Part shown: positions 1 through 57,970 of the stretch, one piece after another
Layout of the letters: every line of letters starts with the position of its first letter
Numbering within the stretch: the stretch's first letter is position 1
Made by a program: the position numbers and the translations under genes
NCBI GenBank assembly: GCA_030652995.1
Contig: JAUSAG010000045.1
Location: 1 to 57,970, forward strand
DNA: 57,970 nt
Reading direction: 5' to 3'
Source of the DNA: Methylotenera sp.
Lineage (GTDB): Bacteria > Pseudomonadota > Gammaproteobacteria > Burkholderiales > Methylophilaceae
Notes under the pieces: model-generated
Told to the model about the DNA's origin: nothing
What the model saw: the letters and a program-made list of their open reading frames with translations, nothing else
The model's database searches: none

Positions 1-165
1 AGTGCGTCCTAATGATCTGGCGTTATTCAGCAAATTCCATCAGGGATAGAAGCAATGCGCTTCATTTAAAATCCGGATGTATGGCTGCAATCTTTACCTA
101 CTCAAAATCATCCATTGAAAGCTTGGCATAATGTGGGCGTCTATGTATGGAAAATCTGGGATAAA
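1..165. other. left edge, no assigned gene
   Basis: The plus strand holds only broken short frames. One runs from about 70 to a stop at 178-180 and encodes a Trp-rich tail (ending KIWDKLLGF) that overlaps the end of metW. Others close at 46-48 and 132-134. This could be the frameshifted 3' end of a gene lying to the left. I could not recognise a family, so no gene is called. Confidence 0.3.
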
Positions 166-783
166 CTATTGGGCTTTTAATCGATACATTGCCAAACTAC
201 CTAATAAATTAGGTAGAAAGCTGACTTCTTTACCATCAGTAATCACGCGACGTTCTAATATATCAATATTGTGATTTTTACAAAATTCATCAAAATCATT
301 GATGGTACAAAGGTGTACATTGGGGGTATCGTACCACTGATATGGCAAAGCTTTTGAAACTGGCATGTGTCCGGCGGTGATTTGCATGCGGTTACGCCAA
401 TAGCCAAAGTTGGGAAAAGTAACAATAATCTCCTGCCCAACACGCAACATTTCCAGCACAATCTCTTCAGTATTGTGCATGGCTTGCAGGGTTTGTGACA
501 AGATAACCGTATTGAACGATTGATCTTCAAAGCCCGACAAACCGTCTTCCAGATCCATTTGGATAACGTTGGTACCATTTTGTAAACAGGCCAGCAGGTT
601 GGCATCATTTTTTTCGACACCGTAACCTTTTACTTCAAGCGAACCGCGTAAAAACTGCAATAACTCACCATTGGCGCAACCTAAATCCAGTACCTTCGAC
701 CCAAATTTAACCCAATTTGCGATTATTGCAAAATCCTGGCGAAATTCAGTAATTGAATTTGTAATTTTTACATTATCTTGCAT
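166..783 (-). CDS. metW: MetW, methyltransferase-like partner of MetX
   Basis: Small Rossmann-fold, SAM-methyltransferase-like protein of about 205 residues. The motif [12 protein letters not shown] near residues 32-43 is the nucleotide-binding loop, and [12 protein letters not shown] further on is typical of MetW. In proteobacteria MetW works with MetX in the acyl-homoserine step of methionine synthesis; a true methyl-transfer reaction is not established. I chose the ATG at 783 because an AGG lies 7 nt upstream of it inside the end of metX; an in-frame start at 801 would add six residues. The gene overlaps the metX stop by 11 nt, so the two are translationally coupled. Confidence 0.9.
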
Positions 784-1915
784 GGTTGAACCTAGTATCA
801 ATGTTGCTTAAATAGGTACGCAAAATAGCGTGATAATGCGCATCTGGCATTAAAAACGCGTCGTGACCATGCGCCGCTGTCACTTCGGCGTAACTCACGG
901 TGCGTTCATTATCGAGCAAGGCTTTGACGATTTCACGCGAGCGTGCAGGTGAAAATCTCCAATCGCTGGTGAAGGAGAGCACTAAAAATTGTGCGGTCAC
1001 ATTTTTTAGGGCGGCGCTTAAATCGCCATTAAATGGCAATGCCGGGTCGTAATAATCCAAAGCACGCGTCATGCGTAAATAGGTGTTGGCATCAAACTCG
1101 CCGGCAAATTTATCGCCTTGATAGCGTAAATATGACTCCATCTCAAACTCAACATCAAAGCTGTATTTAATGGTGTCTTTAAGTTTGCGGCCAAACTTTT
1201 CCCCCATGGCATCATCACTCAAATAGGTGATATGTCCCAACATGCGTGCGATACGCAAACCGCGGCGTGGCACCACACCATGTGCATAATAGTCGCCGCC
1301 ATGAAATTCAGGGTCGGTGATAATCGCCTGGCGCGCGACTTCATTAAATGCCATATTTTGCGCGGTAAGATTAGGTGCCGCTGCAATAATCAAGGCGTGG
1401 CGTACACGTTCAGGGTAGGCAATCGTCCACTGTAAAGCTTGCATGCCACCTAAGCTGCCACCAACGACAGCGGCTAAATGTGTAATGCCCAAATGGTCCA
1501 ATAAGCGCGCTTGCGAATCTACCCAGTCTTCTACCGTAAGGATAGGAAACGTCGAGCCCCAAGGCTTGTTAGTTGCAGGATTGATGCTTGCCGGGCCAGA
1601 ACTGCCATGACAGCCACCCAAGTTATTGAGCCCGATTACAAAAAAACGATTAGTATCCAACGGCTTGTTCGGGCCAATCAGGTTATCCCACCAGCCGGGG
1701 TACTTGTCACTTTCTTGGTATTTCCCCGCCACATGATGATTGCCTGAAAGCGCATGGCAAATGATGACCGCATTGGATTTATCCGCATTTAACGTGCCGT
1801 AGGTTTCATAAACCAAATCAAATTGCGGCAAACTCTCACCGCTTTTAAGTTTAAGCGGTGCGCTAAAGTGTGCTATTTGCGGGGCAACAATGCCAATAGA
1901 GTTATTTTCTTGCAT
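773..1915 (-). CDS. metX: homoserine O-acyltransferase MetX
   Basis: Alpha/beta-hydrolase-fold enzyme of 380 residues that acylates homoserine, the first committed step of methionine synthesis. The nucleophile elbow GGSLGG places the catalytic Ser near residue 154. The Asp in TSDWRFSP (about 318) and the His in HGHDAF (about 351) complete the triad. The family contains both acetyl-CoA and succinyl-CoA enzymes and I cannot decide between them from sequence. The product would feed MetY, encoded at about 46-47 kb. metW follows with an 11-nt overlap. There is no clear ribosome-binding site. A TATAAT lies only a few bases before the ATG, so the mRNA may be nearly leaderless or the start may be slightly internal. 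Confidence 0.94.
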
Positions 1916-1936
1916 AATTTAATTATACTATGGCTT

Positions 1937-2476
1937 ATGGCACAAACTCACGCGCAAAATATACAAAGCTTCGCAAATCAATGGCCGCAACTGGCGACTG
2001 GTGTGTATATCCACCCTGCTGCGACTGTTATTGGTGATGTGCATGTTGGAGAAAATAGCTCAGTATGGCCTAGTGCTGTCATTCGTGGTGATGTCAATAT
2101 GATTCGCATCGGCAACAATACCAATGTGCAAGACTTGAGCATGTTGCATGTAAGTCACAAATCTAGTTGGGATGCCGCAGGTGCGCCGCTTATTATCGGC
2201 GATAACGTGACGATTGGTCACAGCGTTATTTTGCATGGCTGTACGCTAGAAGATGAATGCCTGATCGGCATGGGCAGCATCGTGATGGACAAAGTGCTGG
2301 TGCAAAAACATGTGCTACTCGCAGCTGGTAGCCTAGTACCTGAAGGTAAAGTGCTAGAAAGCGGTTATTTGTATGTGGGCCGACCTGCAAGACGTGTGCG
2401 AGAGTTAACCGTAGAAGAGATTACGCATTTTAAATACTCGTCTGCGCATTATGTTTGGTTGAAAAATCTTTATTAA
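1937..2476 (+). CDS. gamma-carbonic anhydrase-like hexapeptide protein (YrdA/PaaY family)
   Basis: Left-handed beta-helix protein of 179 residues built from hexapeptide repeats, such as VIGDVHVGENSSVWPSAVIR followed by IRIGNNTNVQD and IIGDNVTIGHSVILHG. Metal-ligand histidines are present in HVSHKS and TIGHSVILHG, as in gamma-class carbonic anhydrases and YrdA-like proteins. The activity of this branch is often unproven. The frame stays open 38 codons upstream into metX, but the family start matches the ATG at 1937. It diverges from metX with only 21 bp between the start codons, so the promoters must overlap or lie inside the neighbouring gene. Confidence 0.85.
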   Translation: MAQTHAQNIQSFANQWPQLATGVYIHPAATVIGDVHVGENSSVWPSAVIRGDVNMIRIGNNTNVQDLSMLHVSHKSSWDAAGAPLIIGDNVTIGHSVILHGCTLEDECLIGMGSIVMDKVLVQKHVLLAAGSLVPEGKVLESGYLYVGRPARRVRELTVEEITHFKYSSAHYVWLKNLY

Positions 2477-2529
2477 TATAAGCTTGTTCATTAGGCTACA
2501 CGGGGTTTTATGCCAGATTCCGCTAAAAA

Positions 2530-4644
2530 CTATGGGGTTAAGCTTTGCAGTAACGCTTCAAATGCTTCAATCGGCAGAGGTTTACTGAACAAGTAGCCTT
2601 GGTAGTACATGCAGCCGTTATCCATCAGGAATTGCCGCTGATCTTCTCTCTCTACCCCCTCTGCAATCACCTTTAAACCCAAACTTTGCGCCATGTTAAT
2701 AATGGTGAGCACAATCGCTTTATCACTGTTGTCAGCGGCAATGTCTTGGACAAAGGATCGGTCTATTTTCAACTGATTGAGCGGAAGTTTTTTAAGGTAC
2801 TGCAATGATGAATAGCCTGTGCCGAAGTCATCGAGTGAAAAACTTATACCGATTTCACCTAATGTCGTCATGGTGGCAATGATTTGCTGGATATTATCTA
2901 CCAGCATACTTTCGGTAAGCTCAAGCTTGAGTCGCGTTGGGTTAACTGCGTAGCGCTGCAAGGTCGCTTGTACTTGGTCTGCAAAATCTATTTGGCGGAA
3001 TTGCTTGGCGCTGACGTTGACGGCAAGTACTAAGTCGCTGGTCAGGGTATTTTTTTGCCATTGCTTCAGTTGTTGACAAGCCGCCTCTAAAACCCACTGC
3101 CCAATGGGTAAAATCAAATCAGACTCTTCAGCGAGTGGAATGAAGTAGATCGGTGAAATCATGCCTTGCTCTGGATGCTGCCAGCGAATTAAAGCTTCTG
3201 CACCTATAGGGCAGCCTGAATAATCAACTTGAATCTGAAAATGAAGCTTAAATTGCTGCAATTCGATCGCTTTACGTAAGGCATGCTCAAGTTTCACTCG
3301 ATTATTAATCGCCTCTTGCATTTTTAGATCAAAAAAGCGGAGTGCGTTACGACCAGCTTTTTTCGCGTCGTACATGGCAATGTCGGCTTGTTTAAACAGT
3401 TCATCCATCGATAAATGGTGACCGTTGAATAAGGTGATGCCGATGCTGGGTGTGCTATTGCACTCGTGCGGACCCAGCAGGTAAGGTTGATTGAGTATAG
3501 TTAAAATTTTATTGCCGACGGCTTCTACCTGCGCTGCAGCCTCAAGGTCTTGTTCGCTCAAGTTATCAAGCATCACCACAAACTCATCACCACCAAAACG
3601 GGCAACGGTATCTTCTTCTCGCACGCATGATTCAAGACGCGTCGCCACCTGTTGCAGTAATAAATCGCCGACATCATGCCCAAGCGTATCATTGAGCGTC
3701 TTGAAATTATCAAGGTCGATAAATAGCAAAGCACCTACTCTACCGCTACGTGAACTTGACGCTAATGCCTGGTTGAATCGATCTATGAGCAGCCGACGAT
3801 TGGGCAAATGCGTCAGCACGTCATAGAATGCGAGCTTACGAATACGCTCCTCATCCTTTTTGCGATCACTCAGATCAATATCCATGCAGAACATCTCTGG
3901 TGCCCGACCAGGAACGTGAACATAGGCGTGAGAAGAGAAGACCTCCACTTTGCTACCGCCTTTGCGGATCAAGGTGAGTTCTGATGCTGGAATAGGTTCG
4001 CCAGTTTCAAACATTTGATGCATGGCCTCTTTAACTCCGCTACGCATTTCTGGCGGAATAATCAAATCGGTCAAATTTTTGCCAAGGGCTTCTTCAGCGC
4101 TGAAGCCATACAAATATTCAGATGCCTGATTCCAATAATTGGTTGTGCCATCCGCAGCATATCCTTGAACAGAAACTAGCGGTATTTTTTCAAGAAGGTC
4201 ACGAAAGCGAATCTCATTATCGACCATTGCGATAGCGGCCTGCTTACGCTGGGTGATGTCACGAAAGAACCATGCTCGACCTAAATATTGATTATTTTTA
4301 TTGCGAAGAACGGTAGCGTTACGCTCTAGTATTCGGCCATCCAGCAACTCAATCTCGCACAGATCATTCATGTCTGGGGTGTTGTATAACGCTTTTACTT
4401 TTGCTAGAAAGTTCGGCTTATCTTTGACGCGATCAAGTAAGGCAGATTGAATAAGTGCATCATCAAGTCCAATCGCAGTGCCAGGTTGAATGCCGTTGAG
4501 GAGTGTCATTGGGATTTTCCACAACTCAACAAATTGTTGATTGTGGGAAACAATGGTTTCCTGATCATCAACCACAAGAATTCCATCCGGCAACACACCG
4601 TAAATCGCGTCTATGAGCAAATTCTGTAATTGAGGGTTAATCAC
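2530..4644 (-). CDS. PAS-PAS-GGDEF-EAL cyclic-di-GMP protein
   Basis: Soluble 704-residue protein with no membrane segment. It has an N-terminal PAS (about 15-130), a second PAS (about 145-260), a GGDEF domain (about 270-435) and an EAL domain (about 445-700). The GGDEF signature RFGGDEF is intact, with an inhibitory-site RxxD (REED) five residues before it. The EAL domain keeps EALIRW, DDFGTGYSS and KIDRSF, so both cyclase and phosphodiesterase activity are possible. The input signal is unknown. It lies alone between prmC and a convergent hexapeptide protein, and is probably monocistronic. Confidence 0.92.
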   Translation of the reverse strand: MINPQLQNLLIDAIYGVLPDGILVVDDQETIVSHNQQFVELWKIPMTLLNGIQPGTAIGLDDALIQSALLDRVKDKPNFLAKVKALYNTPDMNDLCEIELLDGRILERNATVLRNKNNQYLGRAWFFRDITQRKQAAIAMVDNEIRFRDLLEKIPLVSVQGYAADGTTNYWNQASEYLYGFSAEEALGKNLTDLIIPPEMRSGVKEAMHQMFETGEPIPASELTLIRKGGSKVEVFSSHAYVHVPGRAPEMFCMDIDLSDRKKDEERIRKLAFYDVLTHLPNRRLLIDRFNQALASSSRSGRVGALLFIDLDNFKTLNDTLGHDVGDLLLQQVATRLESCVREEDTVARFGGDEFVVMLDNLSEQDLEAAAQVEAVGNKILTILNQPYLLGPHECNSTPSIGITLFNGHHLSMDELFKQADIAMYDAKKAGRNALRFFDLKMQEAINNRVKLEHALRKAIELQQFKLHFQIQVDYSGCPIGAEALIRWQHPEQGMISPIYFIPLAEESDLILPIGQWVLEAACQQLKQWQKNTLTSDLVLAVNVSAKQFRQIDFADQVQATLQRYAVNPTRLKLELTESMLVDNIQQIIATMTTLGEIGISFSLDDFGTGYSSLQYLKKLPLNQLKIDRSFVQDIAADNSDKAIVLTIINMAQSLGLKVIAEGVEREDQRQFLMDNGCMYYQGYLFSKPLPIEAFEALLQSLTP

Positions 4645-4714
4645 AAGAGCCTTTAACTAGGACTAGCGCATGGTAAATACATCCCATTGCTTATACTGCT
4701 TTTATATTAGCAGA

Positions 4715-5584
4715 CTAATCCCAATGTGTATTGACCATCAGCGGGTTTTTACCCATGGTGACGCGATGATTGCCACCTAAATCTTTAATGGTTTCAATGT
4801 ACGTTAACCCTATTTGCGCCATGAGATCAGCCACTTGTTCAGCCTGATTGTAGCCATGCTCCAACATCAGCCAGCCCTGCGGCTTTAGATAAACTAGACA
4901 ATCCTCAATAATCTTACGAATATCATCCAAGCCATCCTCGCCTGAAGCTAAGGCCGACATTGGCTCAAAACGTAAATCACCTTGGGTTAAATGCGCATCA
5001 CTTTGCTCAATGTAGGGCGGATTACTCACAATCACATCAAACTTTTCGTGGTTTTCTAGCGCAACAAACCAATCGCTTAACATAAAGTGAATGTTGCTTA
5101 TATTTAAGTTTTTAGCATTTTCAACGGCGACGTTTAACGCGGCTTGTGAGGCGTCAACTGCAGTCACCTGTGCTTTAATGCGATTGCTTGCGATTGCCAA
5201 GGCAACCGCACCGGTACCTGTACCTAAATCAAGAATTTTGCCAGTTTGGGAGGGTAAGGTTTTGGCTAAGACGGCTTCTACCAATGTTTCAGTATCAGGA
5301 CGTGGAATAAGTGTGTCGGACGTTGTCTTAAGATTGAGCCCGTAAAACTCGCGATACCCTAAAATATACGCAATGGGCTCGCCTAATAAGCGACGATTTA
5401 ATAATGATTCAAAGCCTGCATGAGCATCAGGCGGCAAGGCATCATTGGCATGTGCAATCAACCACGCCCGATTTACATTAAGCACATACTGCATTAGTAG
5501 TTGCGCCTCAAGTTTCGCTTCGTTTGCTTCTGCCCATTTTGCGAGTGCTGTCTGCGCTTCAAGCAGCGCTTCATGAATGGTCAT
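4715..5584 (-). CDS. prmC: PrmC, release-factor glutamine N5-methyltransferase
   Basis: SAM-dependent methyltransferase that modifies the Gln of the GGQ motif in release factors 1 and 2. It has the PrmC helical N-terminus (MTIHEALLEAQ), the SAM loop LDLGTGTGAVALA and the catalytic NPPY motif (VSNPPYIEQ). About 289 residues, the usual size. The frame extends 25 codons upstream into prfA, but the family start and the 13-nt gap after the prfA stop support the ATG at 5584. It is the last gene of hemA-prfA-prmC, next to its substrate's gene. Confidence 0.95.
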   Translation of the reverse strand: MTIHEALLEAQTALAKWAEANEAKLEAQLLMQYVLNVNRAWLIAHANDALPPDAHAGFESLLNRRLLGEPIAYILGYREFYGLNLKTTSDTLIPRPDTETLVEAVLAKTLPSQTGKILDLGTGTGAVALAIASNRIKAQVTAVDASQAALNVAVENAKNLNISNIHFMLSDWFVALENHEKFDVIVSNPPYIEQSDAHLTQGDLRFEPMSALASGEDGLDDIRKIIEDCLVYLKPQGWLMLEHGYNQAEQVADLMAQIGLTYIETIKDLGGNHRVTMGKNPLMVNTHWD

Positions 5585-5597
5585 TTTTACAAAGACT

Positions 5598-6680
5598 TTA
5601 GTGGTCCTCACCCAAACTCGCCAACAAATCAGCCTGATGTTCAGCGGATAAGGCACCAATCAATTCGTCCATGTCGCCTTCAGTAATCGCATCAATTTTA
5701 TACAGCGTGAGGTTAATGCGGTGGTCGGTAATGCGGCCTTGTGGGTAGTTGTAGGTTCTAATGCGCTCACTACGATCGCCACTACCAATTAAACTTTTAC
5801 GCTCGCTGGCGATTTTACTTTGCTGCTCATCTACTTGTTTAGCTTTAATGCGCGCAGCTAGCACGGCAAAAGCCTGGGCTTTGTTAGCGTGTTGGCTACG
5901 GCCTTCTTGACATTCCACAACAATGCCTGTTGGTGCGTGGGTAATGCGCACGGCGGAGTCAGTTTTGTTGATGTGCTGTCCACCAGCGCCTGAAGCCCGA
6001 TAGGTATCGATGCGAATATCCGCAGGATTAATCACGACATCGTTAATTTCATCAGCCTCTGCCAATACAGCTACGGTACAAGCACTGGTGTGTATGCGGC
6101 CTTGCGTTTCAGTGTCCGGCACGCGCTGTACGCGGTGGCCGCCAGACTCAAATTTGAGCTTGGAATACGCACCATACCCTTCAATTTTGGCGATAATTTC
6201 TTTGTAGCCGCCCACTTCAGACTCATTGGCGGACATGATTTCGACTTTCCATTTTTGCCGCTCTGCATAGCGGCTGTACATGCGAAATAAATCGCCTGCA
6301 AATAAGCCCGATTCATCACCCCCCGTACCTGCGCGAATCTCTAAAAAAATGTTTTTTTCATCATTGGGGTCTTTAGGCAGTAGTAGCGTTTGCAATGCAT
6401 TTTCAATTTCTTCCAATTTTGCCTTGCCTGCTTCAATTTCCTCTTGTGCAAATTCTTTCATATCAGGGTCGCTTAGCATGCTTTGCGCTTCTTTGATGTC
6501 GGCTTCCGCTAATTCAAAGGCCTGATATTGCTCAACAATCGGTGTAATTTCGGCGTGCTCTTGGGTGATTTTTCGATAATTATCCATGTTGTTCGTCGCG
6601 CCCTCAGAGCTCATCAGGCGGTTTAATTCATCTAAACGCTCGCTCAAGGTGGCGAGTTTTTTAATCATGCTTGGTTTCAT
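5598..6680 (-). CDS. prfA: peptide chain release factor 1
   Basis: RF1 of 360 residues, which terminates translation at UAA and UAG. The stop-codon-reading motif PxT is present (PDT, about 188-190). The catalytic GGQ lies at about 233-235 in the context [18 protein letters not shown]. The start MKPSMIKKL matches the family. It sits 12 nt after hemA and 13 nt before prmC, an arrangement common in proteobacteria. Confidence 0.97.
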
Positions 6681-6692
6681 TGGCTTGGGCTT

Positions 6693-7955
6693 TTAATAAG
6701 GCTTGATTTGATAAAGTTGTTGCAACACGTTTTCAAGTTTTGCATGTTCATCGCCATGCGTTTGGTGCAGGGCATGGCTGGGCGCGTGTAAAAATTTGTT
6801 GGTAAGCGCAATGCTCAATGCTTCCAGCGCTTTTTCAGGATTTTCACCTTTTTGTAACATTTTTAGTGCTTTTTCAAACTCGGCTTTTCGCATGGTATCC
6901 ACTTGGTCACGCAAGGCTTTAATCGTTGGCACGGCTTCACGCTTTTTAAACCATTGCATAAAGCCTTCAACGCGCGTGGTCACAATTATTTCAGCCTCAA
7001 CAGCGGCTGATTGACGGTTTTCCATGCCATCAGATACCACTTGTGCTAAATCGTCCACGGTGTATAAAAACACGTCGTCCAGTTCAGCCACCTCATGCTC
7101 AATGTCACGCGGGACGGCCAAATCCACCATAAAAATTGGACGATGGCGGCGCGCTTTAATCGCACTTTCTACCATGCCTAAGCCTATAATCGGTAGTTGG
7201 CTAGCGGTTGAGGTGACGACAATATCAAAGTCAGCAAAGTGGGCGGGTAAGTCATTGAGCAAAATGGCTTGGGCATTTGTACCTTGTGCGATGATTTTTT
7301 CTGCCAGATTGGAGCCGCGCTCAATGCTGCGGTTAGCAATCGTCACACTTTTTGGATGCTGGGCGGCGAAGTGATCAGCGCAAAGCTCTATCATCTCACC
7401 CGCGCCGATAAATAATACTTTTTGCCCGCTGATGTCACCAAAAATACGTTGCGCAAGCTTGACGGCTGCGGCGGCCATCGAAATGGAGTTGGCTCCAATG
7501 TCCGTGTTTGTGCGTACTTCTTTGGCCACTTCAAACGTACGTTGAAACAGCTTGTGTAACAAGATGCCTAGCGTACCTGCATCTTGCGCAATTTTGACAG
7601 ACTGCTTAAATTGCCCCAAAATTTGCGGCTCGCCCAGCACCATGCTATCTAAGCCAGACGCTACTCTAAACGCGTGTTTGACAGCCTCATCATTAGGTAG
7701 CGTGTAAATGTAAGGCGTAATCAAATCTTGATCAAGCTTGTGATATTGCGATAACCAAGCCAGTGGCTTTTGCGGGTTATCGGTGCTGCAATAAAGCTCA
7801 GTACGGTTGCAGGTAGATAAAATTGCAGCTTCGGTAGCATCGCGTGAGGTGAGCTCGCGCAAGGCGCTACCTAGATGCTCACTATTAAAAGCGACATGCT
7901 CACGAATTTGGATGGGGGCGGTGGTGTGGTTCACACCTATAACATATAACTGCAT
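6693..7955 (-). CDS. hemA: glutamyl-tRNA reductase HemA
   Basis: First enzyme of the C5 tetrapyrrole pathway; it reduces Glu-tRNA to glutamate-1-semialdehyde with NADPH. 420 residues from the ATG at 7955. The frame opens 12 codons earlier, but the family start is [10 protein letters not shown]. The catalytic Cys is in [10 protein letters not shown] (about Cys49). [12 protein letters not shown] is the NADPH-binding loop, followed by a C-terminal dimerisation helix. It leads the hemA-prfA-prmC operon and diverges from rpe across about 120 bp. Confidence 0.97.
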
Positions 7956-8074
7956 AGGTGTAATTTTGATGGATTGGCTTATGTTAAGCAAGAAGCTTCA
8001 TGTTAATAGTGAAAAATCGGGTTAAAATAACGCTTTACCCTTAAATTCAATTATTTATTTGACGGACAACAGCC

Positions 8075-8782
8075 ATGGATAAAACCTTTAGAATTGCCCC
8101 TAGTATTCTTTCTGCAAACTTTGCCAAACTTGGTCAAGAGATTGAGGATGTAATTATCTCAGGCACAGACATTGTGCATTTTGATGTAATGGATAACCAC
8201 TATGTGCCTAACCTGACGATCGGCCCTTTGGTATGTGATGCCATTCGTGAAACATCAAAAAAAGTAGGCGCGTTGATTGACGTGCACTTGATGGTAAAGC
8301 CGGTAGATCGTATTATTCCTGACTTTGCAAAAGCTGGCGCTAATATCATTACGTTCCACCCTGAGGCGTCCGAGCATATTGACCGCAGTTTGAGCTTGGT
8401 GCGTGAGTTGGGCTGTAAATCTGGCTTAGTATTTAACCCCGCAACATCGCTTAGTTACTTAGACCACGTAATGGATAAAGTGGATATGATTTTGTTGATG
8501 TCAGTGAACCCTGGTTTTGGCGGTCAGAAATTCATTCCAGAAACTTTAGAAAAATTGAAACTTGCTCGTGCAAGAATTGATGCTTACTATGAAAAAACAG
8601 GCCGTCAAATTTGGTTAGAAGTTGATGGCGGCGTAAATGCACAAAACATTGCAGAAATCGCGCGTGCGGGTGCAGATACATTTGTAGCAGGCTCAGCGGT
8701 GTTCGGCTCACCTAAAGACACAGACCCTAACCGTTACAATACCGTGGTGAAATCATTGCGTGATGCCTTAGCAACGGTTTAA
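8075..8782 (+). CDS. rpe: ribulose-phosphate 3-epimerase
   Basis: TIM-barrel enzyme interconverting ribulose-5-P and xylulose-5-P, 235 residues. Typical blocks are [30 protein letters not shown] (catalytic Asp and metal His), [15 protein letters not shown] and EVDGGV. In ribulose-monophosphate methylotrophs this step also regenerates the formaldehyde acceptor, which fits the inferred host but is not shown here. A TTAAAAT at about 8019 is a plausible -10. gph follows after 3 nt. Confidence 0.96.
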
Positions 8783-8785
8783 CCA

Positions 8786-9454
8786 TTGAGAGGATTTACG
8801 ATTAAAGCCGTCTTGCTTGATCTGGACGGCACTTTGGTGCATACCGCACCAGAAATTTCGCGCGCGGCAAACAGCATGTTGGCAAAAATGAATTTGCCAA
8901 CGCTGACCGCTGTGCAAATTACGACTTACATCGGCGACGGCGCAACCACCCTGATTAAACGCTGCTTAACTGGGCGGATAGATGGAGCGCCAGAACCAGC
9001 TTTACTGGCAACCGCACAAGCGTTGTTTTTTGAGTATTACGCGCAAATTGTGACAGAAAGCCAGCCTTACCCAAACGCTTTGGCTGGCTTGATTTCTATC
9101 AAAAATGCGGGGTTGCGTACGGCATGTGTCACCAATAAACCAAGTAGCTTTACGTTACCTTTGTTAGAAAAGTATGATTTATTGCGGTATTTTGATTTAA
9201 TCGTGTCAGGCGATACTTTGCCGAGAAAAAAGCCTGAGCCTGATCAAATTTTGTACGTTTGCGAGCAATTTGGCGTTTTGGTACAAGATGTTGCGATGGT
9301 TGGCGACTCTAAGACCGATATCAGCGCTGCGCGCAGTGCCGGTTGTAGAATGTTTGCTGTGCCTTATGGATATAATCAAGGACAACGCATTGAGGTAACT
9401 GAAGTCGATGCCCTGATTGACAACATAGGCGATGTACTAGATTTAGTACATTAA
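8786..9454 (+). CDS. gph: phosphoglycolate phosphatase-like HAD hydrolase
   Basis: HAD-superfamily phosphatase of about 220 residues. Motif I is LLDLDGTLVHT (nucleophile and acid Asp), motif II lies around CVTNKPSSF, the motif III Lys is in RKKPEPD, and motif IV is MVGDSKTDISAARSAG. Phosphoglycolate phosphatase is the usual assignment beside rpe; other sugar phosphates are possible. The start is unusual because no ATG lies near the N-terminus. A strong Shine-Dalgarno GAGAGG (8788-8793) precedes an in-frame ACG (8798) exactly where relatives have ATG before IKAVL. The alternative is the TTG at 8786, which has no ribosome-binding site of its own. Confidence 0.88.
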   Translation: MRGFTIKAVLLDLDGTLVHTAPEISRAANSMLAKMNLPTLTAVQITTYIGDGATTLIKRCLTGRIDGAPEPALLATAQALFFEYYAQIVTESQPYPNALAGLISIKNAGLRTACVTNKPSSFTLPLLEKYDLLRYFDLIVSGDTLPRKKPEPDQILYVCEQFGVLVQDVAMVGDSKTDISAARSAGCRMFAVPYGYNQGQRIEVTEVDALIDNIGDVLDLVH

Positions 9455-9498
9455 CTTAGAGTAGTGACTTATCCATTTTAATTTTTAATTACTTCAAC

Positions 9499-9549
9499 AT
9501 GAAAATTAGTAACATTAAAACAAATAGTTGGCGATGGTGGCGGGTATAA
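9499..9549 (+). CDS. trpL: putative trp leader peptide (16 residues)
   Basis: Short open frame ATG..TAA encoding MKISNIKTNSWRWWRV, with three Trp codons among the last six, two of them tandem. It ends 51 nt before the trpE start. Such Trp-rich leader peptides are the hallmark of ribosome-mediated trp attenuation. A small GGG-TATAAA-CCC hairpin overlaps the stop codon, but I see no GC-rich terminator with a U-run before trpE. The mechanism may therefore be translational or use a weak structure. Confidence 0.72.
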   Translation: MKISNIKTNSWRWWRV

Positions 9550-9600
9550 ACCCTAAATAAATTACACCCTTTATCAACTTTAAATTATTGTGAGAATTTT

Positions 9601-11088
9601 ATGTTTAGTACGATCAATCAAACCGAATTTAATGCTTTAGCGGCGCAGGGTTACAACCGCATTCCATTGGTACTCGAGACCTTTGCTGATCTTGATACAC
9701 CATTGTCGCTTTATCTTAAACTGGCGAATCAGCCGTTTTCATACTTACTGGAATCTGTTCAGGGCGGTGAGCGTTTTGGCCGCTACTCAATTATCGGTCT
9801 GCCTGCTAAAACGCGCATTGTGGCGCGTGGTAGGCAAGTGCAAGTGGTTGAAGGCAGCACGGTGGTAGAGGTTGTTGAAGACACCAATCCTTTGGATTTT
9901 GTTAAAAGTTACCAGGCGCGTTTTAAAACGCCGCCTTATGAAGGCTTGCCTCGTTTTACGGGCGGCTTAGCCGGTTATTTCGGCTATGAAACTGTACGCT
10001 ATATCGAGAAGCGTTTAGCCAATACAACCAAGGCTGATGAAATTAACACGCCAGACGTACTGCTAATGGTGTCAGAAGAGTTAGCAGTAGTCGATAATTT
10101 GAGCGGCAAGCTTTATTTTATTGTTTATGCCAATACGTCTGAGAGTGGCGCTTATGAGCATGCAAAAAAACGCTTAAGTGATTTAGCCACAAAGTTACGT
10201 AAAGCGGTGACGATTCCTGAATCTATGCCTACACTAAGAACTGAAGCAACTTCAGAGTTCGGTGAAGAAAACTTTAAAGCAGCAGTGAAGCGCGCGCAAA
10301 AATACATTCTAGATGGCGATATTATGCAGGTGGTACTTTCACAGCGCATGTCACAAGCTTTCTCTGCGCCACCACTTTCACTGTATCGCGCCTTGCGCAG
10401 CTTGAATCCATCACCTTATATGTTTTATTACGACATGGGTGATCATCATGTAGTGGGTGCTTCGCCCGAGATCTTAGTCCGCCTTGAAAACGGCACCGTC
10501 ACAGCGCGTCCGATTGCCGGCACACGCCCCCGTGGGAAAAATCGTGAGCAAGACATTGCCTTGGCTGAAGAGTTATTAGCAGACCCTAAAGAGCGTGCAG
10601 AACACGTGCAACTAATGGATTTAGGACGTAATGATGTGGGTCGGGTTGCCGTGACCGGCTCAGTTAAAGTCACCGACAATATGATGATTGAGCGTTATTC
10701 ACACGTGATGCACATAGTGAGCAATGTTGAGGGAAAGCTCAAACCTGGCATGGATGCAATTGATGTGATTAAAGCGACCTTTCCTGCCGGCACTGTCAGT
10801 GGTGCACCTAAAGTGCGCGCCATGGAAATTATCGATGAACTAGAGCCGAGTAAGCGTGGCATTTACGCGGGTGCGGTGGGTTACTTAGGCTTTAATGGTG
10901 ACATGGATGTGGCGATTGCCATTAGAACCGGTGTGATCAAAAATAATAGGCTATATGTGCAGGCTGGTGCTGGCATTGTGGCAGATTCAATTCCGCAAAG
11001 TGAATGGATAGAAACGCAAAACAAAGCGCGTGCAGTGTTGCGTGCGGCAGAGTTGGTGCAAGCTGGGCTTGATATTGATGTTAAGTAG
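9601..11088 (+). CDS. trpE: anthranilate synthase component I
   Basis: Chorismate-binding enzyme of 495 residues that makes anthranilate from chorismate with ammonia from the TrpG amidotransferase. The N-terminal feedback region contains the LLES motif ([16 protein letters not shown]). The catalytic C-terminal domain has [40 protein letters not shown] and AGAGIVADS. It is preceded by a Trp-rich leader peptide. Unusually, trpG does not follow; the next gene, overlapping by 11 nt, is a cyclic-di-GMP protein. Confidence 0.97.
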
Positions 11089-13705
11089 CGATTCCAAAAT
11101 GCGAGGTACGAATAGCATTAGCACCCACCCACCCACTACCCATAAATCGCTAGCCATTACCTTTATTTTTGTGGCTTTAGCCTATTATGTCGCAGCAAGG
11201 CTTGGGCTCATGGTGCCTTATAAAGAGTCTGTTGCAACGCTGATGTGGCTGCCAACAGGCATTGCCGTTGGCGCTATTATGCGCTGGGGCAATATCAGTT
11301 TACCTGCCATTTATGCGGCGGCTTTTTTAGCTGAATTATCAGCTGGGTTGCCTTTTTTCACATCGGCGGCCATTGCATGCACCAACACTTTGGCGCCATT
11401 TCTAGCGGCTTATCTTTTAAAAAAGTCTAATTTTAACCATAGCCTCATTAAGCAAAAAGATATTGCGCTGTTAATTTTAATTGCCTTGCTTGGCATGTTG
11501 GTTTCAGCCACGGGCGGCGTACTTTCTTTGTATTTAAGCGGTTTAACCACACCACAAAACATGGTCAGAATATGGTTTATCTGGTGGGTGGGTGACAGTA
11601 TCGGTGTGTTACTCGCGCTACCGCTAGTGCTTAATGCAGGCAAAGCGCGTATGCATGTGGAAGTGCGTCAATATTACCAATTGTTCGCTTGGTTAATGCT
11701 TTTTGTCATCGGCGAGATTGTGATTTCATCATTGGTACCCAGTGTGGATAAGCAGTTCATGTTATCCATCTTTTTGATTTTACCCCTGTTGATTTGGGCC
11801 TCCATGAACTTTGGCATTGTGGGTGGCTCGCTGGTGGTGATTAGTTTATCCAGTATTGCGGTATGGTTTACCGCCCAAGGTTACGGTGCTTTTTATAGTA
11901 CAGATATGAGCGAAGGTGTTTTTTCGTTGTGGACGTTTATGGTGACGTTAGTGGTGACCATGTTGCTGATTTCAGTGTTGCAATCTGAACGCAATCTTGC
12001 CGAAAAAGCCTTACGTGAAAATGATAAAAAACTGCGCGCGGTGGTTGATGGTGCATTAGACGCGATTATAAGCATCAATGATGCTGGCGAGGTAGTTGAG
12101 TTTAATCCAGCGGCAGAACGGATTTTTGGCTATAAAAAAGAACAAGTTTTAGGCAAGATATTGTCTGAGATGATTATCCCTGCCCGCTTGCGAAAATTTC
12201 ACGAGGATGGGCATCGGCAATACGTGGTCACCGACGAGAAGCATATGTTTAATCAGCGTATAGAGATTATAGGTATGCGCGCGGATGGCAGTGAGTTTCC
12301 GGTCGAGCTAACACTGGTTTCATTAAAAGAAGAAGGTTTGCCATTGGTAACAGGCTTTATGCGAGATATTTCTGTGCAAAAAAAGGCGCAACAGGAGATC
12401 GAAAACTTTGCCTACTATGATGCATTGACTAGCCTGCCAAACAGACGCTTATTGGTTGATCGATTTCAACATGCGGTGCTAATTAGCCAGCGCACAAAAA
12501 CTTATTGTGCACTTATCTTTATTGATTTAGATCACTTTAAAGTATTCAATGAAACAAAAGGTCACGATGTGGGTGACCAGGTGCTGATAGAAGCTACCAA
12601 TAGAATTCAACAAGCGATTCGGGCAGGCGACACCGTTGCGCGACTCAGTGGCGATGAATTTATTGTGATTATTGAAAATCTGGATACGCAGCAAAACCTG
12701 GCGTACCAGCAAGCAAGCGAAGTGACGCAAAAACTATTAGCTGAGCTCAATAAAAGCTATTCTTTTGATTTATTTGAGTTTAATGCCAGCGCTAGCTTGG
12801 GAGTGACTTTATTTAACGATGACCAGCTCGGTTTTGAAGTGCATTTAAGACACGCGGACACTGCCATGCAGCAATCAAAAGCAGCTGGACGTAATACTTA
12901 TCGCTTCTATGATCAAATCACGCAGGAACGCATAGAGAAAATCTTCGCGATAGAGACTGCACTGTCAGTTGCGATAAAAAATCAGGAATTTCATCTGCAT
13001 TATCAGGGCATTGTTAACGCTAATAAAGCGATCATTGCAGCGGAAGTGTTATTAAGATGGACGCACCCGGTGATGGGCAATATTGGCCCTGCAGAATTTA
13101 TACCGATTGCTGAAAAAAATAATCAAATTATTAAAATTGGGCACTGGGTGTTGCAGCAAGCTTGCCAGCAACTTAAAGCTTGGGAAAATCACCCTAATTT
13201 AAGCAAAATTAAACTCTCAGTCAACATCAGTGCCAAACAGTTTTTATACATCAATTTTATTCAAGAATTGCGTGAAATTTTGGTGGCCACTGGCATTAAC
13301 CCTGATTTACTAAAACTAGAGCTCACTGAAACCGCTGTGATTGACAGCATTGATGATGTAGTCAATAAAATTAATGTGTTAAAACAGATGGGGATAAGAA
13401 TATCGCTGGATGATTTTGGTATCGGGCACTCTTCTTTGGTTTACCTTAAAAAGCTACCTGTGACTCAAATTAAAATAGACCAATCATTTGTGCAGGATGT
13501 GCTGACAGACTCTAACGATGCCGCGATTATACAAATGATATTAGCTGTAGGTAAGACCATACACTGTGACATTGTCGCGGAGGGGGTTGAACAGTTAGCG
13601 CAATTTGAGCAACTAAAATCATTCGGTTGCGATTATTTCCAAGGTTATTATTTTAGCAAACCAGTAGCGGTAGCTAGCTTTGAGCAATTGGTAGCGCGCA
13701 CGTAA
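11078..13705 (+). CDS. membrane MASE1-PAS-GGDEF-EAL protein
   Basis: About 875 residues. The N-terminal 300 or so are hydrophobic with roughly eight membrane spans, matching the MASE1 sensor ([42 protein letters not shown]). A PAS domain, a GGDEF domain and an EAL domain follow. The cyclase signature is SGDEF ([10 protein letters not shown]) instead of GGDEF, with an RxxD inhibitory site (RAGD) before it. The phosphodiesterase signature is EVLLRW with DDFGIGHSS and KIDQSF kept. I take the phosphodiesterase half as more likely active, with cyclase activity uncertain. The ATG at 11078 overlaps the trpE stop; the ATG at 11099 is an equal alternative. Neither start has a strong ribosome-binding site. 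Confidence 0.88.
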
Positions 13706-13727
13706 AACAATTCTGCAATGCTTGGCG

Positions 13728-14219
13728 CTACGTCAACGCAAGCCAATCTCCTGATTTGCCGCCATGTTTTTCCAGCAACCTAATGTCACTGATAGTCATA
13801 CCGCGGTCTGCTGCTTTGCACATATCGTAAATTGTCAGTAAACCCACACTCACTGCACTTAACGCCTCCATCTCCACCCCGGTTTTACCATACGTTTCAG
13901 TGGTGACGGTGCATAAAACGCTAGAGGACTCCTCAATAAGATCAAAGCTAACGGCAACACGAGTTAATGCGATTGGATGGCAAAGCGGGATTAAGTCAGC
14001 CGTCTTTTTGCTGGCCTGAATGGCCGCAATACGAGCGATTCCTAACACATCACCTTTTTTAGCATTGCCTTGCTCGATAAGTTTGAGTGTGGCCGGCAAC
14101 ATGCTAATGCGACCTGCGGCGATAGCAATGCGATGTGTTTCAGCTTTATCGCCTACGTTGACCATGTGAGCTTGGCCGCCACTATCGAAGTGCGTGAGAG
14201 GTTGATTGGAAGGGTTCAT
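13728..14219 (-). CDS. moaC: cyclic pyranopterin monophosphate synthase MoaC
   Basis: 163-residue molybdenum-cofactor enzyme acting after MoaA to build cyclic pyranopterin. Typical blocks are [38 protein letters not shown] and [24 protein letters not shown], including the conserved KKTAD and LCHP residues. It stands alone here, convergent with the cyclic-di-GMP gene and divergent from the M48 protease. Other moa genes must lie elsewhere. Confidence 0.96.
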
Positions 14220-14310
14220 AGTGTAATATTTATGCGGTAGTTAAAGAGTAATGATCGAGTTTAAAACATTTTTCATGAACTGAATGCCTGTAAACGTTAT
14301 CATAGTAACA

Positions 14311-15759
14311 ATGAAATTAAAATTATCTATTATTATTTTAATGCTCGCCTCAACGCTAGCTACATCACCGGTATTTTCCAATGAGTTGCCCGATTTGGGC
14401 GATGTGTCAGCGACCGTATTATCACCACTTCAAGAACAGGCAATTGCAGAGCAAATCTTGCGTCAAGTTGCCGTCAGTGATGATGTGTTGCAAGATGTCG
14501 AAGTCACGGATTACTTGCAATCATTGGGTGGTAAATTAGTCGCCAATGGGCCGGACAAGCGCCAAAAATTCAATTTTTTTGTGGTGCAAGATAACTCAAT
14601 CAATGCGTTTGCAATGCCAGGTGGCGTGATTGGCGTACATACTGGGTTAATTTTAGGCGCAAATAGTGAATCTGAATTGGCAAGTGTACTGGGGCATGAA
14701 ATTGGCCATGTGACACAGCGTCACCTAGCGCGTATGCTGGCCGCACAAAAATACGACATGTTTAAAAACCTTGCTGGCATTGCCCTAGCGTTGCTAGTAG
14801 CGCGCTCAAACCCCCAACTCGCTACAGGCGCTTTAACTACAGCATCGGCTGTGGGGGTGCAAAGCCAGCTTGATTATACGCGTGAGCACGAGCGAGAAGC
14901 TGATCGTATTGGCTTGCAAATTTTAGATAGTGGCGGCTTTGATGTGCGCGCCATGCCTGCATTTTTTACTACTTTGCAGCGAGGTTCGCGCTTTGCTGAA
15001 GGCGGCGCACCTAGTTTTTTACGCACGCATCCGCTAACTAGCGAGCGTATTGCTGATGTAGCTAACCGTGTTGAGCAAATGCCTTATAAGCAAGTATCTG
15101 ATAGTATTGAGTTTCAATATGTGCGCGCTAAATTACGCGCTAGCCAAGGTAATGTGCAAAATGCGATTGACGTGTTTGAGCAGAATATCCGTGAACATCG
15201 TTTTACCAATGCCGCTTCTGAACATTACGGCTTGGCAATTGCGTACCTGCTTAAACGCGCTTTCGTGCAGGCCGAAAATGAAATCACTTGGCTTAAAAAA
15301 AATGCACCGTCACATGCCATGATAGAAAACTTAAGCGCACGATTAGAAGTTGCCAGAAATAATCCGGCACGGGCAGCCAACGAGTATGCACTGGCATTAA
15401 AACGTTACCCAGATAATCGGGCGTTAATTTATGGCTATGCCGAGCATTTTTTGGCAGTGAATCAAGCAGAAAAAGCGGTGCAACTAGTTAAAGACAAGTT
15501 AAGCCTATATCCGGATGATGCTTATTTGTATGAGGTATTAGCTAAGTCATACGCCATGCAAAGCAAGATGTTACTGAGTCATCAAGCGCAGAGTGAAGCC
15601 TATTACAGAAAATATGATTTAGCACGTGCCATTGAGCAAATGGCGTTGGCGGCAAAAGCCGGTGATGGTGATTTTTATCAAAAATCTATTGTTGAGGCGC
15701 GTTTAAAGCAGCTTAGGCAAATGCTGGGCGATGTAAAAAAATCAAAATTTTGGGAGTAA
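14311..15759 (+). CDS. periplasmic M48 metalloprotease with TPR domain (BepA-like)
   Basis: About 482 residues from the ATG at 14311 (an in-frame ATG lies 9 codons upstream). A signal peptide (MKLKLSIIILMLASTLATSP) is followed by the zinc-protease motif LGHEIGHVTQRHL and the third ligand in TREHEREADRIG. A C-terminal half of about 220 residues with TPR-like helices completes it. This is the layout of BepA/YfgC, which degrades or assists outer-membrane assembly proteins such as LptD and BamA. soxY starts 4 nt after the stop, suggesting co-transcription, though the functional link is unclear. Confidence 0.9.
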   Translation: MKLKLSIIILMLASTLATSPVFSNELPDLGDVSATVLSPLQEQAIAEQILRQVAVSDDVLQDVEVTDYLQSLGGKLVANGPDKRQKFNFFVVQDNSINAFAMPGGVIGVHTGLILGANSESELASVLGHEIGHVTQRHLARMLAAQKYDMFKNLAGIALALLVARSNPQLATGALTTASAVGVQSQLDYTREHEREADRIGLQILDSGGFDVRAMPAFFTTLQRGSRFAEGGAPSFLRTHPLTSERIADVANRVEQMPYKQVSDSIEFQYVRAKLRASQGNVQNAIDVFEQNIREHRFTNAASEHYGLAIAYLLKRAFVQAENEITWLKKNAPSHAMIENLSARLEVARNNPARAANEYALALKRYPDNRALIYGYAEHFLAVNQAEKAVQLVKDKLSLYPDDAYLYEVLAKSYAMQSKMLLSHQAQSEAYYRKYDLARAIEQMALAAKAGDGDFYQKSIVEARLKQLRQMLGDVKKSKFWE

Positions 15760-15763
15760 TGCC

Positions 15764-16198
15764 ATGCGGCGCAGAGATTTTTTATTAGGGTTATTTAGCG
15801 TCATTGTATTGGCCCCGATTAACGCATTGGCGGCGCTGTGGAATAAATCAGCTTTTGAAGCTGCGCAATTAGCTGAGGCCACTAAACACTTAACTATTGA
15901 TACGGAAATTATCAGCCAGGACATCGAAATTATTGCGCCTGAACGTGCAGAAAATGGTGCTGTTGTACCGGTGGAAGTGCGAAGTAACATTGCCAACACA
16001 GAGGCGATTGCGATATTGGTAGAAAAAAATCCAACGCCGTTAATTGCCAATTTTATGTTCAGCAATGGCGCTGAACCCTATGTAGTTACACGGATTAAAA
16101 TGGCGGAAACCTCAGAGATTAAAGTGATCGTCAAGGCTGGCAGTCAATACTTTACTCAGGTGAAAAATGTGGTGGTATTAGAGAATGGGTGCGGTTGA
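15764..16198 (+). CDS. soxY: SoxY-like sulfur carrier
   Basis: 144-residue secreted protein with a twin-arginine-type N-terminus (MRRRDFLLG plus a hydrophobic stretch ending ALA). The beta-sandwich body resembles SoxY, and the C-terminus LENGCG keeps the single Cys that carries the sulfur intermediate in SoxYZ; canonical SoxY ends GGCGG. The complex would work in the periplasm. It is followed at once by soxZ, but soxA, soxX, soxB and soxCD are absent here, so it is an orphan carrier pair. It could serve another thiol or sulfane carrier role. Confidence 0.82.
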   Translation: MRRRDFLLGLFSVIVLAPINALAALWNKSAFEAAQLAEATKHLTIDTEIISQDIEIIAPERAENGAVVPVEVRSNIANTEAIAILVEKNPTPLIANFMFSNGAEPYVVTRIKMAETSEIKVIVKAGSQYFTQVKNVVVLENGCG

Positions 16199-16199
16199 T

Positions 16200-16532
16200 A
16201 TGGTAGAACTGATTGCAGATAAGATTAAAATGCGCGCCCAACTGACAGGCGATATTGTTGAAGTAAAAGTGTTAATGAGCCACCCGATGGAAACTGGGCG
16301 CAGAAAAAATGATATTGAGCAGTTAATCCCAGCGCATTTTATACAACTGCTAACTGCCACCTTGAACGGCAAGACAGTGCTAGAGGCGCAATGGGGAACG
16401 GGGATTTCTAAAAACCCGTACCTCACCCTTAGACTAAAGGGGGCTAAAGTGGGTGATGTTGTTGAGATAATTTGGCATGATAATTTAGGAAAAAGCGCGG
16501 TGCAAAGCGTCATCGTCACCCAAGCCTTATGA
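16200..16532 (+). CDS. soxZ: SoxZ-like partner of SoxY
   Basis: About 110 residues, matching SoxZ: KIKMRAQLTGDIVEVKVLMSH, then METGRRK and LIPAHFIQ, and a final DNLGKSAVQSVIV. SoxZ forms the heterodimer with SoxY and holds its swinging C-terminal arm. The ATG at 16200 follows the soxY stop by one base; an in-frame ATG at 16185 overlaps the soxY end. No signal peptide is visible, as expected for export bound to Tat-directed SoxY. Confidence 0.85.
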   Translation: MVELIADKIKMRAQLTGDIVEVKVLMSHPMETGRRKNDIEQLIPAHFIQLLTATLNGKTVLEAQWGTGISKNPYLTLRLKGAKVGDVVEIIWHDNLGKSAVQSVIVTQAL

Positions 16533-16567
16533 TAATAATAATTTATCATAACCATAAAAATGATATA

Positions 16568-16597
16568 TTGGATTTATGAAAATTACCTCACTATAAT
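16568..16597 (+). promoter_or_regulatory. putative sigma70 promoter of ahpC
   Basis: TTGGAT at 16568-16573, an 18-bp spacer and TATAAT at 16592-16597. This would give a leader of about 55 nt before ahpC. The AT-rich palindromic stretch just upstream (from about 16530) could hold an operator, but no OxyR site is clear. Confidence 0.45.
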
Positions 16598-16659
16598 GAA
16601 TGTCTTGAATTTATAGTTCTTTTAACCCAGTAGCATTAATAATTAGATAGGAAAATATT

Positions 16660-17223
16660 ATGTCATTAATAAATACCGAAATTAAACCGTTTAAAGCACA
16701 AGCTTTCCATAACGGTAAATTCATTGAAGTGTCAAACGAAAGTCTAAAAGGCAAGTGGTCTGTTGTGATTTTTATGCCAGCTGCATTTACATTTAACTGC
16801 CCTACCGAAGTTGAAGATGCTGCAGACAACTACGCTGAGTTTCAAAAGGCGGGTGCAGAAGTGTATATCGTTACAACAGACACACACTTCTCACACAAAG
16901 TATGGCATGAAACATCACCAGCTGTGGGTAAGGCACAATTTCCACTAGTGGGTGACCCGACACACCAATTAACGCGTGCATTTGACGTGCATATTGATGA
17001 AGAAGGCCTGGCATTACGCGGTACTTTCGTCATCAATCCAGAAGGCGTCATTAAAACTGTTGAAATCCACAGCAACGAAATTGCGCGTGATGTGAAAGAA
17101 ACACTACGTAAATTGAAGGCTGCGCAATTCACGGCGGCTCACCCAGGTCAAGTTTGCCCAGCAAAATGGCAAGAAGGCGCTCAAACATTAACGCCATCAT
17201 TAGACCTAGTAGGCAAAATCTAA
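16660..17223 (+). CDS. ahpC: alkyl hydroperoxide reductase AhpC (2-Cys peroxiredoxin)
   Basis: 187-residue peroxiredoxin that reduces hydrogen peroxide and organic peroxides. The peroxidatic Cys is about residue 47 (FTFNCPTEVED) and the resolving Cys about 166 (HPGQVCPAKW), the AhpC/Prx1 arrangement. ahpF, its reductase, follows, but with an intrinsic terminator between. Good ribosome-binding site (GATAGGAAAA). Confidence 0.97.
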   Translation: MSLINTEIKPFKAQAFHNGKFIEVSNESLKGKWSVVIFMPAAFTFNCPTEVEDAADNYAEFQKAGAEVYIVTTDTHFSHKVWHETSPAVGKAQFPLVGDPTHQLTRAFDVHIDEEGLALRGTFVINPEGVIKTVEIHSNEIARDVKETLRKLKAAQFTAAHPGQVCPAKWQEGAQTLTPSLDLVGKI

Positions 17224-17287
17224 CGATTGCTTCAGATGAGATAATACTGCGCTAACGGGCAAACATCCCTTAGTGCAGGCAAATAAC

Positions 17288-17322
17288 AAGGGCATTATTC
17301 AAAAGATAATGCCTTTTATTTT
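17288..17322 (+). terminator. intrinsic terminator between ahpC and ahpF
   Basis: Stem GGCATTAT (17291-17298) with ATAATGCC (17306-17313), loop TCAAAAG, then TTTTATTTT. It probably lets ahpC be made in excess of ahpF. Confidence 0.8.
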
Positions 17323-17381
17323 AAGTCAAGTTGGATGCCTATTTAAAAGCAGCCACATGAAATTTTAAAAAGAGAATAATC

Positions 17382-18956
17382 ATGGCCTTAGAACTCAATA
17401 TTAAAACCCAATTGCAAACCTATTTACAAATGTTGCGTGAGCCTATTGTGTTGGTCGCTTCATTAGATGAAACGCCCGCAGCAAAAGAAATGCATGCGTT
17501 GCTGGAAGAAATCGCGAGTATGTCAGACAAAATTACCCTGACGATAGAAGACGATGCGCGCAAACCTTCATTTGCCGTTAAACGTGGTGCAACGCATGCC
17601 GAGGCACACAAGCCGGTAGGCGTGCGTTTTGCGGGCATTCCCATGGGTCATGAGTTTACCTCTTTAGTATTAGCACTATTGCATACGGGCGGTCACCCGA
17701 TGAAACTAGAGGCCGAAAAAATCGCGCAAATTGCAGCGATTGAAGGCAACTTCCATTTTGAGACCTATATCTCGCTCAGTTGCCACAATTGTCCAGACGT
17801 GGTGCAAGCGTTAAATATGATGGCCGTCATTAACCCTAACATTACCCATGTGATGATTGACGGCGCGCTGTACCAGGATGAAGTCAAGGCCCGAGATATT
17901 ATGTCTGTGCCAACCACCTATTTAAATGGCGAGATATTTGGCGCTGGTCGCATGGAACTGGACGAGATTCTACCCAAAATTGACATTGGTGCGGTTGCGC
18001 GCGAAGCCAAAAAAATAGACAGCAAAGCACCGTATGATGTATTAGTGATAGGTGGCGGCCCAGCGGGTGCCTCAGCCGCAATTTATGCCGCACGTAAGGG
18101 TATTAGAACCGGCATTGTGGCTGACCGTTTCGGTGGGCAGGTGATGGACACCATGTCGATTGAAAACTTTATTTCCGTAAAAGAAACTGAAGGCCCTAAA
18201 CTGGTGGCAGCTTTTGAAGAGCATGTCACTTCATACGGTGTAGATATTATGCGCTTACAGCGCGCGCAATCATTGAATAGCCTAGTTAAAGATGGCGGCC
18301 TAGTTGAGGTGAAGCTCGAAGGCGGTGCTATGCTAAAAAGCAAAGCCGTGATTATTGCAACAGGCGCGCGCTGGAAAGAACTCAACATCCCCGGCGAAAA
18401 AGAATATCGCGGCAAGGGCGTGGCTTATTGCCCGCACTGTGATGGGCCTTTGTTTAAAGGTAAACATGTTGCTGTGATTGGTGGCGGCAACTCAGGTGTT
18501 GAGGCGGCAATTGATTTAGCTGGTTTTGTCAGCCATGTGACGCTGTTGCAGCATGGTGACAGATTGAGTGCAGATGCCGTTTTGCAAAACAAATTATTTA
18601 GCTTGACTAACGTGACTGTAGTTCTTAACGCGGAAACCACTGAAATTACCGGTGCCGAGCAAAAGGTAAATGGTTTGATTTACAGAGACAGGGCAACTAA
18701 GGCACTGCATACAGTTGAATTAGCAGGCGTATTTGTACAAATTGGTTTGTTACCGAATACCGACTGGCTAAAAACCAGCGGGTTGAAGTTAAGTAAATTT
18801 AGCGAAATAATCGTCGATGCACATGGGCAAACTTCATTGCCTGGCGTGTTTGCTGCGGGCGACGTAACCACCGTCCCTTATAAGCAAATTATTATTGCCA
18901 TGGGTGATGGTGCTAAGGCTTCGCTTGGCGCATTTGATTATTTGATCAGGCAGTAG
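17382..18956 (+). CDS. ahpF: alkyl hydroperoxide reductase subunit F
   Basis: NADH-dependent flavoprotein of 524 residues that re-reduces AhpC. The N-terminal double thioredoxin fold carries CxxC at about 134/137 (SCHNCPD). The FAD loop is [16 protein letters not shown], the redox-active CxxC is at about 350/353 (AYCPHCDGP), the NADH-binding loop is [16 protein letters not shown], and the C-terminal FAD motif is [17 protein letters not shown] terminator separates it from ahpC. Confidence 0.97.
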
Positions 18957-18969
18957 AAAACAGAAAAAC

Positions 18970-19022
18970 CTAGCGGTGAAGATGCAGTAAGCATAACTAC
19001 CGCTAGATTTTTATTATCACTT
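18970..19022. terminator. bidirectional terminator between ahpF and the DUF2892 gene
   Basis: Inverted repeat CTAGCGGT (18970-18977) and ACCGCTAG (18999-19006), followed by ATTTTTATT on the plus strand. The A-run on its left would be the U-run on the minus strand. It serves two convergent genes. Confidence 0.7.
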
Positions 19023-19205
19023 TGTTTTGCAAGAGCTAATACCAAAAATGCCATACAGCGGGCAAAATTTAATTAAGCCCGTCGCCAGCGGCACTACCCC
19101 TATCCAAGCCCAAACGCGACCATCAGCCAGCACCACCCAAGCGATTAAAGCTAACCCAGCCACAATGCGTAATACGCGATCTATTCCACCTACGTTTGCT
19201 TTCAT
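19017..19205 (-). CDS. DUF2892 (YgaP-type) small membrane protein
   Basis: 62 residues: MKANVGGIDRVLRIVAGLAL, then a second hydrophobic segment and a Cys-containing tail (FCPLYGIFGISSC). This is the two-helix inner-membrane module found alone or fused to rhodanese domains (as in YgaP). The exact role is unknown; the family often lies near thiol and sulfur genes. An AGGAGAAA ribosome-binding site supports the start. Confidence 0.85.
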   Translation of the reverse strand: MKANVGGIDRVLRIVAGLALIAWVVLADGRVWAWIGVVPLATGLIKFCPLYGIFGISSCKTK

Positions 19206-19286
19206 GGTATTTCTCCTTATGTAGTGAGACTTAGATTACTCCAACATCGGAGTGCCAATAGTGACTTTAGTTACAATAAAGTGACA

Positions 19287-21059
19287 TTAACCGCTTTTTA
19301 TCAGATTAACGATGCTCAATGCTACCGCTTCTGCCACTTTAATGCCATCCACACCAGCCGATAAAATACCCCCTGCATAGCCTGCGCCTTCGCCACAAGG
19401 GTATAAGCCTTGGGTATTGATGCTTTGCAAAGTAACATCGTCACGCCTGATGCGGATGGGCGATGATGTGCGCGTTTCTACGCCTGTGAGTACACCATCA
19501 GCCAAATCAAAGCCTTTAACTTGTTTGGCAAACTCAGGTATCGCCTCACGAATTGCCGTAATGGCAAATTCAGGGAGTGCTGTGTCTAAATTGGTGAGAT
19601 GCACCCCAGGCGCGTAAGAAGGCGTGACTTCGCCAAACTTGGTAGAAGGCTTATTGGCTAAAAAGTCGCCAATCAATTGTCCGGGAGCGTTGTAATTACT
19701 GCCGCCCAGCACAAACGCACGGCCTTCCAGTTTGCGTTGCAATTCCATGCCAGCAAGCGGATTATCAGGATAATCTATTTCAGGTGTAATGCCTACCACG
19801 ATGCCCGCATTAGCATTACGCTCATTGCGGCTATATTGGCTCATGCCGTTGGTGACCACGCAGTTTGGTTCAGAGGCGGCGGCTACCACCGTGCCACCAG
19901 GGCACATACAAAAACTATAAACAGAGCGCCCATTTTTAGCGTGATGCACCAACTTGTAATCAGCCGCACCCAATTTTGATAGCAAATCCTCATTGTAACT
20001 TTTACCGTACCTAGCCTGATCAATCAGTGACTGCGGGTGCTCAATGCGAAAGCCGATGGAGAATGGTTTAGCTTCAATATAAATACCTTTGCGATACACC
20101 ATTTCAAAGGTATCGCGTGCGCTGTGGCCAACAGCTAATACTAGATGATTGGTTGCAATGCGCTCGCCTGTTTGCAACACCACGCCCTGCACTGCGTTAT
20201 GCCCATGCTTATCCTTTACGATTTCAATATCATCTACGCGCGCTTCAAAACGAATTTCACCGCCTAGCTCAATAATGGCGTTACGCATAGCCTCCACTAC
20301 GCCCACTAATCTAAATGTGCCGATGTGCGGGTGGCTCACATACATAATTTCTTCAGGCGCACCGGCTTTTACAAACTCCTGTATGACCTTGCGACCATAG
20401 TGTTTAGGGTCTTTAATTTGGCTGTAAAGCTTGCCGTCAGAGAACGTGCCCGCGCCGCCTTCACCAAACTGTACGTTAGATTCAGGGTTAAGCACGTTTT
20501 TACGCCACAACCCCCAAGTATCTTTAGTGCGCTCGCGCACGGCTTTACCACGCTCTAATACAATAGGCTTAAAACCTGATTGCGCTAAAATGAGCGCGGC
20601 AAAGATGCCGGCAGGGCCAAAACCTACCACCACAGGACGTGCTTCAAGATTAACGCCCTCGCCCTTTAGGAGATTAGCGGAGACTTGGCTGATGTAGTTT
20701 GTCAGCCTAGACGGTTGATTAGTTGCTTTATCAGAGGGCTGGGGTAAGGGTAAATTGCCACAATGATTTGCCATCGCCACAAATTTATATTCAGTATCAG
20801 GTGCTGGCTTAATATGTGCGTCTTTACGAAACTTGGCGAGAATCTTCGCCTCATTTTTAACTTGCACATCCAAGCTATATACATACAGAATTGCATGCGA
20901 TTTCCGTGCATCCACCCCACGTTTAAAAATATCAAAGTGAATCAAATCACCCTCAACGATTTCTAGCCGTTTGAGTAGCGCCGCTTTAATTTCATCGGCT
21001 TGGTGGGTAAGCGATTGGGCGTTTTCAATGGGAAGCTTAATTTCAGTAATGCGTAACAT
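19287..21059 (-). CDS. FAD-dependent dehydrogenase (COG2509 type)
   Basis: About 590 residues. A small N-terminal ferredoxin-like region (MLRITEIKLPIENA to about 95) is followed by an FAD-binding Rossmann domain (VVVGFGPAGIFAALILAQSG) and a C-terminal FAD motif (GLYPCGEGAGYAGGILSAGVDGIKVAEAVA). This matches the widespread family of predicted FAD-utilising dehydrogenases, whose substrate is unknown. I chose the ATG at 21059; a TTG two codons earlier is possible. hda lies upstream after a 42-nt gap. Confidence 0.88.
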   Translation of the reverse strand: MLRITEIKLPIENAQSLTHQADEIKAALLKRLEIVEGDLIHFDIFKRGVDARKSHAILYVYSLDVQVKNEAKILAKFRKDAHIKPAPDTEYKFVAMANHCGNLPLPQPSDKATNQPSRLTNYISQVSANLLKGEGVNLEARPVVVGFGPAGIFAALILAQSGFKPIVLERGKAVRERTKDTWGLWRKNVLNPESNVQFGEGGAGTFSDGKLYSQIKDPKHYGRKVIQEFVKAGAPEEIMYVSHPHIGTFRLVGVVEAMRNAIIELGGEIRFEARVDDIEIVKDKHGHNAVQGVVLQTGERIATNHLVLAVGHSARDTFEMVYRKGIYIEAKPFSIGFRIEHPQSLIDQARYGKSYNEDLLSKLGAADYKLVHHAKNGRSVYSFCMCPGGTVVAAASEPNCVVTNGMSQYSRNERNANAGIVVGITPEIDYPDNPLAGMELQRKLEGRAFVLGGSNYNAPGQLIGDFLANKPSTKFGEVTPSYAPGVHLTNLDTALPEFAITAIREAIPEFAKQVKGFDLADGVLTGVETRTSSPIRIRRDDVTLQSINTQGLYPCGEGAGYAGGILSAGVDGIKVAEAVALSIVNLIKSG

Positions 21060-21101
21060 TTTCAACCTTATGGATAGTGTTTATCTATCAAGTGAGTAAT
21101 T

Positions 21102-21725
21102 TTAAATCTCCAGATTCAACTGCAACAACTTCTTCAGCATCGGCACAGTCACTGGTTTTTTCTCAGTAAGCGACCATACATCCAGCGCATCTAACACTGT
21201 CATCAATGTGGGTAAGTCGCGACGTAAATAGCGCAGGCAATAATCCACCACTTCATCAGGCAGCCTCATACCACGTTCATTGGCATGGGTTTTGATGGCT
21301 TGCGCTTTTTCTTCATCGGTGAGCGGGTGTAGTTGATACACCAAACCCCAAGCAAGGCGGGTGGCGAGGTCGTCTCGCAACCCCATTTGCGTGGGAGCGG
21401 CGATGCCGCTGGTGATGAGGACGCCGTTTGCGGCACGTAGTTGGTTAAATTGGTCGAACAGGGCGATTTGCGCCGCTTCATTGAGCGTATGTACATCATC
21501 CGCAATATAAAGTGGCAATTCAGTTGTCTGCGCCGCACGCTGGCAGGCTTGCAACAGATGGCTTTTACCACTCCCTTTTGCGCCCCATAAATAGATAAAT
21601 CGCGCTTCTGCTACGTTATCCAAGGCGAGCTTTAAATTATACAAGGCTTCAGCATTGCGCCCTGCAATAAAGTTACTAAGCGTTTGTGGGGCAGGCGGTT
21701 GAATGTCGAGTAAGAGTTGTTTCAA
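21102..21725 (-). CDS. hda: DnaA regulatory inactivator Hda
   Basis: AAA+ protein of 207 residues related to DnaA domain III without the DNA-binding domain. It has a DnaA-like sandwich (MKQLLLDIQPPAPQTLSNFI), a Walker A variant WGAKGSGKSHLLQA, a Walker B region around LYIADDVHTL, and the arginine-finger region DLATRLAWGLVYQL. With the sliding clamp it stimulates ATP hydrolysis by DnaA. The start is a TTG that overlaps the perM stop (TTGA), so it is translationally coupled. The clamp-binding N-terminus (QLLLDI) supports this start. Confidence 0.93.
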   Translation of the reverse strand: MKQLLLDIQPPAPQTLSNFIAGRNAEALYNLKLALDNVAEARFIYLWGAKGSGKSHLLQACQRAAQTTELPLYIADDVHTLNEAAQIALFDQFNQLRAANGVLITSGIAAPTQMGLRDDLATRLAWGLVYQLHPLTDEEKAQAIKTHANERGMRLPDEVVDYCLRYLRRDLPTLMTVLDALDVWSLTEKKPVTVPMLKKLLQLNLEI

Positions 21726-22798
21726 GTGTTGCTACCCGTATAAAAATGACTTTGTAAATAGCGTGCTTTAGCGTGCCTAAACCCCACCGCGATGGCAGCA
21801 GAGACTGGCAGTGCCAGCAATACGCCGGCAAAGCCGAACAATTGCCCACCAGCCATTAAAGCAAAAATTACCACCAATGGATGTAAGCCGATGCGGTCAC
21901 CCACCAAGTACGGCGTAAGTGCCATGCTTTCTACAGTCTGCCCTAAGCCGAACACAATTAGAATTGGAATGAGGTCATGCAAAGTGCCGAATTGCAACAA
22001 CGCCGAAAGTACGGCAAGGCCTAATCCCAAACCAATGCCCAGATAAGGCACAAACCCTAGTAGGCCTGAGAGTATGCCAATCGGCAACGCCAGCTCTAAC
22101 CCTACCAGCCACAGGCCCGTAGCATAAAAAATACTCATTAGCACCATTACCGTAAGCTGTCCGCGTAAAAATTCCGCAAGCACCGCATCAATTTCAACCG
22201 CGATTTCTTTGGTCTTTGCGATGAGTGTTCTAGGAATAAGATGGCTGATTTTTTCAATGATGATATTCCAATCGACCAAAAGATAAAACAGCACCAATGG
22301 AATCAGCACCAAGTTGGCAAGCAAGCCAACAATAGCCAAACCTTGGCTACTCAAGCCAAGTGCTAGTTGCTTGGCAAGGTTGCCGGAGGTTTGCCAGTTA
22401 TCGGTCAATAGTTGCTTGATTTGTGCAAGATCAATGTTAAGTGCAACATTAAAGTGCGTTTGTAGCCATGGTTCAACATGCGTTTTTGCCGCATTGAAAT
22501 ACGCAGGGAGTTTTTTCGATAATAATAAAATTTCTTTTTGCAACAATGGAATCACAATCAGCAAAATTAAAAGCAGTGCTGCAAAAAATAACAACATCAC
22601 CAACAGCGTTGCGACTGTTCGACTTGGACTGAATTTTTTATAGTGAAATGCATCAATTTTATTAACGAGCGGGTTAGCAATGTAAGCCAAAATCGCCGCG
22701 ATTAAAAATGGCGTGAGTATTGGGCTTAGTAGGTAAACCAAGCCGAAAAATACAAGGCCTGCAACCCCCCAGAATGTATTGGTGTGCTTATTGATCAT
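21722..22798 (-). CDS. AI-2E/PerM-family membrane permease
   Basis: 358 residues with about eight membrane spans. The family pattern includes the long periplasmic loop after residue 85 and the C-terminal block GFVPYLGIGLGLG, then LTPYLVGDRIGLHPLVVIFALMAGG split by short loops. PerM-like proteins are transporters of mostly unknown substrate. The hda-perM pair divergent from purM is a common betaproteobacterial arrangement. hda overlaps its stop codon. Confidence 0.9.
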   Translation of the reverse strand: MINKHTNTFWGVAGLVFFGLVYLLSPILTPFLIAAILAYIANPLVNKIDAFHYKKFSPSRTVATLLVMLLFFAALLLILLIVIPLLQKEILLLSKKLPAYFNAAKTHVEPWLQTHFNVALNIDLAQIKQLLTDNWQTSGNLAKQLALGLSSQGLAIVGLLANLVLIPLVLFYLLVDWNIIIEKISHLIPRTLIAKTKEIAVEIDAVLAEFLRGQLTVMVLMSIFYATGLWLVGLELALPIGILSGLLGFVPYLGIGLGLGLAVLSALLQFGTLHDLIPILIVFGLGQTVESMALTPYLVGDRIGLHPLVVIFALMAGGQLFGFAGVLLALPVSAAIAVGFRHAKARYLQSHFYTGSNT

Positions 22799-22857
22799 AA
22801 AGCTCGCTATTCCAGCCTATCTAGCATTTTGGTTTACCTAACTAACTCAACTGAGCT

Positions 22858-22908
22858 TTCTGTTAAACCAGCATTTCAGATAAACCGGCATTTCGGTTAA
22901 AATGCCAT
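22858..22908 (+). repeat. three tandem 17-bp imperfect repeats upstream of purM
   Basis: Units at 22858-22874 (TTTCTGTTAAACCAGCA), 22875-22891 (TTTCAGATAAACCGGCA) and 22892-22908 (TTTCGGTTAAAATGCCA). The third contains TTAAAAT, a likely -10 of purM. A weaker related copy (GCATTTTGGTTTACC) lies at about 22825. They may be operator half-sites or tandem promoter duplicates. Confidence 0.6.
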
Positions 22909-22949
22909 TATAACGACAGAACACCTTTTTTGCAGAAAGCGAGAATACC

Positions 22950-23999
22950 TTGAGTGCCAATGATTCAGATAAAACTTCTATTAGCTACCGCGATGCAGGC
23001 GTGGATATGGAGGCGGGCGATGCGCTCGTAGAGCAAATTAAACCATTTGCCAAGCGCACTATGCGCCCTGAAGTATTAGCCGGCATCGGTGGTTTTGGTT
23101 CACTATTTGCGCTACCACAAAAGTACAAAGAGCCAATTTTAGTTTCAGGGACTGATGGCGTAGGCACTAAGCTTAAACTTGCTTTTGAATTGAATAAACA
23201 CGATACCGTTGGCATTGATTTAGTCGCCATGAGTGTGAACGACATTTTGGTGCAAGGCGCTGAACCGCTATTCTTTTTGGATTACTTTGCTTGCGGCAAG
23301 TTAGAAGTTGGTACGGCCGCGCTTGTGATTAAAGGCATTGCAGAAGGCTGTGAGCAATCTGGCTGCGCGTTGGTGGGGGGAGAAACGGCAGAAATGCCAG
23401 GCATGTATCCAGCAGGCGAATATGACTTGGCAGGCTTTGCTGTGGGTTGTGTAGATAAAGCTAATATTATTAACGGCACGACCATTGCGGCGGGTGATGT
23501 ATTGCTGGGCTTGGCTTCAAGCGGCGCGCATTCAAACGGCTATTCACTGATTCGTAAGCTCATTGAAAAATCAGGCATTGACTTTGAGTCGGACTTCCAT
23601 GGTAAAAAATTCAAAGACGTAGTGATGGCGCCTACGCGTATTTATGTGAAATCTTTACTAAAACTGATTGAAGCCATGCCGGTAAAAGGCATGGCGCATA
23701 TCACCGGTGGCGGCATCACCGAAAATATTCCACGCGTGCTGCCAGCAGGCTTAACTGCTGAGATTAAAGCGGCTAGCTGGCAGTTGCCACCGCTGTTTCA
23801 ATGGCTGCAAGCGCAGGGCAACATGGTACCAAGTGAAATGTATAAAACTTTCAACTGCGGCATTGGTATGGCGGTGATTGTGGCAAAAGAGCATGCGGCA
23901 GCGGCTAAAGCATTACTGGAAACTTCCGGTGAAACTGTGTTTGAAATTGGCCAAATTCGCGCACAAAATGCAGGTGAAGCACCGACCATTGTCGTTTAG
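22950..23999 (+). CDS. purM: phosphoribosylformylglycinamidine cyclo-ligase
   Basis: AIR synthetase of 349 residues, fifth step of purine synthesis, ATP-dependent. Blocks: [61 protein letters not shown] and [16 protein letters not shown]. The start is TTG at 22950, preceded by AGCGAGAA, because the conserved N-terminus begins only 10 codons later and no ATG precedes it. It diverges from perM across about 150 bp. purN is not next to it. Confidence 0.96.
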
Positions 24000-24069
24000 T
24001 TGGTTTTGTAGGTAACGATTGCTGGTTTGATGCGTTAAAGGTGATGTGTCTTAAATTAAAGGGATTTTT

Positions 24070-24798
24070 ATGTTTAATCACATCAAAGGGTTGAGTGTTG
24101 TGTTTTTTCTGTTTGCAGGCTCAATCGCATTCGCACAGCCAGCCATAACATCAAAAACTGCGTTACCTAAAAAGATTCAGGCTACGTATGCAGTCACCAA
24201 AAACGGTCAGCCTTTCGCTAACGTACACGAGCAATTCTCAATCACTGACAATACTTATAAAGTGGAAAGCATTACCAAAGGCATTGGCGTTTATGCCTTG
24301 TTCGGTGAACGCCAATTAATCAGTGTTGGTGACGTTACAGCGCAAGGATTAAAGCCAAGCCGCTTTGAGCTGCATCAAGGCGATAATGCAAAAAAATCAT
24401 TATTGGCGGATTTTGACTGGGTAAAACAAAATTTAACCATGACAGTAAAAGGCAAGGTGAAAGAAGCAAGCCTTGCACTAGGGTCGCAAGATTTAGCAAG
24501 CTACGCCTACCAATTTATGTTTTTGCCTACGCCACTAAAAGACACCATTACAGTAGTACTCACAACTGGTAAAAAGCTGAACCATTACCACTATAAAATC
24601 AACCCCGTGTTGGAAGTCATTGAGAATGCCGGGGTGCAGTACAAAACCCTGCATCTTGAGCAATCTGATCAAAACAGCGCTGAAACTAAAGAGCTGTGGT
24701 TAGCTACTGAGCATTATTATGTGCCAGTGCGCATTATGATGATTGACGAAAATGGGCAAAAGCTCGAGCAAACATTAACTGAATTACACATAGAGTAG
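24070..24798 (+). CDS. DUF3108 exported protein
   Basis: 242 residues with a signal peptide (hydrophobic 8-22, cleavage after FAQ). The body is a beta-rich periplasmic domain of the DUF3108 type (KIQATYAVTKNGQPFANVHEQ; KELWLATEHYYVPVRIMMID), a lipocalin-like fold found near the purM/purN locus in many betaproteobacteria. The function is not known. AAAGGGATTTTT before the ATG gives a good ribosome-binding site. Confidence 0.8.
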   Translation: MFNHIKGLSVVFFLFAGSIAFAQPAITSKTALPKKIQATYAVTKNGQPFANVHEQFSITDNTYKVESITKGIGVYALFGERQLISVGDVTAQGLKPSRFELHQGDNAKKSLLADFDWVKQNLTMTVKGKVKEASLALGSQDLASYAYQFMFLPTPLKDTITVVLTTGKKLNHYHYKINPVLEVIENAGVQYKTLHLEQSDQNSAETKELWLATEHYYVPVRIMMIDENGQKLEQTLTELHIE

Positions 24799-24848
24799 GT
24801 GCGGGTGTTCTGCATTTCTAATCACTACAATTTTTAAAGAGAATCAAT

Positions 24849-26456
24849 ATGACGCCTAATTTAATACGGCAAGCTTCGGTAATGTTATCTAATCTGCTTG
24901 AATTCAACAGCCCCGCAGATGTGAAATTAAGCGAATTTTTTCGCAACAATCGTGATCTAGGCACTAAAGAGCGCGCCTTTGTGGCAGAAAGCGTTTATGG
25001 CGTGCTACGCCGTTTACGCTTTCTTAGCACAGTGACTGCTAATGATGAAAACGACCCTGATGATGCGCGTAAGCTGGTGCTGGCTTGGATGCTACGCATA
25101 CAAGGCATGAGTATTCAAAAAATCACACCGATGTTGAACGAACAGCAAATCGAGTGGGCGCATACCATTAAAGCAAAGTCTACCGAAAATATGCCATTAG
25201 CCGTACAAGCCGATGTGCGTGATTGGCTGTGGGATAAACTGGTTGCACAATATGGTGAAATTGAAGCTCTCACCATTGCGCGTAGCATGCACGAATCCGC
25301 CACGCTAGATCTACGCGTCAACACTATAAAAGCCACGCGCGATGAAGTGATGGCGAAATTCATCGCTGAAAATACTTCAGGCGAAACTAACATTACAAAA
25401 ACGCCTTATTCGCCGATCGGCCTACGTATGCCGCTACGTTTGAACATTAGCCGTCACGTGCTGTTTACCGAAGGCCAAATTGAAGTGCAAGACGAAGGCA
25501 GCCAGATATTGGCGCACTTGGTAGCACCCAAGCGCGGCATGATGGTGGCAGATTTTTGTGCCGGTGCAGGCGGAAAAACACTGGCGATGGGTGCATTAAT
25601 GCGCAACACTGGCCGTTTGTATGCATTTGATATATCAGCAAAACGCCTACATAGCCTAGGCCAGCGCTTAAAACGCTCAGGGTTAAGCAACCTCAATGCG
25701 CAAAGCATTAGTAGTGAAAACGACCCTAAACTAAAACGCTTAAACGGCAAGTTTGACCGTGTGCTGGTTGATGCGCCTTGTACTGGTTTAGGTACTTTGC
25801 GACGTAACCCAGACCTTAAATGGCGCCAAACGCCGCAAGATTTAGCTGAGCTTACCGTAAAACAGGCCAACATTTTAGCGCGTGCCGCCAAGTTGACCAA
25901 GGCTGGCGGGCGCCTGATTTACTCCACATGTAGCTTGCTTAAAGATGAGAATGAACAAATTGCTGAAGGTTTTTTAGCAACGCATCCTGATTTTAAATTA
26001 TTGAATGCCGCTGAGATTTTAAGGCAGCAGCAAATCGAACTAGATACGGGGTCATACCTAAAACTACTGCCACATTTACATAATACCGATGGCTTTTTTG
26101 CTGCGGTGTTTGAAAAGATAGACGCGACGGCGCCAGAGAAAAAAACTTCACCCTCAGTTACTATTGAGCCTGTGATAGCAGTAGCACCACCAGTTGCCGA
26201 GCCAAAAATCAAGAAACCGGCAACAGTCAAAAAAGCTGCAGTGCAGAAGAAGGTTAAACCAGCTGAAGTGGACACTGTAACAGACGACGTTGTATTGACC
26301 GAACCCTTACCGATCAAGACAAAAGAATCGGTAAAACCAAAAACTACCAAAGCAGTAAAAGAAAAAGTCGTGAAAGAAAAGGTAGTCAAAGCGGTCGCCA
26401 TTAAAGAAAAAGTGGCTAAACCTAAAGTGGTGAAAGTTAAGGCCGCTAAAGAATAA
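24849..26456 (+). CDS. RsmB/NOP-family rRNA cytosine methyltransferase with Lys-rich tail
   Basis: 535 residues. The N-terminal NusB-like helical region (1-140) is followed by the m5C methyltransferase domain: DFCAGAGGKTLAMG (SAM loop), DAPCTGLGTLRRNPD and YSTCSLLKDENE, the last two carrying the two catalytic Cys residues. It modifies a cytosine in 16S rRNA, most like RsmB. Residues about 427-535 form a low-complexity tail rich in Lys, Ala, Val and Pro with repeated KEKVVK/KPKVVK units, absent from typical RsmB. The tail is probably disordered and could bind RNA. The next gene starts 7 nt later. Confidence 0.88.
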   Translation: MTPNLIRQASVMLSNLLEFNSPADVKLSEFFRNNRDLGTKERAFVAESVYGVLRRLRFLSTVTANDENDPDDARKLVLAWMLRIQGMSIQKITPMLNEQQIEWAHTIKAKSTENMPLAVQADVRDWLWDKLVAQYGEIEALTIARSMHESATLDLRVNTIKATRDEVMAKFIAENTSGETNITKTPYSPIGLRMPLRLNISRHVLFTEGQIEVQDEGSQILAHLVAPKRGMMVADFCAGAGGKTLAMGALMRNTGRLYAFDISAKRLHSLGQRLKRSGLSNLNAQSISSENDPKLKRLNGKFDRVLVDAPCTGLGTLRRNPDLKWRQTPQDLAELTVKQANILARAAKLTKAGGRLIYSTCSLLKDENEQIAEGFLATHPDFKLLNAAEILRQQQIELDTGSYLKLLPHLHNTDGFFAAVFEKIDATAPEKKTSPSVTIEPVIAVAPPVAEPKIKKPATVKKAAVQKKVKPAEVDTVTDDVVLTEPLPIKTKESVKPKTTKAVKEKVVKEKVVKAVAIKEKVAKPKVVKVKAAKE

Positions 26457-26463
26457 CCAACTC

Positions 26464-27717
26464 GTGAAACTGCCCAGCCTTAACATTCAAATATTACTAG
26501 GTACCATTTTTGGTGTTGCCATTGGTTTATATTTTAACGAGCTAGGAGCTGATCACACTGTAGTAAAAAGTGGCTTGTATGCATCTGGCCTAATTGGCAC
26601 GCTATTTATTGATTTACTGAAAATGATTTTGATCCCACTGGTTTTATGCTCAATTTCGGTGGGCATCGCCAATCTGCGTCAACATCAACAAATGCATCGC
26701 GTTTGGGTAAGCGCGATGCTGTTTTTTGTCATCACCATGATGATTGCCATTAGCCTCGCATTAATTGCCGGCAATTATTTCAAACCTGGCAGTGGCTTGC
26801 AAATTACCATGTTTGAAAATTCCATGCAAAACTTTGAGGCAAAACAGTTACCGTTACCTGAGTTTTTCGCTCAATTTTTACATGGTTTATTTGTTAACCC
26901 ATTTACGGCACTAGCGCAGAACAATGTACTTGCCGTGGTGATGTTTGCGCTTATTTTAGGTATTACGCTGGTAATGGGTGGAGAGCGCTTTAATCAGGTT
27001 CGCACCTTGTTACAAGAGGCGCTGGATATCACAATGCTGATTGTAGGCTGGATCATGTACTTGGCACCGCTCGGCATTATGGCACTGCTGATTAAGCTGG
27101 TCGCGGCGCAAGATATAGTGATGTTAGGGATACTCGCCAAATTTGTTGCCGTGGTGGTTGGCACCACGTTACTGCATGGCATCGTTGTGTTGCCACTGAT
27201 TTTATACTTGTTTACAGCTAAGTCCCCTCTGTGGTTTTTACGTGGCGCGCGTGAGGCGTTGCTAACTGCCTTTGCCACCAGCTCAAGCGCGGCAACACTA
27301 CCCATTACCATGCGTTGCACAACACAGCATTTACACGTTAAACCAGAAATAGCCGGCTTTGTATTGCCGTTAGGCGCAACCGTCAATATGGATGGCACAG
27401 CGTTGTATGAAGCTGCGGCGGCACTATTTGTCGCCAACTTAGTCGGCATAGAGTTAAGCTTTGTGCAACAATTAGTCGTGTTTTTTATCGCAATGATCGC
27501 CGCCATGGGCGCACCGGGCATTCCAAGTGCAGGCATGGTGACCATGGTGATGGTATTGCAATCTGTGGGGCTACCAGCTGAGGCAATTGCCATTTTATTG
27601 CCAATAGACAGATTGCTAGATACCTTGCGTACTACCGTCAATGTAGAAGGCGATATGGTGGGCAGTTTAGTGGTACAGAAACTCACTTTGCACAACGCTA
27701 ATGAACCCGTTAACTAG
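26464..27717 (+). CDS. dicarboxylate/amino acid:cation symporter (DAACS family)
   Basis: 417-residue membrane transporter of the GltP/DctA type, importing C4-dicarboxylates or acidic amino acids with sodium or protons. Signatures: the serine-rich loop TAFATSSSAATLPITM, then LPLGATVNMDGTALYEA and APGIPSAGMVTM. The start is GTG at 26464, 7 nt after the RsmB-like gene. The substrate cannot be fixed from sequence. Confidence 0.92.
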   Translation: MKLPSLNIQILLGTIFGVAIGLYFNELGADHTVVKSGLYASGLIGTLFIDLLKMILIPLVLCSISVGIANLRQHQQMHRVWVSAMLFFVITMMIAISLALIAGNYFKPGSGLQITMFENSMQNFEAKQLPLPEFFAQFLHGLFVNPFTALAQNNVLAVVMFALILGITLVMGGERFNQVRTLLQEALDITMLIVGWIMYLAPLGIMALLIKLVAAQDIVMLGILAKFVAVVVGTTLLHGIVVLPLILYLFTAKSPLWFLRGAREALLTAFATSSSAATLPITMRCTTQHLHVKPEIAGFVLPLGATVNMDGTALYEAAAALFVANLVGIELSFVQQLVVFFIAMIAAMGAPGIPSAGMVTMVMVLQSVGLPAEAIAILLPIDRLLDTLRTTVNVEGDMVGSLVVQKLTLHNANEPVN

Positions 27718-27719
27718 CG

Positions 27720-27917
27720 TTAAATAATCCTAGAAACTGCAGTTGAACGCGCCCGCGTGCGCGATTTTAAGGTGGCCTGACAAGACGCGATGAGGCGCAT
27801 GACCGCCCCTGCAACGAAGAGCAACACCGGCAGAGCACTTGAAAGTCGCGTAATCGGGTGCGTAGCGGACTCACCTAAATGGTGAACGTTATCGAAGACA
27901 ATAAACGCAGCGTTCAT
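27720..27917 (-). pseudogene. possible decayed PEP-CTERM protein tail
   Basis: Within a 341-bp stretch lacking an intact gene (27718-28058), the minus strand encodes a 65-residue fragment. It has a VFDNV segment followed by a hydrophobic SALPVLLFVAGAVMRL helix and an Arg-rich tail. That order resembles the end of exported PEP-CTERM/VPLPA proteins, but there is no full gene and no start context. GC is higher than in the genes on the left and similar to relA. I treat it as a remnant; it could also be chance. Confidence 0.25.
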
Positions 27918-28058
27918 GCGCTCTCACGAAGAAAAATAAGCGGTCAACTGCGGTTTTTAGGATAATGGCTGTAACTAGAATTACATTGTCCTAGCTTACG
28001 TTACCATCTATTTTGAGTAAATTGAAAAAGCCACTTTGGTTAGCAGTCTATTCAACAA

Positions 28059-30281
28059 TCACATCCGCCGTCGCGCCTCGATGACGTTCGGTACACCTTG
28101 GATTAGCGTCAGCAGACGGCTAAGTTGCTCTAGGTTCGAAATCTCGATCGAAAATTGCATCAATGCCAGATTATTCCTAGTCATGTTGTTGGCCTTGGTA
28201 GCGTTAATTTTTTCGCGGGTGAATAGGTCGCTAATGTCGCGCAACAAGCCTTGGCGGTCGTGGGCTTCCACCTCAATATCGACGTCCATATAGACATTCC
28301 GGCCTTCTCCCCACTGGGCACAGAGCAGGCGGTTGCGCCGAAGCTCTGGCAATCGCACGATAAAGGTGCAGGTCCTGCGATGGATAGTCACCCCGTGATC
28401 GCGGGTGAGATAGCCCACAATCGCATCTGGCGGCACAGGTTTGCAACATTTAGCGCTACTAGTTTTCAGGTTGCCAATACCTTCAATCACTACCCCAGTC
28501 TGCGATTGTATAGCGTTGATACGCCCCACAGTAAGCCGCTTGGCAGCCCCGTCAGGTCTAGGTGCGACATCCTCCTGAACTGCAAGAGCGATTTGATGCG
28601 CGCCAACATCCCCGCGCCCAATAGCTGCCAAAAAGTCTTCCAGCTTCTCAAAGTGAAGTTTTTGTGCGATTTTTTCTTGATTGACAGCGCCAACGCCAGC
28701 GCGGTGCAACTCGCGGTCCAGTTTCACCCGGCCCTGTGCAACATTCTCATCAAAATGCTGATATTTGAACCAATGCCTGACCTTGGCTCGGGCGCCTGGA
28801 CTTTGCAGATAACCAAGCGCGCTATTTAGCCAGTCACGGCTAGGTGAGCCATGTTTTGAAGTCAAAATTTCCACACGCTGACCATTTTGCAGCTTGGTGT
28901 TAAGCGGTACGATGCTTCCATCTATCTTGGCGCCACGCGTGCGGTGCCCTAGATCTGTATGCAGGGTATAGGCGAAATCAATCGGAGTAGCACCCTTAGG
29001 AAGATCGATGACCTTGCCCTGTGGGGTTAGCACATAAACCTTATCCTGAAACAGTTCGCTCTTAAATTGTTCTAGCAGGTCACCGCTGTCGGAAACCTCG
29101 TCCTTCCATGCAAGAATCTGTCGTAGCCAGGCGATTTTTTCATCGAATATAGCGTCAGACTTACCGCCTTCTTTGTAGCGCCAGTGTGCCGCGACGCCCA
29201 GTTCAGAGTGCTGATGCATCTCGAAAGTGCGAATCTGAACCTCCAGCGCCAAGCCACGTGGCCCGCTCACTGCGGTATGCAACGAACGGTAATTGTTACT
29301 TTTTGGACGCGCGATGTAATCATCAAACTCGCCTGGAATAGGCTGCCATAAATTGTGAATCAGGCCGAGCACGGTGTAGCAATCCTTGATGTCATCGACC
29401 AGAATTCTCACCGCACGCACATCATATAGCTCGCTAAAATCCAGGTGCTTGCTCTTCATCTTCTTGATGATGCTGTAAATGTGCTTGGGACGCCCACTCA
29501 CCTCCCCCGCGATGCCAGATTGGCTCAGCTCGCACTTTAGCTGGCTCACCACATCAATAATGTACTGCTCTCTGTCAACGCGGCGTTCGTCCAACATCTT
29601 TGCAACGTCCTTATAGCGTTGCGGTTCCAAGTAACGTAGCGAGAGGTCCTCCAGCTCCCATTTGATCTGCCACACACCAAGGCGGTTAGCTAGTGGCGCA
29701 AAGATACCCAGACTTTCCTGTGCAATCCGCTTCTGAAGAGCGGCGCTGGCCCCCGACAAACGACGCATGGTTTGCGTACGCTCTGCCAATTTGATTAACA
29801 CCACGCGGATATCTTGCACCATAGCTAGCAGCATTTTTCGCAGACTTTCTATCTGCTGTAAGTGGTCGCCATTTTTCCGATCTGGATCGTGCAACCCTTC
29901 AAACTCGCTGAACTTCTGAATTTGCTCCATGCGTGAAATGCCTTCGACCAAGCCGGCAATATTGGTGCCAAAACGAGCTTCCAGCGTTGCTCGCCAATCA
30001 TCTAGATACTCCGGTACTGCATGCAATATAGTGGCAGCTATTGTTTCTACATCCACGTTCATATCGATGAGCATAGTCGCCGCTCCCAGCGCATGCTGCA
30101 AGAGCGGCGCCCCCGTCAACTCCGCATGACCGGAATAAAGAGGAGCAACCAAGTCGCAGGCATCGCGTATCAACTCGATTTCGGCAAGCGAAAAACGTTT
30201 TGCTGAAAATTCAATCCATTCTGAAAGGTCGCTCCCACCAGAGGCGAGCAAGGCAGAATTTGGGTTGTGAACAGAAATCAT
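28059..30281 (-). CDS. relA: RelA, (p)ppGpp synthetase
   Basis: 740-residue stringent-response enzyme. The N-terminal hydrolase-like domain is degenerate: the HD pair is replaced by HAVPEY. The synthetase domain carries EFDD (the ExDD signature of monofunctional RelA) and NNYRSLHTAV. TGS (VYVLTPQGKVIDLPKGATPIDFAY), zinc-finger (AKCCKPVPPDAIVGYLTRDHGVTIHRRTC, here split by loops) and ACT domains follow. It makes pppGpp on starved ribosomes. The gene is clearly GC-richer (about 52 %) than its neighbours, which may reflect transfer. It is monocistronic, between a remnant region and a tRNA cluster. Confidence 0.94.
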   Translation of the reverse strand: MISVHNPNSALLASGGSDLSEWIEFSAKRFSLAEIELIRDACDLVAPLYSGHAELTGAPLLQHALGAATMLIDMNVDVETIAATILHAVPEYLDDWRATLEARFGTNIAGLVEGISRMEQIQKFSEFEGLHDPDRKNGDHLQQIESLRKMLLAMVQDIRVVLIKLAERTQTMRRLSGASAALQKRIAQESLGIFAPLANRLGVWQIKWELEDLSLRYLEPQRYKDVAKMLDERRVDREQYIIDVVSQLKCELSQSGIAGEVSGRPKHIYSIIKKMKSKHLDFSELYDVRAVRILVDDIKDCYTVLGLIHNLWQPIPGEFDDYIARPKSNNYRSLHTAVSGPRGLALEVQIRTFEMHQHSELGVAAHWRYKEGGKSDAIFDEKIAWLRQILAWKDEVSDSGDLLEQFKSELFQDKVYVLTPQGKVIDLPKGATPIDFAYTLHTDLGHRTRGAKIDGSIVPLNTKLQNGQRVEILTSKHGSPSRDWLNSALGYLQSPGARAKVRHWFKYQHFDENVAQGRVKLDRELHRAGVGAVNQEKIAQKLHFEKLEDFLAAIGRGDVGAHQIALAVQEDVAPRPDGAAKRLTVGRINAIQSQTGVVIEGIGNLKTSSAKCCKPVPPDAIVGYLTRDHGVTIHRRTCTFIVRLPELRRNRLLCAQWGEGRNVYMDVDIEVEAHDRQGLLRDISDLFTREKINATKANNMTRNNLALMQFSIEISNLEQLSRLLTLIQGVPNVIEARRRM

Positions 30282-30551
30282 AGGATATTATCGCATCAAA
30301 GCACCGGCTCAGGCATTGAACAATCCGTGTTCGACGATATTCGAATAAATGGAAAGCTTTACCGCTTTACTTTAAATCCGCAAGCACCTGATTAGATTGA
30401 GTATCTAAAAGTATAGGCTGAGTAAATTACAACACCCTCAATTTAGTAGATTTATAATTCGCACATGTTGTGAGTTTTCACTAACCGTATCCCGTAGCGC
30501 CGAAAATCCAACACAACCCTTACATGAAGTCTAAATGGTGAAGTAAAAGCA
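30282..30551. other. intergenic region between relA and the tRNA cluster
   Basis: About 270 bp with no credible coding frame. The part next to relA must hold its promoter. I see no repeat of a tRNA 3' end that would mark an attachment site. Confidence 0.5.
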
Positions 30552-30585
30552 CAAATAATAAAAGCCCCACAATACTGTGAGGCTT
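30552..30585 (-). terminator. terminator of the tRNA operon
   Basis: On the minus strand, stem AAGCCTCACA / TGTGGGGCTT (with one G-U pair) followed by TTATTATTT, directly downstream of tRNA-His. Confidence 0.8.
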
Positions 30586-30593
30586 GTAGAATA

Positions 30594-30670
30594 TGGGGTG
30601 GCTGATGGGGCTCGAACCCACGACAACAGGAATCACAATCCTGGACTCTACCAACTGAGCTACAGCCACC
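30594..30670 (-). tRNA. tRNA-His (anticodon GTG)
   Basis: Cloverleaf on the minus strand with anticodon loop ATTGTGATT. The acceptor GTGGCTG pairs with CAGCCAC, an extra G-1 faces C73 as expected for tRNA-His, and CCA is encoded. It is last in the Pro-Arg-His cluster. Confidence 0.96.
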
Positions 30671-30686
30671 ATAGAGACTTTTAAAC

Positions 30687-30763
30687 TGGTCTGCCCGACA
30701 GGAATCGAACCTGTAACCCCCAGCTTAGAAGGCTGGTGCTCTATCCGGTTGAGCTACGGGCAG
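30687..30763 (-). tRNA. tRNA-Arg (anticodon TCT)
   Basis: 77 nt on the minus strand. Acceptor CTGCCCG/CGGGCAG, anticodon loop CTTCTAA reading AGA, T-loop GGTTCGATTCC, CCA encoded. Confidence 0.96.
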
Positions 30764-30863
30764 ATTGTGGTTACAAGGGCTTATACTGCTTCAGTATAAT
30801 TTTTTCGGGTTGACTTTAATTTTTGTAACTTGAATTTTAAACGATTCAAGTTACAAAAAAATA

Positions 30864-30940
30864 TGGTCGGCGTGGAGAGATTCGAACTCCCGACATCCTG
30901 CTCCCAAAGCAGGCGCGCTACCAGGCTACGCTACACGCCG
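30864..30940 (-). tRNA. tRNA-Pro (anticodon TGG)
   Basis: 77 nt on the minus strand. Acceptor CGGCGTG/CACGCCG, anticodon loop TTTGGGA, T-loop AGTTCGAATCT, CCA encoded. First of the three-tRNA cluster. Confidence 0.96.
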
Positions 30941-31043
30941 AAGAGGCAGTAATATAACTAAAACTAAGCTCTAGGTCAATTGCTATATGTTAAAATCTCA
31001 CTTTATTTTGCAATTTCATGAATTCTTAGATTAAAACACACCA

Positions 31044-31901
31044 ATGACTGCTCAAATCATCGACGGCAAAGCGATTGCCGAAAATTTACTAACCTCAATT
31101 AAGGCGCGCATTGACCAACGCTTGCATAATAATAAGCGTGCGCCAGGCTTGGCTGTAATTCTTATTGGCGCTGACCCAGCCTCATCAATTTACGTACGCA
31201 ACAAACGTTTGGCTTGCGAAAAAGTTGGGGTGCGCTCGGTTGCTTACGATTTACCCATGTCAACAACCGAATCAGAGTTGCTCACGCTGATTGAGCAATT
31301 GAATCAGGATGACACAATTGACGGCATTTTGGTGCAAGCACCGTTGCCGCCTCAAATTAAAGACGAGCACGTTATCGAGCGTATTAGCCCAAAGAAAGAT
31401 GTGGATGGCTTCCACCCTTACAACATCGGCAGATTGGCCGTACGCCAGCCTACGTTGCGCTCATGCACCCCTTTTGGGGTCATTAAGATGCTACAAGCCA
31501 GCAACATCGACCTAATGGGCTTAGATGCGGTTGTGGTTGGCGTATCTAACCACGTCGGTCGCCCAATGGGGCTGGAGCTGTTGTTAGCAGGCTGCACCGT
31601 GACTAGTTGCCACCGCCACACTAAAGATTTAAGAAAAATTGTTGCGAGTGCCGATTTGGTAGTTGCCGCTGCAGGCAAGCCAGGACTTATTAAAGGTGAT
31701 TGGATTAAGCCAGGCGCGATTGTCATTGATATTGGGATCAACCGACTGCCTGATGGCCGCATTTGTGGTGATGTTGATTTTAACGCTGCAAAAGAACGTG
31801 CCGGCTGGATTACGCCAGTCCCAGGTGGCGTTGGCCCAATGACTGTTGCAACCCTGATGGAAAACACTTTACTTTCATTAGAGTTAAGCGAGGCCGAATA
31901 A
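31044..31901 (+). CDS. folD: bifunctional methylene-THF dehydrogenase / methenyl-THF cyclohydrolase
   Basis: 285 residues, cytosolic one-carbon metabolism: NADP-dependent oxidation of methylene-THF and hydrolysis to formyl-THF. Signatures: [13 protein letters not shown] (catalytic Lys and Tyr), [43 protein letters not shown] (a variant of the usual GRSxxVGxP) and [19 protein letters not shown]. FolD is one route for C1 units in methylotrophs. It diverges from the tRNA cluster. Confidence 0.96.
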
Positions 31902-31967
31902 ACCTGCAAGTTAAAGCTAAAAAGTTATTTAATCAATTCAAACAATTAGCCTAATTTTTTTGCACTT

Positions 31968-31996
31968 TTGCACGAAAGCTTTATTCAGTGTACACT
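31968..31996 (+). promoter_or_regulatory. sigma70 promoter of dksA
   Basis: TTGCAC (31968-31973), exactly 17 bp, then TACACT (31991-31996), about 85 bp upstream of the dksA start. Confidence 0.7.
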
Positions 31997-32015
31997 CATG
32001 CGCTAATTTTATTGC

Positions 32016-32047
32016 CCGCTAGTTTTTTAGCGGATTTCGGTTTTTTC
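32016..32047 (+). promoter_or_regulatory. hairpin with U-rich tail in the dksA leader
   Basis: CCGCTA (32016-32021) pairs with TAGCGG (32028-32033), followed by ATTTCGG and six T. It lies between the predicted promoter and dksA, so it could act as a weak attenuator. Confidence 0.4.
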
Positions 32048-32080
32048 TAGTTTTATTTTTTAAGTGTCTGGGTACCCATT

Positions 32081-32503
32081 ATGGCAGAAACGATTAGTAA
32101 GCAATTTACGCCTTATCAGGCAAAACCTGATGAAGAATACATGAACAAAAACCAGCTCAATCATTTTCGTATCATTTTGAACAACTGGAAATCTGATCTG
32201 AGTGAGGAAATCGATCGCACCGTGCACACGATGCAAGATGAAGTCACTATGTTTGCAGACCCTAATGACCGTGCCAGCCAAGAGTCCGACATGACATTAG
32301 AACTACGCAATCGTGACCGCGAGCGGAAGTTGATTAAAAAAATTGATGAGACATTACGCAATATCGACAATGATGAATATGGCTATTGTGCGGGTTGTGG
32401 TGTTGAAATTGGTTTAAAACGCTTAGAAGCACGTCCAACCGCAACCCTGTGCATTGATTGCAAGACGCTGGATGAATTAAGAGAACGCCAAATCGCTAAA
32501 TAG
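32081..32503 (+). CDS. dksA: RNA polymerase-binding transcription factor DksA
   Basis: 140-residue coiled-coil protein that enters the RNA polymerase secondary channel and strengthens ppGpp responses. The coiled coil (about 25-95) has an acidic tip, FADPNDRASQESD, including the D-x-x-D/A residues typical of DksA. The four-Cys zinc finger CAGCGVEIGLKRLEARPTA..LCIDC follows. Together with relA this gives a complete stringent-response pair in the window. Confidence 0.96.
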   Translation: MAETISKQFTPYQAKPDEEYMNKNQLNHFRIILNNWKSDLSEEIDRTVHTMQDEVTMFADPNDRASQESDMTLELRNRDRERKLIKKIDETLRNIDNDEYGYCAGCGVEIGLKRLEARPTATLCIDCKTLDELRERQIAK

Positions 32504-32572
32504 TATGTAGTAAAACATGCAGTCATGAATTTACAGCTACGTGTTTTTTAAATACTCAAGGTAATTGACATT

Positions 32573-32600
32573 AAAAAGCCCGCTTGCGCGGGCTTTTTAA
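32573..32600. terminator. bidirectional terminator between dksA and pnp
   Basis: AAAAAGCCCGC-TTGC-GCGGGCTTTTT, symmetric, serving the two convergent genes. Confidence 0.92.
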
Positions 32601-32619
32601 TGTCTAACTTGCTGGCTTT

Positions 32620-34749
32620 TTACTCATCAGCTTCTGTTTCTGCTTTCGCTTCTACCGCCGGCGGATCAATCAAAGCTTTCATGCTTAAGCGAACACGGCC
32701 TTTTTCATCAGCCTCTACTACTTTAACTTTTACTACATCGCCTTCTTTCAAGAAGTCAGCCACCGCATTCACGCGTTGATGTGCGATTTGTGAAATATGC
32801 AACAAGCCATCTTTGCCTGGCAGTAACGTCACAATCGCGCCAAAATCCAGTAGCTTAATCACAGTGCCTTCATAAGTTTGACCAACTTCGACTTCTGCTG
32901 TGATTTCTGCAATACGGCGTTGTGCTTCAGCGCCTTGCTCAGAGCTTGTACATGCAATTTTCACGGTACCATCTTCAGTAATATCAATGCTAGTACCAGT
33001 TTCTTCAGTCAACGCACGAATCACCGCGCCGCCTTTACCGATCACATCACGGATTTTTTCAGGATTTATTTTCATGGTAATAATGCGTGGTGCAAATTGT
33101 GACATTTCAGTACTAGCGCCACTCACAGCTTGCTTCATAATACCCAAAATGTGTGTGCGGCCTTCTTTAGCTTGCGCCAATGCAACCTGCATAATTTGCG
33201 CAGTAATGCCGGTAATTTTAATGTCCATTTGTAGCGCAGTAATACCATCTTCTGTACCTGCTACTTTAAAGTCCATGTCACCCAAGTGATCTTCATCACC
33301 TAAAATGTCTGTCAGCACTGCAACGCGATTACCCTCTTTGATTAAACCCATAGCAATACCTGCTACGTGATTTTTCATCGGTACGCCGGCATCCATCAAG
33401 GCTAAACAGCCACCACAAACAGAGGCCATGGAGCTAGAACCGTTGGATTCTGTAATTTCAGAGACCACGCGCATAGTGTAATCAAAGTCTTCTTTATCTG
33501 GTAGCGCAGCGATTAACGCGCGTTTTGCCAAACGGCCATGACCAATTTCACGACGTTTTGGTGTGCCAACACGGCCAGTTTCACCAGTTGCGTACGGAGG
33601 CATGTTGTAATGCAGCATAAAACGATCTTTAAACTCGCCTTGTAATGCATCAATTACTTGCTCATCACGACCTGTGCCTAGCGTTGCAACCACCAACGCC
33701 TGCGTTTCACCGCGTGTAAACAGCGCCGAGCCGTGTGTGCGCGGCAATACGCCCGTGCGGATGCTAATAGGACGTACTGTGCGTGTATCACGACCATCGA
33801 TACGTGGCTCGCCATTTAAAATTTGGCTACGAACCACTTTAGCTTCTAAATTAAAGATTTCTGTTTTAATTTTGTTAGCTTCCGTCGTTGAAGTTTCTTC
33901 AGTGATTAGTTCGCTTAATACACGCTTTGTAATTTCGTCTAATTTAGTAGAGCGCGCACCTTTGGCTTTAATCTGAAATGCAGCATGAATATCTTCGGCA
34001 GCAATGTTAGCCACTTTTTCGATTAAGGCGGTATCAGGCTCTGGAGCTACCCAATCCCAAGCATCTTTACCAGCTTCTGCAGTTAATTCGCCAATCATTT
34101 TAATCACAGCTTGCATTTGCTCGTGACCAAACACCACTGCACCTAACATGATTTCTTCTGAAAGCTCTTTGGCTTCAGATTCCACCATCATCACAGCAGT
34201 TTCCGTAGCGGCTACCACTAAATCCAACTCAGATTCCTCTAATTGCGCTTTAGTTGGGTTAATGACATATTCTTCGTTAATATAGCCTACGCGCGCCGCG
34301 CCTAGTGGGCCAAAAAACGGAATGCCAGAGAGTGACATAGCGGCAGATGCCCCAATAATCGCTGGGATATCAGAATCAATTTCAGGATCAGATGACAACA
34401 CTGTTGCGACCACTTGCACTTCGTTATAAAACGCTTCTGGGAATAATGGGCGCAATGGGCGGTCAATTAAACGTGACGTCAGCGTTTCTTTCTCTGATGG
34501 ACGGCCTTCACGCTTGAAAAATCCACCTGGGATTTTGCCTGCGGCATAGGTTTTTTCCATGTAATCTACGGTTAACGGGAAAAAGTCTTGCCCCGCTTTA
34601 ACTTCTGACTTACTGGTAACAGCTACCAATACTACTGTGTCGCCATAGCTTACCAACACTGCGGCATCGGCTTGGCGCGATATTTCGCCTGTTTCAAGTG
34701 TGAGCGTGTGCGCGCCGTATTGAACACTTTTAGTTACTTTATTAAACAT
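32620..34749 (-). CDS. pnp: polyribonucleotide nucleotidyltransferase (PNPase)
   Basis: 709-residue phosphorolytic 3'-5' exoribonuclease and degradosome component. It has two RNase PH domains (1-220 and about 310-545), an intervening helical domain, then KH ([20 protein letters not shown]) and S1 ([31 protein letters not shown], with loops) domains. The active-site region DxxxxxD is seen in [17 protein letters not shown]. It is last in the rimP-to-pnp operon. A terminator and a long inverted repeat precede it, consistent with RNase III-type autocontrol. Confidence 0.97.
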
Positions 34750-34807
34750 TAATTTTCCTTTTTTTCAATAAGCTGTTATTCACTTTACCCAATAACAAAC
34801 TAACAAT

Positions 34808-34845
34808 AAAAAAAGCCGACGCATTTTCTATGCTATCGGCTTTTT
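34808..34845 (-). terminator. terminator between rpsO and pnp
   Basis: Stem AAAAAGCCGA.GCA with TGC..TCGGCTTTTT. The U-run on the minus strand is the A-run at 34808-34814. Probably partial, since pnp is usually co-transcribed with rpsO. Confidence 0.8.
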
Positions 34846-34852
34846 ACAGCAA

Positions 34853-34938
34853 TTATAAAAGTGACCCCAAAATTAACGATCTAAGGTTTGCTAACTTAAG
34901 CGTTACCAACGCTAGTGTGAACTTTGGCACTTTTATAA
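34853..34938 (-). promoter_or_regulatory. 11-bp inverted repeat enclosing a structured pnp leader
   Basis: TTATAAAAGTG (34853-34863) is the perfect complement of CACTTTTATAA (34928-34938). An inner hairpin AGCGTT-GGT-AACGCT lies between them. The position between rpsO and pnp matches the RNase III-processed leader of pnp in enterobacteria. Confidence 0.55.
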
Positions 34939-34941
34939 AAG

Positions 34942-35211
34942 TTACTTACGCAAACCTAGACGTTGAATCAATGTTTGATAACGGCCTGCATCTTTGCGTT
35001 TTAAATAATCTAACAAGCTACGACGTTGACTAACCATCGCCAACAAACCACGACGTGAGTGATTGTCTTTTTTGTTTGATTTAAAATGTTCTGTTAAATA
35101 ACCAATACGGAACGTAAGTAAAGCCACTTGTACTTCTGGGCTACCCGTGTCGTTTGGTACACGTTGAAATTCTGCAACGATTTTCGCGCTGTCTTGAGCT
35201 GTAATTGCCAT
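34942..35211 (-). CDS. rpsO: 30S ribosomal protein S15
   Basis: 89 residues, the usual S15 length, with the conserved core [21 protein letters not shown] and [22 protein letters not shown] (each part of the 16S rRNA-binding surface). The leader before it contains a TTCATT-GTA-AATGAA hairpin, possibly part of S15 autoregulation. Confidence 0.98.
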
Positions 35212-35384
35212 AACTTATTCCTATAATTAAGATGTTGTGCGTCAATGTAAAAGCAGCCCAAGCGTTCTGACCAGCCAATACATTCATTTACAATGAACCG
35301 CGCATTCTAATGATAAAACTATGATTTATCAACTACTTTCTTTCACTTCCGCACGGAAACGCTATAAAAATAAGAGCCCTCGAC

Positions 35385-35445
35385 AAAAAACCAATACATT
35401 TGACAATACATCAGGCTTGTCCTGTGAGCTATCTATTGGTTTTTT
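35385..35445 (-). terminator. terminator-like inverted repeat in the 314-bp truB-rpsO gap
   Basis: AAAAAACCAATA (35385-35396) pairs with TATTGGTTTTTT (35434-35445), with an inner CAGG/CCTG stem. It would end transcription coming from truB (minus strand) and is symmetric. The rest of the gap 35212-35525 holds the rpsO promoter/leader and no gene. Confidence 0.7.
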
Positions 35446-35525
35446 ATTCTACCGCGTGAAACTTTCTAAATTTGTTCGTGATTTTTGTGTTTTTTTGTGG
35501 AATATTGCTTTTTAGTTCAATTAAA

Positions 35526-36440
35526 TTAGTTGATTTTGTCTTGATCGACAATCAATCTTTTAGGCGTAATTTTTCCGTCAGTTAGTTGTTCGCCCAGCCC
35601 TAAAAATACCTGCTGCTCGTTGTACAGGCGCAACAAGCCATGAGGGATTACACCGCTACGCCACACCGCCTGGCCTTGCTGTAAATAAAAAGTACTATCG
35701 CCGTCTAACGTCACAGCGGGCAAATGTAGCACCGAACTATCGGCTGGTAGCAGCGTTTCTATGCGCTGCTCTGCTGATAACGCCTCAAACTGTTCAATCG
35801 TCACGGCTTGCGCAATGTCGTAGTTTGCGGTAGCGGTTCTGCGCAAGCCAATTAAATGCGCGCCACATCCAAGATTACGGCCGATATCTTCAGCCAAGGT
35901 GCGAATGTAAGTACCTTTGCTACAGGTAACGGTAAGTGTTGCTATATTATCAACCAACGCATTAAGCGTAACGTTGTGAATGGTTACTAAGCGTGCCTTG
36001 CGCTCGATTTCAATGCCGGCACGCGCATATTCATAAAGCGCTTTACCTTCATGCTTTAAGGCCGAATACATAGGAGGAATTTGGCTAATTTCACCAACAA
36101 ATTGCTGACAAACTTGCGCTAACTGCGCTTGACTGACATTCACCGACTGTGTTGACAGCACCTCACCCTCGGCATCGCCGGTGGTGGTGGTAACACCTAA
36201 CTTAACTGTTGCCAAATAGGTTTTATCTGCATCGGTTAAGTAATGCGCAAACTTGGTGGCTTCGCCAAAACAAAGGGGCAAGAGACCAGTGGCAAGCGGG
36301 TCTAAAGTACCGGTGTGTCCAGCTTTAGCAGCTTGGAGCAACCATTTCACTTTTTGCAATGCTTGGTTAGACGAAAAGCCGAGCGGCTTATCGAGTAGCA
36401 GAATTCCGTTAATGTATTTTTTTATGCGTTTATATTGCAA
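35526..36440 (-). CDS. truB: tRNA pseudouridine(55) synthase TruB
   Basis: 304 residues; makes pseudouridine 55 in the tRNA T-loop. N-terminal LLLDKPLGFSSNQALQKVK and the catalytic Asp in GHTGTLDPLATGLLP, then YSALKHEGKALYEYAR and CSKGTYIRTLAEDIG. Downstream of rbfA in the standard operon. Confidence 0.96.
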   Translation of the reverse strand: MQYKRIKKYINGILLLDKPLGFSSNQALQKVKWLLQAAKAGHTGTLDPLATGLLPLCFGEATKFAHYLTDADKTYLATVKLGVTTTTGDAEGEVLSTQSVNVSQAQLAQVCQQFVGEISQIPPMYSALKHEGKALYEYARAGIEIERKARLVTIHNVTLNALVDNIATLTVTCSKGTYIRTLAEDIGRNLGCGAHLIGLRRTATANYDIAQAVTIEQFEALSAEQRIETLLPADSSVLHLPAVTLDGDSTFYLQQGQAVWRSGVIPHGLLRLYNEQQVFLGLGEQLTDGKITPKRLIVDQDKIN

Positions 36441-36527
36441 GAGGCAGGCTTTTTATGATTAACCCTTCACCCCTTAGCCTAGCTCAAGACAGGCCGACTC
36501 AAGGAACGTAGGTTTTTAGTTTGCGTT

Positions 36528-36887
36528 TTACTTTAGCTTTTCAGGCTTCGATGCCAAAGCCTCATCAATCAATTTCGACATCATCATGCCATTATCAATC
36601 GAAGCATCATAAACGAAATGCAGTTGCGGTACCGTGCGTAGCAACATGCGCTTGGCAATTTGGGTGCGCAAAAATCCAGCAGACTTTTCCAGCCCTTGCT
36701 GCATGCTTTCGCTCGCTTTTGCCGCACTGTAAAAAATCTTCGCGTGCGCCATGTCACCGGTTACTTCAACGGCGGTGATTGTAACCATGCCCACACGCGG
36801 ATCTTTAACTTCAAATTGCAACAAATCAGCCAGTTCGCGCTGCATCTGCTCCGCCACCCTGTGGCTACGTGAAAATTCCTTAGCCAT
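36528..36887 (-). CDS. rbfA: ribosome-binding factor A
   Basis: 119-residue KH-fold protein needed for 16S rRNA 5'-end maturation and cold growth. Family blocks: RVAEQMQRELADLLQFEVKD, DPRVGMVTITAVEVTGDMAHAK and a C-terminal region ending HFVYDASIDNG. The start overlaps the infB stop (TAATG). Confidence 0.96.
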   Translation of the reverse strand: MAKEFSRSHRVAEQMQRELADLLQFEVKDPRVGMVTITAVEVTGDMAHAKIFYSAAKASESMQQGLEKSAGFLRTQIAKRMLLRTVPQLHFVYDASIDNGMMMSKLIDEALASKPEKLK

Positions 36888-39640
36888 TATAAAGTACGCG
36901 CCACTTCAATCATCTCATACACTTCTAAAATATCACCCACTTCAATGTCGTTAAAGTTTTTAAGTGATAGGCCGCATTCAAAGTTGTTTTTCACTTCTTT
37001 TACATCATCTTTAAAGCGTTTGAGTGAATCCAACTCACCGGTATGAATAATGACATTGTCACGCAATACACGTACTCTGGAGTTGCGTTTGATCATGCCG
37101 TCTCTTACATAACAACCGGCAATTGCGCCCACTTTTGAAATACGGAATACTTCACGAATCTCTACAGAACCGATCATGCTTTCTCTTTGCTCAGGCGCTA
37201 ACATGCCGCCCAGCGCGGCTTTAACTTCATCAACCGCTTCGTAAATAATGTTGTAGTAACGCACATCAACGCCCAATGACTCAATCAACTTACGTGCACC
37301 TGCATCCGCACGTACGCTAAAGCCGATTAGCACCGCTTTAGAAGCTGCTGCCAAGTTCACATCGGACTCACTAATGGCACCAACCCCTGTGTGAATAATA
37401 TTGACTTTAACTTCACTAGTAGAAAGTTTTTGCAAGCTGGTTGCCAACGCTTCGTACGAACCTTGCACGTCTGATTTAATAATCAACCCTAGCGTTTGTG
37501 TAGCACCCTCACCCATTTGATCGAACATGTTTTCAAGCTTGGAAGCCTGCTGTTTAGCCAATTTCACATCACGGAACTTACCTAGTCGGAAGTTGGCAAT
37601 TTCGCGGGCCTTACGCTCATCGTTAAGCACAATCATTTCTTCACCCGCGCTTGGCACGTCTGACAAACCTTGAATTTCTACCGGCATTGATGGTCCAGCT
37701 TCTTGGACATCCTTACCTGTCTCATCCAACATGGCGCGCACTTTACCAAACGTAGTCCCAGCTAACACCATGTCACCACGTTTCAATGTTCCTGATGTCA
37801 CTAAAATTGTGGCTACTGGGCCGCGGCCTTTGTCTAGGCGACCTTCAATCACCAAACCCTTAGCTGGCGTGTTTTTAGGGGCTTGTAGCTCTAATATTTC
37901 AGCTTGCAATAACACCGCTTCTAATAGCTCATCAATACCTTGGCCTGTTTTAGCTGAAACTTCTCTAAACATCACCTCGCCACCGAACTCTTCTGGGACC
38001 ACTTCTTGCGCAACCAATTCCATTTTCACACGCTCAGGCTCGGCACCGGGCTTGTCAATTTTATTGATAGCCACTACCAATGGCACACCTGCCGCTTTGG
38101 CATGATGAATCGCCTCTATGGTTTGTGGCATCACACCATCATCGGCCGAAACCACCAAAATCACCACATCGGTTGCCTTTGCACCGCGTGCACGCATGGC
38201 AGTAAATGCCTCATGGCCGGGGGTATCTAAAAACGTCACCATGCCACGCGGGGTTTCAACGTGATATGCACCAATGTGCTGCGTAATGCCACCTGCTTCG
38301 CCTGTAGCCACGCGACTACGACGAATGTAATCCAATAGTGATGTTTTACCATGATCCACATGCCCCATGACCGTCACTACTGGTGGGCGCGTTTCTAATA
38401 TCGCTGCCGCATGTTCGGCTTCTTCAATGAAGGTATCTGGATCATTTGGTGCAGCGGCTGAGGCTTTATGCCCCATTTCTTCAACAATGATAATAGCGGT
38501 TTCTTGGTCTAGCACTTGGTTGATCGTCACCATCATGCCCATACCCATCAGGGTTTTGATGACTTCACCAGATTTAACCGCCATTTTGTGTGCCAACTCA
38601 GCCACAGTAATGGTTTCAGGCACTAACACCTCATGCACAATCGCCTCAGTAGGCGCATTAAATGAATGCTGCGCGTCATCATCTGCCTGATGTCTATGCT
38701 TGCCGCCTTTTGGTGCGCGCCAGCCTGGCTTACCAGCCGTAGTGTCACCGCGTGTTTTTAAGCCGCGTTTTTTATTTTCAGCATCGGTCCACTCTTTATT
38801 ATTACTTTTGCCTTTTTTCGTGTCTTTAGCTGCCGCAGGTTTAGCCGCGCCTTCTTTGGCTACCGGCTTATGCAATGTACCTTCAGAAAGCTTGGCTGCT
38901 TTTACTTTCGCGGCTTCGGCATCGGCTAACTTTTTAGCTTCTTCATCTAAACGGCGTTGCACTAAGGCTTCTTTTTTGCGTTTATCATCGGCTTGCATGG
39001 CCAGCAAAGTTGCATGGCGCTTAGCCTCACGCTCGCGCAATGCTATTTCATCGGCGCCTAGCAAGTCTTTGCGACTAATCGTTTGTGATTTAGCCACCTC
39101 TTTCTCTGGCGCCGGCTCAACGGCCTCTGGCGGCGTTTCTGTTACAAGTTCAACTTTTGGCTCGGTGACCACTTCCACCTTGGCAATAACCTCTGGCTCA
39201 ATGACTACTATCGGCTCAACAACCTCAGGCACTACAGCCTCTACTGGCACTTCAACTTGCTCGACCACACTCTCCGTAACCGGTAGCTCCGTAGTCTCAA
39301 CTGACACTTGCACATCGGCTTCCTGTTCGCCCAAGCTTGCATCATCCTGTTGCTCAATGATGCGTTTTTTACGCACTTCAACCTGAATCGTACGTGCCTT
39401 GCCCGTGTTATCCGTTTTTTTAATTTCGGTGCTTGATTTACGCATTAACGTAATTTTGCTTTTAGGGGCAAGTGTGCCGTGCTCTTTACGTAAATGATCC
39501 AGCAATGCTGTTTTATCATTTTCGCTCAATTGGTCATCTGCGCTTGATTTATGCACGCCAGCGCTTTTTAGCTGTTCTAATAACAACGGTGTTGGTAGCT
39601 TGAGCTCGCCAGCAAATTGTTCTACGGTTGTTTGTGCCAT
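36887..39640 (-). CDS. infB: translation initiation factor IF-2
   Basis: 917 residues. An IF2_N domain at the start ([20 protein letters not shown]) is followed by a long Lys/Glu/Ala/Val-rich linker (about 100-330), a second IF2_N-like segment, and the GTPase domain with G1 [12 protein letters not shown]3 DTPGHEA and G4 NKID. The C-terminal fMet-tRNA-binding domains complete it. It delivers initiator tRNA to the 30S subunit. Positioned between nusA and rbfA. Confidence 0.98.
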
Positions 39641-39779
39641 CTTGTTGCTCCAGTGTTCTTTCTTCTAAGCTTTATTGCCTAGGGTTACTACTTAAATTAT
39701 CGCTTTAATGCGGCTAAAATTATTTAGCCGCCAGCCATCCCAACACAATCTATTTCCACTAGCCTGGTAAACCCCAGAC

Positions 39780-41246
39780 TTATTCAAACCAAGGTGCGCG
39801 CGCTGTCATAATCAGTGATTTTGCACGCTCTTCATCCATATTGGTAAGCTCAACCAGCTCATCAATGGCCAACTCTGCCAGATCATCCATGGTTGAAATA
39901 CCTTTTGATGCCAGCAGATGCGCCGTCGCGTCATCCATACCTTCAAGCGCTAACAAGTCTTCAGCAGCTTCTTCCACTTTCTCTTCTTTGGCAATCGCCT
40001 CAGTCAACAATGCAGCGCGAGCACGTTTACGTAGCTCTTCTACCGTATCTTCATCAAACGCATCAATTTCATTCATTTCAGCTATCGGCACATAAGCTAT
40101 TTCTTCTAAGCTACTAAAGCCTTCTTGCACTAAAATTTCCGCGACCTCTTCGTCAACGTCTAATTTTTCCATAAATAGCTGACTAACACCCGCATACTCT
40201 GCCTGATTTTTCTGTGCGGCTTGGTCAACCGTTAGAATATTCAAGGTCCAGCCTGTAAGCTCTGAAGCCAAGCGCACATTTTGACCGCTACGACCAATTG
40301 CCAATGCCAACTGCTCTTCTTCTACCACTACATCCATACTGTGGGCATCTTCATCCACCACAATGCTGGAAACTTCAGCAGGCGACATCGCGTTAATGAC
40401 AAACTGTGCAGGCTCCATGCTCCATAACACGATATCTACGCGCTCACCAGCCAACTCGCCTGTGACTGCTTGCACACGCGAGCCACGCATACCCACACAA
40501 GTACCCACAGGATCAATACGCTGATCATTGCTTTTTACAGCGATTTTTGAACGCAAGCCTGGGTCGCGTGCCGCAGCGCGAATCTCCAACAAACCCTCTT
40601 CAATTTCCGGCACCTCTAATTCAAACAAGCGCACCAAAAAGTCTGGCGTAATTCTTGATAAAATCAATTGCGGACCGCGACCACCGCGCTCAATACGTGA
40701 AAGGTAAGCACGTACGCGGTCGCCTACACGTAAGTTTTCTTTAGGGATCATTTGATCACGTGGCAGCAAAGACTCAATACGACCCACTTCAATAATCGCA
40801 CTGCCTTTTTCCATACGCTTAATCACGCCTGTCACCAGCTTCTCATCACGCGCTAAAAAGTCTTCTAGAATCTGCTCGCGTTCAGCTTCACGTACTTTTT
40901 GCAAAATCACCTGCTTTGCAGCTTGTGCGCCAATGCGACCAAACTCAATGCTTTCTAATGGCTCTTCATAGTAATCACCGATGTTTAAGCCTTTCGCATG
41001 CTCGCTCTCTTCATCGATTTGATACGCTGAGTTTTCCAGCAAGTCATAATCCACATAATGCCAGCGCCTAAACGTCTGGTACTCACCCGTTTCGCGGTCT
41101 ATCTCTACGCGCACATCAGCATCGTCATGATGTTTTTTCTTAGTGGCTGAAGCCAAAGCAAGCTCTAGCGCAGTAAAGATCACTTCTTTACTCACGTTTT
41201 TTTCATGCGCCAAGGCATCTACCAACAATAAAATTTCACGACTCAT
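39780..41246 (-). CDS. nusA: transcription termination/antitermination factor NusA
   Basis: 488 residues. The N-terminal RNA polymerase-binding domain is followed by S1 ([20 protein letters not shown]), KH1 and KH2 ([42 protein letters not shown], in part). Two C-terminal acidic helix-hairpin-helix repeats (about 365-488, e.g. [20 protein letters not shown]) end the protein. It controls pausing and termination and probably its own operon through the rimP leader hairpins. Confidence 0.97.
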
Positions 41247-41347
41247 GTTCCATCTCCGACTATATATTGCAGCTTAAGCCGCCTTATTTATTAAATGCTT
41301 ACAATAAAAACCTATACTTAAAACTAAAACCTTAAAGCTCAGGGCCA

Positions 41348-41833
41348 TTAAAACTCAGGGCTAAGCCTAGCTTTATCAATATTACTTAGCGCTATTTTAT
41401 AAATCACGCCTTCAAACTCAAGCAACAAATCACCTGCTTCCACGCCTTTTATAACCCCTAAAAAGGTTTTGCGTGGCAAAGTAGTTGGCGTAGCACTTGC
41501 ACTTTGGTCTTTTATGCCAACGCGTAATTTAATGACTGCGCGCTCACCTGCAAAACGTATAAAATCCGCTTCTTTTTTTAGTACGCGATCCATGCCAGGT
41601 GAAGAAACCTCCATGCGATCATAATCAATTTCATGCTCCACAGTCAGCAAATTACCCAACTGATGGCTCACCAGCACGCAATCATCGATAGTGACACTGT
41701 CTTTAGTATCCACAGGGTTTTGCTTATCAATAAACACACGTAGCAGCTTGCCACGATTAGAAATCTCTAAATCAACAAGCTCATAGCCTAGCTGGCTTAC
41801 CGACTGTTCTACTAATGTATGCAAATCTTGCAT
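41348..41833 (-). CDS. rimP: ribosome maturation factor RimP
   Basis: About 161 residues, first gene of the operon; helps 30S assembly. Family blocks: VEQSVSQLGYELVDLEIS, LRVFIDK, DCVLVSHQLGNLL and YDRMEVSSPGMDRVLKKEADF. I chose the ATG at 41833, preceded by GAGGGA; a TTG two codons upstream is possible. Confidence 0.95.
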   Translation of the reverse strand: MQDLHTLVEQSVSQLGYELVDLEISNRGKLLRVFIDKQNPVDTKDSVTIDDCVLVSHQLGNLLTVEHEIDYDRMEVSSPGMDRVLKKEADFIRFAGERAVIKLRVGIKDQSASATPTTLPRKTFLGVIKGVEAGDLLLEFEGVIYKIALSNIDKARLSPEF

Positions 41834-41863
41834 GGCCAAAATCCCTCAATCTCACTGCCCGCC

Positions 41864-41946
41864 TGCAACTTGCTAACGAAGCTTGCGCAAGTTGCAGAAA
41901 CAAAAAATGGGCACAAAGCCCATCAAAAAATTTCATCCGCATTATA
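41864..41946 (-). promoter_or_regulatory. promoter and two-hairpin leader of the rimP-nusA-infB operon
   Basis: Minus strand: an extended -10 TGGTATAAT (TATAAT at 41941-41946) is followed after about 20 nt by a terminator-like stem ATGGGC/GCCCAT with TTTTTT (41902-41923). A 10-bp perfect stem TGCAACTTGC/GCAAGTTGCA (41864-41896) lies just before rimP. The promoter-proximal terminator suggests NusA-sensitive attenuation. Confidence 0.6.
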
Positions 41947-42040
41947 CCAATCAATTCAATGAATTGGAAATACTACATTCAATATTGCTTAGTTTTGATG
42001 TTGTTTTCAATTTTTTTGCAAAAAAACTACCGATTATTCT

Positions 42041-42060
42041 TTTTAGTTATAAATTTATAA
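42041..42060 (+). promoter_or_regulatory. shared sulfur-region upstream element, copy 1
   Basis: TTTTAGTTATAAATTTATAA, ending 71 bp before the DUF2292 start. It matches the element upstream of cysP (52431-52450) at 19 of 20 positions and at the same distance. A likely activator site, with CysB the obvious candidate by context. A TATAGT -10 candidate lies at about 42095. Confidence 0.55.
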
Positions 42061-42131
42061 GAAATAATTATTTTTAATTATTAATGGATTTGTCTATAGT
42101 GCGTACCTTCTAACTTAATTCATCATTCACA

Positions 42132-42359
42132 ATGCATATGTCAAACGACCAAACACTAGCGACCGCAAAGATTTTACATGCAATAGAAGAGCTGAAAAAT
42201 GGCACAGGTTTCGGCGCCATTGAGATTACCGTGCATGAGGGGCGCGTGACTCAAATTGAAAAAAGAGAAAAGCAGCGATTTGGTTCAAGCAAATCAGCCG
42301 CAGGCAAAGAGAATATATCTACTACACTGAATACCAATAACAGTGAAGCGACTAAATAA
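42132..42359 (+). CDS. DUF2292 (YezD-like) small protein
   Basis: 75 residues. The core ILHAIEELKNGTGFGAIEIT plus VHEGRVTQIEKREKQRF is the DUF2292 signature (compact fold with a basic QIEKxEKxR end). The tail is Ser/Asn-rich. Members are often found beside sulfate-assimilation genes, as here, but the biochemical role is unknown. The ATG at 42138 is an alternative start. Probably first gene of a transcript with the porin and sbp. Confidence 0.8.
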   Translation: MHMSNDQTLATAKILHAIEELKNGTGFGAIEITVHEGRVTQIEKREKQRFGSSKSAAGKENISTTLNTNNSEATK

Positions 42360-42431
42360 AATAACAATTGGCGAGGTTTGAACTGGTCAACCAATGCACA
42401 AGCCTATTTAGCACTGAACGAAGGAATATTC

Positions 42432-44138
42432 ATGAAATACAAAACAATTATTAATGCGCTTATCGCTACAGGATTGGTCGCAAGTAGCAATTCTATACTT
42501 GCCAATGAAGCTAACATTCAAAATGGTACAGTTTTCATTGATGATAAGAATGGGCAATCTATTCAAATAGCTGATGCTTATGAGGTCGTTCCAGTAAACC
42601 AAGATGCGCAAGATCAAGAAACTAAGATCAAGGAGCGATTGAACGAAATCGTCCTGGAAGAAAAGCTTGCAAAACGCGCTACGAATGGTTACTACGTTGA
42701 ACGAAAAAGCTATGGCACTGGTCGTGAAACTGACCCACCTCGTTATGTAAAGCAGTTAAACAAAACATGGTTAAAAGATGTCGCAGGTCTTGAAAATGTT
42801 AATTGGTTAGATATTGGACTAGATTACCGTTTTAGATATGAAACGCGCGATAACGATTTCCGTCGTGGCAGAGATACAATCGACGAGCCAATCCTGCTTC
42901 GCACACGTGGATATGTCGCTGTTAAAGATATTTTGGACCCTCTACGTTTTACATTAGAAGTTGAAGATGCGAGAAGAAATCATAGTCAATTCTCACGTGA
43001 GTTTGACACGCGAGATGTTAACTATGCAGAGCCTATTCAAGCTTACCTTGAGCTATTTTTCAAAGAAACTCCACTAGGTAAAGATGACTTGGGTAACAAC
43101 AGACCGATTAGCATAAAAGCGGGTCGTCAGGCCTTTGAATATACAGATAGACGATTGTTAGCGCGCAATGAATGGCGCAATACTACCAACAACTTTCAAG
43201 GTGTTCGTACCACAATCGGCCAAAGTAAAAACGACTGGCAACTCGACTTGTTAGCACTTAAACCAGTGCAGCGGTTAAACAATCAACTTGACGAAGTGGA
43301 TCACTCACAAGATTTCTATGGTGTAATCGGCGACTGGCGTCGATGGTCTGAGTACGTGACCTTGCAACCCTACTACTATTTATTAAAGCAAGATGGCAAC
43401 AAGGTTGAGTATGATGCAAATGGTAAGACTGCCGCTGCCAATACTAAGATTGACCGTGAAATTCATACCGCTGGCATCCGTGCCTATGGGGTGATTGGCG
43501 CTACAGGCTGGGACTATGATGCAAGCTATGTTAAACAATGGGGCAATCAGGACCGTATCGCAAGTGGGAACACTTTCAAACTAGATCATGATGCCTATTC
43601 GTACAACGCAGAAATTGGCTACTCCTGGAAACACGCTTGGAAACCACGACTGAGTGCATTCTATGGGGTGGCAAGCGGCGACAAAAATGCTACCGACGCT
43701 AAAAACCAACGCTTTGAAAGACTCTTCGGCTTTGCGCGTCCATGGTCGAATAACGATTACTTTCAAATGGAAAACATTAGTGCACCAAAAGTCCGCGCTG
43801 AGTTTGAGCCGCAATTATCTTGGCTACCTGGTCTTAAAGTAGACGCTGGCTACAGCTGGTACCGCCTAGATCAAGAACGTGATCGCTGGAATGGTGCTGG
43901 CTTAAGAGATAACAGAGGTCAAAGCGGAAAAGATGTAGGCGAAGAAGTAGATGTTCGCGTGCGTTTTCCAATCAATAAATACATTGGTGTGAATGTGGGT
44001 TACGCACACTTTTGGGCTGGCGACTTTACGAAAGATACCACTGCCATAACAGGAACAGGCGGCACTAATCAGGCAGACCCAAATCGCCGCGATCACTCCA
44101 ATTTCTTTTACACAGAGATTTCAATCAGTGCGTTTTAA
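42432..44138 (+). CDS. outer-membrane beta-barrel of the alginate-export porin family
   Basis: About 568 residues from the ATG at 42432, preceded by AAGGAA. A signal peptide ([18 protein letters not shown], cleaved near LAN), a short helical N-terminal segment, then a barrel with many alternating aromatic strands ([39 protein letters not shown]; final Phe in ISAF). This resembles AlgE-like porins. Between DUF2292 and sbp it more plausibly passes sulfate, sulfonates or sulfate esters than alginate; that is inference from context. Confidence 0.8.
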
Positions 44139-44179
44139 TTCACAAAGTTATGAATATTTATTACAAAGGAAGCATTAAG

Positions 44180-45187
44180 ATGGCTAATCAATTAAATTTA
44201 AAAAAATTAATAGCGGCAGCAATACTATCTAGCCCCTTGCTAGCGTTAGCAGCTGATATCACCTTGTTAAACGTGTCTTATGACCCAACACGAGAACTAT
44301 ATGTAGAATATAACGCAGCGTTTGCCAAGCATTGGAAAACTAAAACCGGTGACAATGTCACCATCAAGCAATCTCATGGTGGCGCGGGTAAGCAAGCGCG
44401 CGCGGTGATTGATGGGCTTCAGGCAGATGTTGTGACACTGGCGTTATCCTATGATATTGATGAGATTAGCTCAAAGGCAAAGCTTATTCCTAGCGATTGG
44501 CAAAAACGCTTAGCCCACAACAGCTCACCCTATACCTCTACGATTGTTTTATTGGTTCGTAAAGGCAACCCTAAGAAAATTAAAGACTGGAATGACTTGG
44601 TTAAACCAGGCGTTTCAGTGATTACCCCTAACCCAAAAACATCAGGCGGTGCCCGTTGGAATTATTTAGCGGCTTATGCCTATGCACTTAAACAAAACAA
44701 TAATGACGATGCAAAAGCACGCGAATTTGTAGGAAAGCTGTTTAAAAATGTACCTGTTCTCGATAGCGGCGCACGTGGATCTACTACTACTTTCGTAGAA
44801 CGCGGCATTGGTGATGTGTTTATCTCTTGGGAAAATGAAGCATTCTTGGCGCAAAAAGAGCTTGGTCCTGACAAGTTTGAAATTATCATCCCATCTTTAT
44901 CTATTTTGGCAGAGCCACCTGTCACTATTATCGACAAAACAGTTGATAAGCGTAAAACCCGCGCCGTTGCACAAGCCTACTTAGAGTATTTATATAGTGA
45001 AGAAGGCCAAGAAATTGCAGCTAAAAACTACTATCGTCCGACATTAACATCTGTTGCAGCCAAATATGAGAAGCAATTTCCTGTAGTCAACTTGATCAAG
45101 ATTGATGATGTGTTTGGTGGATGGCAAAAAGCACAAAAGACGCACTTCTCTGATGGTGGTATTTTCGACCAGATCTATCAAAAATAA
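44180..45187 (+). CDS. sbp: periplasmic sulfate-binding protein, Sbp type
   Basis: About 335 residues with a signal peptide ([20 protein letters not shown]). AAAGGAAG supports the ATG at 44180 over one 10 codons upstream. The ligand-site blocks [29 protein letters not shown] and [19 protein letters not shown] are those of E. coli Sbp as I recall it, whereas the second copy at 52.5 kb has CysP-like versions. It delivers sulfate to CysTWA, encoded about 10 kb away. A 13-bp-stem terminator follows. Confidence 0.94.
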
Positions 45188-45206
45188 TTAAAGTTAAGTT
45201 GCTATC

Positions 45207-45241
45207 ACTCAGCATCAAACAAAATTTGATGCTGAGTTTTT
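45207..45241 (+). terminator. strong terminator after sbp
   Basis: Perfect 13-bp stem ACTCAGCATCAAA / TTTGATGCTGAGT, loop CAAAA, then TTTT. DUF2325 starts 17 nt further on, so any read-through would be reduced. Confidence 0.92.
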
Positions 45242-45257
45242 ATAGGAGGCTCTTACC

Positions 45258-45605
45258 ATGAGTTCAGTATTAATTGTAGGTGGTGACCAGATTGATGGCA
45301 TCAAGCAAGTACTAAGCAATTACGGAGTAGATCACATCAACCATTGGTCGGGCCGCAAAGCTGGCGATGGGCATAAAGTGATTCCACAAAATACGCGTTT
45401 AGTCGTGTTGATTACCGACTGGATTAGCCACTCTTTTACTTACAGCATTAAGCGTACAGCCTCTAAAAGAGGCTTAAAAGTCATCTATACGTGCAACGGC
45501 GCGGCACAACTTCAGGCCAAACTTGAAAAAATAGGCGATACATTGGTGGATGCCTGTCGAAAGACATTACGCACATTAAATTTCACTAACGCGGCCTATT
45601 CATAA
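45258..45605 (+). CDS. DUF2325 protein
   Basis: 115 residues with the DUF2325 pattern VLIVGGDQIDGIKQVLSNYG, ITDWISHSF and VIYTCNG. This is a small Rossmann-like fold of unknown function often seen with metal, redox or sulfur genes. TAGGAGG gives a strong ribosome-binding site although a terminator lies immediately upstream. It may be expressed by read-through or from a promoter overlapping the hairpin. Confidence 0.82.
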   Translation: MSSVLIVGGDQIDGIKQVLSNYGVDHINHWSGRKAGDGHKVIPQNTRLVVLITDWISHSFTYSIKRTASKRGLKVIYTCNGAAQLQAKLEKIGDTLVDACRKTLRTLNFTNAAYS

Positions 45606-45693
45606 GCTTCGCATTTAAGCCAGCGTCTTTAAATGAGCGCTTTAGGCGCGTGAATAGGTCCTGAATATCACGTTAAAAAATTAGGAGGCCACC

Positions 45694-45801
45694 ATGCACA
45701 CACAGGACGAAACCTACACGCCACCCATGCCTTTAATTTTTAAAGGCATTATCGCGATTGAAGTTATCGCGACATTGGTCACATTTTTTATAATTAAATA
45801 G
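45694..45801 (+). CDS. 35-residue single-span membrane peptide
   Basis: A perfect AGGAGG (45684-45689) lies 4 nt before the ATG. The peptide starts with a polar segment (MHTQDETYTPPMP), then a hydrophobic helix from LIFKGIIAIEVIATLV to the C-terminal IIK. I recognise no family. It lies between DUF2325 and metY in the sulfur region. The strong ribosome-binding site and clean helix make it a credible small gene. Confidence 0.6.
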   Translation: MHTQDETYTPPMPLIFKGIIAIEVIATLVTFFIIK

Positions 45802-46053
45802 CAACAAGTGGTGGCCGCTTAACACTTAAAACCTAGCGGTGCTTTCTTTCCTTAGTTGTCCGGCACCTGCATTTGAATAACGTACAAGTTGCCAGACTTT
45901 TTGCCTAAGTTTTAACGTAGTTTTGATTCAACCTTTTAGACAACCTGTGAGTACAGTTAATAAAGGCATACAGGGCAGTGTTTTTCTCTCTTGATATTTT
46001 TTGCAATAATCTTGTAAAAACCGTACGAAAAAATTAATAAGGAGTCCGTTGCA

Positions 46054-47325
46054 ATGAAATCAGAAACCATCGCCATTCACGCAGGTTACAGCCCTGAGCC
46101 CACCACTAAAGCGGTGGCTGTGCCTATTTATCAAACCACCTCTTATGCGTTTGATAACACGCAACATGGTGCGGATTTATTTGATCTCAAAGTGCAAGGA
46201 AATATCTACACGCGCATCATGAACCCCACCACAGCAGTTCTAGAGCAACGGTTAACCGCATTAGAAGGCGGCATTGGTGCGCTGGCAGTAGCTTCCGGCA
46301 TGGCAGCCATTACTTACGCCATACAAACCATTGCTGAGGCAGGCGATAATATCGTATCAGTTTCAACGCTTTATGGCGGCACTTACAATTTATTTGCACA
46401 TACGCTGCCTAAGCAAGGTATTGAAGTGCGTTTTTTTGATTATCGCGATCCAGCTGCTCTAGAAAAACTTATTGATAGCAAAACAAAATTGGTATTTGCC
46501 GAGTCAATTGGTAATCCTTTAGGTAATGTTGTGGATATTGCCGCAATTAGCAAAATAGCCCATGCGCATGGCGTGCCTGTCGTTGTCGATAATACCGTTG
46601 CCACACCAATTTTGCATCGCCCATTTGAACATGGCGCAGATATTGTAGTGCATTCACTCACAAAATATATTGGTGGGCATGGCAATTCTATTGGCGGTAT
46701 TATTATTGATAGCGGTAAATTCCCATGGGGCGACCATAAAGAACGCTTTCCGGTACTCAACACGCCAGACCCAAGCTATCACGGCGTAAATTATGTTGAA
46801 GCCCTTGGTCCAGTGGCTTATATTGCGAGAGCACGCGTAGTGCCGCTGCGTAATACAGGTGCGGCGCTCAGCCCATTTAATACATTTTTGATTTTGCAGG
46901 GTTTAGAAACATTACCCTTGCGTATTGAACGCCATAGTGACAATGCCCTTCGTGTCGCGCAATATTTAAAACAACACTCTAAAGTAAAATGGGTAAAATA
47001 CGCAGGCTTAAGCGATCACCCAGAACACGCCTTAGTACACAAATATTTAAGCGGCAAAGCTTCGGGTATTTTAACGTTTGGCGTAGCTCACGGCTTGCAA
47101 GGTGGCACACGTTTTATTGATGCGCTCAAACTCATTACGCGCTTAGTCAATATTGGCGATGCAAAAAGTTTAGCTTGTCACCCAGCCACCACTACGCATC
47201 GCCAACTCAATGCTGAAGAACTAGTTAAGGCAGGTGTGAGTGAAGACATGGTGCGCATTTCTGTGGGCATTGAAAACGTAACTGATATTATTGAAGATTT
47301 AGATCAGGCTTTGGCACAAGTTTAA
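46054..47325 (+). CDS. metY: O-acetylhomoserine sulfhydrylase (MetY)
   Basis: 423-residue PLP enzyme of the Cys/Met metabolism family. It makes homocysteine from O-acyl-homoserine and sulfide. Family marks: [26 protein letters not shown], the PLP Lys in [16 protein letters not shown], and [18 protein letters not shown]. About 420 residues is the MetY length; cystathionine gamma-synthases are nearer 390. It would use the product of MetX/MetW encoded at the left end of the window. GGAGT serves as ribosome-binding site. I saw no riboswitch in the 250-bp leader. Confidence 0.93.
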
Positions 47326-47386
47326 TTTTTAATGGTTTCATTTTATAAGTTTAACTTTTTAAATTTTATTTAAAAAAAGGTTTGAT

Positions 47387-48367
47387 ATGTCAAGTTGGTT
47401 TGAAGACAACGCACAATCTATTGGCAATACGCCTTTGGTAAAACTAAACCGAATTACCGATGGAGCAAAAGCAACCGTGCTAGCTAAAATTGAAGGCCGA
47501 AACCCGGCCTATTCTGTGAAGTGTCGCATCGGTGCGGCGATGATCTGGGATGCGGAACAACGCGGATTGTTAAGTTCTGGTAAAGAAATTGTTGAACCAA
47601 CCAGTGGTAATACTGGTATTGCTTTAGCTTTTGTGGCTGCAGCACGCGGCATTCCACTCACGCTCACCATGCCAGAAACCATGAGCATAGAGCGTCGTAA
47701 ATTATTAGTGGCTTATGGTGCAAAATTGGTGCTGACTGAAGGTGCAAAAGGCATGAGTGGTGCGATAACCAAAGCAGAAGAAATTGCGGCATCTGACCCC
47801 TCTAAGTATGTACTTTTACAACAATTTAAAAACCCAGCTAATCCTGCAATTCATGGAAAAACCACAGGCCCTGAAATTTGGGAGGCCACAGATGGCAAAG
47901 TGGATATTTTTGTCGCTGGCGTAGGTACAGGCGGTACCATTACTGGAGTGTCTCGTTATCTTAAAAACTCGCAAGGTAAGGCGGTTATTACCGTAGCAGT
48001 TGAGCCTTCAGCCAGTCCAGTACTCACCCAAAAACGTGCAGGTGAAGAATTAAAACCTGCTCCACATAAAATTCAAGGCATCGGTGCTGGCTTTGTGCCA
48101 AGTATTCTAGATTTGTCGCTCGTGGATGATATTGCGCAAGTAAGTAATGAAGAGGCTATACTATACGCACAACGTTTAGCCAAAGAAGAAGGCATCTTGT
48201 CTGGCATTTCATGCGGTGCAGCAGTTGCCGTGGCTATACGCTATGCAAAACGACCTGAAAATTCAGGTAAAATCATCGTTGTGATTCTACCAGACTCAGG
48301 TGAACGTTATTTGAGCTCAATTTTGTTTGAAGGAAAGTTTGATGCTCATGGTTTGGCGTATGTGTAA
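47387..48367 (+). CDS. cysK: cysteine synthase A (O-acetylserine sulfhydrylase)
   Basis: 326-residue PLP enzyme joining O-acetylserine and sulfide to cysteine. [12 protein letters not shown], the PLP Lys in [13 protein letters not shown], the Asn loop [12 protein letters not shown], the phosphate-binding [11 protein letters not shown] and the C-terminal PDSGERYLS agree with CysK. It is directly downstream of metY and convergent with the encapsulin operon, whose cysE makes its substrate. cysK beside a family 2A encapsulin is a known recurring neighbourhood. Confidence 0.95.
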
Positions 48368-48441
48368 ATGATTTTTGCAAAGTGTTTTGACCGCAAAAGA
48401 CCTGAAACTAAGCAGTTGTTTAACGTAATTCTCTCCTTGTT

Positions 48442-48476
48442 AATCTGGCAAACCCACACGGGGTGCCAGATTTTTT
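48442..48476 (+). terminator. terminator after cysK
   Basis: AATCTGGCA (48442-48450) pairs with TGCCAGATT (48464-48472), with an inner CCC/GGG pair, followed by Ts. It ends only about 10 nt from the convergent desulfurase stop. Confidence 0.8.
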
Positions 48477-48486
48477 CTACAGTCTT

Positions 48487-50346
48487 CTAGGGTGCTTTAT
48501 GCGAAGCTAATCGCAACAACGCATTCACCATCACATCTACTTCAGCTGGCGTATTATAAAAAGCGAGTGATGGCCGAACGGTAGTTTCCAAGCCGAATCG
48601 ACGCAAAATTGGCTGTGCACAATGGTGACCTGACCGCACTGCAATGCCCTCTTGATTGAGTGCAGCACCCACTTCTTCACTTTTATAGCCATTTAGTGTG
48701 AACGATAATACGCTGGCTTTTTCTTTCGCTGTACCCACCAAGCATAGGCCTGGCACTTTGCACATGGCTGCTGTTGCATATTCTAATAAATCATGTTCAT
48801 AGCGAGCGATGTTATCAATGCCAATGCGCTCCACATAAACTAACGCCGCGCCTAAGCCCACTGCATCTGCAATGTTACCTGTACCAGCTTCAAACTTTAA
48901 TGGCGCATCATGATAAACAGTTTTGTCAAACGTCACATCTTTAATCATATTGCCACCACCTTGCCATGCAGGCATATCTGCCAGAAATTCAGGCTTACCA
49001 TACAAAGCACCAATACCTGTTGGGCCAAATACTTTGTGACCTGAAAACACAAAAAAATCAGCATCTAATGACTGCACGTCAGTGCGCATATGTGAAACAG
49101 ATTGAGCGCCATCTAACAAAACTTTTGCCCCTGCTCGATGCGCCATTTGTATCATTTCAGACGCCGGGGTGACTGTACCTAATGCGTTAGACACTTGGGT
49201 AAATGATACTAATTTCACATGTGAAGTCAGTAACTTTTGATATTCAGACAGTATTATTTGGCCGCTTTCATCTACAGGGGCAACTTTAAGGGTTGCACCC
49301 GTTTCTTGGCAAAGCTGTTGCCACGGTACAATATTGGCATGATGCTCAAGATGTGAAATCAGAATTTCATCACCTGCACCTATATGTTTTTTACCCCATG
49401 TTTTAGCCACTAAGTTAATGGCTTCCGTAGTACCTCTCACAAATATTATGTTATCTATCGAGGGGGCATTGATAAAACGTCGTACTGTTTCACGCGCATC
49501 TTCATAAGCATCCGTGGCGCGAGCGGCGAGCTCATGTGCGGCACGGTGAATGTTAGAATTTTCATGTGCATAAAAGTAAGCAATTCTATCAATCACCATT
49601 TGCGGCTTTTGTGTTGTGGCCGCGTTATCAAACCAAATCAGCGGACGACCATTGACTAGCTCGCGCAAAATTGGAAAATCTTTACGCACTAGGTTGGCAT
49701 CAAACGGTGGGTGAGCACTACTAATTGGGCTCGTTTGAGCTGCATCTTGTTGATGTGGTGAGTCTTGCAAAAAGTAGTAAGGCGTAGCCCCATTTAGACT
49801 GGCTGTTTGGCTTGAGCCTGAGCTAATAATGCCTGAATGACTATTTAAGCCACCCAATAATTGGTTTAATTCAGTTTGATACGGGTCTTCTGCACCATTG
49901 ATTAAATGAGAAATATCTAAATAGTCACTACTTGGCAATGAGTTAGCATATCCAGTATTGAGTATGTCAGTAGGCACTAAATTGGGGGCGCCTGATGCCA
50001 TACTTGGCATTGCGCTTGCAATAGATGGCGTAGGCTTTTGCACTGGGTCTGATACTAAATTAGGGCTAGGTAACACGCCTCGGCTAGGCACGGGCGAGAG
50101 CGATGCATTAGATGGGAACACCTCCTGCTGAGCAAACGGAGAACCTGCAGGAAAGCCTTCTGAATAAAGCTCATTGGCAATGCGGGTGAGTTCTGATACA
50201 TCTAAATGCCCACCTGCGGATGCTTGCCTTCCCACCGCTAAGGCAGCCGCCATGCGTGGATGATCGCCTGGCAAAGCCGCTAAAATGGCTTCAGGCTCAA
50301 AAGACGAGAAATCACCTAAGCCTGAAAATGCATTATTTATAGTCAT
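48487..50346 (-). CDS. encapsulin cargo cysteine desulfurase with disordered N-terminal targeting domain
   Basis: 619 residues. The C-terminal 400 form a SufS-like type II desulfurase: PLP Lys about 438 in FSGHKVFGPTGIGALYG, catalytic Cys about 576 in RSGHHCAQPILRRFG. It converts cysteine to alanine plus a persulfide. The first 220 or so residues are low-complexity, rich in Pro, Ser, Ala and Asn, with short conserved-looking islands (LTRIANELYSEGF near 60, YYFLQDSP near 190). This is the layout of the packaged CyD cargo of family 2A encapsulins, whose N-terminal domain directs loading. The start overlaps the shell gene's stop by 14 nt, so the two are coupled. Confidence 0.92.
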   Translation of the reverse strand: MTINNAFSGLGDFSSFEPEAILAALPGDHPRMAAALAVGRQASAGGHLDVSELTRIANELYSEGFPAGSPFAQQEVFPSNASLSPVPSRGVLPSPNLVSDPVQKPTPSIASAMPSMASGAPNLVPTDILNTGYANSLPSSDYLDISHLINGAEDPYQTELNQLLGGLNSHSGIISSGSSQTASLNGATPYYFLQDSPHQQDAAQTSPISSAHPPFDANLVRKDFPILRELVNGRPLIWFDNAATTQKPQMVIDRIAYFYAHENSNIHRAAHELAARATDAYEDARETVRRFINAPSIDNIIFVRGTTEAINLVAKTWGKKHIGAGDEILISHLEHHANIVPWQQLCQETGATLKVAPVDESGQIILSEYQKLLTSHVKLVSFTQVSNALGTVTPASEMIQMAHRAGAKVLLDGAQSVSHMRTDVQSLDADFFVFSGHKVFGPTGIGALYGKPEFLADMPAWQGGGNMIKDVTFDKTVYHDAPLKFEAGTGNIADAVGLGAALVYVERIGIDNIARYEHDLLEYATAAMCKVPGLCLVGTAKEKASVLSFTLNGYKSEEVGAALNQEGIAVRSGHHCAQPILRRFGLETTVRPSLAFYNTPAEVDVMVNALLRLASHKAP

Positions 50347-51250
50347 GGTAGTTGCCTACATCTACGTTTTCTAACACGGCAATTGCGTCATCGGTCAGTA
50401 CCGCGAGAGAGCAATAGAGTGAAACTAAGTATGAGGCAATGGCTTTGTGGTTAATGCCCATAAAGCGCACAGATAATCCCATGCTTTGTTGCCCTGGTAA
50501 ATTAGGCTGATATAATCCTACAACTCCCTGGCGGCTTTCGCCTGTGCGCAGCAATATAATGTTGGTTTTGCCTTTGGTCACTTTTAATTTATCACAAGGG
50601 ATAATCGGCACACCACGCCATGTGATGAATTGTGAGCCAAATAGAGCAACGGTTGGTGGTGGTACGCCTCTACGGGTGCATTCTCGACCAAAAGCAGCTA
50701 TCGCTTGTGGATGAGCTAAAAAGAAGGCAGGCTCTTTCCAAACCTTAGTGAGCAACTCATCAAAGTCATCAGGGGTTGGTGCGCCTGTACGTGATTTTAC
50801 TTTTTGTGAATCTACAATATTATTCAACAAACCATACTCTGCGTTGTTGATGAGTTCGCTTTCTTGACGTTCTTTTACGGTTTCAATAGTTAAACGTAAT
50901 TGCTCTTTAATTTGATTGTGCGGGCTGCTGTATAAATCGGAAACGCGTGTGTGCACATCAACTGCTGTATTCACAGCGTTTAACACATACTCACGGCCCC
51001 ACTCTTCGTAATCTACAAAGGTTGCAGGAATATCACGTTCATCTTTTGCAGAGCAATCTACTTCAATTGAACTTGGGTTCTTTACTTTATTTACACGGTA
51101 GATACCTGCCTCGACCGGTACCCATTGCATTAAATGCACCAGCCAGCGCGGCGTGATCGTTCCCATCATCGGGACGGTTTTGGTCGCATTTGAAAGCGTG
51201 CGTGCCGCAACGTCACCTAATGCAGTGTGGGCTTGATGTATATCAGTCAT
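50333..51250 (-). CDS. srpI: family 2A encapsulin shell protein (SrpI-like)
   Basis: 305 residues. Recognised as the SrpI/family 2 encapsulin by TITPRWLVHLMQWVPVEAG followed by YRVNKV, the E-loop/P-domain region, SRTGAPTPDDFDELLTKVWKEPAFFLAHP, TWRGVPIIPCDKL and the C-terminal LPGQQSMGLSVRFMGINHKA. It has an HK97-like fold that self-assembles into a hollow icosahedral shell. The flanking genes cysE and a desulfurase with a long N-terminal extension define the 2A (cysteine desulfurase) type rather than terpene-linked 2B. No cyclic-nucleotide-binding domain is visible, which also argues for 2A. Ribosome-binding site GGAGAGAAAACA. Confidence 0.93.
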   Translation of the reverse strand: MTDIHQAHTALGDVAARTLSNATKTVPMMGTITPRWLVHLMQWVPVEAGIYRVNKVKNPSSIEVDCSAKDERDIPATFVDYEEWGREYVLNAVNTAVDVHTRVSDLYSSPHNQIKEQLRLTIETVKERQESELINNAEYGLLNNIVDSQKVKSRTGAPTPDDFDELLTKVWKEPAFFLAHPQAIAAFGRECTRRGVPPPTVALFGSQFITWRGVPIIPCDKLKVTKGKTNIILLRTGESRQGVVGLYQPNLPGQQSMGLSVRFMGINHKAIASYLVSLYCSLAVLTDDAIAVLENVDVGNYHDYK

Positions 51251-51291
51251 TGTTTTCTCTCCTGTGAAAATTTTTAAATAGAATATTTCGT

Positions 51292-52227
51292 TTACTGCGT
51301 AGCATCAGTCACTGTCCGTTGCTGAGTCTTTGCCTGCGTGATCTGGCTATTTTCTGGTACGCTTCGTGTGAGCCATACATTACCGCCTATCACTGATCCT
51401 GCACCTATCGTGATGCGCCCGAGTATTGTTGCACCCGCATAAATCACCACATCATCTTCCAGAATCGGGTGTCTGGCGCTGCCTTTGATTAAATGCCCAT
51501 GCTCATCGGTTGGAAAGCGTTTAGCCCCTAGCGTTACGGCCTGATACAGCCTGACGTGCTGCCCTATTACCGCTGTTTCTCCGATAACAACACCTGTCCC
51601 ATGATCAATAAAGAAGCCTTCGCCTATCGTTGCTCCTGGATGAATATCGATACCTGTTGCTGAATGTGCCAGTTCTGAGATAATGCGTGCAATCAACGGC
51701 AAACCTAGTTTATGTAACTCATGTGCCAGACGATAATTTATAATTGCCGATATGCCTGGGTAGCAAACCAATACTTCATCCAGGCTGCGCGCCGCAGGGT
51801 CTCCCTCAAACGCTGCATTTAAATCTGTATCCAACAGCTGGCGTATTTGTGGCAATGTCTGGGCAAAAGCACGCGCCTTATTTAACGCAGCTTCGGCACT
51901 GGGGGTTTTATCGTCTTCGGTATCTGCTGAGTATCTCAGCTCTAACTGAATCTGCGCATTGAGTTCACGTAGCGCAACATCTAATGTATAACCGACAAAA
52001 TAGTCGATACCTTCTTCATTTAAGCCCGGTGCACCTAATCGGTTAGGAAACAGTGCCGCACTCAGGCCTTCCAGCACCTCTTGCAAGGCTTTTCTTGAAG
52101 GCAGTTTTGGCGGTTTATTTCGCCGGTGTCGATGCTCCAATGAAGCCAGCCTTAAATCGTGTAATGCCTGCACAATGGCTGGAATATCAAAACTTTCGTT
52201 AGATGACACGGTAGTGGGATGCAGCAT
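51292..52227 (-). CDS. cysE: serine O-acetyltransferase (CysE/EpsC type)
   Basis: About 311 residues from the ATG at 52227, with CAGGTG upstream. The frame opens 25 codons earlier but that part is a terminator-like hairpin. The helical N-terminal domain is followed by the SAT hexapeptide helix: PGISAIINYRLAHELHKLGL, GIDIHPGATIGEGFFIDHGT (catalytic His), GVVIGETAVIGQHVRLYQAV. It makes O-acetylserine for CysK. First gene of the encapsulin operon; the acetyltransferase is a recurrent partner of family 2A shells. It is not expected to be packaged, as it lacks the cargo domain. Confidence 0.94.
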   Translation of the reverse strand: MLHPTTVSSNESFDIPAIVQALHDLRLASLEHRHRRNKPPKLPSRKALQEVLEGLSAALFPNRLGAPGLNEEGIDYFVGYTLDVALRELNAQIQLELRYSADTEDDKTPSAEAALNKARAFAQTLPQIRQLLDTDLNAAFEGDPAARSLDEVLVCYPGISAIINYRLAHELHKLGLPLIARIISELAHSATGIDIHPGATIGEGFFIDHGTGVVIGETAVIGQHVRLYQAVTLGAKRFPTDEHGHLIKGSARHPILEDDVVIYAGATILGRITIGAGSVIGGNVWLTRSVPENSQITQAKTQQRTVTDATQ

Positions 52228-52248
52228 ATCAACACCTGTAACAGAAAT

Positions 52249-52282
52249 AAAAAAAGCCAGCGTGTCTTTCGACACGCTGGCT
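52249..52282 (-). terminator. intrinsic-terminator hairpin in the cysE/encapsulin leader (attenuator candidate)
   Basis: Minus strand: perfect 11-bp stem GCCAGCGTGTC-GAAA-GACACGCTGGC closed by a further A-T pair, followed by seven T. It ends 21 nt before the cysE ATG. A candidate promoter TTGGCA-17-TATTTT lies about 115 nt upstream of cysE (52346-52374). A terminator so placed would control the whole operon. Confidence 0.8.
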
Positions 52283-52345
52283 TCCGGTTGTCCGGTCAGC
52301 ACAAATTAATTCGAGCGATATAAAATCATTACTTAATGCGCCTAC

Positions 52346-52374
52346 AAAATACAATTACGTATGCACTTTGCCAA
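52346..52374 (-). promoter_or_regulatory. candidate promoter of the encapsulin operon
   Basis: Minus strand TTGGCA (52374-52369), 17-bp spacer, TATTTT (52351-52346). Transcription would start near 52339, upstream of the attenuator hairpin. Confidence 0.35.
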
Positions 52375-52430
52375 TATACACCACTAGCCTAACTAAAAAA
52401 AGAGAACTTACAAAAATTACCATATATTAC

Positions 52431-52450
52431 TTTTAGTTATAAATATATAA
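52431..52450 (+). promoter_or_regulatory. shared sulfur-region upstream element, copy 2
   Basis: TTTTAGTTATAAATATATAA, one mismatch from copy 1 at 42041-42060, ending 72 bp before the cysP start. It lies in the divergent region between cysP and the encapsulin operon, so it could act on both. A weaker TAGTTATA-containing relative lies at 54509-54516 before cysT. Confidence 0.55.
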
Positions 52451-52522
52451 ATTATCATTCTTTTACATTATTTTTATATCTGGTTAAAGTGCATGACTCA
52501 TTACTTTTAACTTAAAAAAATC

Positions 52523-53521
52523 ATGTTCAGAACACGCATCATTCCCTTATTTTTTATTCTTTCCAGCATTCTATTACCAACACTGGCACAAGCTGATACA
52601 AATTTACTTAACGTTTCATATGATGTTACACGTGAGTTTTATAAAGATTTTAATGCTTCATTCACTCAATACTGGAAAGTAAAAACTGGCGAAACCGTCA
52701 CCATTAACCAATCACATGGCGGCTCCAGCAAACAGGCCCGCTCAGTTGCAGACGGGCTTGAAGCAGATGTCATCTCCATGAATCAGGCCCCTGATATTGA
52801 TATTTTGTATGAGCGCTCAAAACTTATCCCTAAAGATTGGCAAAAGCGCCTGCCCAATGCCAGTTCTGCCACCAATTCAACCACCGTATTTCTAGTACGC
52901 AAGGGCAACCCCAAGAAAATTAAAGACTGGGATGACCTGATTAAACCTGGCATTGCTGTAGTAATTCCCAACCCAAAAACTTCTGGCAATGGCAAATACA
53001 GCTACCTGGCAGCCTGGGGCTATGTGATTAAAAAAGGTGGCGATGATGCAAAAGCCAAAGAGTTTGTAACTAAGCTGTTTAAAAATGTACCTGTTTTGGA
53101 TACTGGCGGACGTGGCGCGACCACAACCTTTGCGCAGCGTGACATTGGCGATGCGTTACTTACTTTTGAAAACGAAGTAAACCTCATTAAAAAAGAGCTC
53201 GGCGACAAATTCGATGTTGTGTATCCATCGGCAAGCATTCTGGCTGAAAACCCAGTGACTGTTGTTGATAAATTTGCCAAAAAACATAAAACACAAGCTA
53301 TTGCACAAGCTTACGTCGAATACCACTTTTCAGAGGCTGGCCAGGAGATAGCGGTACACCATTATCTGCGACCAACGCTCGATTCTGTTGCTACTAAATA
53401 CAAGGATCGTTTTAAAACCATCATTTTATTTAGCGTAGATGAGGTTTTTGGCGGCTGGGAAAAAGCGCAAAAAACGCACTTCAGCGATGGTGGTATTTTT
53501 GATCAGATTTATCAAAAATAA
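52523..53521 (+). CDS. cysP: periplasmic sulfate/thiosulfate-binding protein, CysP-like
   Basis: 332 residues with a signal peptide (IIPLFFILSSILLPTLAQAD). Paralogue of sbp at 44.2 kb; the C-terminal ends are nearly identical ([15 protein letters not shown] in both). Its ligand-site blocks differ and follow CysP: MNQAPDIDIL, NPKTSGNGKYSYLAAWG and DTGGRGATTTFAQRDIGDAL. This points to thiosulfate or broader specificity; I infer it from remembered E. coli sequences. First gene of cysP-EAL-cysT-cysW-cysA. Confidence 0.9.
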   Translation: MFRTRIIPLFFILSSILLPTLAQADTNLLNVSYDVTREFYKDFNASFTQYWKVKTGETVTINQSHGGSSKQARSVADGLEADVISMNQAPDIDILYERSKLIPKDWQKRLPNASSATNSTTVFLVRKGNPKKIKDWDDLIKPGIAVVIPNPKTSGNGKYSYLAAWGYVIKKGGDDAKAKEFVTKLFKNVPVLDTGGRGATTTFAQRDIGDALLTFENEVNLIKKELGDKFDVVYPSASILAENPVTVVDKFAKKHKTQAIAQAYVEYHFSEAGQEIAVHHYLRPTLDSVATKYKDRFKTIILFSVDEVFGGWEKAQKTHFSDGGIFDQIYQK

Positions 53522-53544
53522 TAGATGGTGACAGGAATACAGCG

Positions 53545-54429
53545 ATGACAGATTTTGACACCTCCGCCAACCATGTTGAGCAGCTAAGATTGCAACTTAA
53601 GGAAGTCTTGCAACTTGACCTTGATGACTATGGACTAGTTGAGCAATCAACGGGCGAATTCAACAGCACTTTTTTAGGTGTGCAGTTAAATAGCGCATTT
53701 CAACCCATTTATGACATCCAGGCAGGTGATTTAATTGGTCATGAGGCTTTATTAAGGCCATCATTGGGAGGAGAGCTTCCCAGTACACCGGAGTTCACCT
53801 TTACTTACGCAGAGCAAGCAGGGAAATTAGTCCTGTTTGACCGCGTAAGTAGAACATTGCATGTACTCAACTTTAGGCAGATTTATGCCGAGAACGGCCT
53901 TTTATTTTTAAATGTGCACCCCAAGCTATTGGTTTCCGTGAGTACGCATGGCAAGGTATTTGAACGTATTTTACATGCCAACTCCGTACCTACCTCCCGC
54001 GTAGTGATTGAGATTCAAGAAGGCTTAATTGAGCAAGATAAACAGCTGACCGAAGCCATTGATAATTACCGGGATAGAGGCTACCAAATTGCTATTGACC
54101 GCTTTGGCAGTGCACTGTCTCATATTGATCGCCTTTGGAAATTTGCCCCTGATTTTGTCAAATTAGATTTAAATTTAATCCAAAAATCTGAACAAAATGA
54201 CCGCGTCAGAAAATTATTGCCTGGTTTAATTAAAATGATTAAAGACCTTGGCGCACAGCCTATTATTACCGGCATTGAAACTCAGGTACAACTGAATATT
54301 GCGTTAGAGGCTGGCAGCAACTTAGTGCAAGGTTATTTTTTAGCGAAACCAGTCACTGCTAAAGAGTTACGTGCCACCTCATTTTTAAAGCCAAACATAC
54401 CCAAAGCCAAGTTACTTGATGCGGCATAA
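53545..54429 (+). CDS. stand-alone EAL-domain protein in the sulfate-transport operon
   Basis: 294 residues, cytoplasmic. A short N-terminal segment (1-45) precedes one EAL domain. HEALLRP keeps the EAL glutamate and FLNVHP keeps the Asn, but the usual DDFGTG is AIDRFGSALS (the second Asp replaced by Arg), and KxD appears as KLDLNL. Loss in the DD motif predicts weak or no phosphodiesterase activity, so it may bind cyclic-di-GMP or a partner instead. It sits 23 nt after cysP and about 150 nt before cysT, same strand. Confidence 0.85.
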   Translation: MTDFDTSANHVEQLRLQLKEVLQLDLDDYGLVEQSTGEFNSTFLGVQLNSAFQPIYDIQAGDLIGHEALLRPSLGGELPSTPEFTFTYAEQAGKLVLFDRVSRTLHVLNFRQIYAENGLLFLNVHPKLLVSVSTHGKVFERILHANSVPTSRVVIEIQEGLIEQDKQLTEAIDNYRDRGYQIAIDRFGSALSHIDRLWKFAPDFVKLDLNLIQKSEQNDRVRKLLPGLIKMIKDLGAQPIITGIETQVQLNIALEAGSNLVQGYFLAKPVTAKELRATSFLKPNIPKAKLLDAA

Positions 54430-54586
54430 TTTGCAATTTTTATAACACTTAGCGTATAAAAACGTTATCTAAAACACATCTAAGCTTATTAGATAACATT
54501 TAGCTATATAGTTATACCTAAATGTTATTTTTAACTTATAAACTTGTCTGTTAAATTAGCGTGCGTTACACAACCGATTGAAAAAT

Positions 54587-55417
54587 ATGGCAAAACAAAA
54601 AAATGTACTTCCGGGCTTTAATTTATCTCTAGGCTTTACAATATTTTATTTAAGCTTAATTGTACTCATTCCGCTCTCTGCAGCCTTTATTAAAACCACA
54701 GAATTAAGCTTTTCTGAGTTTTGGCATATTGTGACGGCACCAAGAGTGGTCGCGTCATACAAACTCACTTTTGGCGCCTCGTTAATAGCCGCGTTAATTA
54801 ACGCAGTATTTGGCCTATTAACCGCTTGGGTGTTAGTACGCTATACTTTTACTGGCAAAAAATTTATCGATGCTTTAGTTGATTTACCTTTTGCATTACC
54901 TACAGCGGTTGCGGGCATTGCGCTTACAGCTGTGTATGCAGGCAATGGCTGGATAGGTTCATGGCTAGAGCCGCAAGGCATCAAGGTTGCATTTACTCCG
55001 ACTGGCGTGATGGTGGCTTTAACCTTTATCGGCTTGCCTTTTGTGGTGCGTACGGTACAACCCGTGTTAGAAGACCTGGAAGCCGAAACTGAAGAAGCCG
55101 CAGCAAGCCTAGGCGCCAACCGCTGGCAAACCTTCACTAAAATTATCTTTCCAGCCATTTGGCCCGCATTGTTAACTGGCTTTGCTTTGGCATTTGCACG
55201 TGCGATTGGTGAGTATGGTTCCGTTATATTTATTGCAGGCAACATGCCAATGGTGTCAGAAATCACGCCACTGCTTATCATTACTAAACTTGAACAATAC
55301 GATTACGTCGGTGCAACCGCCGTGGCAGTAGTCATGCTGATTATTTCTTTTATGCTCTTATTTGCGATTAACGGCTTGCAGTGGTGGACTAACCGCAACG
55401 CGCGCAGCGCGCATTAA
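54587..55417 (+). CDS. cysT: sulfate/thiosulfate ABC permease CysT (CysU)
   Basis: About 276 residues with six membrane spans. Permease signature EEAAASLGANRWQTFTKIIFP and the CysT-type blocks LPFALPTAVAGIALTAVY and ARAIGEYGSVIFIAGN. Heterodimerises with CysW. I chose the ATG at 54587 over a TTG three codons earlier. About 150 bp of AT-rich DNA precede it, with a weak copy of the sulfur-region element. Confidence 0.95.
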   Translation: MAKQKNVLPGFNLSLGFTIFYLSLIVLIPLSAAFIKTTELSFSEFWHIVTAPRVVASYKLTFGASLIAALINAVFGLLTAWVLVRYTFTGKKFIDALVDLPFALPTAVAGIALTAVYAGNGWIGSWLEPQGIKVAFTPTGVMVALTFIGLPFVVRTVQPVLEDLEAETEEAAASLGANRWQTFTKIIFPAIWPALLTGFALAFARAIGEYGSVIFIAGNMPMVSEITPLLIITKLEQYDYVGATAVAVVMLIISFMLLFAINGLQWWTNRNARSAH

Positions 55418-55457
55418 AACACCGTTATAGCCCATTGATGATTTTATAGGTTTATTT

Positions 55458-56354
55458 ATGTCTGTTATTACAACATCGCAATACACTAGCTACCACAACA
55501 AAGTGGCGCGCAGTCGTGCAACTTCAGAGCCTGCTTGGGTTCGCTATCTGTTGATTTTTACTGCTTTAAGTTTTTTAACCTTATTTCTGTTTGTTCCATT
55601 GGCTGCGGTGTTTACCGAGGCTTTGCGTAAAGGCTTTGGCACTTACGTCACGGCCTTACTCGACCCAGATGCGCTTTCTGCCATTAAATTAACCTTTGTC
55701 GCAGCCATTATTGCAGTGCCGCTTAACTTGGTTTTTGGGGTTGCTGCAGCCTGGGCAATTGCAAAGTTTGAGTTCAAAGGTAAGAGCATCCTCATTACTT
55801 TGATTGATTTGCCATTTGCCGTTTCACCTGTGATTGCTGGCCTGATTTATGTGCTGATTTTTGGCCTGCAAGGCTGGTTTGGCTCATCGTTGGTTGATAA
55901 CGATATTAAAGTAATTTTTGCGCTACCTGGCATAGTGTTAGCCACGGTGTTTGTTACATTTCCTTTTGTAGCACGTGAATTGATTCCATTAATGCAGGCG
56001 CAAGGCAAAGATGAAGAAGAGGCGGGCTTAGTCCTAGGCGCCTCTGGTTGGCAGATTTTGTGGCGCATTACCTTGCCCAATGTAAAGTGGGGTTTGTTAT
56101 ATGGTGTTATTTTAACCAATGCTAGAGCCATGGGTGAATTTGGCGCGGTATCCGTAGTATCTGGTCATATCCGCGGCATGACCAACACCCTGCCATTACA
56201 CGTTGAAATTTTATACAACGAATATAACTATGCTGCCGCATTTGCCGTAGCTTCACTGCTAGCGCTGTTAGCTTTAGTGACCTTGGCACTCAAGACCTTT
56301 GTTGAGTGGAAAGCGGCTAGTAATGCAAGCTACAATGAATCTGTTGTTCAATAA
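55458..56354 (+). CDS. cysW: sulfate/thiosulfate ABC permease CysW
   Basis: 298 residues with six membrane spans. Blocks: IDLPFAVSPVIAGLIYVLIFG, though split by one loop, then EEEAGLVLGASGWQILWRITLP (ABC-contact EAA loop) and NARAMGEFGAVSVVSGHI. Second half of the channel with CysT; 40 nt after cysT. Confidence 0.96.
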   Translation: MSVITTSQYTSYHNKVARSRATSEPAWVRYLLIFTALSFLTLFLFVPLAAVFTEALRKGFGTYVTALLDPDALSAIKLTFVAAIIAVPLNLVFGVAAAWAIAKFEFKGKSILITLIDLPFAVSPVIAGLIYVLIFGLQGWFGSSLVDNDIKVIFALPGIVLATVFVTFPFVARELIPLMQAQGKDEEEAGLVLGASGWQILWRITLPNVKWGLLYGVILTNARAMGEFGAVSVVSGHIRGMTNTLPLHVEILYNEYNYAAAFAVASLLALLALVTLALKTFVEWKAASNASYNESVVQ

Positions 56355-56421
56355 TTCGGCGATAAACTATCGTTGCCGACTGGCATTAATGCTATTTTCT
56401 AAATAAATTTGGAATAAAAAG

Positions 56422-57513
56422 ATGAGTATAGAAATACGTAACATCAAAAAGAATTTTGGACATTTTAGTGCGCTCAATGATGTGAGCTTGGATGTACCTA
56501 GTGGTGAGTTGGTTGCCTTGTTAGGGCCTTCTGGATGCGGGAAAACCACCCTATTGCGCATTATCGCTGGGCTAGAAACGCCGGACTCAGGCAACATTTT
56601 GTTTTATGGTAATGACGCTACCGAACGTAAAGTCCGTGAACGCGAAGTTGGTTTTGTGTTTCAACATTATGCGCTATTTCGCCACATGACCGTATTTGAG
56701 AATGTAGCTTTTGGTTTACGTGTACGCCCTAAACAAACGCGCCCATCAGATACTGAAATCAAACGTCGCGTGCATGAACTGCTTGAGCTGGTGCAATTAG
56801 ATTGGCTTGCTGATCGTTATCCACCACAGCTATCTGGCGGCCAACGCCAGCGTATTGCATTGGCACGTGCGTTAGCAGTAGAACCCAAAGTATTATTGCT
56901 AGATGAGCCCTTTGGTGCGCTGGATGCCAAAGTACGCAAAGAGTTACGCCGCTGGTTGCGCCGTTTACATGACGAGCTACATATCACCAGCATTTTTGTA
57001 ACACATGACCAGGAGGAAGCACTAGAAGTGGCTGATCGTGTTGTCGTCATCAACAAAGGACAAATCGAACAAATTGGTTCACCGCAAGAGGTTTATGACC
57101 ACCCGGTATCGCCATTTGTTTATCAATTCTTAGGCAATGTGAATCAGTTTGATAGCCACATACATGAAGGTGCGGCAAAAATTGCGGGCATAGACCTGAA
57201 GTTAGATGATCATCATGCTACACAGAACACCCCCGCATTAGCATTTGTACGACCACATGATATTGAAATCTTTAAAGAGAGAAGAGAAGATAAAGTTGGA
57301 TTTGAAGCTATTGTTAGCTATGTGCACGCCATTGGACCACTCGTAAGGTTGGAACTACAACGTGCCGATCATACCGAACTAGTTGAAGCAGAGCTGACAC
57401 AAGAACGATTTCGTGAGTTGAACCTAACTGCCAACGATAATGTTTATATCTACCCGCGCAACGTACGCGTATTTTTAAATGAAGAAGCCCCGATTAGTAC
57501 ACAATCGACATAA
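56422..57513 (+). CDS. cysA: sulfate/thiosulfate ABC ATPase CysA
   Basis: 363 residues. Walker [11 protein letters not shown]-loop [12 protein letters not shown], signature [15 protein letters not shown], Walker [13 protein letters not shown] and switch His in [10 protein letters not shown]. The C-terminal regulatory domain (about 240-363) includes FVRPHDIEI and is typical of CysA. Energises CysTW. Confidence 0.97.
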
Positions 57514-57539
57514 ACTTATCAATCACTGTTGCATTTTTC

Positions 57540-57568
57540 ATGCCCTGGCTCGCTGGGGCATTTCTTTT
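57540..57568 (+). terminator. terminator after cysA
   Basis: ATGCCC (57540-57545) pairs with GGGCAT (57556-57561), followed by TTTCTTTT, 26 nt after the cysA stop. Confidence 0.7.
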
Positions 57569-57854
57569 ACCACGTTTACATGTTCTTGATTGAGTATCCA
57601 CGCTCAGCATGGTGTTTATAATATCGTTTAATTACTAGGGCATTTTTTGGACAAATTAAAAGGCATCCACTCAGTTACGCTACAACAGGACTTGTGCAAA
57701 AATTGATGTTCAGTCCGAGGGCCATGCATTATCCGACTAGCGCAACACAGCATTGTTACCATTAAAACTCGGTGAGTCTTAACTGAATCTGTTATACAAA
57801 TTTTAATTGAGCCATGTATTTAAAGCGAAATTCCCACCACGTTAACGCTGCGCA
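57569..57854. other. intergenic region between cysA and the rRNA operon end
   Basis: About 285 bp with no credible gene. Short frames are interrupted and I recognise no mobile-element ends. Confidence 0.5.
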
Positions 57855-57889
57855 TAAAAAAACCCCATCACTTTCATGATGGGGTTTTT
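57855..57889 (-). terminator. terminator of the rRNA operon
   Basis: CCCCATCA-CTTTCA-TGATGGGG (57863-57884) with A-run on the left and T-run on the right, so it works on both strands. It lies directly downstream of the 5S gene on the minus strand. Confidence 0.9.
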
Positions 57890-57899
57890 AGTGTAAATA

Positions 57900-57970
57900 G
57901 CTTGGCAGTGACCTACTTTCGCATGCAAAAAGCATACTATCATTGGCGCTGGTTCGTTTCACGGCCCTGT
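57900..57970 (-). rRNA. rrf: 5S ribosomal RNA, 3' part (truncated by window edge)
   Basis: The minus strand reads GTGAAACGAACCAGCGCCAA, then GATAGTATG and GCATGCGAAAGTAGGTCACT before GCCAAGCT. This is the loop C to 3'-end part of 5S rRNA. About 70 of the expected 115-120 nt are inside the window; the remainder and the rest of the rRNA operon lie to the right. Confidence 0.92.

Follow-up and report, generated by a model that had tools for sequence, protein, structure and literature searches.

The type of compartment studied here is already known. In Synechococcus elongatus, knocking out the shell or the cargo of such a compartment gave no growth phenotype (PMC8049743), a result that counts against the explanation proposed below. 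A catalogue of 2021 holds 1281 family 2A desulfurase operons, 813 of them in Proteobacteria, with serine O-acetyltransferase (SAT) and rhodanese as the top-enriched accessory genes (PMC8346489, as excerpted here), and sequestration of elemental sulfur is reported in the title of a 2024 paper (Benisch 2024, PMC10836720, cited in PMC10960027). Consequently, the remark of a preliminary description of our locus, that these shells are little studied outside cyanobacteria, has to be dropped. We found no account in the literature of what turns the compartment on outside cyanobacteria; the new part is an element at the head of the operon.

The operon and its sulfur neighbours

The window, a stretch of 57,970 nucleotides from the genome of a methanol-consuming bacterium, Methylotenera, contains the genes of SAT, of a family 2A shell and of a cargo cysteine desulfurase (CyD), all intact and in one minus-strand operon (Table 1), as the preliminary description had it. 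The ORFs of the shell and of CyD have 14 nt in common, an overlap found again in 53 of the 75 relatives in which CyD is adjacent. Among the 80 loci compared, CyD follows the shell directly in 75, and SAT directly precedes it in 64. Coordinates and strands also bear out the earlier placing of metY-cysK as convergent and of sbp2-cysTWA as divergent, which omitted the EAL gene; its product reads DRFG where we take DDFG to be the expected motif, and is probably non-catalytic. In 45600-52800, the number of promoter-like sites does not exceed chance (20 versus 15.0 +/- 4.2).

Table 1. Position, strand and supporting evidence for features of the locus, numbered along the window
Feature	Position	Strand	Evidence
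Outer-membrane porin (PF13372), sbp1, DUF2325: other arm of the sulfate locus	42432..45605	+	
metY-type O-acetylhomoserine/O-acetylserine sulfhydrylase	46054..47325	+	TIGR01326 667 bits, cut-off 495
cysK, convergent neighbour	47387..48367	+	TIGR01139 459 bits, cut-off 351
CyD, SufS-like cargo cysteine desulfurase, 619 aa	48487..50346	-	NF041166 894 bits, cut-off 800
N-terminal cargo domain of CyD (residues 1 to ~214)	49705..50346	-	both published loading-domain motifs
Family 2A encapsulin shell, SrpI-like, 305 aa	50333..51250	-	NF041162; PF19307; PDB 6X8M
SAT, EpsC-type serine O-acetyltransferase, operon gene 1	51292..52227	-	NF041874 165 bits, cut-off 150
Intrinsic terminator overlapping the 3' strand of P1	52251..52285	-	covariation; -24.8 kcal/mol
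Core RNA hairpin GCUGACCGGACAACCGGAAGC	52280..52300	-	pair counts; descriptor enrichment
sbp2, second sulfate-binding protein, divergent from SAT	52523..53521	+	TIGR00971 435 bits, cut-off 155.5
EAL-domain protein, between sbp2 and cysT	53545..54429	+	PF00563
cysT-cysW-cysA sulfate ABC transporter	54578..57513	+	TIGR02139 430/246, TIGR02140 415/329, TIGR00968 408/343 bits

Judged by its profile matches, the middle gene encodes a family 2A encapsulin shell: the product scores 540 bits against NF041162 encap_f2a (cut-off 380) and 352 bits against PF19307, and its residues 7-305 match the SrpI structure 6X8M with E=2.6e-153. The preliminary description had named a failure of this protein to match encapsulin/HK97 profiles as grounds for abandoning its claim; the family 2A search went the other way. 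The family 2B model is also exceeded (419/400), by a best stretch that spans only model positions 210-449 of 450; the inserted cNMP-binding domain that marks family 2B was not found in the 305 residues, for which Pfam gives SrpI-like alone.

CyD presumably uses Cys576 (GHHC) as catalytic residue and Lys438 (SGHK) to bind PLP, both assigned by motif. Its alignment to NF041166, the family 2A cargo desulfurase, begins at residue 179, and none of the best 60 of 79 PDB matches aligns before residue 198. The N-terminal domain of about 215 residues holds both loading-domain motifs, taken as queries from PMC8049743 (as excerpted here): LTRIANELYS at residues 53-62, with a BLOSUM score of 33 against a 99% shuffled threshold of 22, and ATPYYFLQD at residues 187-195 (35 against 23). 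This agrees with the earlier reading of a desulfurase that carries a long packaged-cargo domain. Over 80 distinct CyDs, including that of the window, the first motif is present in 70, the second in 55, and both in 53.

The first gene was announced as an O-acetylserine maker, cysE. Its enzyme class stands, since the product exceeds the cut-off of the EpsC-type SAT model, but "cysE" is a loose name, because the TIGR01172 score is under its cut-off (172/210.65); both scores refer to the 336-aa frame that opens at GTG 52302. The likely start is ATG 52227, giving 311 aa: the GTG sits inside the RNA element described below, and AGGTG stands upstream of the ATG. In the cysteine synthase complex, a C-terminal isoleucine of SAT docks into CysK. 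Our SAT, whose tail reads ...VTDATQ, lacks this residue, as does the canonical CysE of the genome. A coupling between this isoleucine and an upstream cysK (18/18 versus 5/57) was rejected: there are just three independent pairs, on the starred branches, and a sign test on them is not significant. In Acinetobacter baumannii, a gene labelled 'sat' rises more than 1000-fold in a cysE mutant (PMC13344012); the excerpts of that paper used here make no mention of encapsulin.

A hairpin fused to a terminator

The operon leader, 52251-52300 on the minus strand, contains a conserved hairpin of 21 nt fused to an intrinsic terminator, which ends about 24 nt ahead of the SAT start. The core consists of P1 (3 bp), a GA/A internal loop, P2 (4 bp) and an ANNN tetraloop; it is small for a metabolite aptamer, which counts against the explanation proposed below. 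Since the upstream gene is divergent, the terminator ends no gene, and it looks like an attenuator. The element had been overlooked by the earlier reader.

Conservation was assessed on an alignment, A2, of 51 distinct sequences out of 55 in terminator form (L043, L095, L099 and L102 were left out). P2 and the terminator stem together have 98.6% of cells paired, against 90.8% in shuffled alignments, and double-sided changes in 9 of 14 pairs; the count was 0 of 500 shuffles on all five measures. For P1 and P2 together, 99.7% of cells are paired, the number of pair types being equalled by 78 of 500 shuffles; P1 itself has few double-sided changes, one cell in three pairs. A further alignment, A3, holds 39 of 40 instances (without L101). 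Because P2 pairs entered the score of the scan that picked these instances, partial independence is confined to the P1 counts of A3; for these, 33 and 24 of 500 shuffles did as well on two of the five measures. In the leader's minimum-energy fold, P2 and the terminator are present but P1 is not. A conserved, covarying fold that overlaps a terminator inside a leader is the structure of an attenuator RNA, and such is the fold found here.

Several familiar readings of the hairpin were tried and rejected. Read as a guanidine-II RNA or as a CsrA site, the hairpin does not fit: its loop is variable in sequence, and in 51/51 rows of A2 both G of the conserved 3' GGA take part in pairs. A K-turn, given its pairing requirement, would need partners other than the pair C6-G17, which never varies. 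An antiterminator formed by GCUG/CAGY pairing has 93.6% of cells paired and zero double-sided change, and P1 pairs better. With Rfam 15, only three tRNAs reach the gathering score in the window, and no family falls on the element; at E<=5, region 52150-52540 yields three matches, all far under gathering score, and 19 of 20 loci with further copies match no family. The element, the most novel feature of the locus, is apparently undescribed so far.

The RNA model R1 exceeds 40 bits in 60 of 187 Methylophilaceae, 55 of 151 Methylococcales and 2 of 369 genomes drawn class-wide, some of the order or family assignments behind these counts being inferred, and matches among the 80 loci being partly R1's own training rows. 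Under about 40 bits, matches include plain terminators and reverse strands; one, at 30.8 bits in genome G461, was discarded as a plain terminator amid genes that by eye resemble cytochrome-maturation genes. In Methylotenera, the element tracks encapsulin: it is present in 15 of 15 genomes with the shell and in 1 of 22 without, that one at a contig end. In our genome R1 finds one copy, and the core hairpin was not found ahead of the window's own porin. The exact core pattern, tried as a class-wide marker (7 of 369 genomes), was rejected: in 3 of the 7 it lies, by eye, inside a coding sequence reading GMTGMPEA, in G359 it is probably coding, and one of three matches in G196 also looks coding.

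In relatives, copies precede cysK/SAT/shell genes, cysJI, three families of outer-membrane proteins and a sigma-54 regulator, and porin-sbp and FadL-YeeE/YedE are among the gene sets so headed; 20 Methylococcales copies were hand-picked from 104 matches, favouring multi-copy genomes. One core occurs in two arrangements, the terminator form, absent from 16/16 Nitrosomonas-type loci among the 80, and a hairpin right before the start codon; some porin leaders carry tandem copies. A strict descriptor matches 72 of 1331 upstream regions: SAT 37/81, cysK 12/27, shell 7/86, and 16 porin genes, each of which has sbp1 directly next. It has no match before sbp1, sbp2, EAL, DUF2325, metY, CyD, cysT/W/A, YeeE or FadL, and none on the reversed sequence; counting duplicates, it has 83 matches, whereas none of 10 Markov controls gave more than 1. 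Of its 15 antisense matches, 9 lie before sbp2, the divergent neighbour of SAT, 2 before FadL and 4 are unlabelled. A looser scan served only as a source of candidates, given that its 178 unique matches compare with 92 on the reversed control (not made unique).

A proposed switch for a probable sulfur store

The gene identities, the conserved RNA fold and the gene associations are observed here, and we propose that the leader acts as an RNA switch that responds to sulfur and governs a compartment for sulfur storage. SAT would supply O-acetylserine. CyD would enter the shell through its own N-terminal domain and strip sulfur from cysteine inside it, and this sulfur would probably be kept as elemental sulfur or polysulfide; the sulfide let out later could be fixed once more when the neighbouring CysK and MetY combine it with O-acetylserine. 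Transcription would pass through the attenuator, in which some bases belong both to P1 and to the foot of the terminator. We infer both the direction of the switch and a trans factor, which is most probably a protein but may be a metabolite: by holding the hairpin, the factor would deprive the terminator of its foot by the U-tract, and the operon would be read. The same hairpin before cysJI, porin-sbp, FadL-YeeE/YedE and the sigma-54 regulator would then mark a sulfur regulon controlled after initiation, with the compartment among its members. We have good confidence in this explanation as a whole, a family 2A sulfur-storage operon under a 5' RNA attenuator. Several results given above weigh against it: the lowest-energy fold lacks P1, whose double-sided changes are few; R1 finds a single copy in this genome, and the porin of the window has no core ahead of it; the Nitrosomonas-type loci lack the terminator form; and promoter-like sites do not exceed chance. 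It is also probable that we are dealing with a class of cis-regulatory RNA not described before, which works in the two arrangements, defines a sulfur regulon shared by methylotrophs, methanotrophs and ammonia oxidisers, and makes the building of a sulfur-storage encapsulin depend on sulfur status after initiation.

What binds the hairpin, and whether RNA is the target at all, can be weighed on the same data. A metabolite riboswitch, responding for example to O-acetylserine, cysteine, sulfide or APS, would account for one core in two arrangements, as in riboswitch classes; yet in a core of 21 nt, where the stem has 4 bp and three of the loop bases vary, there is hardly space for a pocket, and the tandem porin copies fit a protein or cooperative site equally, so that we hold it unlikely. 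Sulfur genes are often under CysB, and the near-palindromic P2 could be a DNA operator (dyad CCGG-N4-CCGG) for a transcription factor of this sort, beside an incidental terminator. This is quite improbable: the arms co-vary (CCAG/CTGG, CCGT/ACGG, CCAT/ATGG, CTAG/CTAG), keeping the pairing and not the letters, the flanks lack symmetry, the element always has the same orientation towards the first gene, and it overlaps a covarying terminator. Given the short ATG ORF ahead of the hairpin, one might think of a conventional attenuator built on a leader peptide with cysteine codons. This idea is hardly credible, for the 7 codons of the ORF, read by eye, include no Cys, and it is the hairpin, not this ORF, that is conserved in 27 intergenic regions.

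The role of the compartment is a separate question. Instead of storing sulfur, it might sequester or speed up CyD and in this way control the pool of cysteine or the supply of Fe-S: encapsulation raised the kcat of CyD about sevenfold in S. elongatus (PMC8049743), and 2A operons show an enrichment of rhodaneses (PMC8346489). We consider this doubtful, if less so than the alternatives for the hairpin, since for such tasks the genome has IscS and a NifS-like desulfurase beside a canonical CysE (contig 11), and since elemental-sulfur sequestration is reported (Benisch 2024). By homology (Nichols 2021, PMC8049743, as excerpted; Benisch 2024, by its title), sulfur storage, which the preliminary description had put forward, is the best-supported role. 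A conserved candidate RNA switch at the head of the operon, shared in relatives with cysJI and sulfur-uptake genes, makes that hypothesis testable. The element also offers a handle for finding the sensor, protein or metabolite, and a new sulfur-regulon marker for annotating environmentally important C1 and ammonia oxidisers.

Comparison with known systems

PyrR binding loops are protein-dependent RNA attenuators; as in them, a small hairpin with an internal loop stands beside a terminator, and one core precedes several operons of one pathway, but the Methylotenera element differs in sequence and fold. The dauA motif of Streptomyces, a candidate riboswitch linked to sulfate, is likewise an RNA motif tied to a sulfate-transporter-type gene; as excerpted here (PMC11109978), it is a three-stem junction from another taxon, with no sign of relation. 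The proteobacterial family 2A operons (Andreas & Giessen 2021; Benisch 2024) share shell, CyD and accessory SAT; the excerpts of Andreas & Giessen 2021 used here make no mention of leader RNA, and the Methylotenera sulfate module adds EAL and DUF2325 genes. The S. elongatus SrpI-CyD system (Nichols 2021, PDB 6X8M/6X8T) has the same SrpI-type shell, sulfur context and SufS-like cargo, with an N-terminal loading domain that bears both published motifs. The Methylotenera leader, the one examined of the two, bears the predicted RNA attenuator; the Methylotenera operon differs in having SAT as first gene, within a chromosomal sulfate locus with two sbp genes.

The encapsulin operon and its neighbours

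Three genes of the minus strand, encoding a serine O-acetyltransferase (SAT), a family 2A encapsulin shell and a cargo cysteine desulfurase (CyD), succeed each other with a gap of 41 nucleotides and then an overlap of 14, and the operon proposed in the preliminary description is real. The shell was rightly assigned to family 2A: it scores above the cut-offs of the NCBI family 2A and Pfam SrpI-like models, and the PDB search aligns it nearly end to end with a solved SrpI chain. The desulfurase does carry a long N-terminal cargo domain: it passes the family 2A cargo model, and the region before residue 198, without alignment among the 60 PDB matches listed (of 79), contains both loading-domain motifs reported in the available text of PMC8049743, LTRIANELYS (score 33, against a 99% threshold of 22 in shuffled domains) and ATPYYFLQD (35 against 23). 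The other desulfurases of the genome, IscS, above its cut-off, and a NifS-like protein, below its own (410 bits for 531), begin at the catalytic domain and have neither motif. As for the first gene, announced as cysE, the activity stands and the name is a loose one: it is an EpsC-type serine O-acetyltransferase below the cysE cut-off, and a canonical CysE, above it, adjoins IscS and the NifS-like desulfurase on contig 11. The compartment itself is a new member of an already known kind of system.

Coordinates of the features discussed
Feature	Position	Strand	Remark
sbp1	44150-45187		sulfate-binding protein
DUF2325 protein	45258-45605		small; conserved beside sbp1
CyD	48487-50346	minus	family 2A cargo model
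Shell	50333-51250	minus	NCBI family 2A model, Pfam SrpI-like, PDB SrpI match
SAT	51292-52227	minus	first gene of operon
Leader element	52251-52300	minus	hairpin fused to terminator
Terminator	52285-52252	minus	15 pairs
Second conserved block	near 52440-52475		SAT-sbp2 intergenic region
sbp2	52523-53521		sulfate-binding protein
EAL-domain gene	53545-54429		between sbp2 and cysT

In the 80 top-ranking named loci, out of at least 531, the shell is immediately followed by CyD in 75 and immediately preceded by SAT in 64, cysK opens the operon in 18, and a DUF2325 relative is found in 33. Of the 43 of these loci with more than 8 kb available on both sides, 34 have genes for sulfate-binding proteins and 34 have cysTWA genes. 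The shell occurs in 15 of the 37 genomes of the genus, Methylotenera, and in 2 of 24 other genomes of the order, with a second SAT beside it in all 17 carriers.

The EAL-transporter module of shell-less Methylotenera was sampled at seven loci (L157-L162 and L166): in six, sbp1, EAL and cysTWA are near one another and the encapsulin operon is absent from the interval, and the seventh, L161, stops at a contig edge. These six loci are an empty site. In the window, the encapsulin block lies between sbp1 and sbp2, which are read in one direction and whose products have an identical C-terminal end. Recombination between the two genes could be a route to the loss of the block, and the six shell-less relatives look like its product.

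Of the Methylotenera genomes, 14 of the 15 with a shell and 7 of the 22 lacking one have an orthologue of the EAL gene. The second Asp of DDFG, which we take to be the metal motif of EAL-domain proteins, is kept in only 3 of 57 aligned relatives, and the Glu of EAL is missing in 17 of the 57, most of them Nitrosomonas-type; judged from sequence, the window's protein seems to be a non-catalytic regulator of the EAL type, linked to the locus of the sulfate transporter.

Two side observations concern SAT. Among 75 distinct SATs besides the window's, the C-terminal residue is Ile in all 18 that overlap an upstream cysK and in 5 of the 57 others; a coupling of this end to the upstream cysK was rejected, since independent origins are too few. 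In loci L029 and L030 (genomes G045 and G051, without shell match), the same SAT class stands next to a cysA-like ABC-transporter ATPase gene, and L029 additionally has sbp- and cysT-like genes.

A conserved leader element

The terminator scan yields 11 terminator-like sites, where 8.4 ± 3.1 are expected, and much the longest is an intrinsic terminator of 15 pairs. Since sbp2, the next gene upstream, is divergent, this terminator belongs to the SAT leader. With the stretch 5' of it, it is among the best-conserved parts of 27 aligned SAT-sbp2 intergenic regions, which hold a second conserved block; the same leader stretch lies 5' of the first encapsulin-operon gene in Methylophilaceae and Methylococcales loci. 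The element is a hairpin of 21 nucleotides (P1 of 3 bp, GA/A internal loop, P2 of 4 bp, ANNN tetraloop) fused to the terminator.

In an alignment of 51 of the 55 distinct terminator-form copies, 98.6% of the P2 and terminator-stem cells are paired, compared with a mean of 90.8% after shuffling, and 9 of 14 pairs show double-sided changes, in 67 cells against 14.3 shuffled; none of 500 shuffles attains any of five measures, and shifted pairing partners leave only 23-43% paired. P1 (GCU/AGC) and P2 are paired in 99.7% of cells against 97.3% shuffled, mostly through constancy, P1 alone having one double-sided change. For 39 copies outside the terminator context, the same seven pairs form in 91.0% of cells against 78.3% shuffled (0 of 500), in rows chosen by a scan that scores P2 pairs; all three P1 pairs have double-sided changes here, and only the P1 counts are partly independent of row selection.

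A strict descriptor (YGA, four Watson-Crick pairs closed by C-G, A-first tetraloop, ARG) matches 72 of 1331 distinct upstream regions from 95 loci: 37/81 for SAT, 12/27 for cysK, 9/31 for PF13372-like porins, 7/86 for the shell and 7/574 for unlabelled ORFs. All seven of the latter are Porin_O_P (PF07396), a porin family other than PF13372, and each of the 16 porin-type genes bearing the element has a sulfate-binding protein gene directly 3'. There is no match before sbp1 (48 regions), sbp2 (35), EAL (61), DUF2325 (34), metY (3), CyD (87), cysT/W/A (60/58/69), YeeE (7), FadL (7) or other window homologues (63). Reversed sequences give no match, and each of ten controls from a first-order Markov model has at most one, against 83 real matches with duplicates kept.

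The covariance model, run with Infernal's stricter filters, finds the element at E<=1e-4 in 61 of 187 Methylophilaceae genomes (60 above 40 bits), in 60 of 151 genomes of Methylococcales, the order of genome G196 (55 above 40 bits), and in 9 of 369 class-wide genomes, where only the window's own, with one copy, and G196 exceed 40 bits. In Methylotenera, it is found in 15 of 15 shell-bearing and 1 of 22 shell-less genomes, a count that is not one of independent events, these genomes being related; the copy of the sole shell-less carrier, G033, is at the end of its contig, which would truncate the operon.

Searched against Rfam 15, neither the window's leader nor 19 loci with copies give a match. 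In the open-access literature, no paper was found on a riboswitch with sulfate transport in Methylococc- or sulfur in Methylomonas, nor on Methylotenera with encapsulin, and the sulfur-related entries in the available text of two RNA-motif surveys (PMC11109978, PMC2965389) include no comparable motif; within the literature searched, the element was not found described. On present evidence, it is a new candidate RNA class.

Other genes headed by the element

Additional Methylophilaceae copies, whose P1 has changed on both sides to GCC...GGC, stand before the gene for an outer-membrane protein of FadL type (PF03349 in L064, L071, L206); a sulfur-transport gene (PF04143) comes next in L064 and L207, and its counterpart ORF in L206 has no Pfam match at E<=1e-5. 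Twenty copies were retrieved out of 104 Methylococcales matches. Ten head the cysK/SAT/shell/CyD operon, the first called gene being SAT in L220, 1014 nt on, and the shell in L226. Three head a sigma-54-dependent regulator, presumably SfnR-like (PF00158 in L221 and L232, generic sigma-54 matches in L223); three, a FadL-like protein (PF03349 in L225 and L229; also L235, where it lies 774 nt away and is followed by YeeE); and two, the assimilatory sulfite reductase gene cysJ (TIGR01931 above cut-off in L234 and L238), with cysI next (profile-scanned in L234). Two are without clear assignment, one near mercury-resistance-like genes.

The strict core precedes a porin gene in four Nitrosomonas-type loci (L087, L089, L093, L097); this porin gene is the first of a series that continues with sbp1 and EAL and reaches the shell and CyD. 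A looser scan gives tandem copies there; the terminator form is found in none of 16 Nitrosomonas-type loci.

Three loci deserve separate mention. In L226 (G620:C1:548300-554300), the element is followed by a pair of adjoining, distinct shell-like ORFs of family 2A, with 67% and 71% identity to the window's shell, and then by CyD, a possible two-shell 2A system. L227 (G616:C17:69400-75500) has two matches some 80 nt apart (contig 17, 70364 and 70442); on their strand, the next 1.5 kb downstream holds no called gene. The copy of L230 (G645:C175), with one P2 pair broken and, by eye, near mercury-transport-like genes, is perhaps carried by a mobile element.

A possible switch and its physiological role

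Computed folding gives -8.1 kcal/mol for the 21-nt hairpin and -24.8 kcal/mol for the full terminator, or -15.6 kcal/mol without its AAGC/GCUU foot; the fold predicted for the leader alone is P2 with the terminator. The letters A-G-C are common to P1 and the foot, so that the two are mutually exclusive. If a factor held P1, the foot beside the U-tract would stay open and termination would weaken: a bound hairpin would turn the gene on. The porin leaders of L061 and L063, both from Methylophilaceae, have GATGAAC 5' of the core, seen by eye to be complementary to GTTCATC, which touches the start codon; this alternative pairing would exclude P1. Read as sequences, both arrangements fit the proposal that a held hairpin means an expressed gene. 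Such an attenuator gives the encapsulin locus a regulatory layer that can be tested.

From what is known of the families, SAT, CysK and MetY may form a loop round the compartment: inside the shell, cysteine would be converted to alanine and stored sulfur and, when sulfate is short, this sulfur would be reduced to sulfide, to be fixed again on O-acetylserine or O-acetylhomoserine. The operon stands inside a sulfate-uptake locus, and in relatives its RNA element also heads cysJI and uptake genes; both points suggest that production of the compartment may belong to a sulfur-limitation response. The available text of PMC8049743 reports that SrpI is induced by sulfate starvation, and this behaviour of the Synechococcus protein agrees with the role proposed here.
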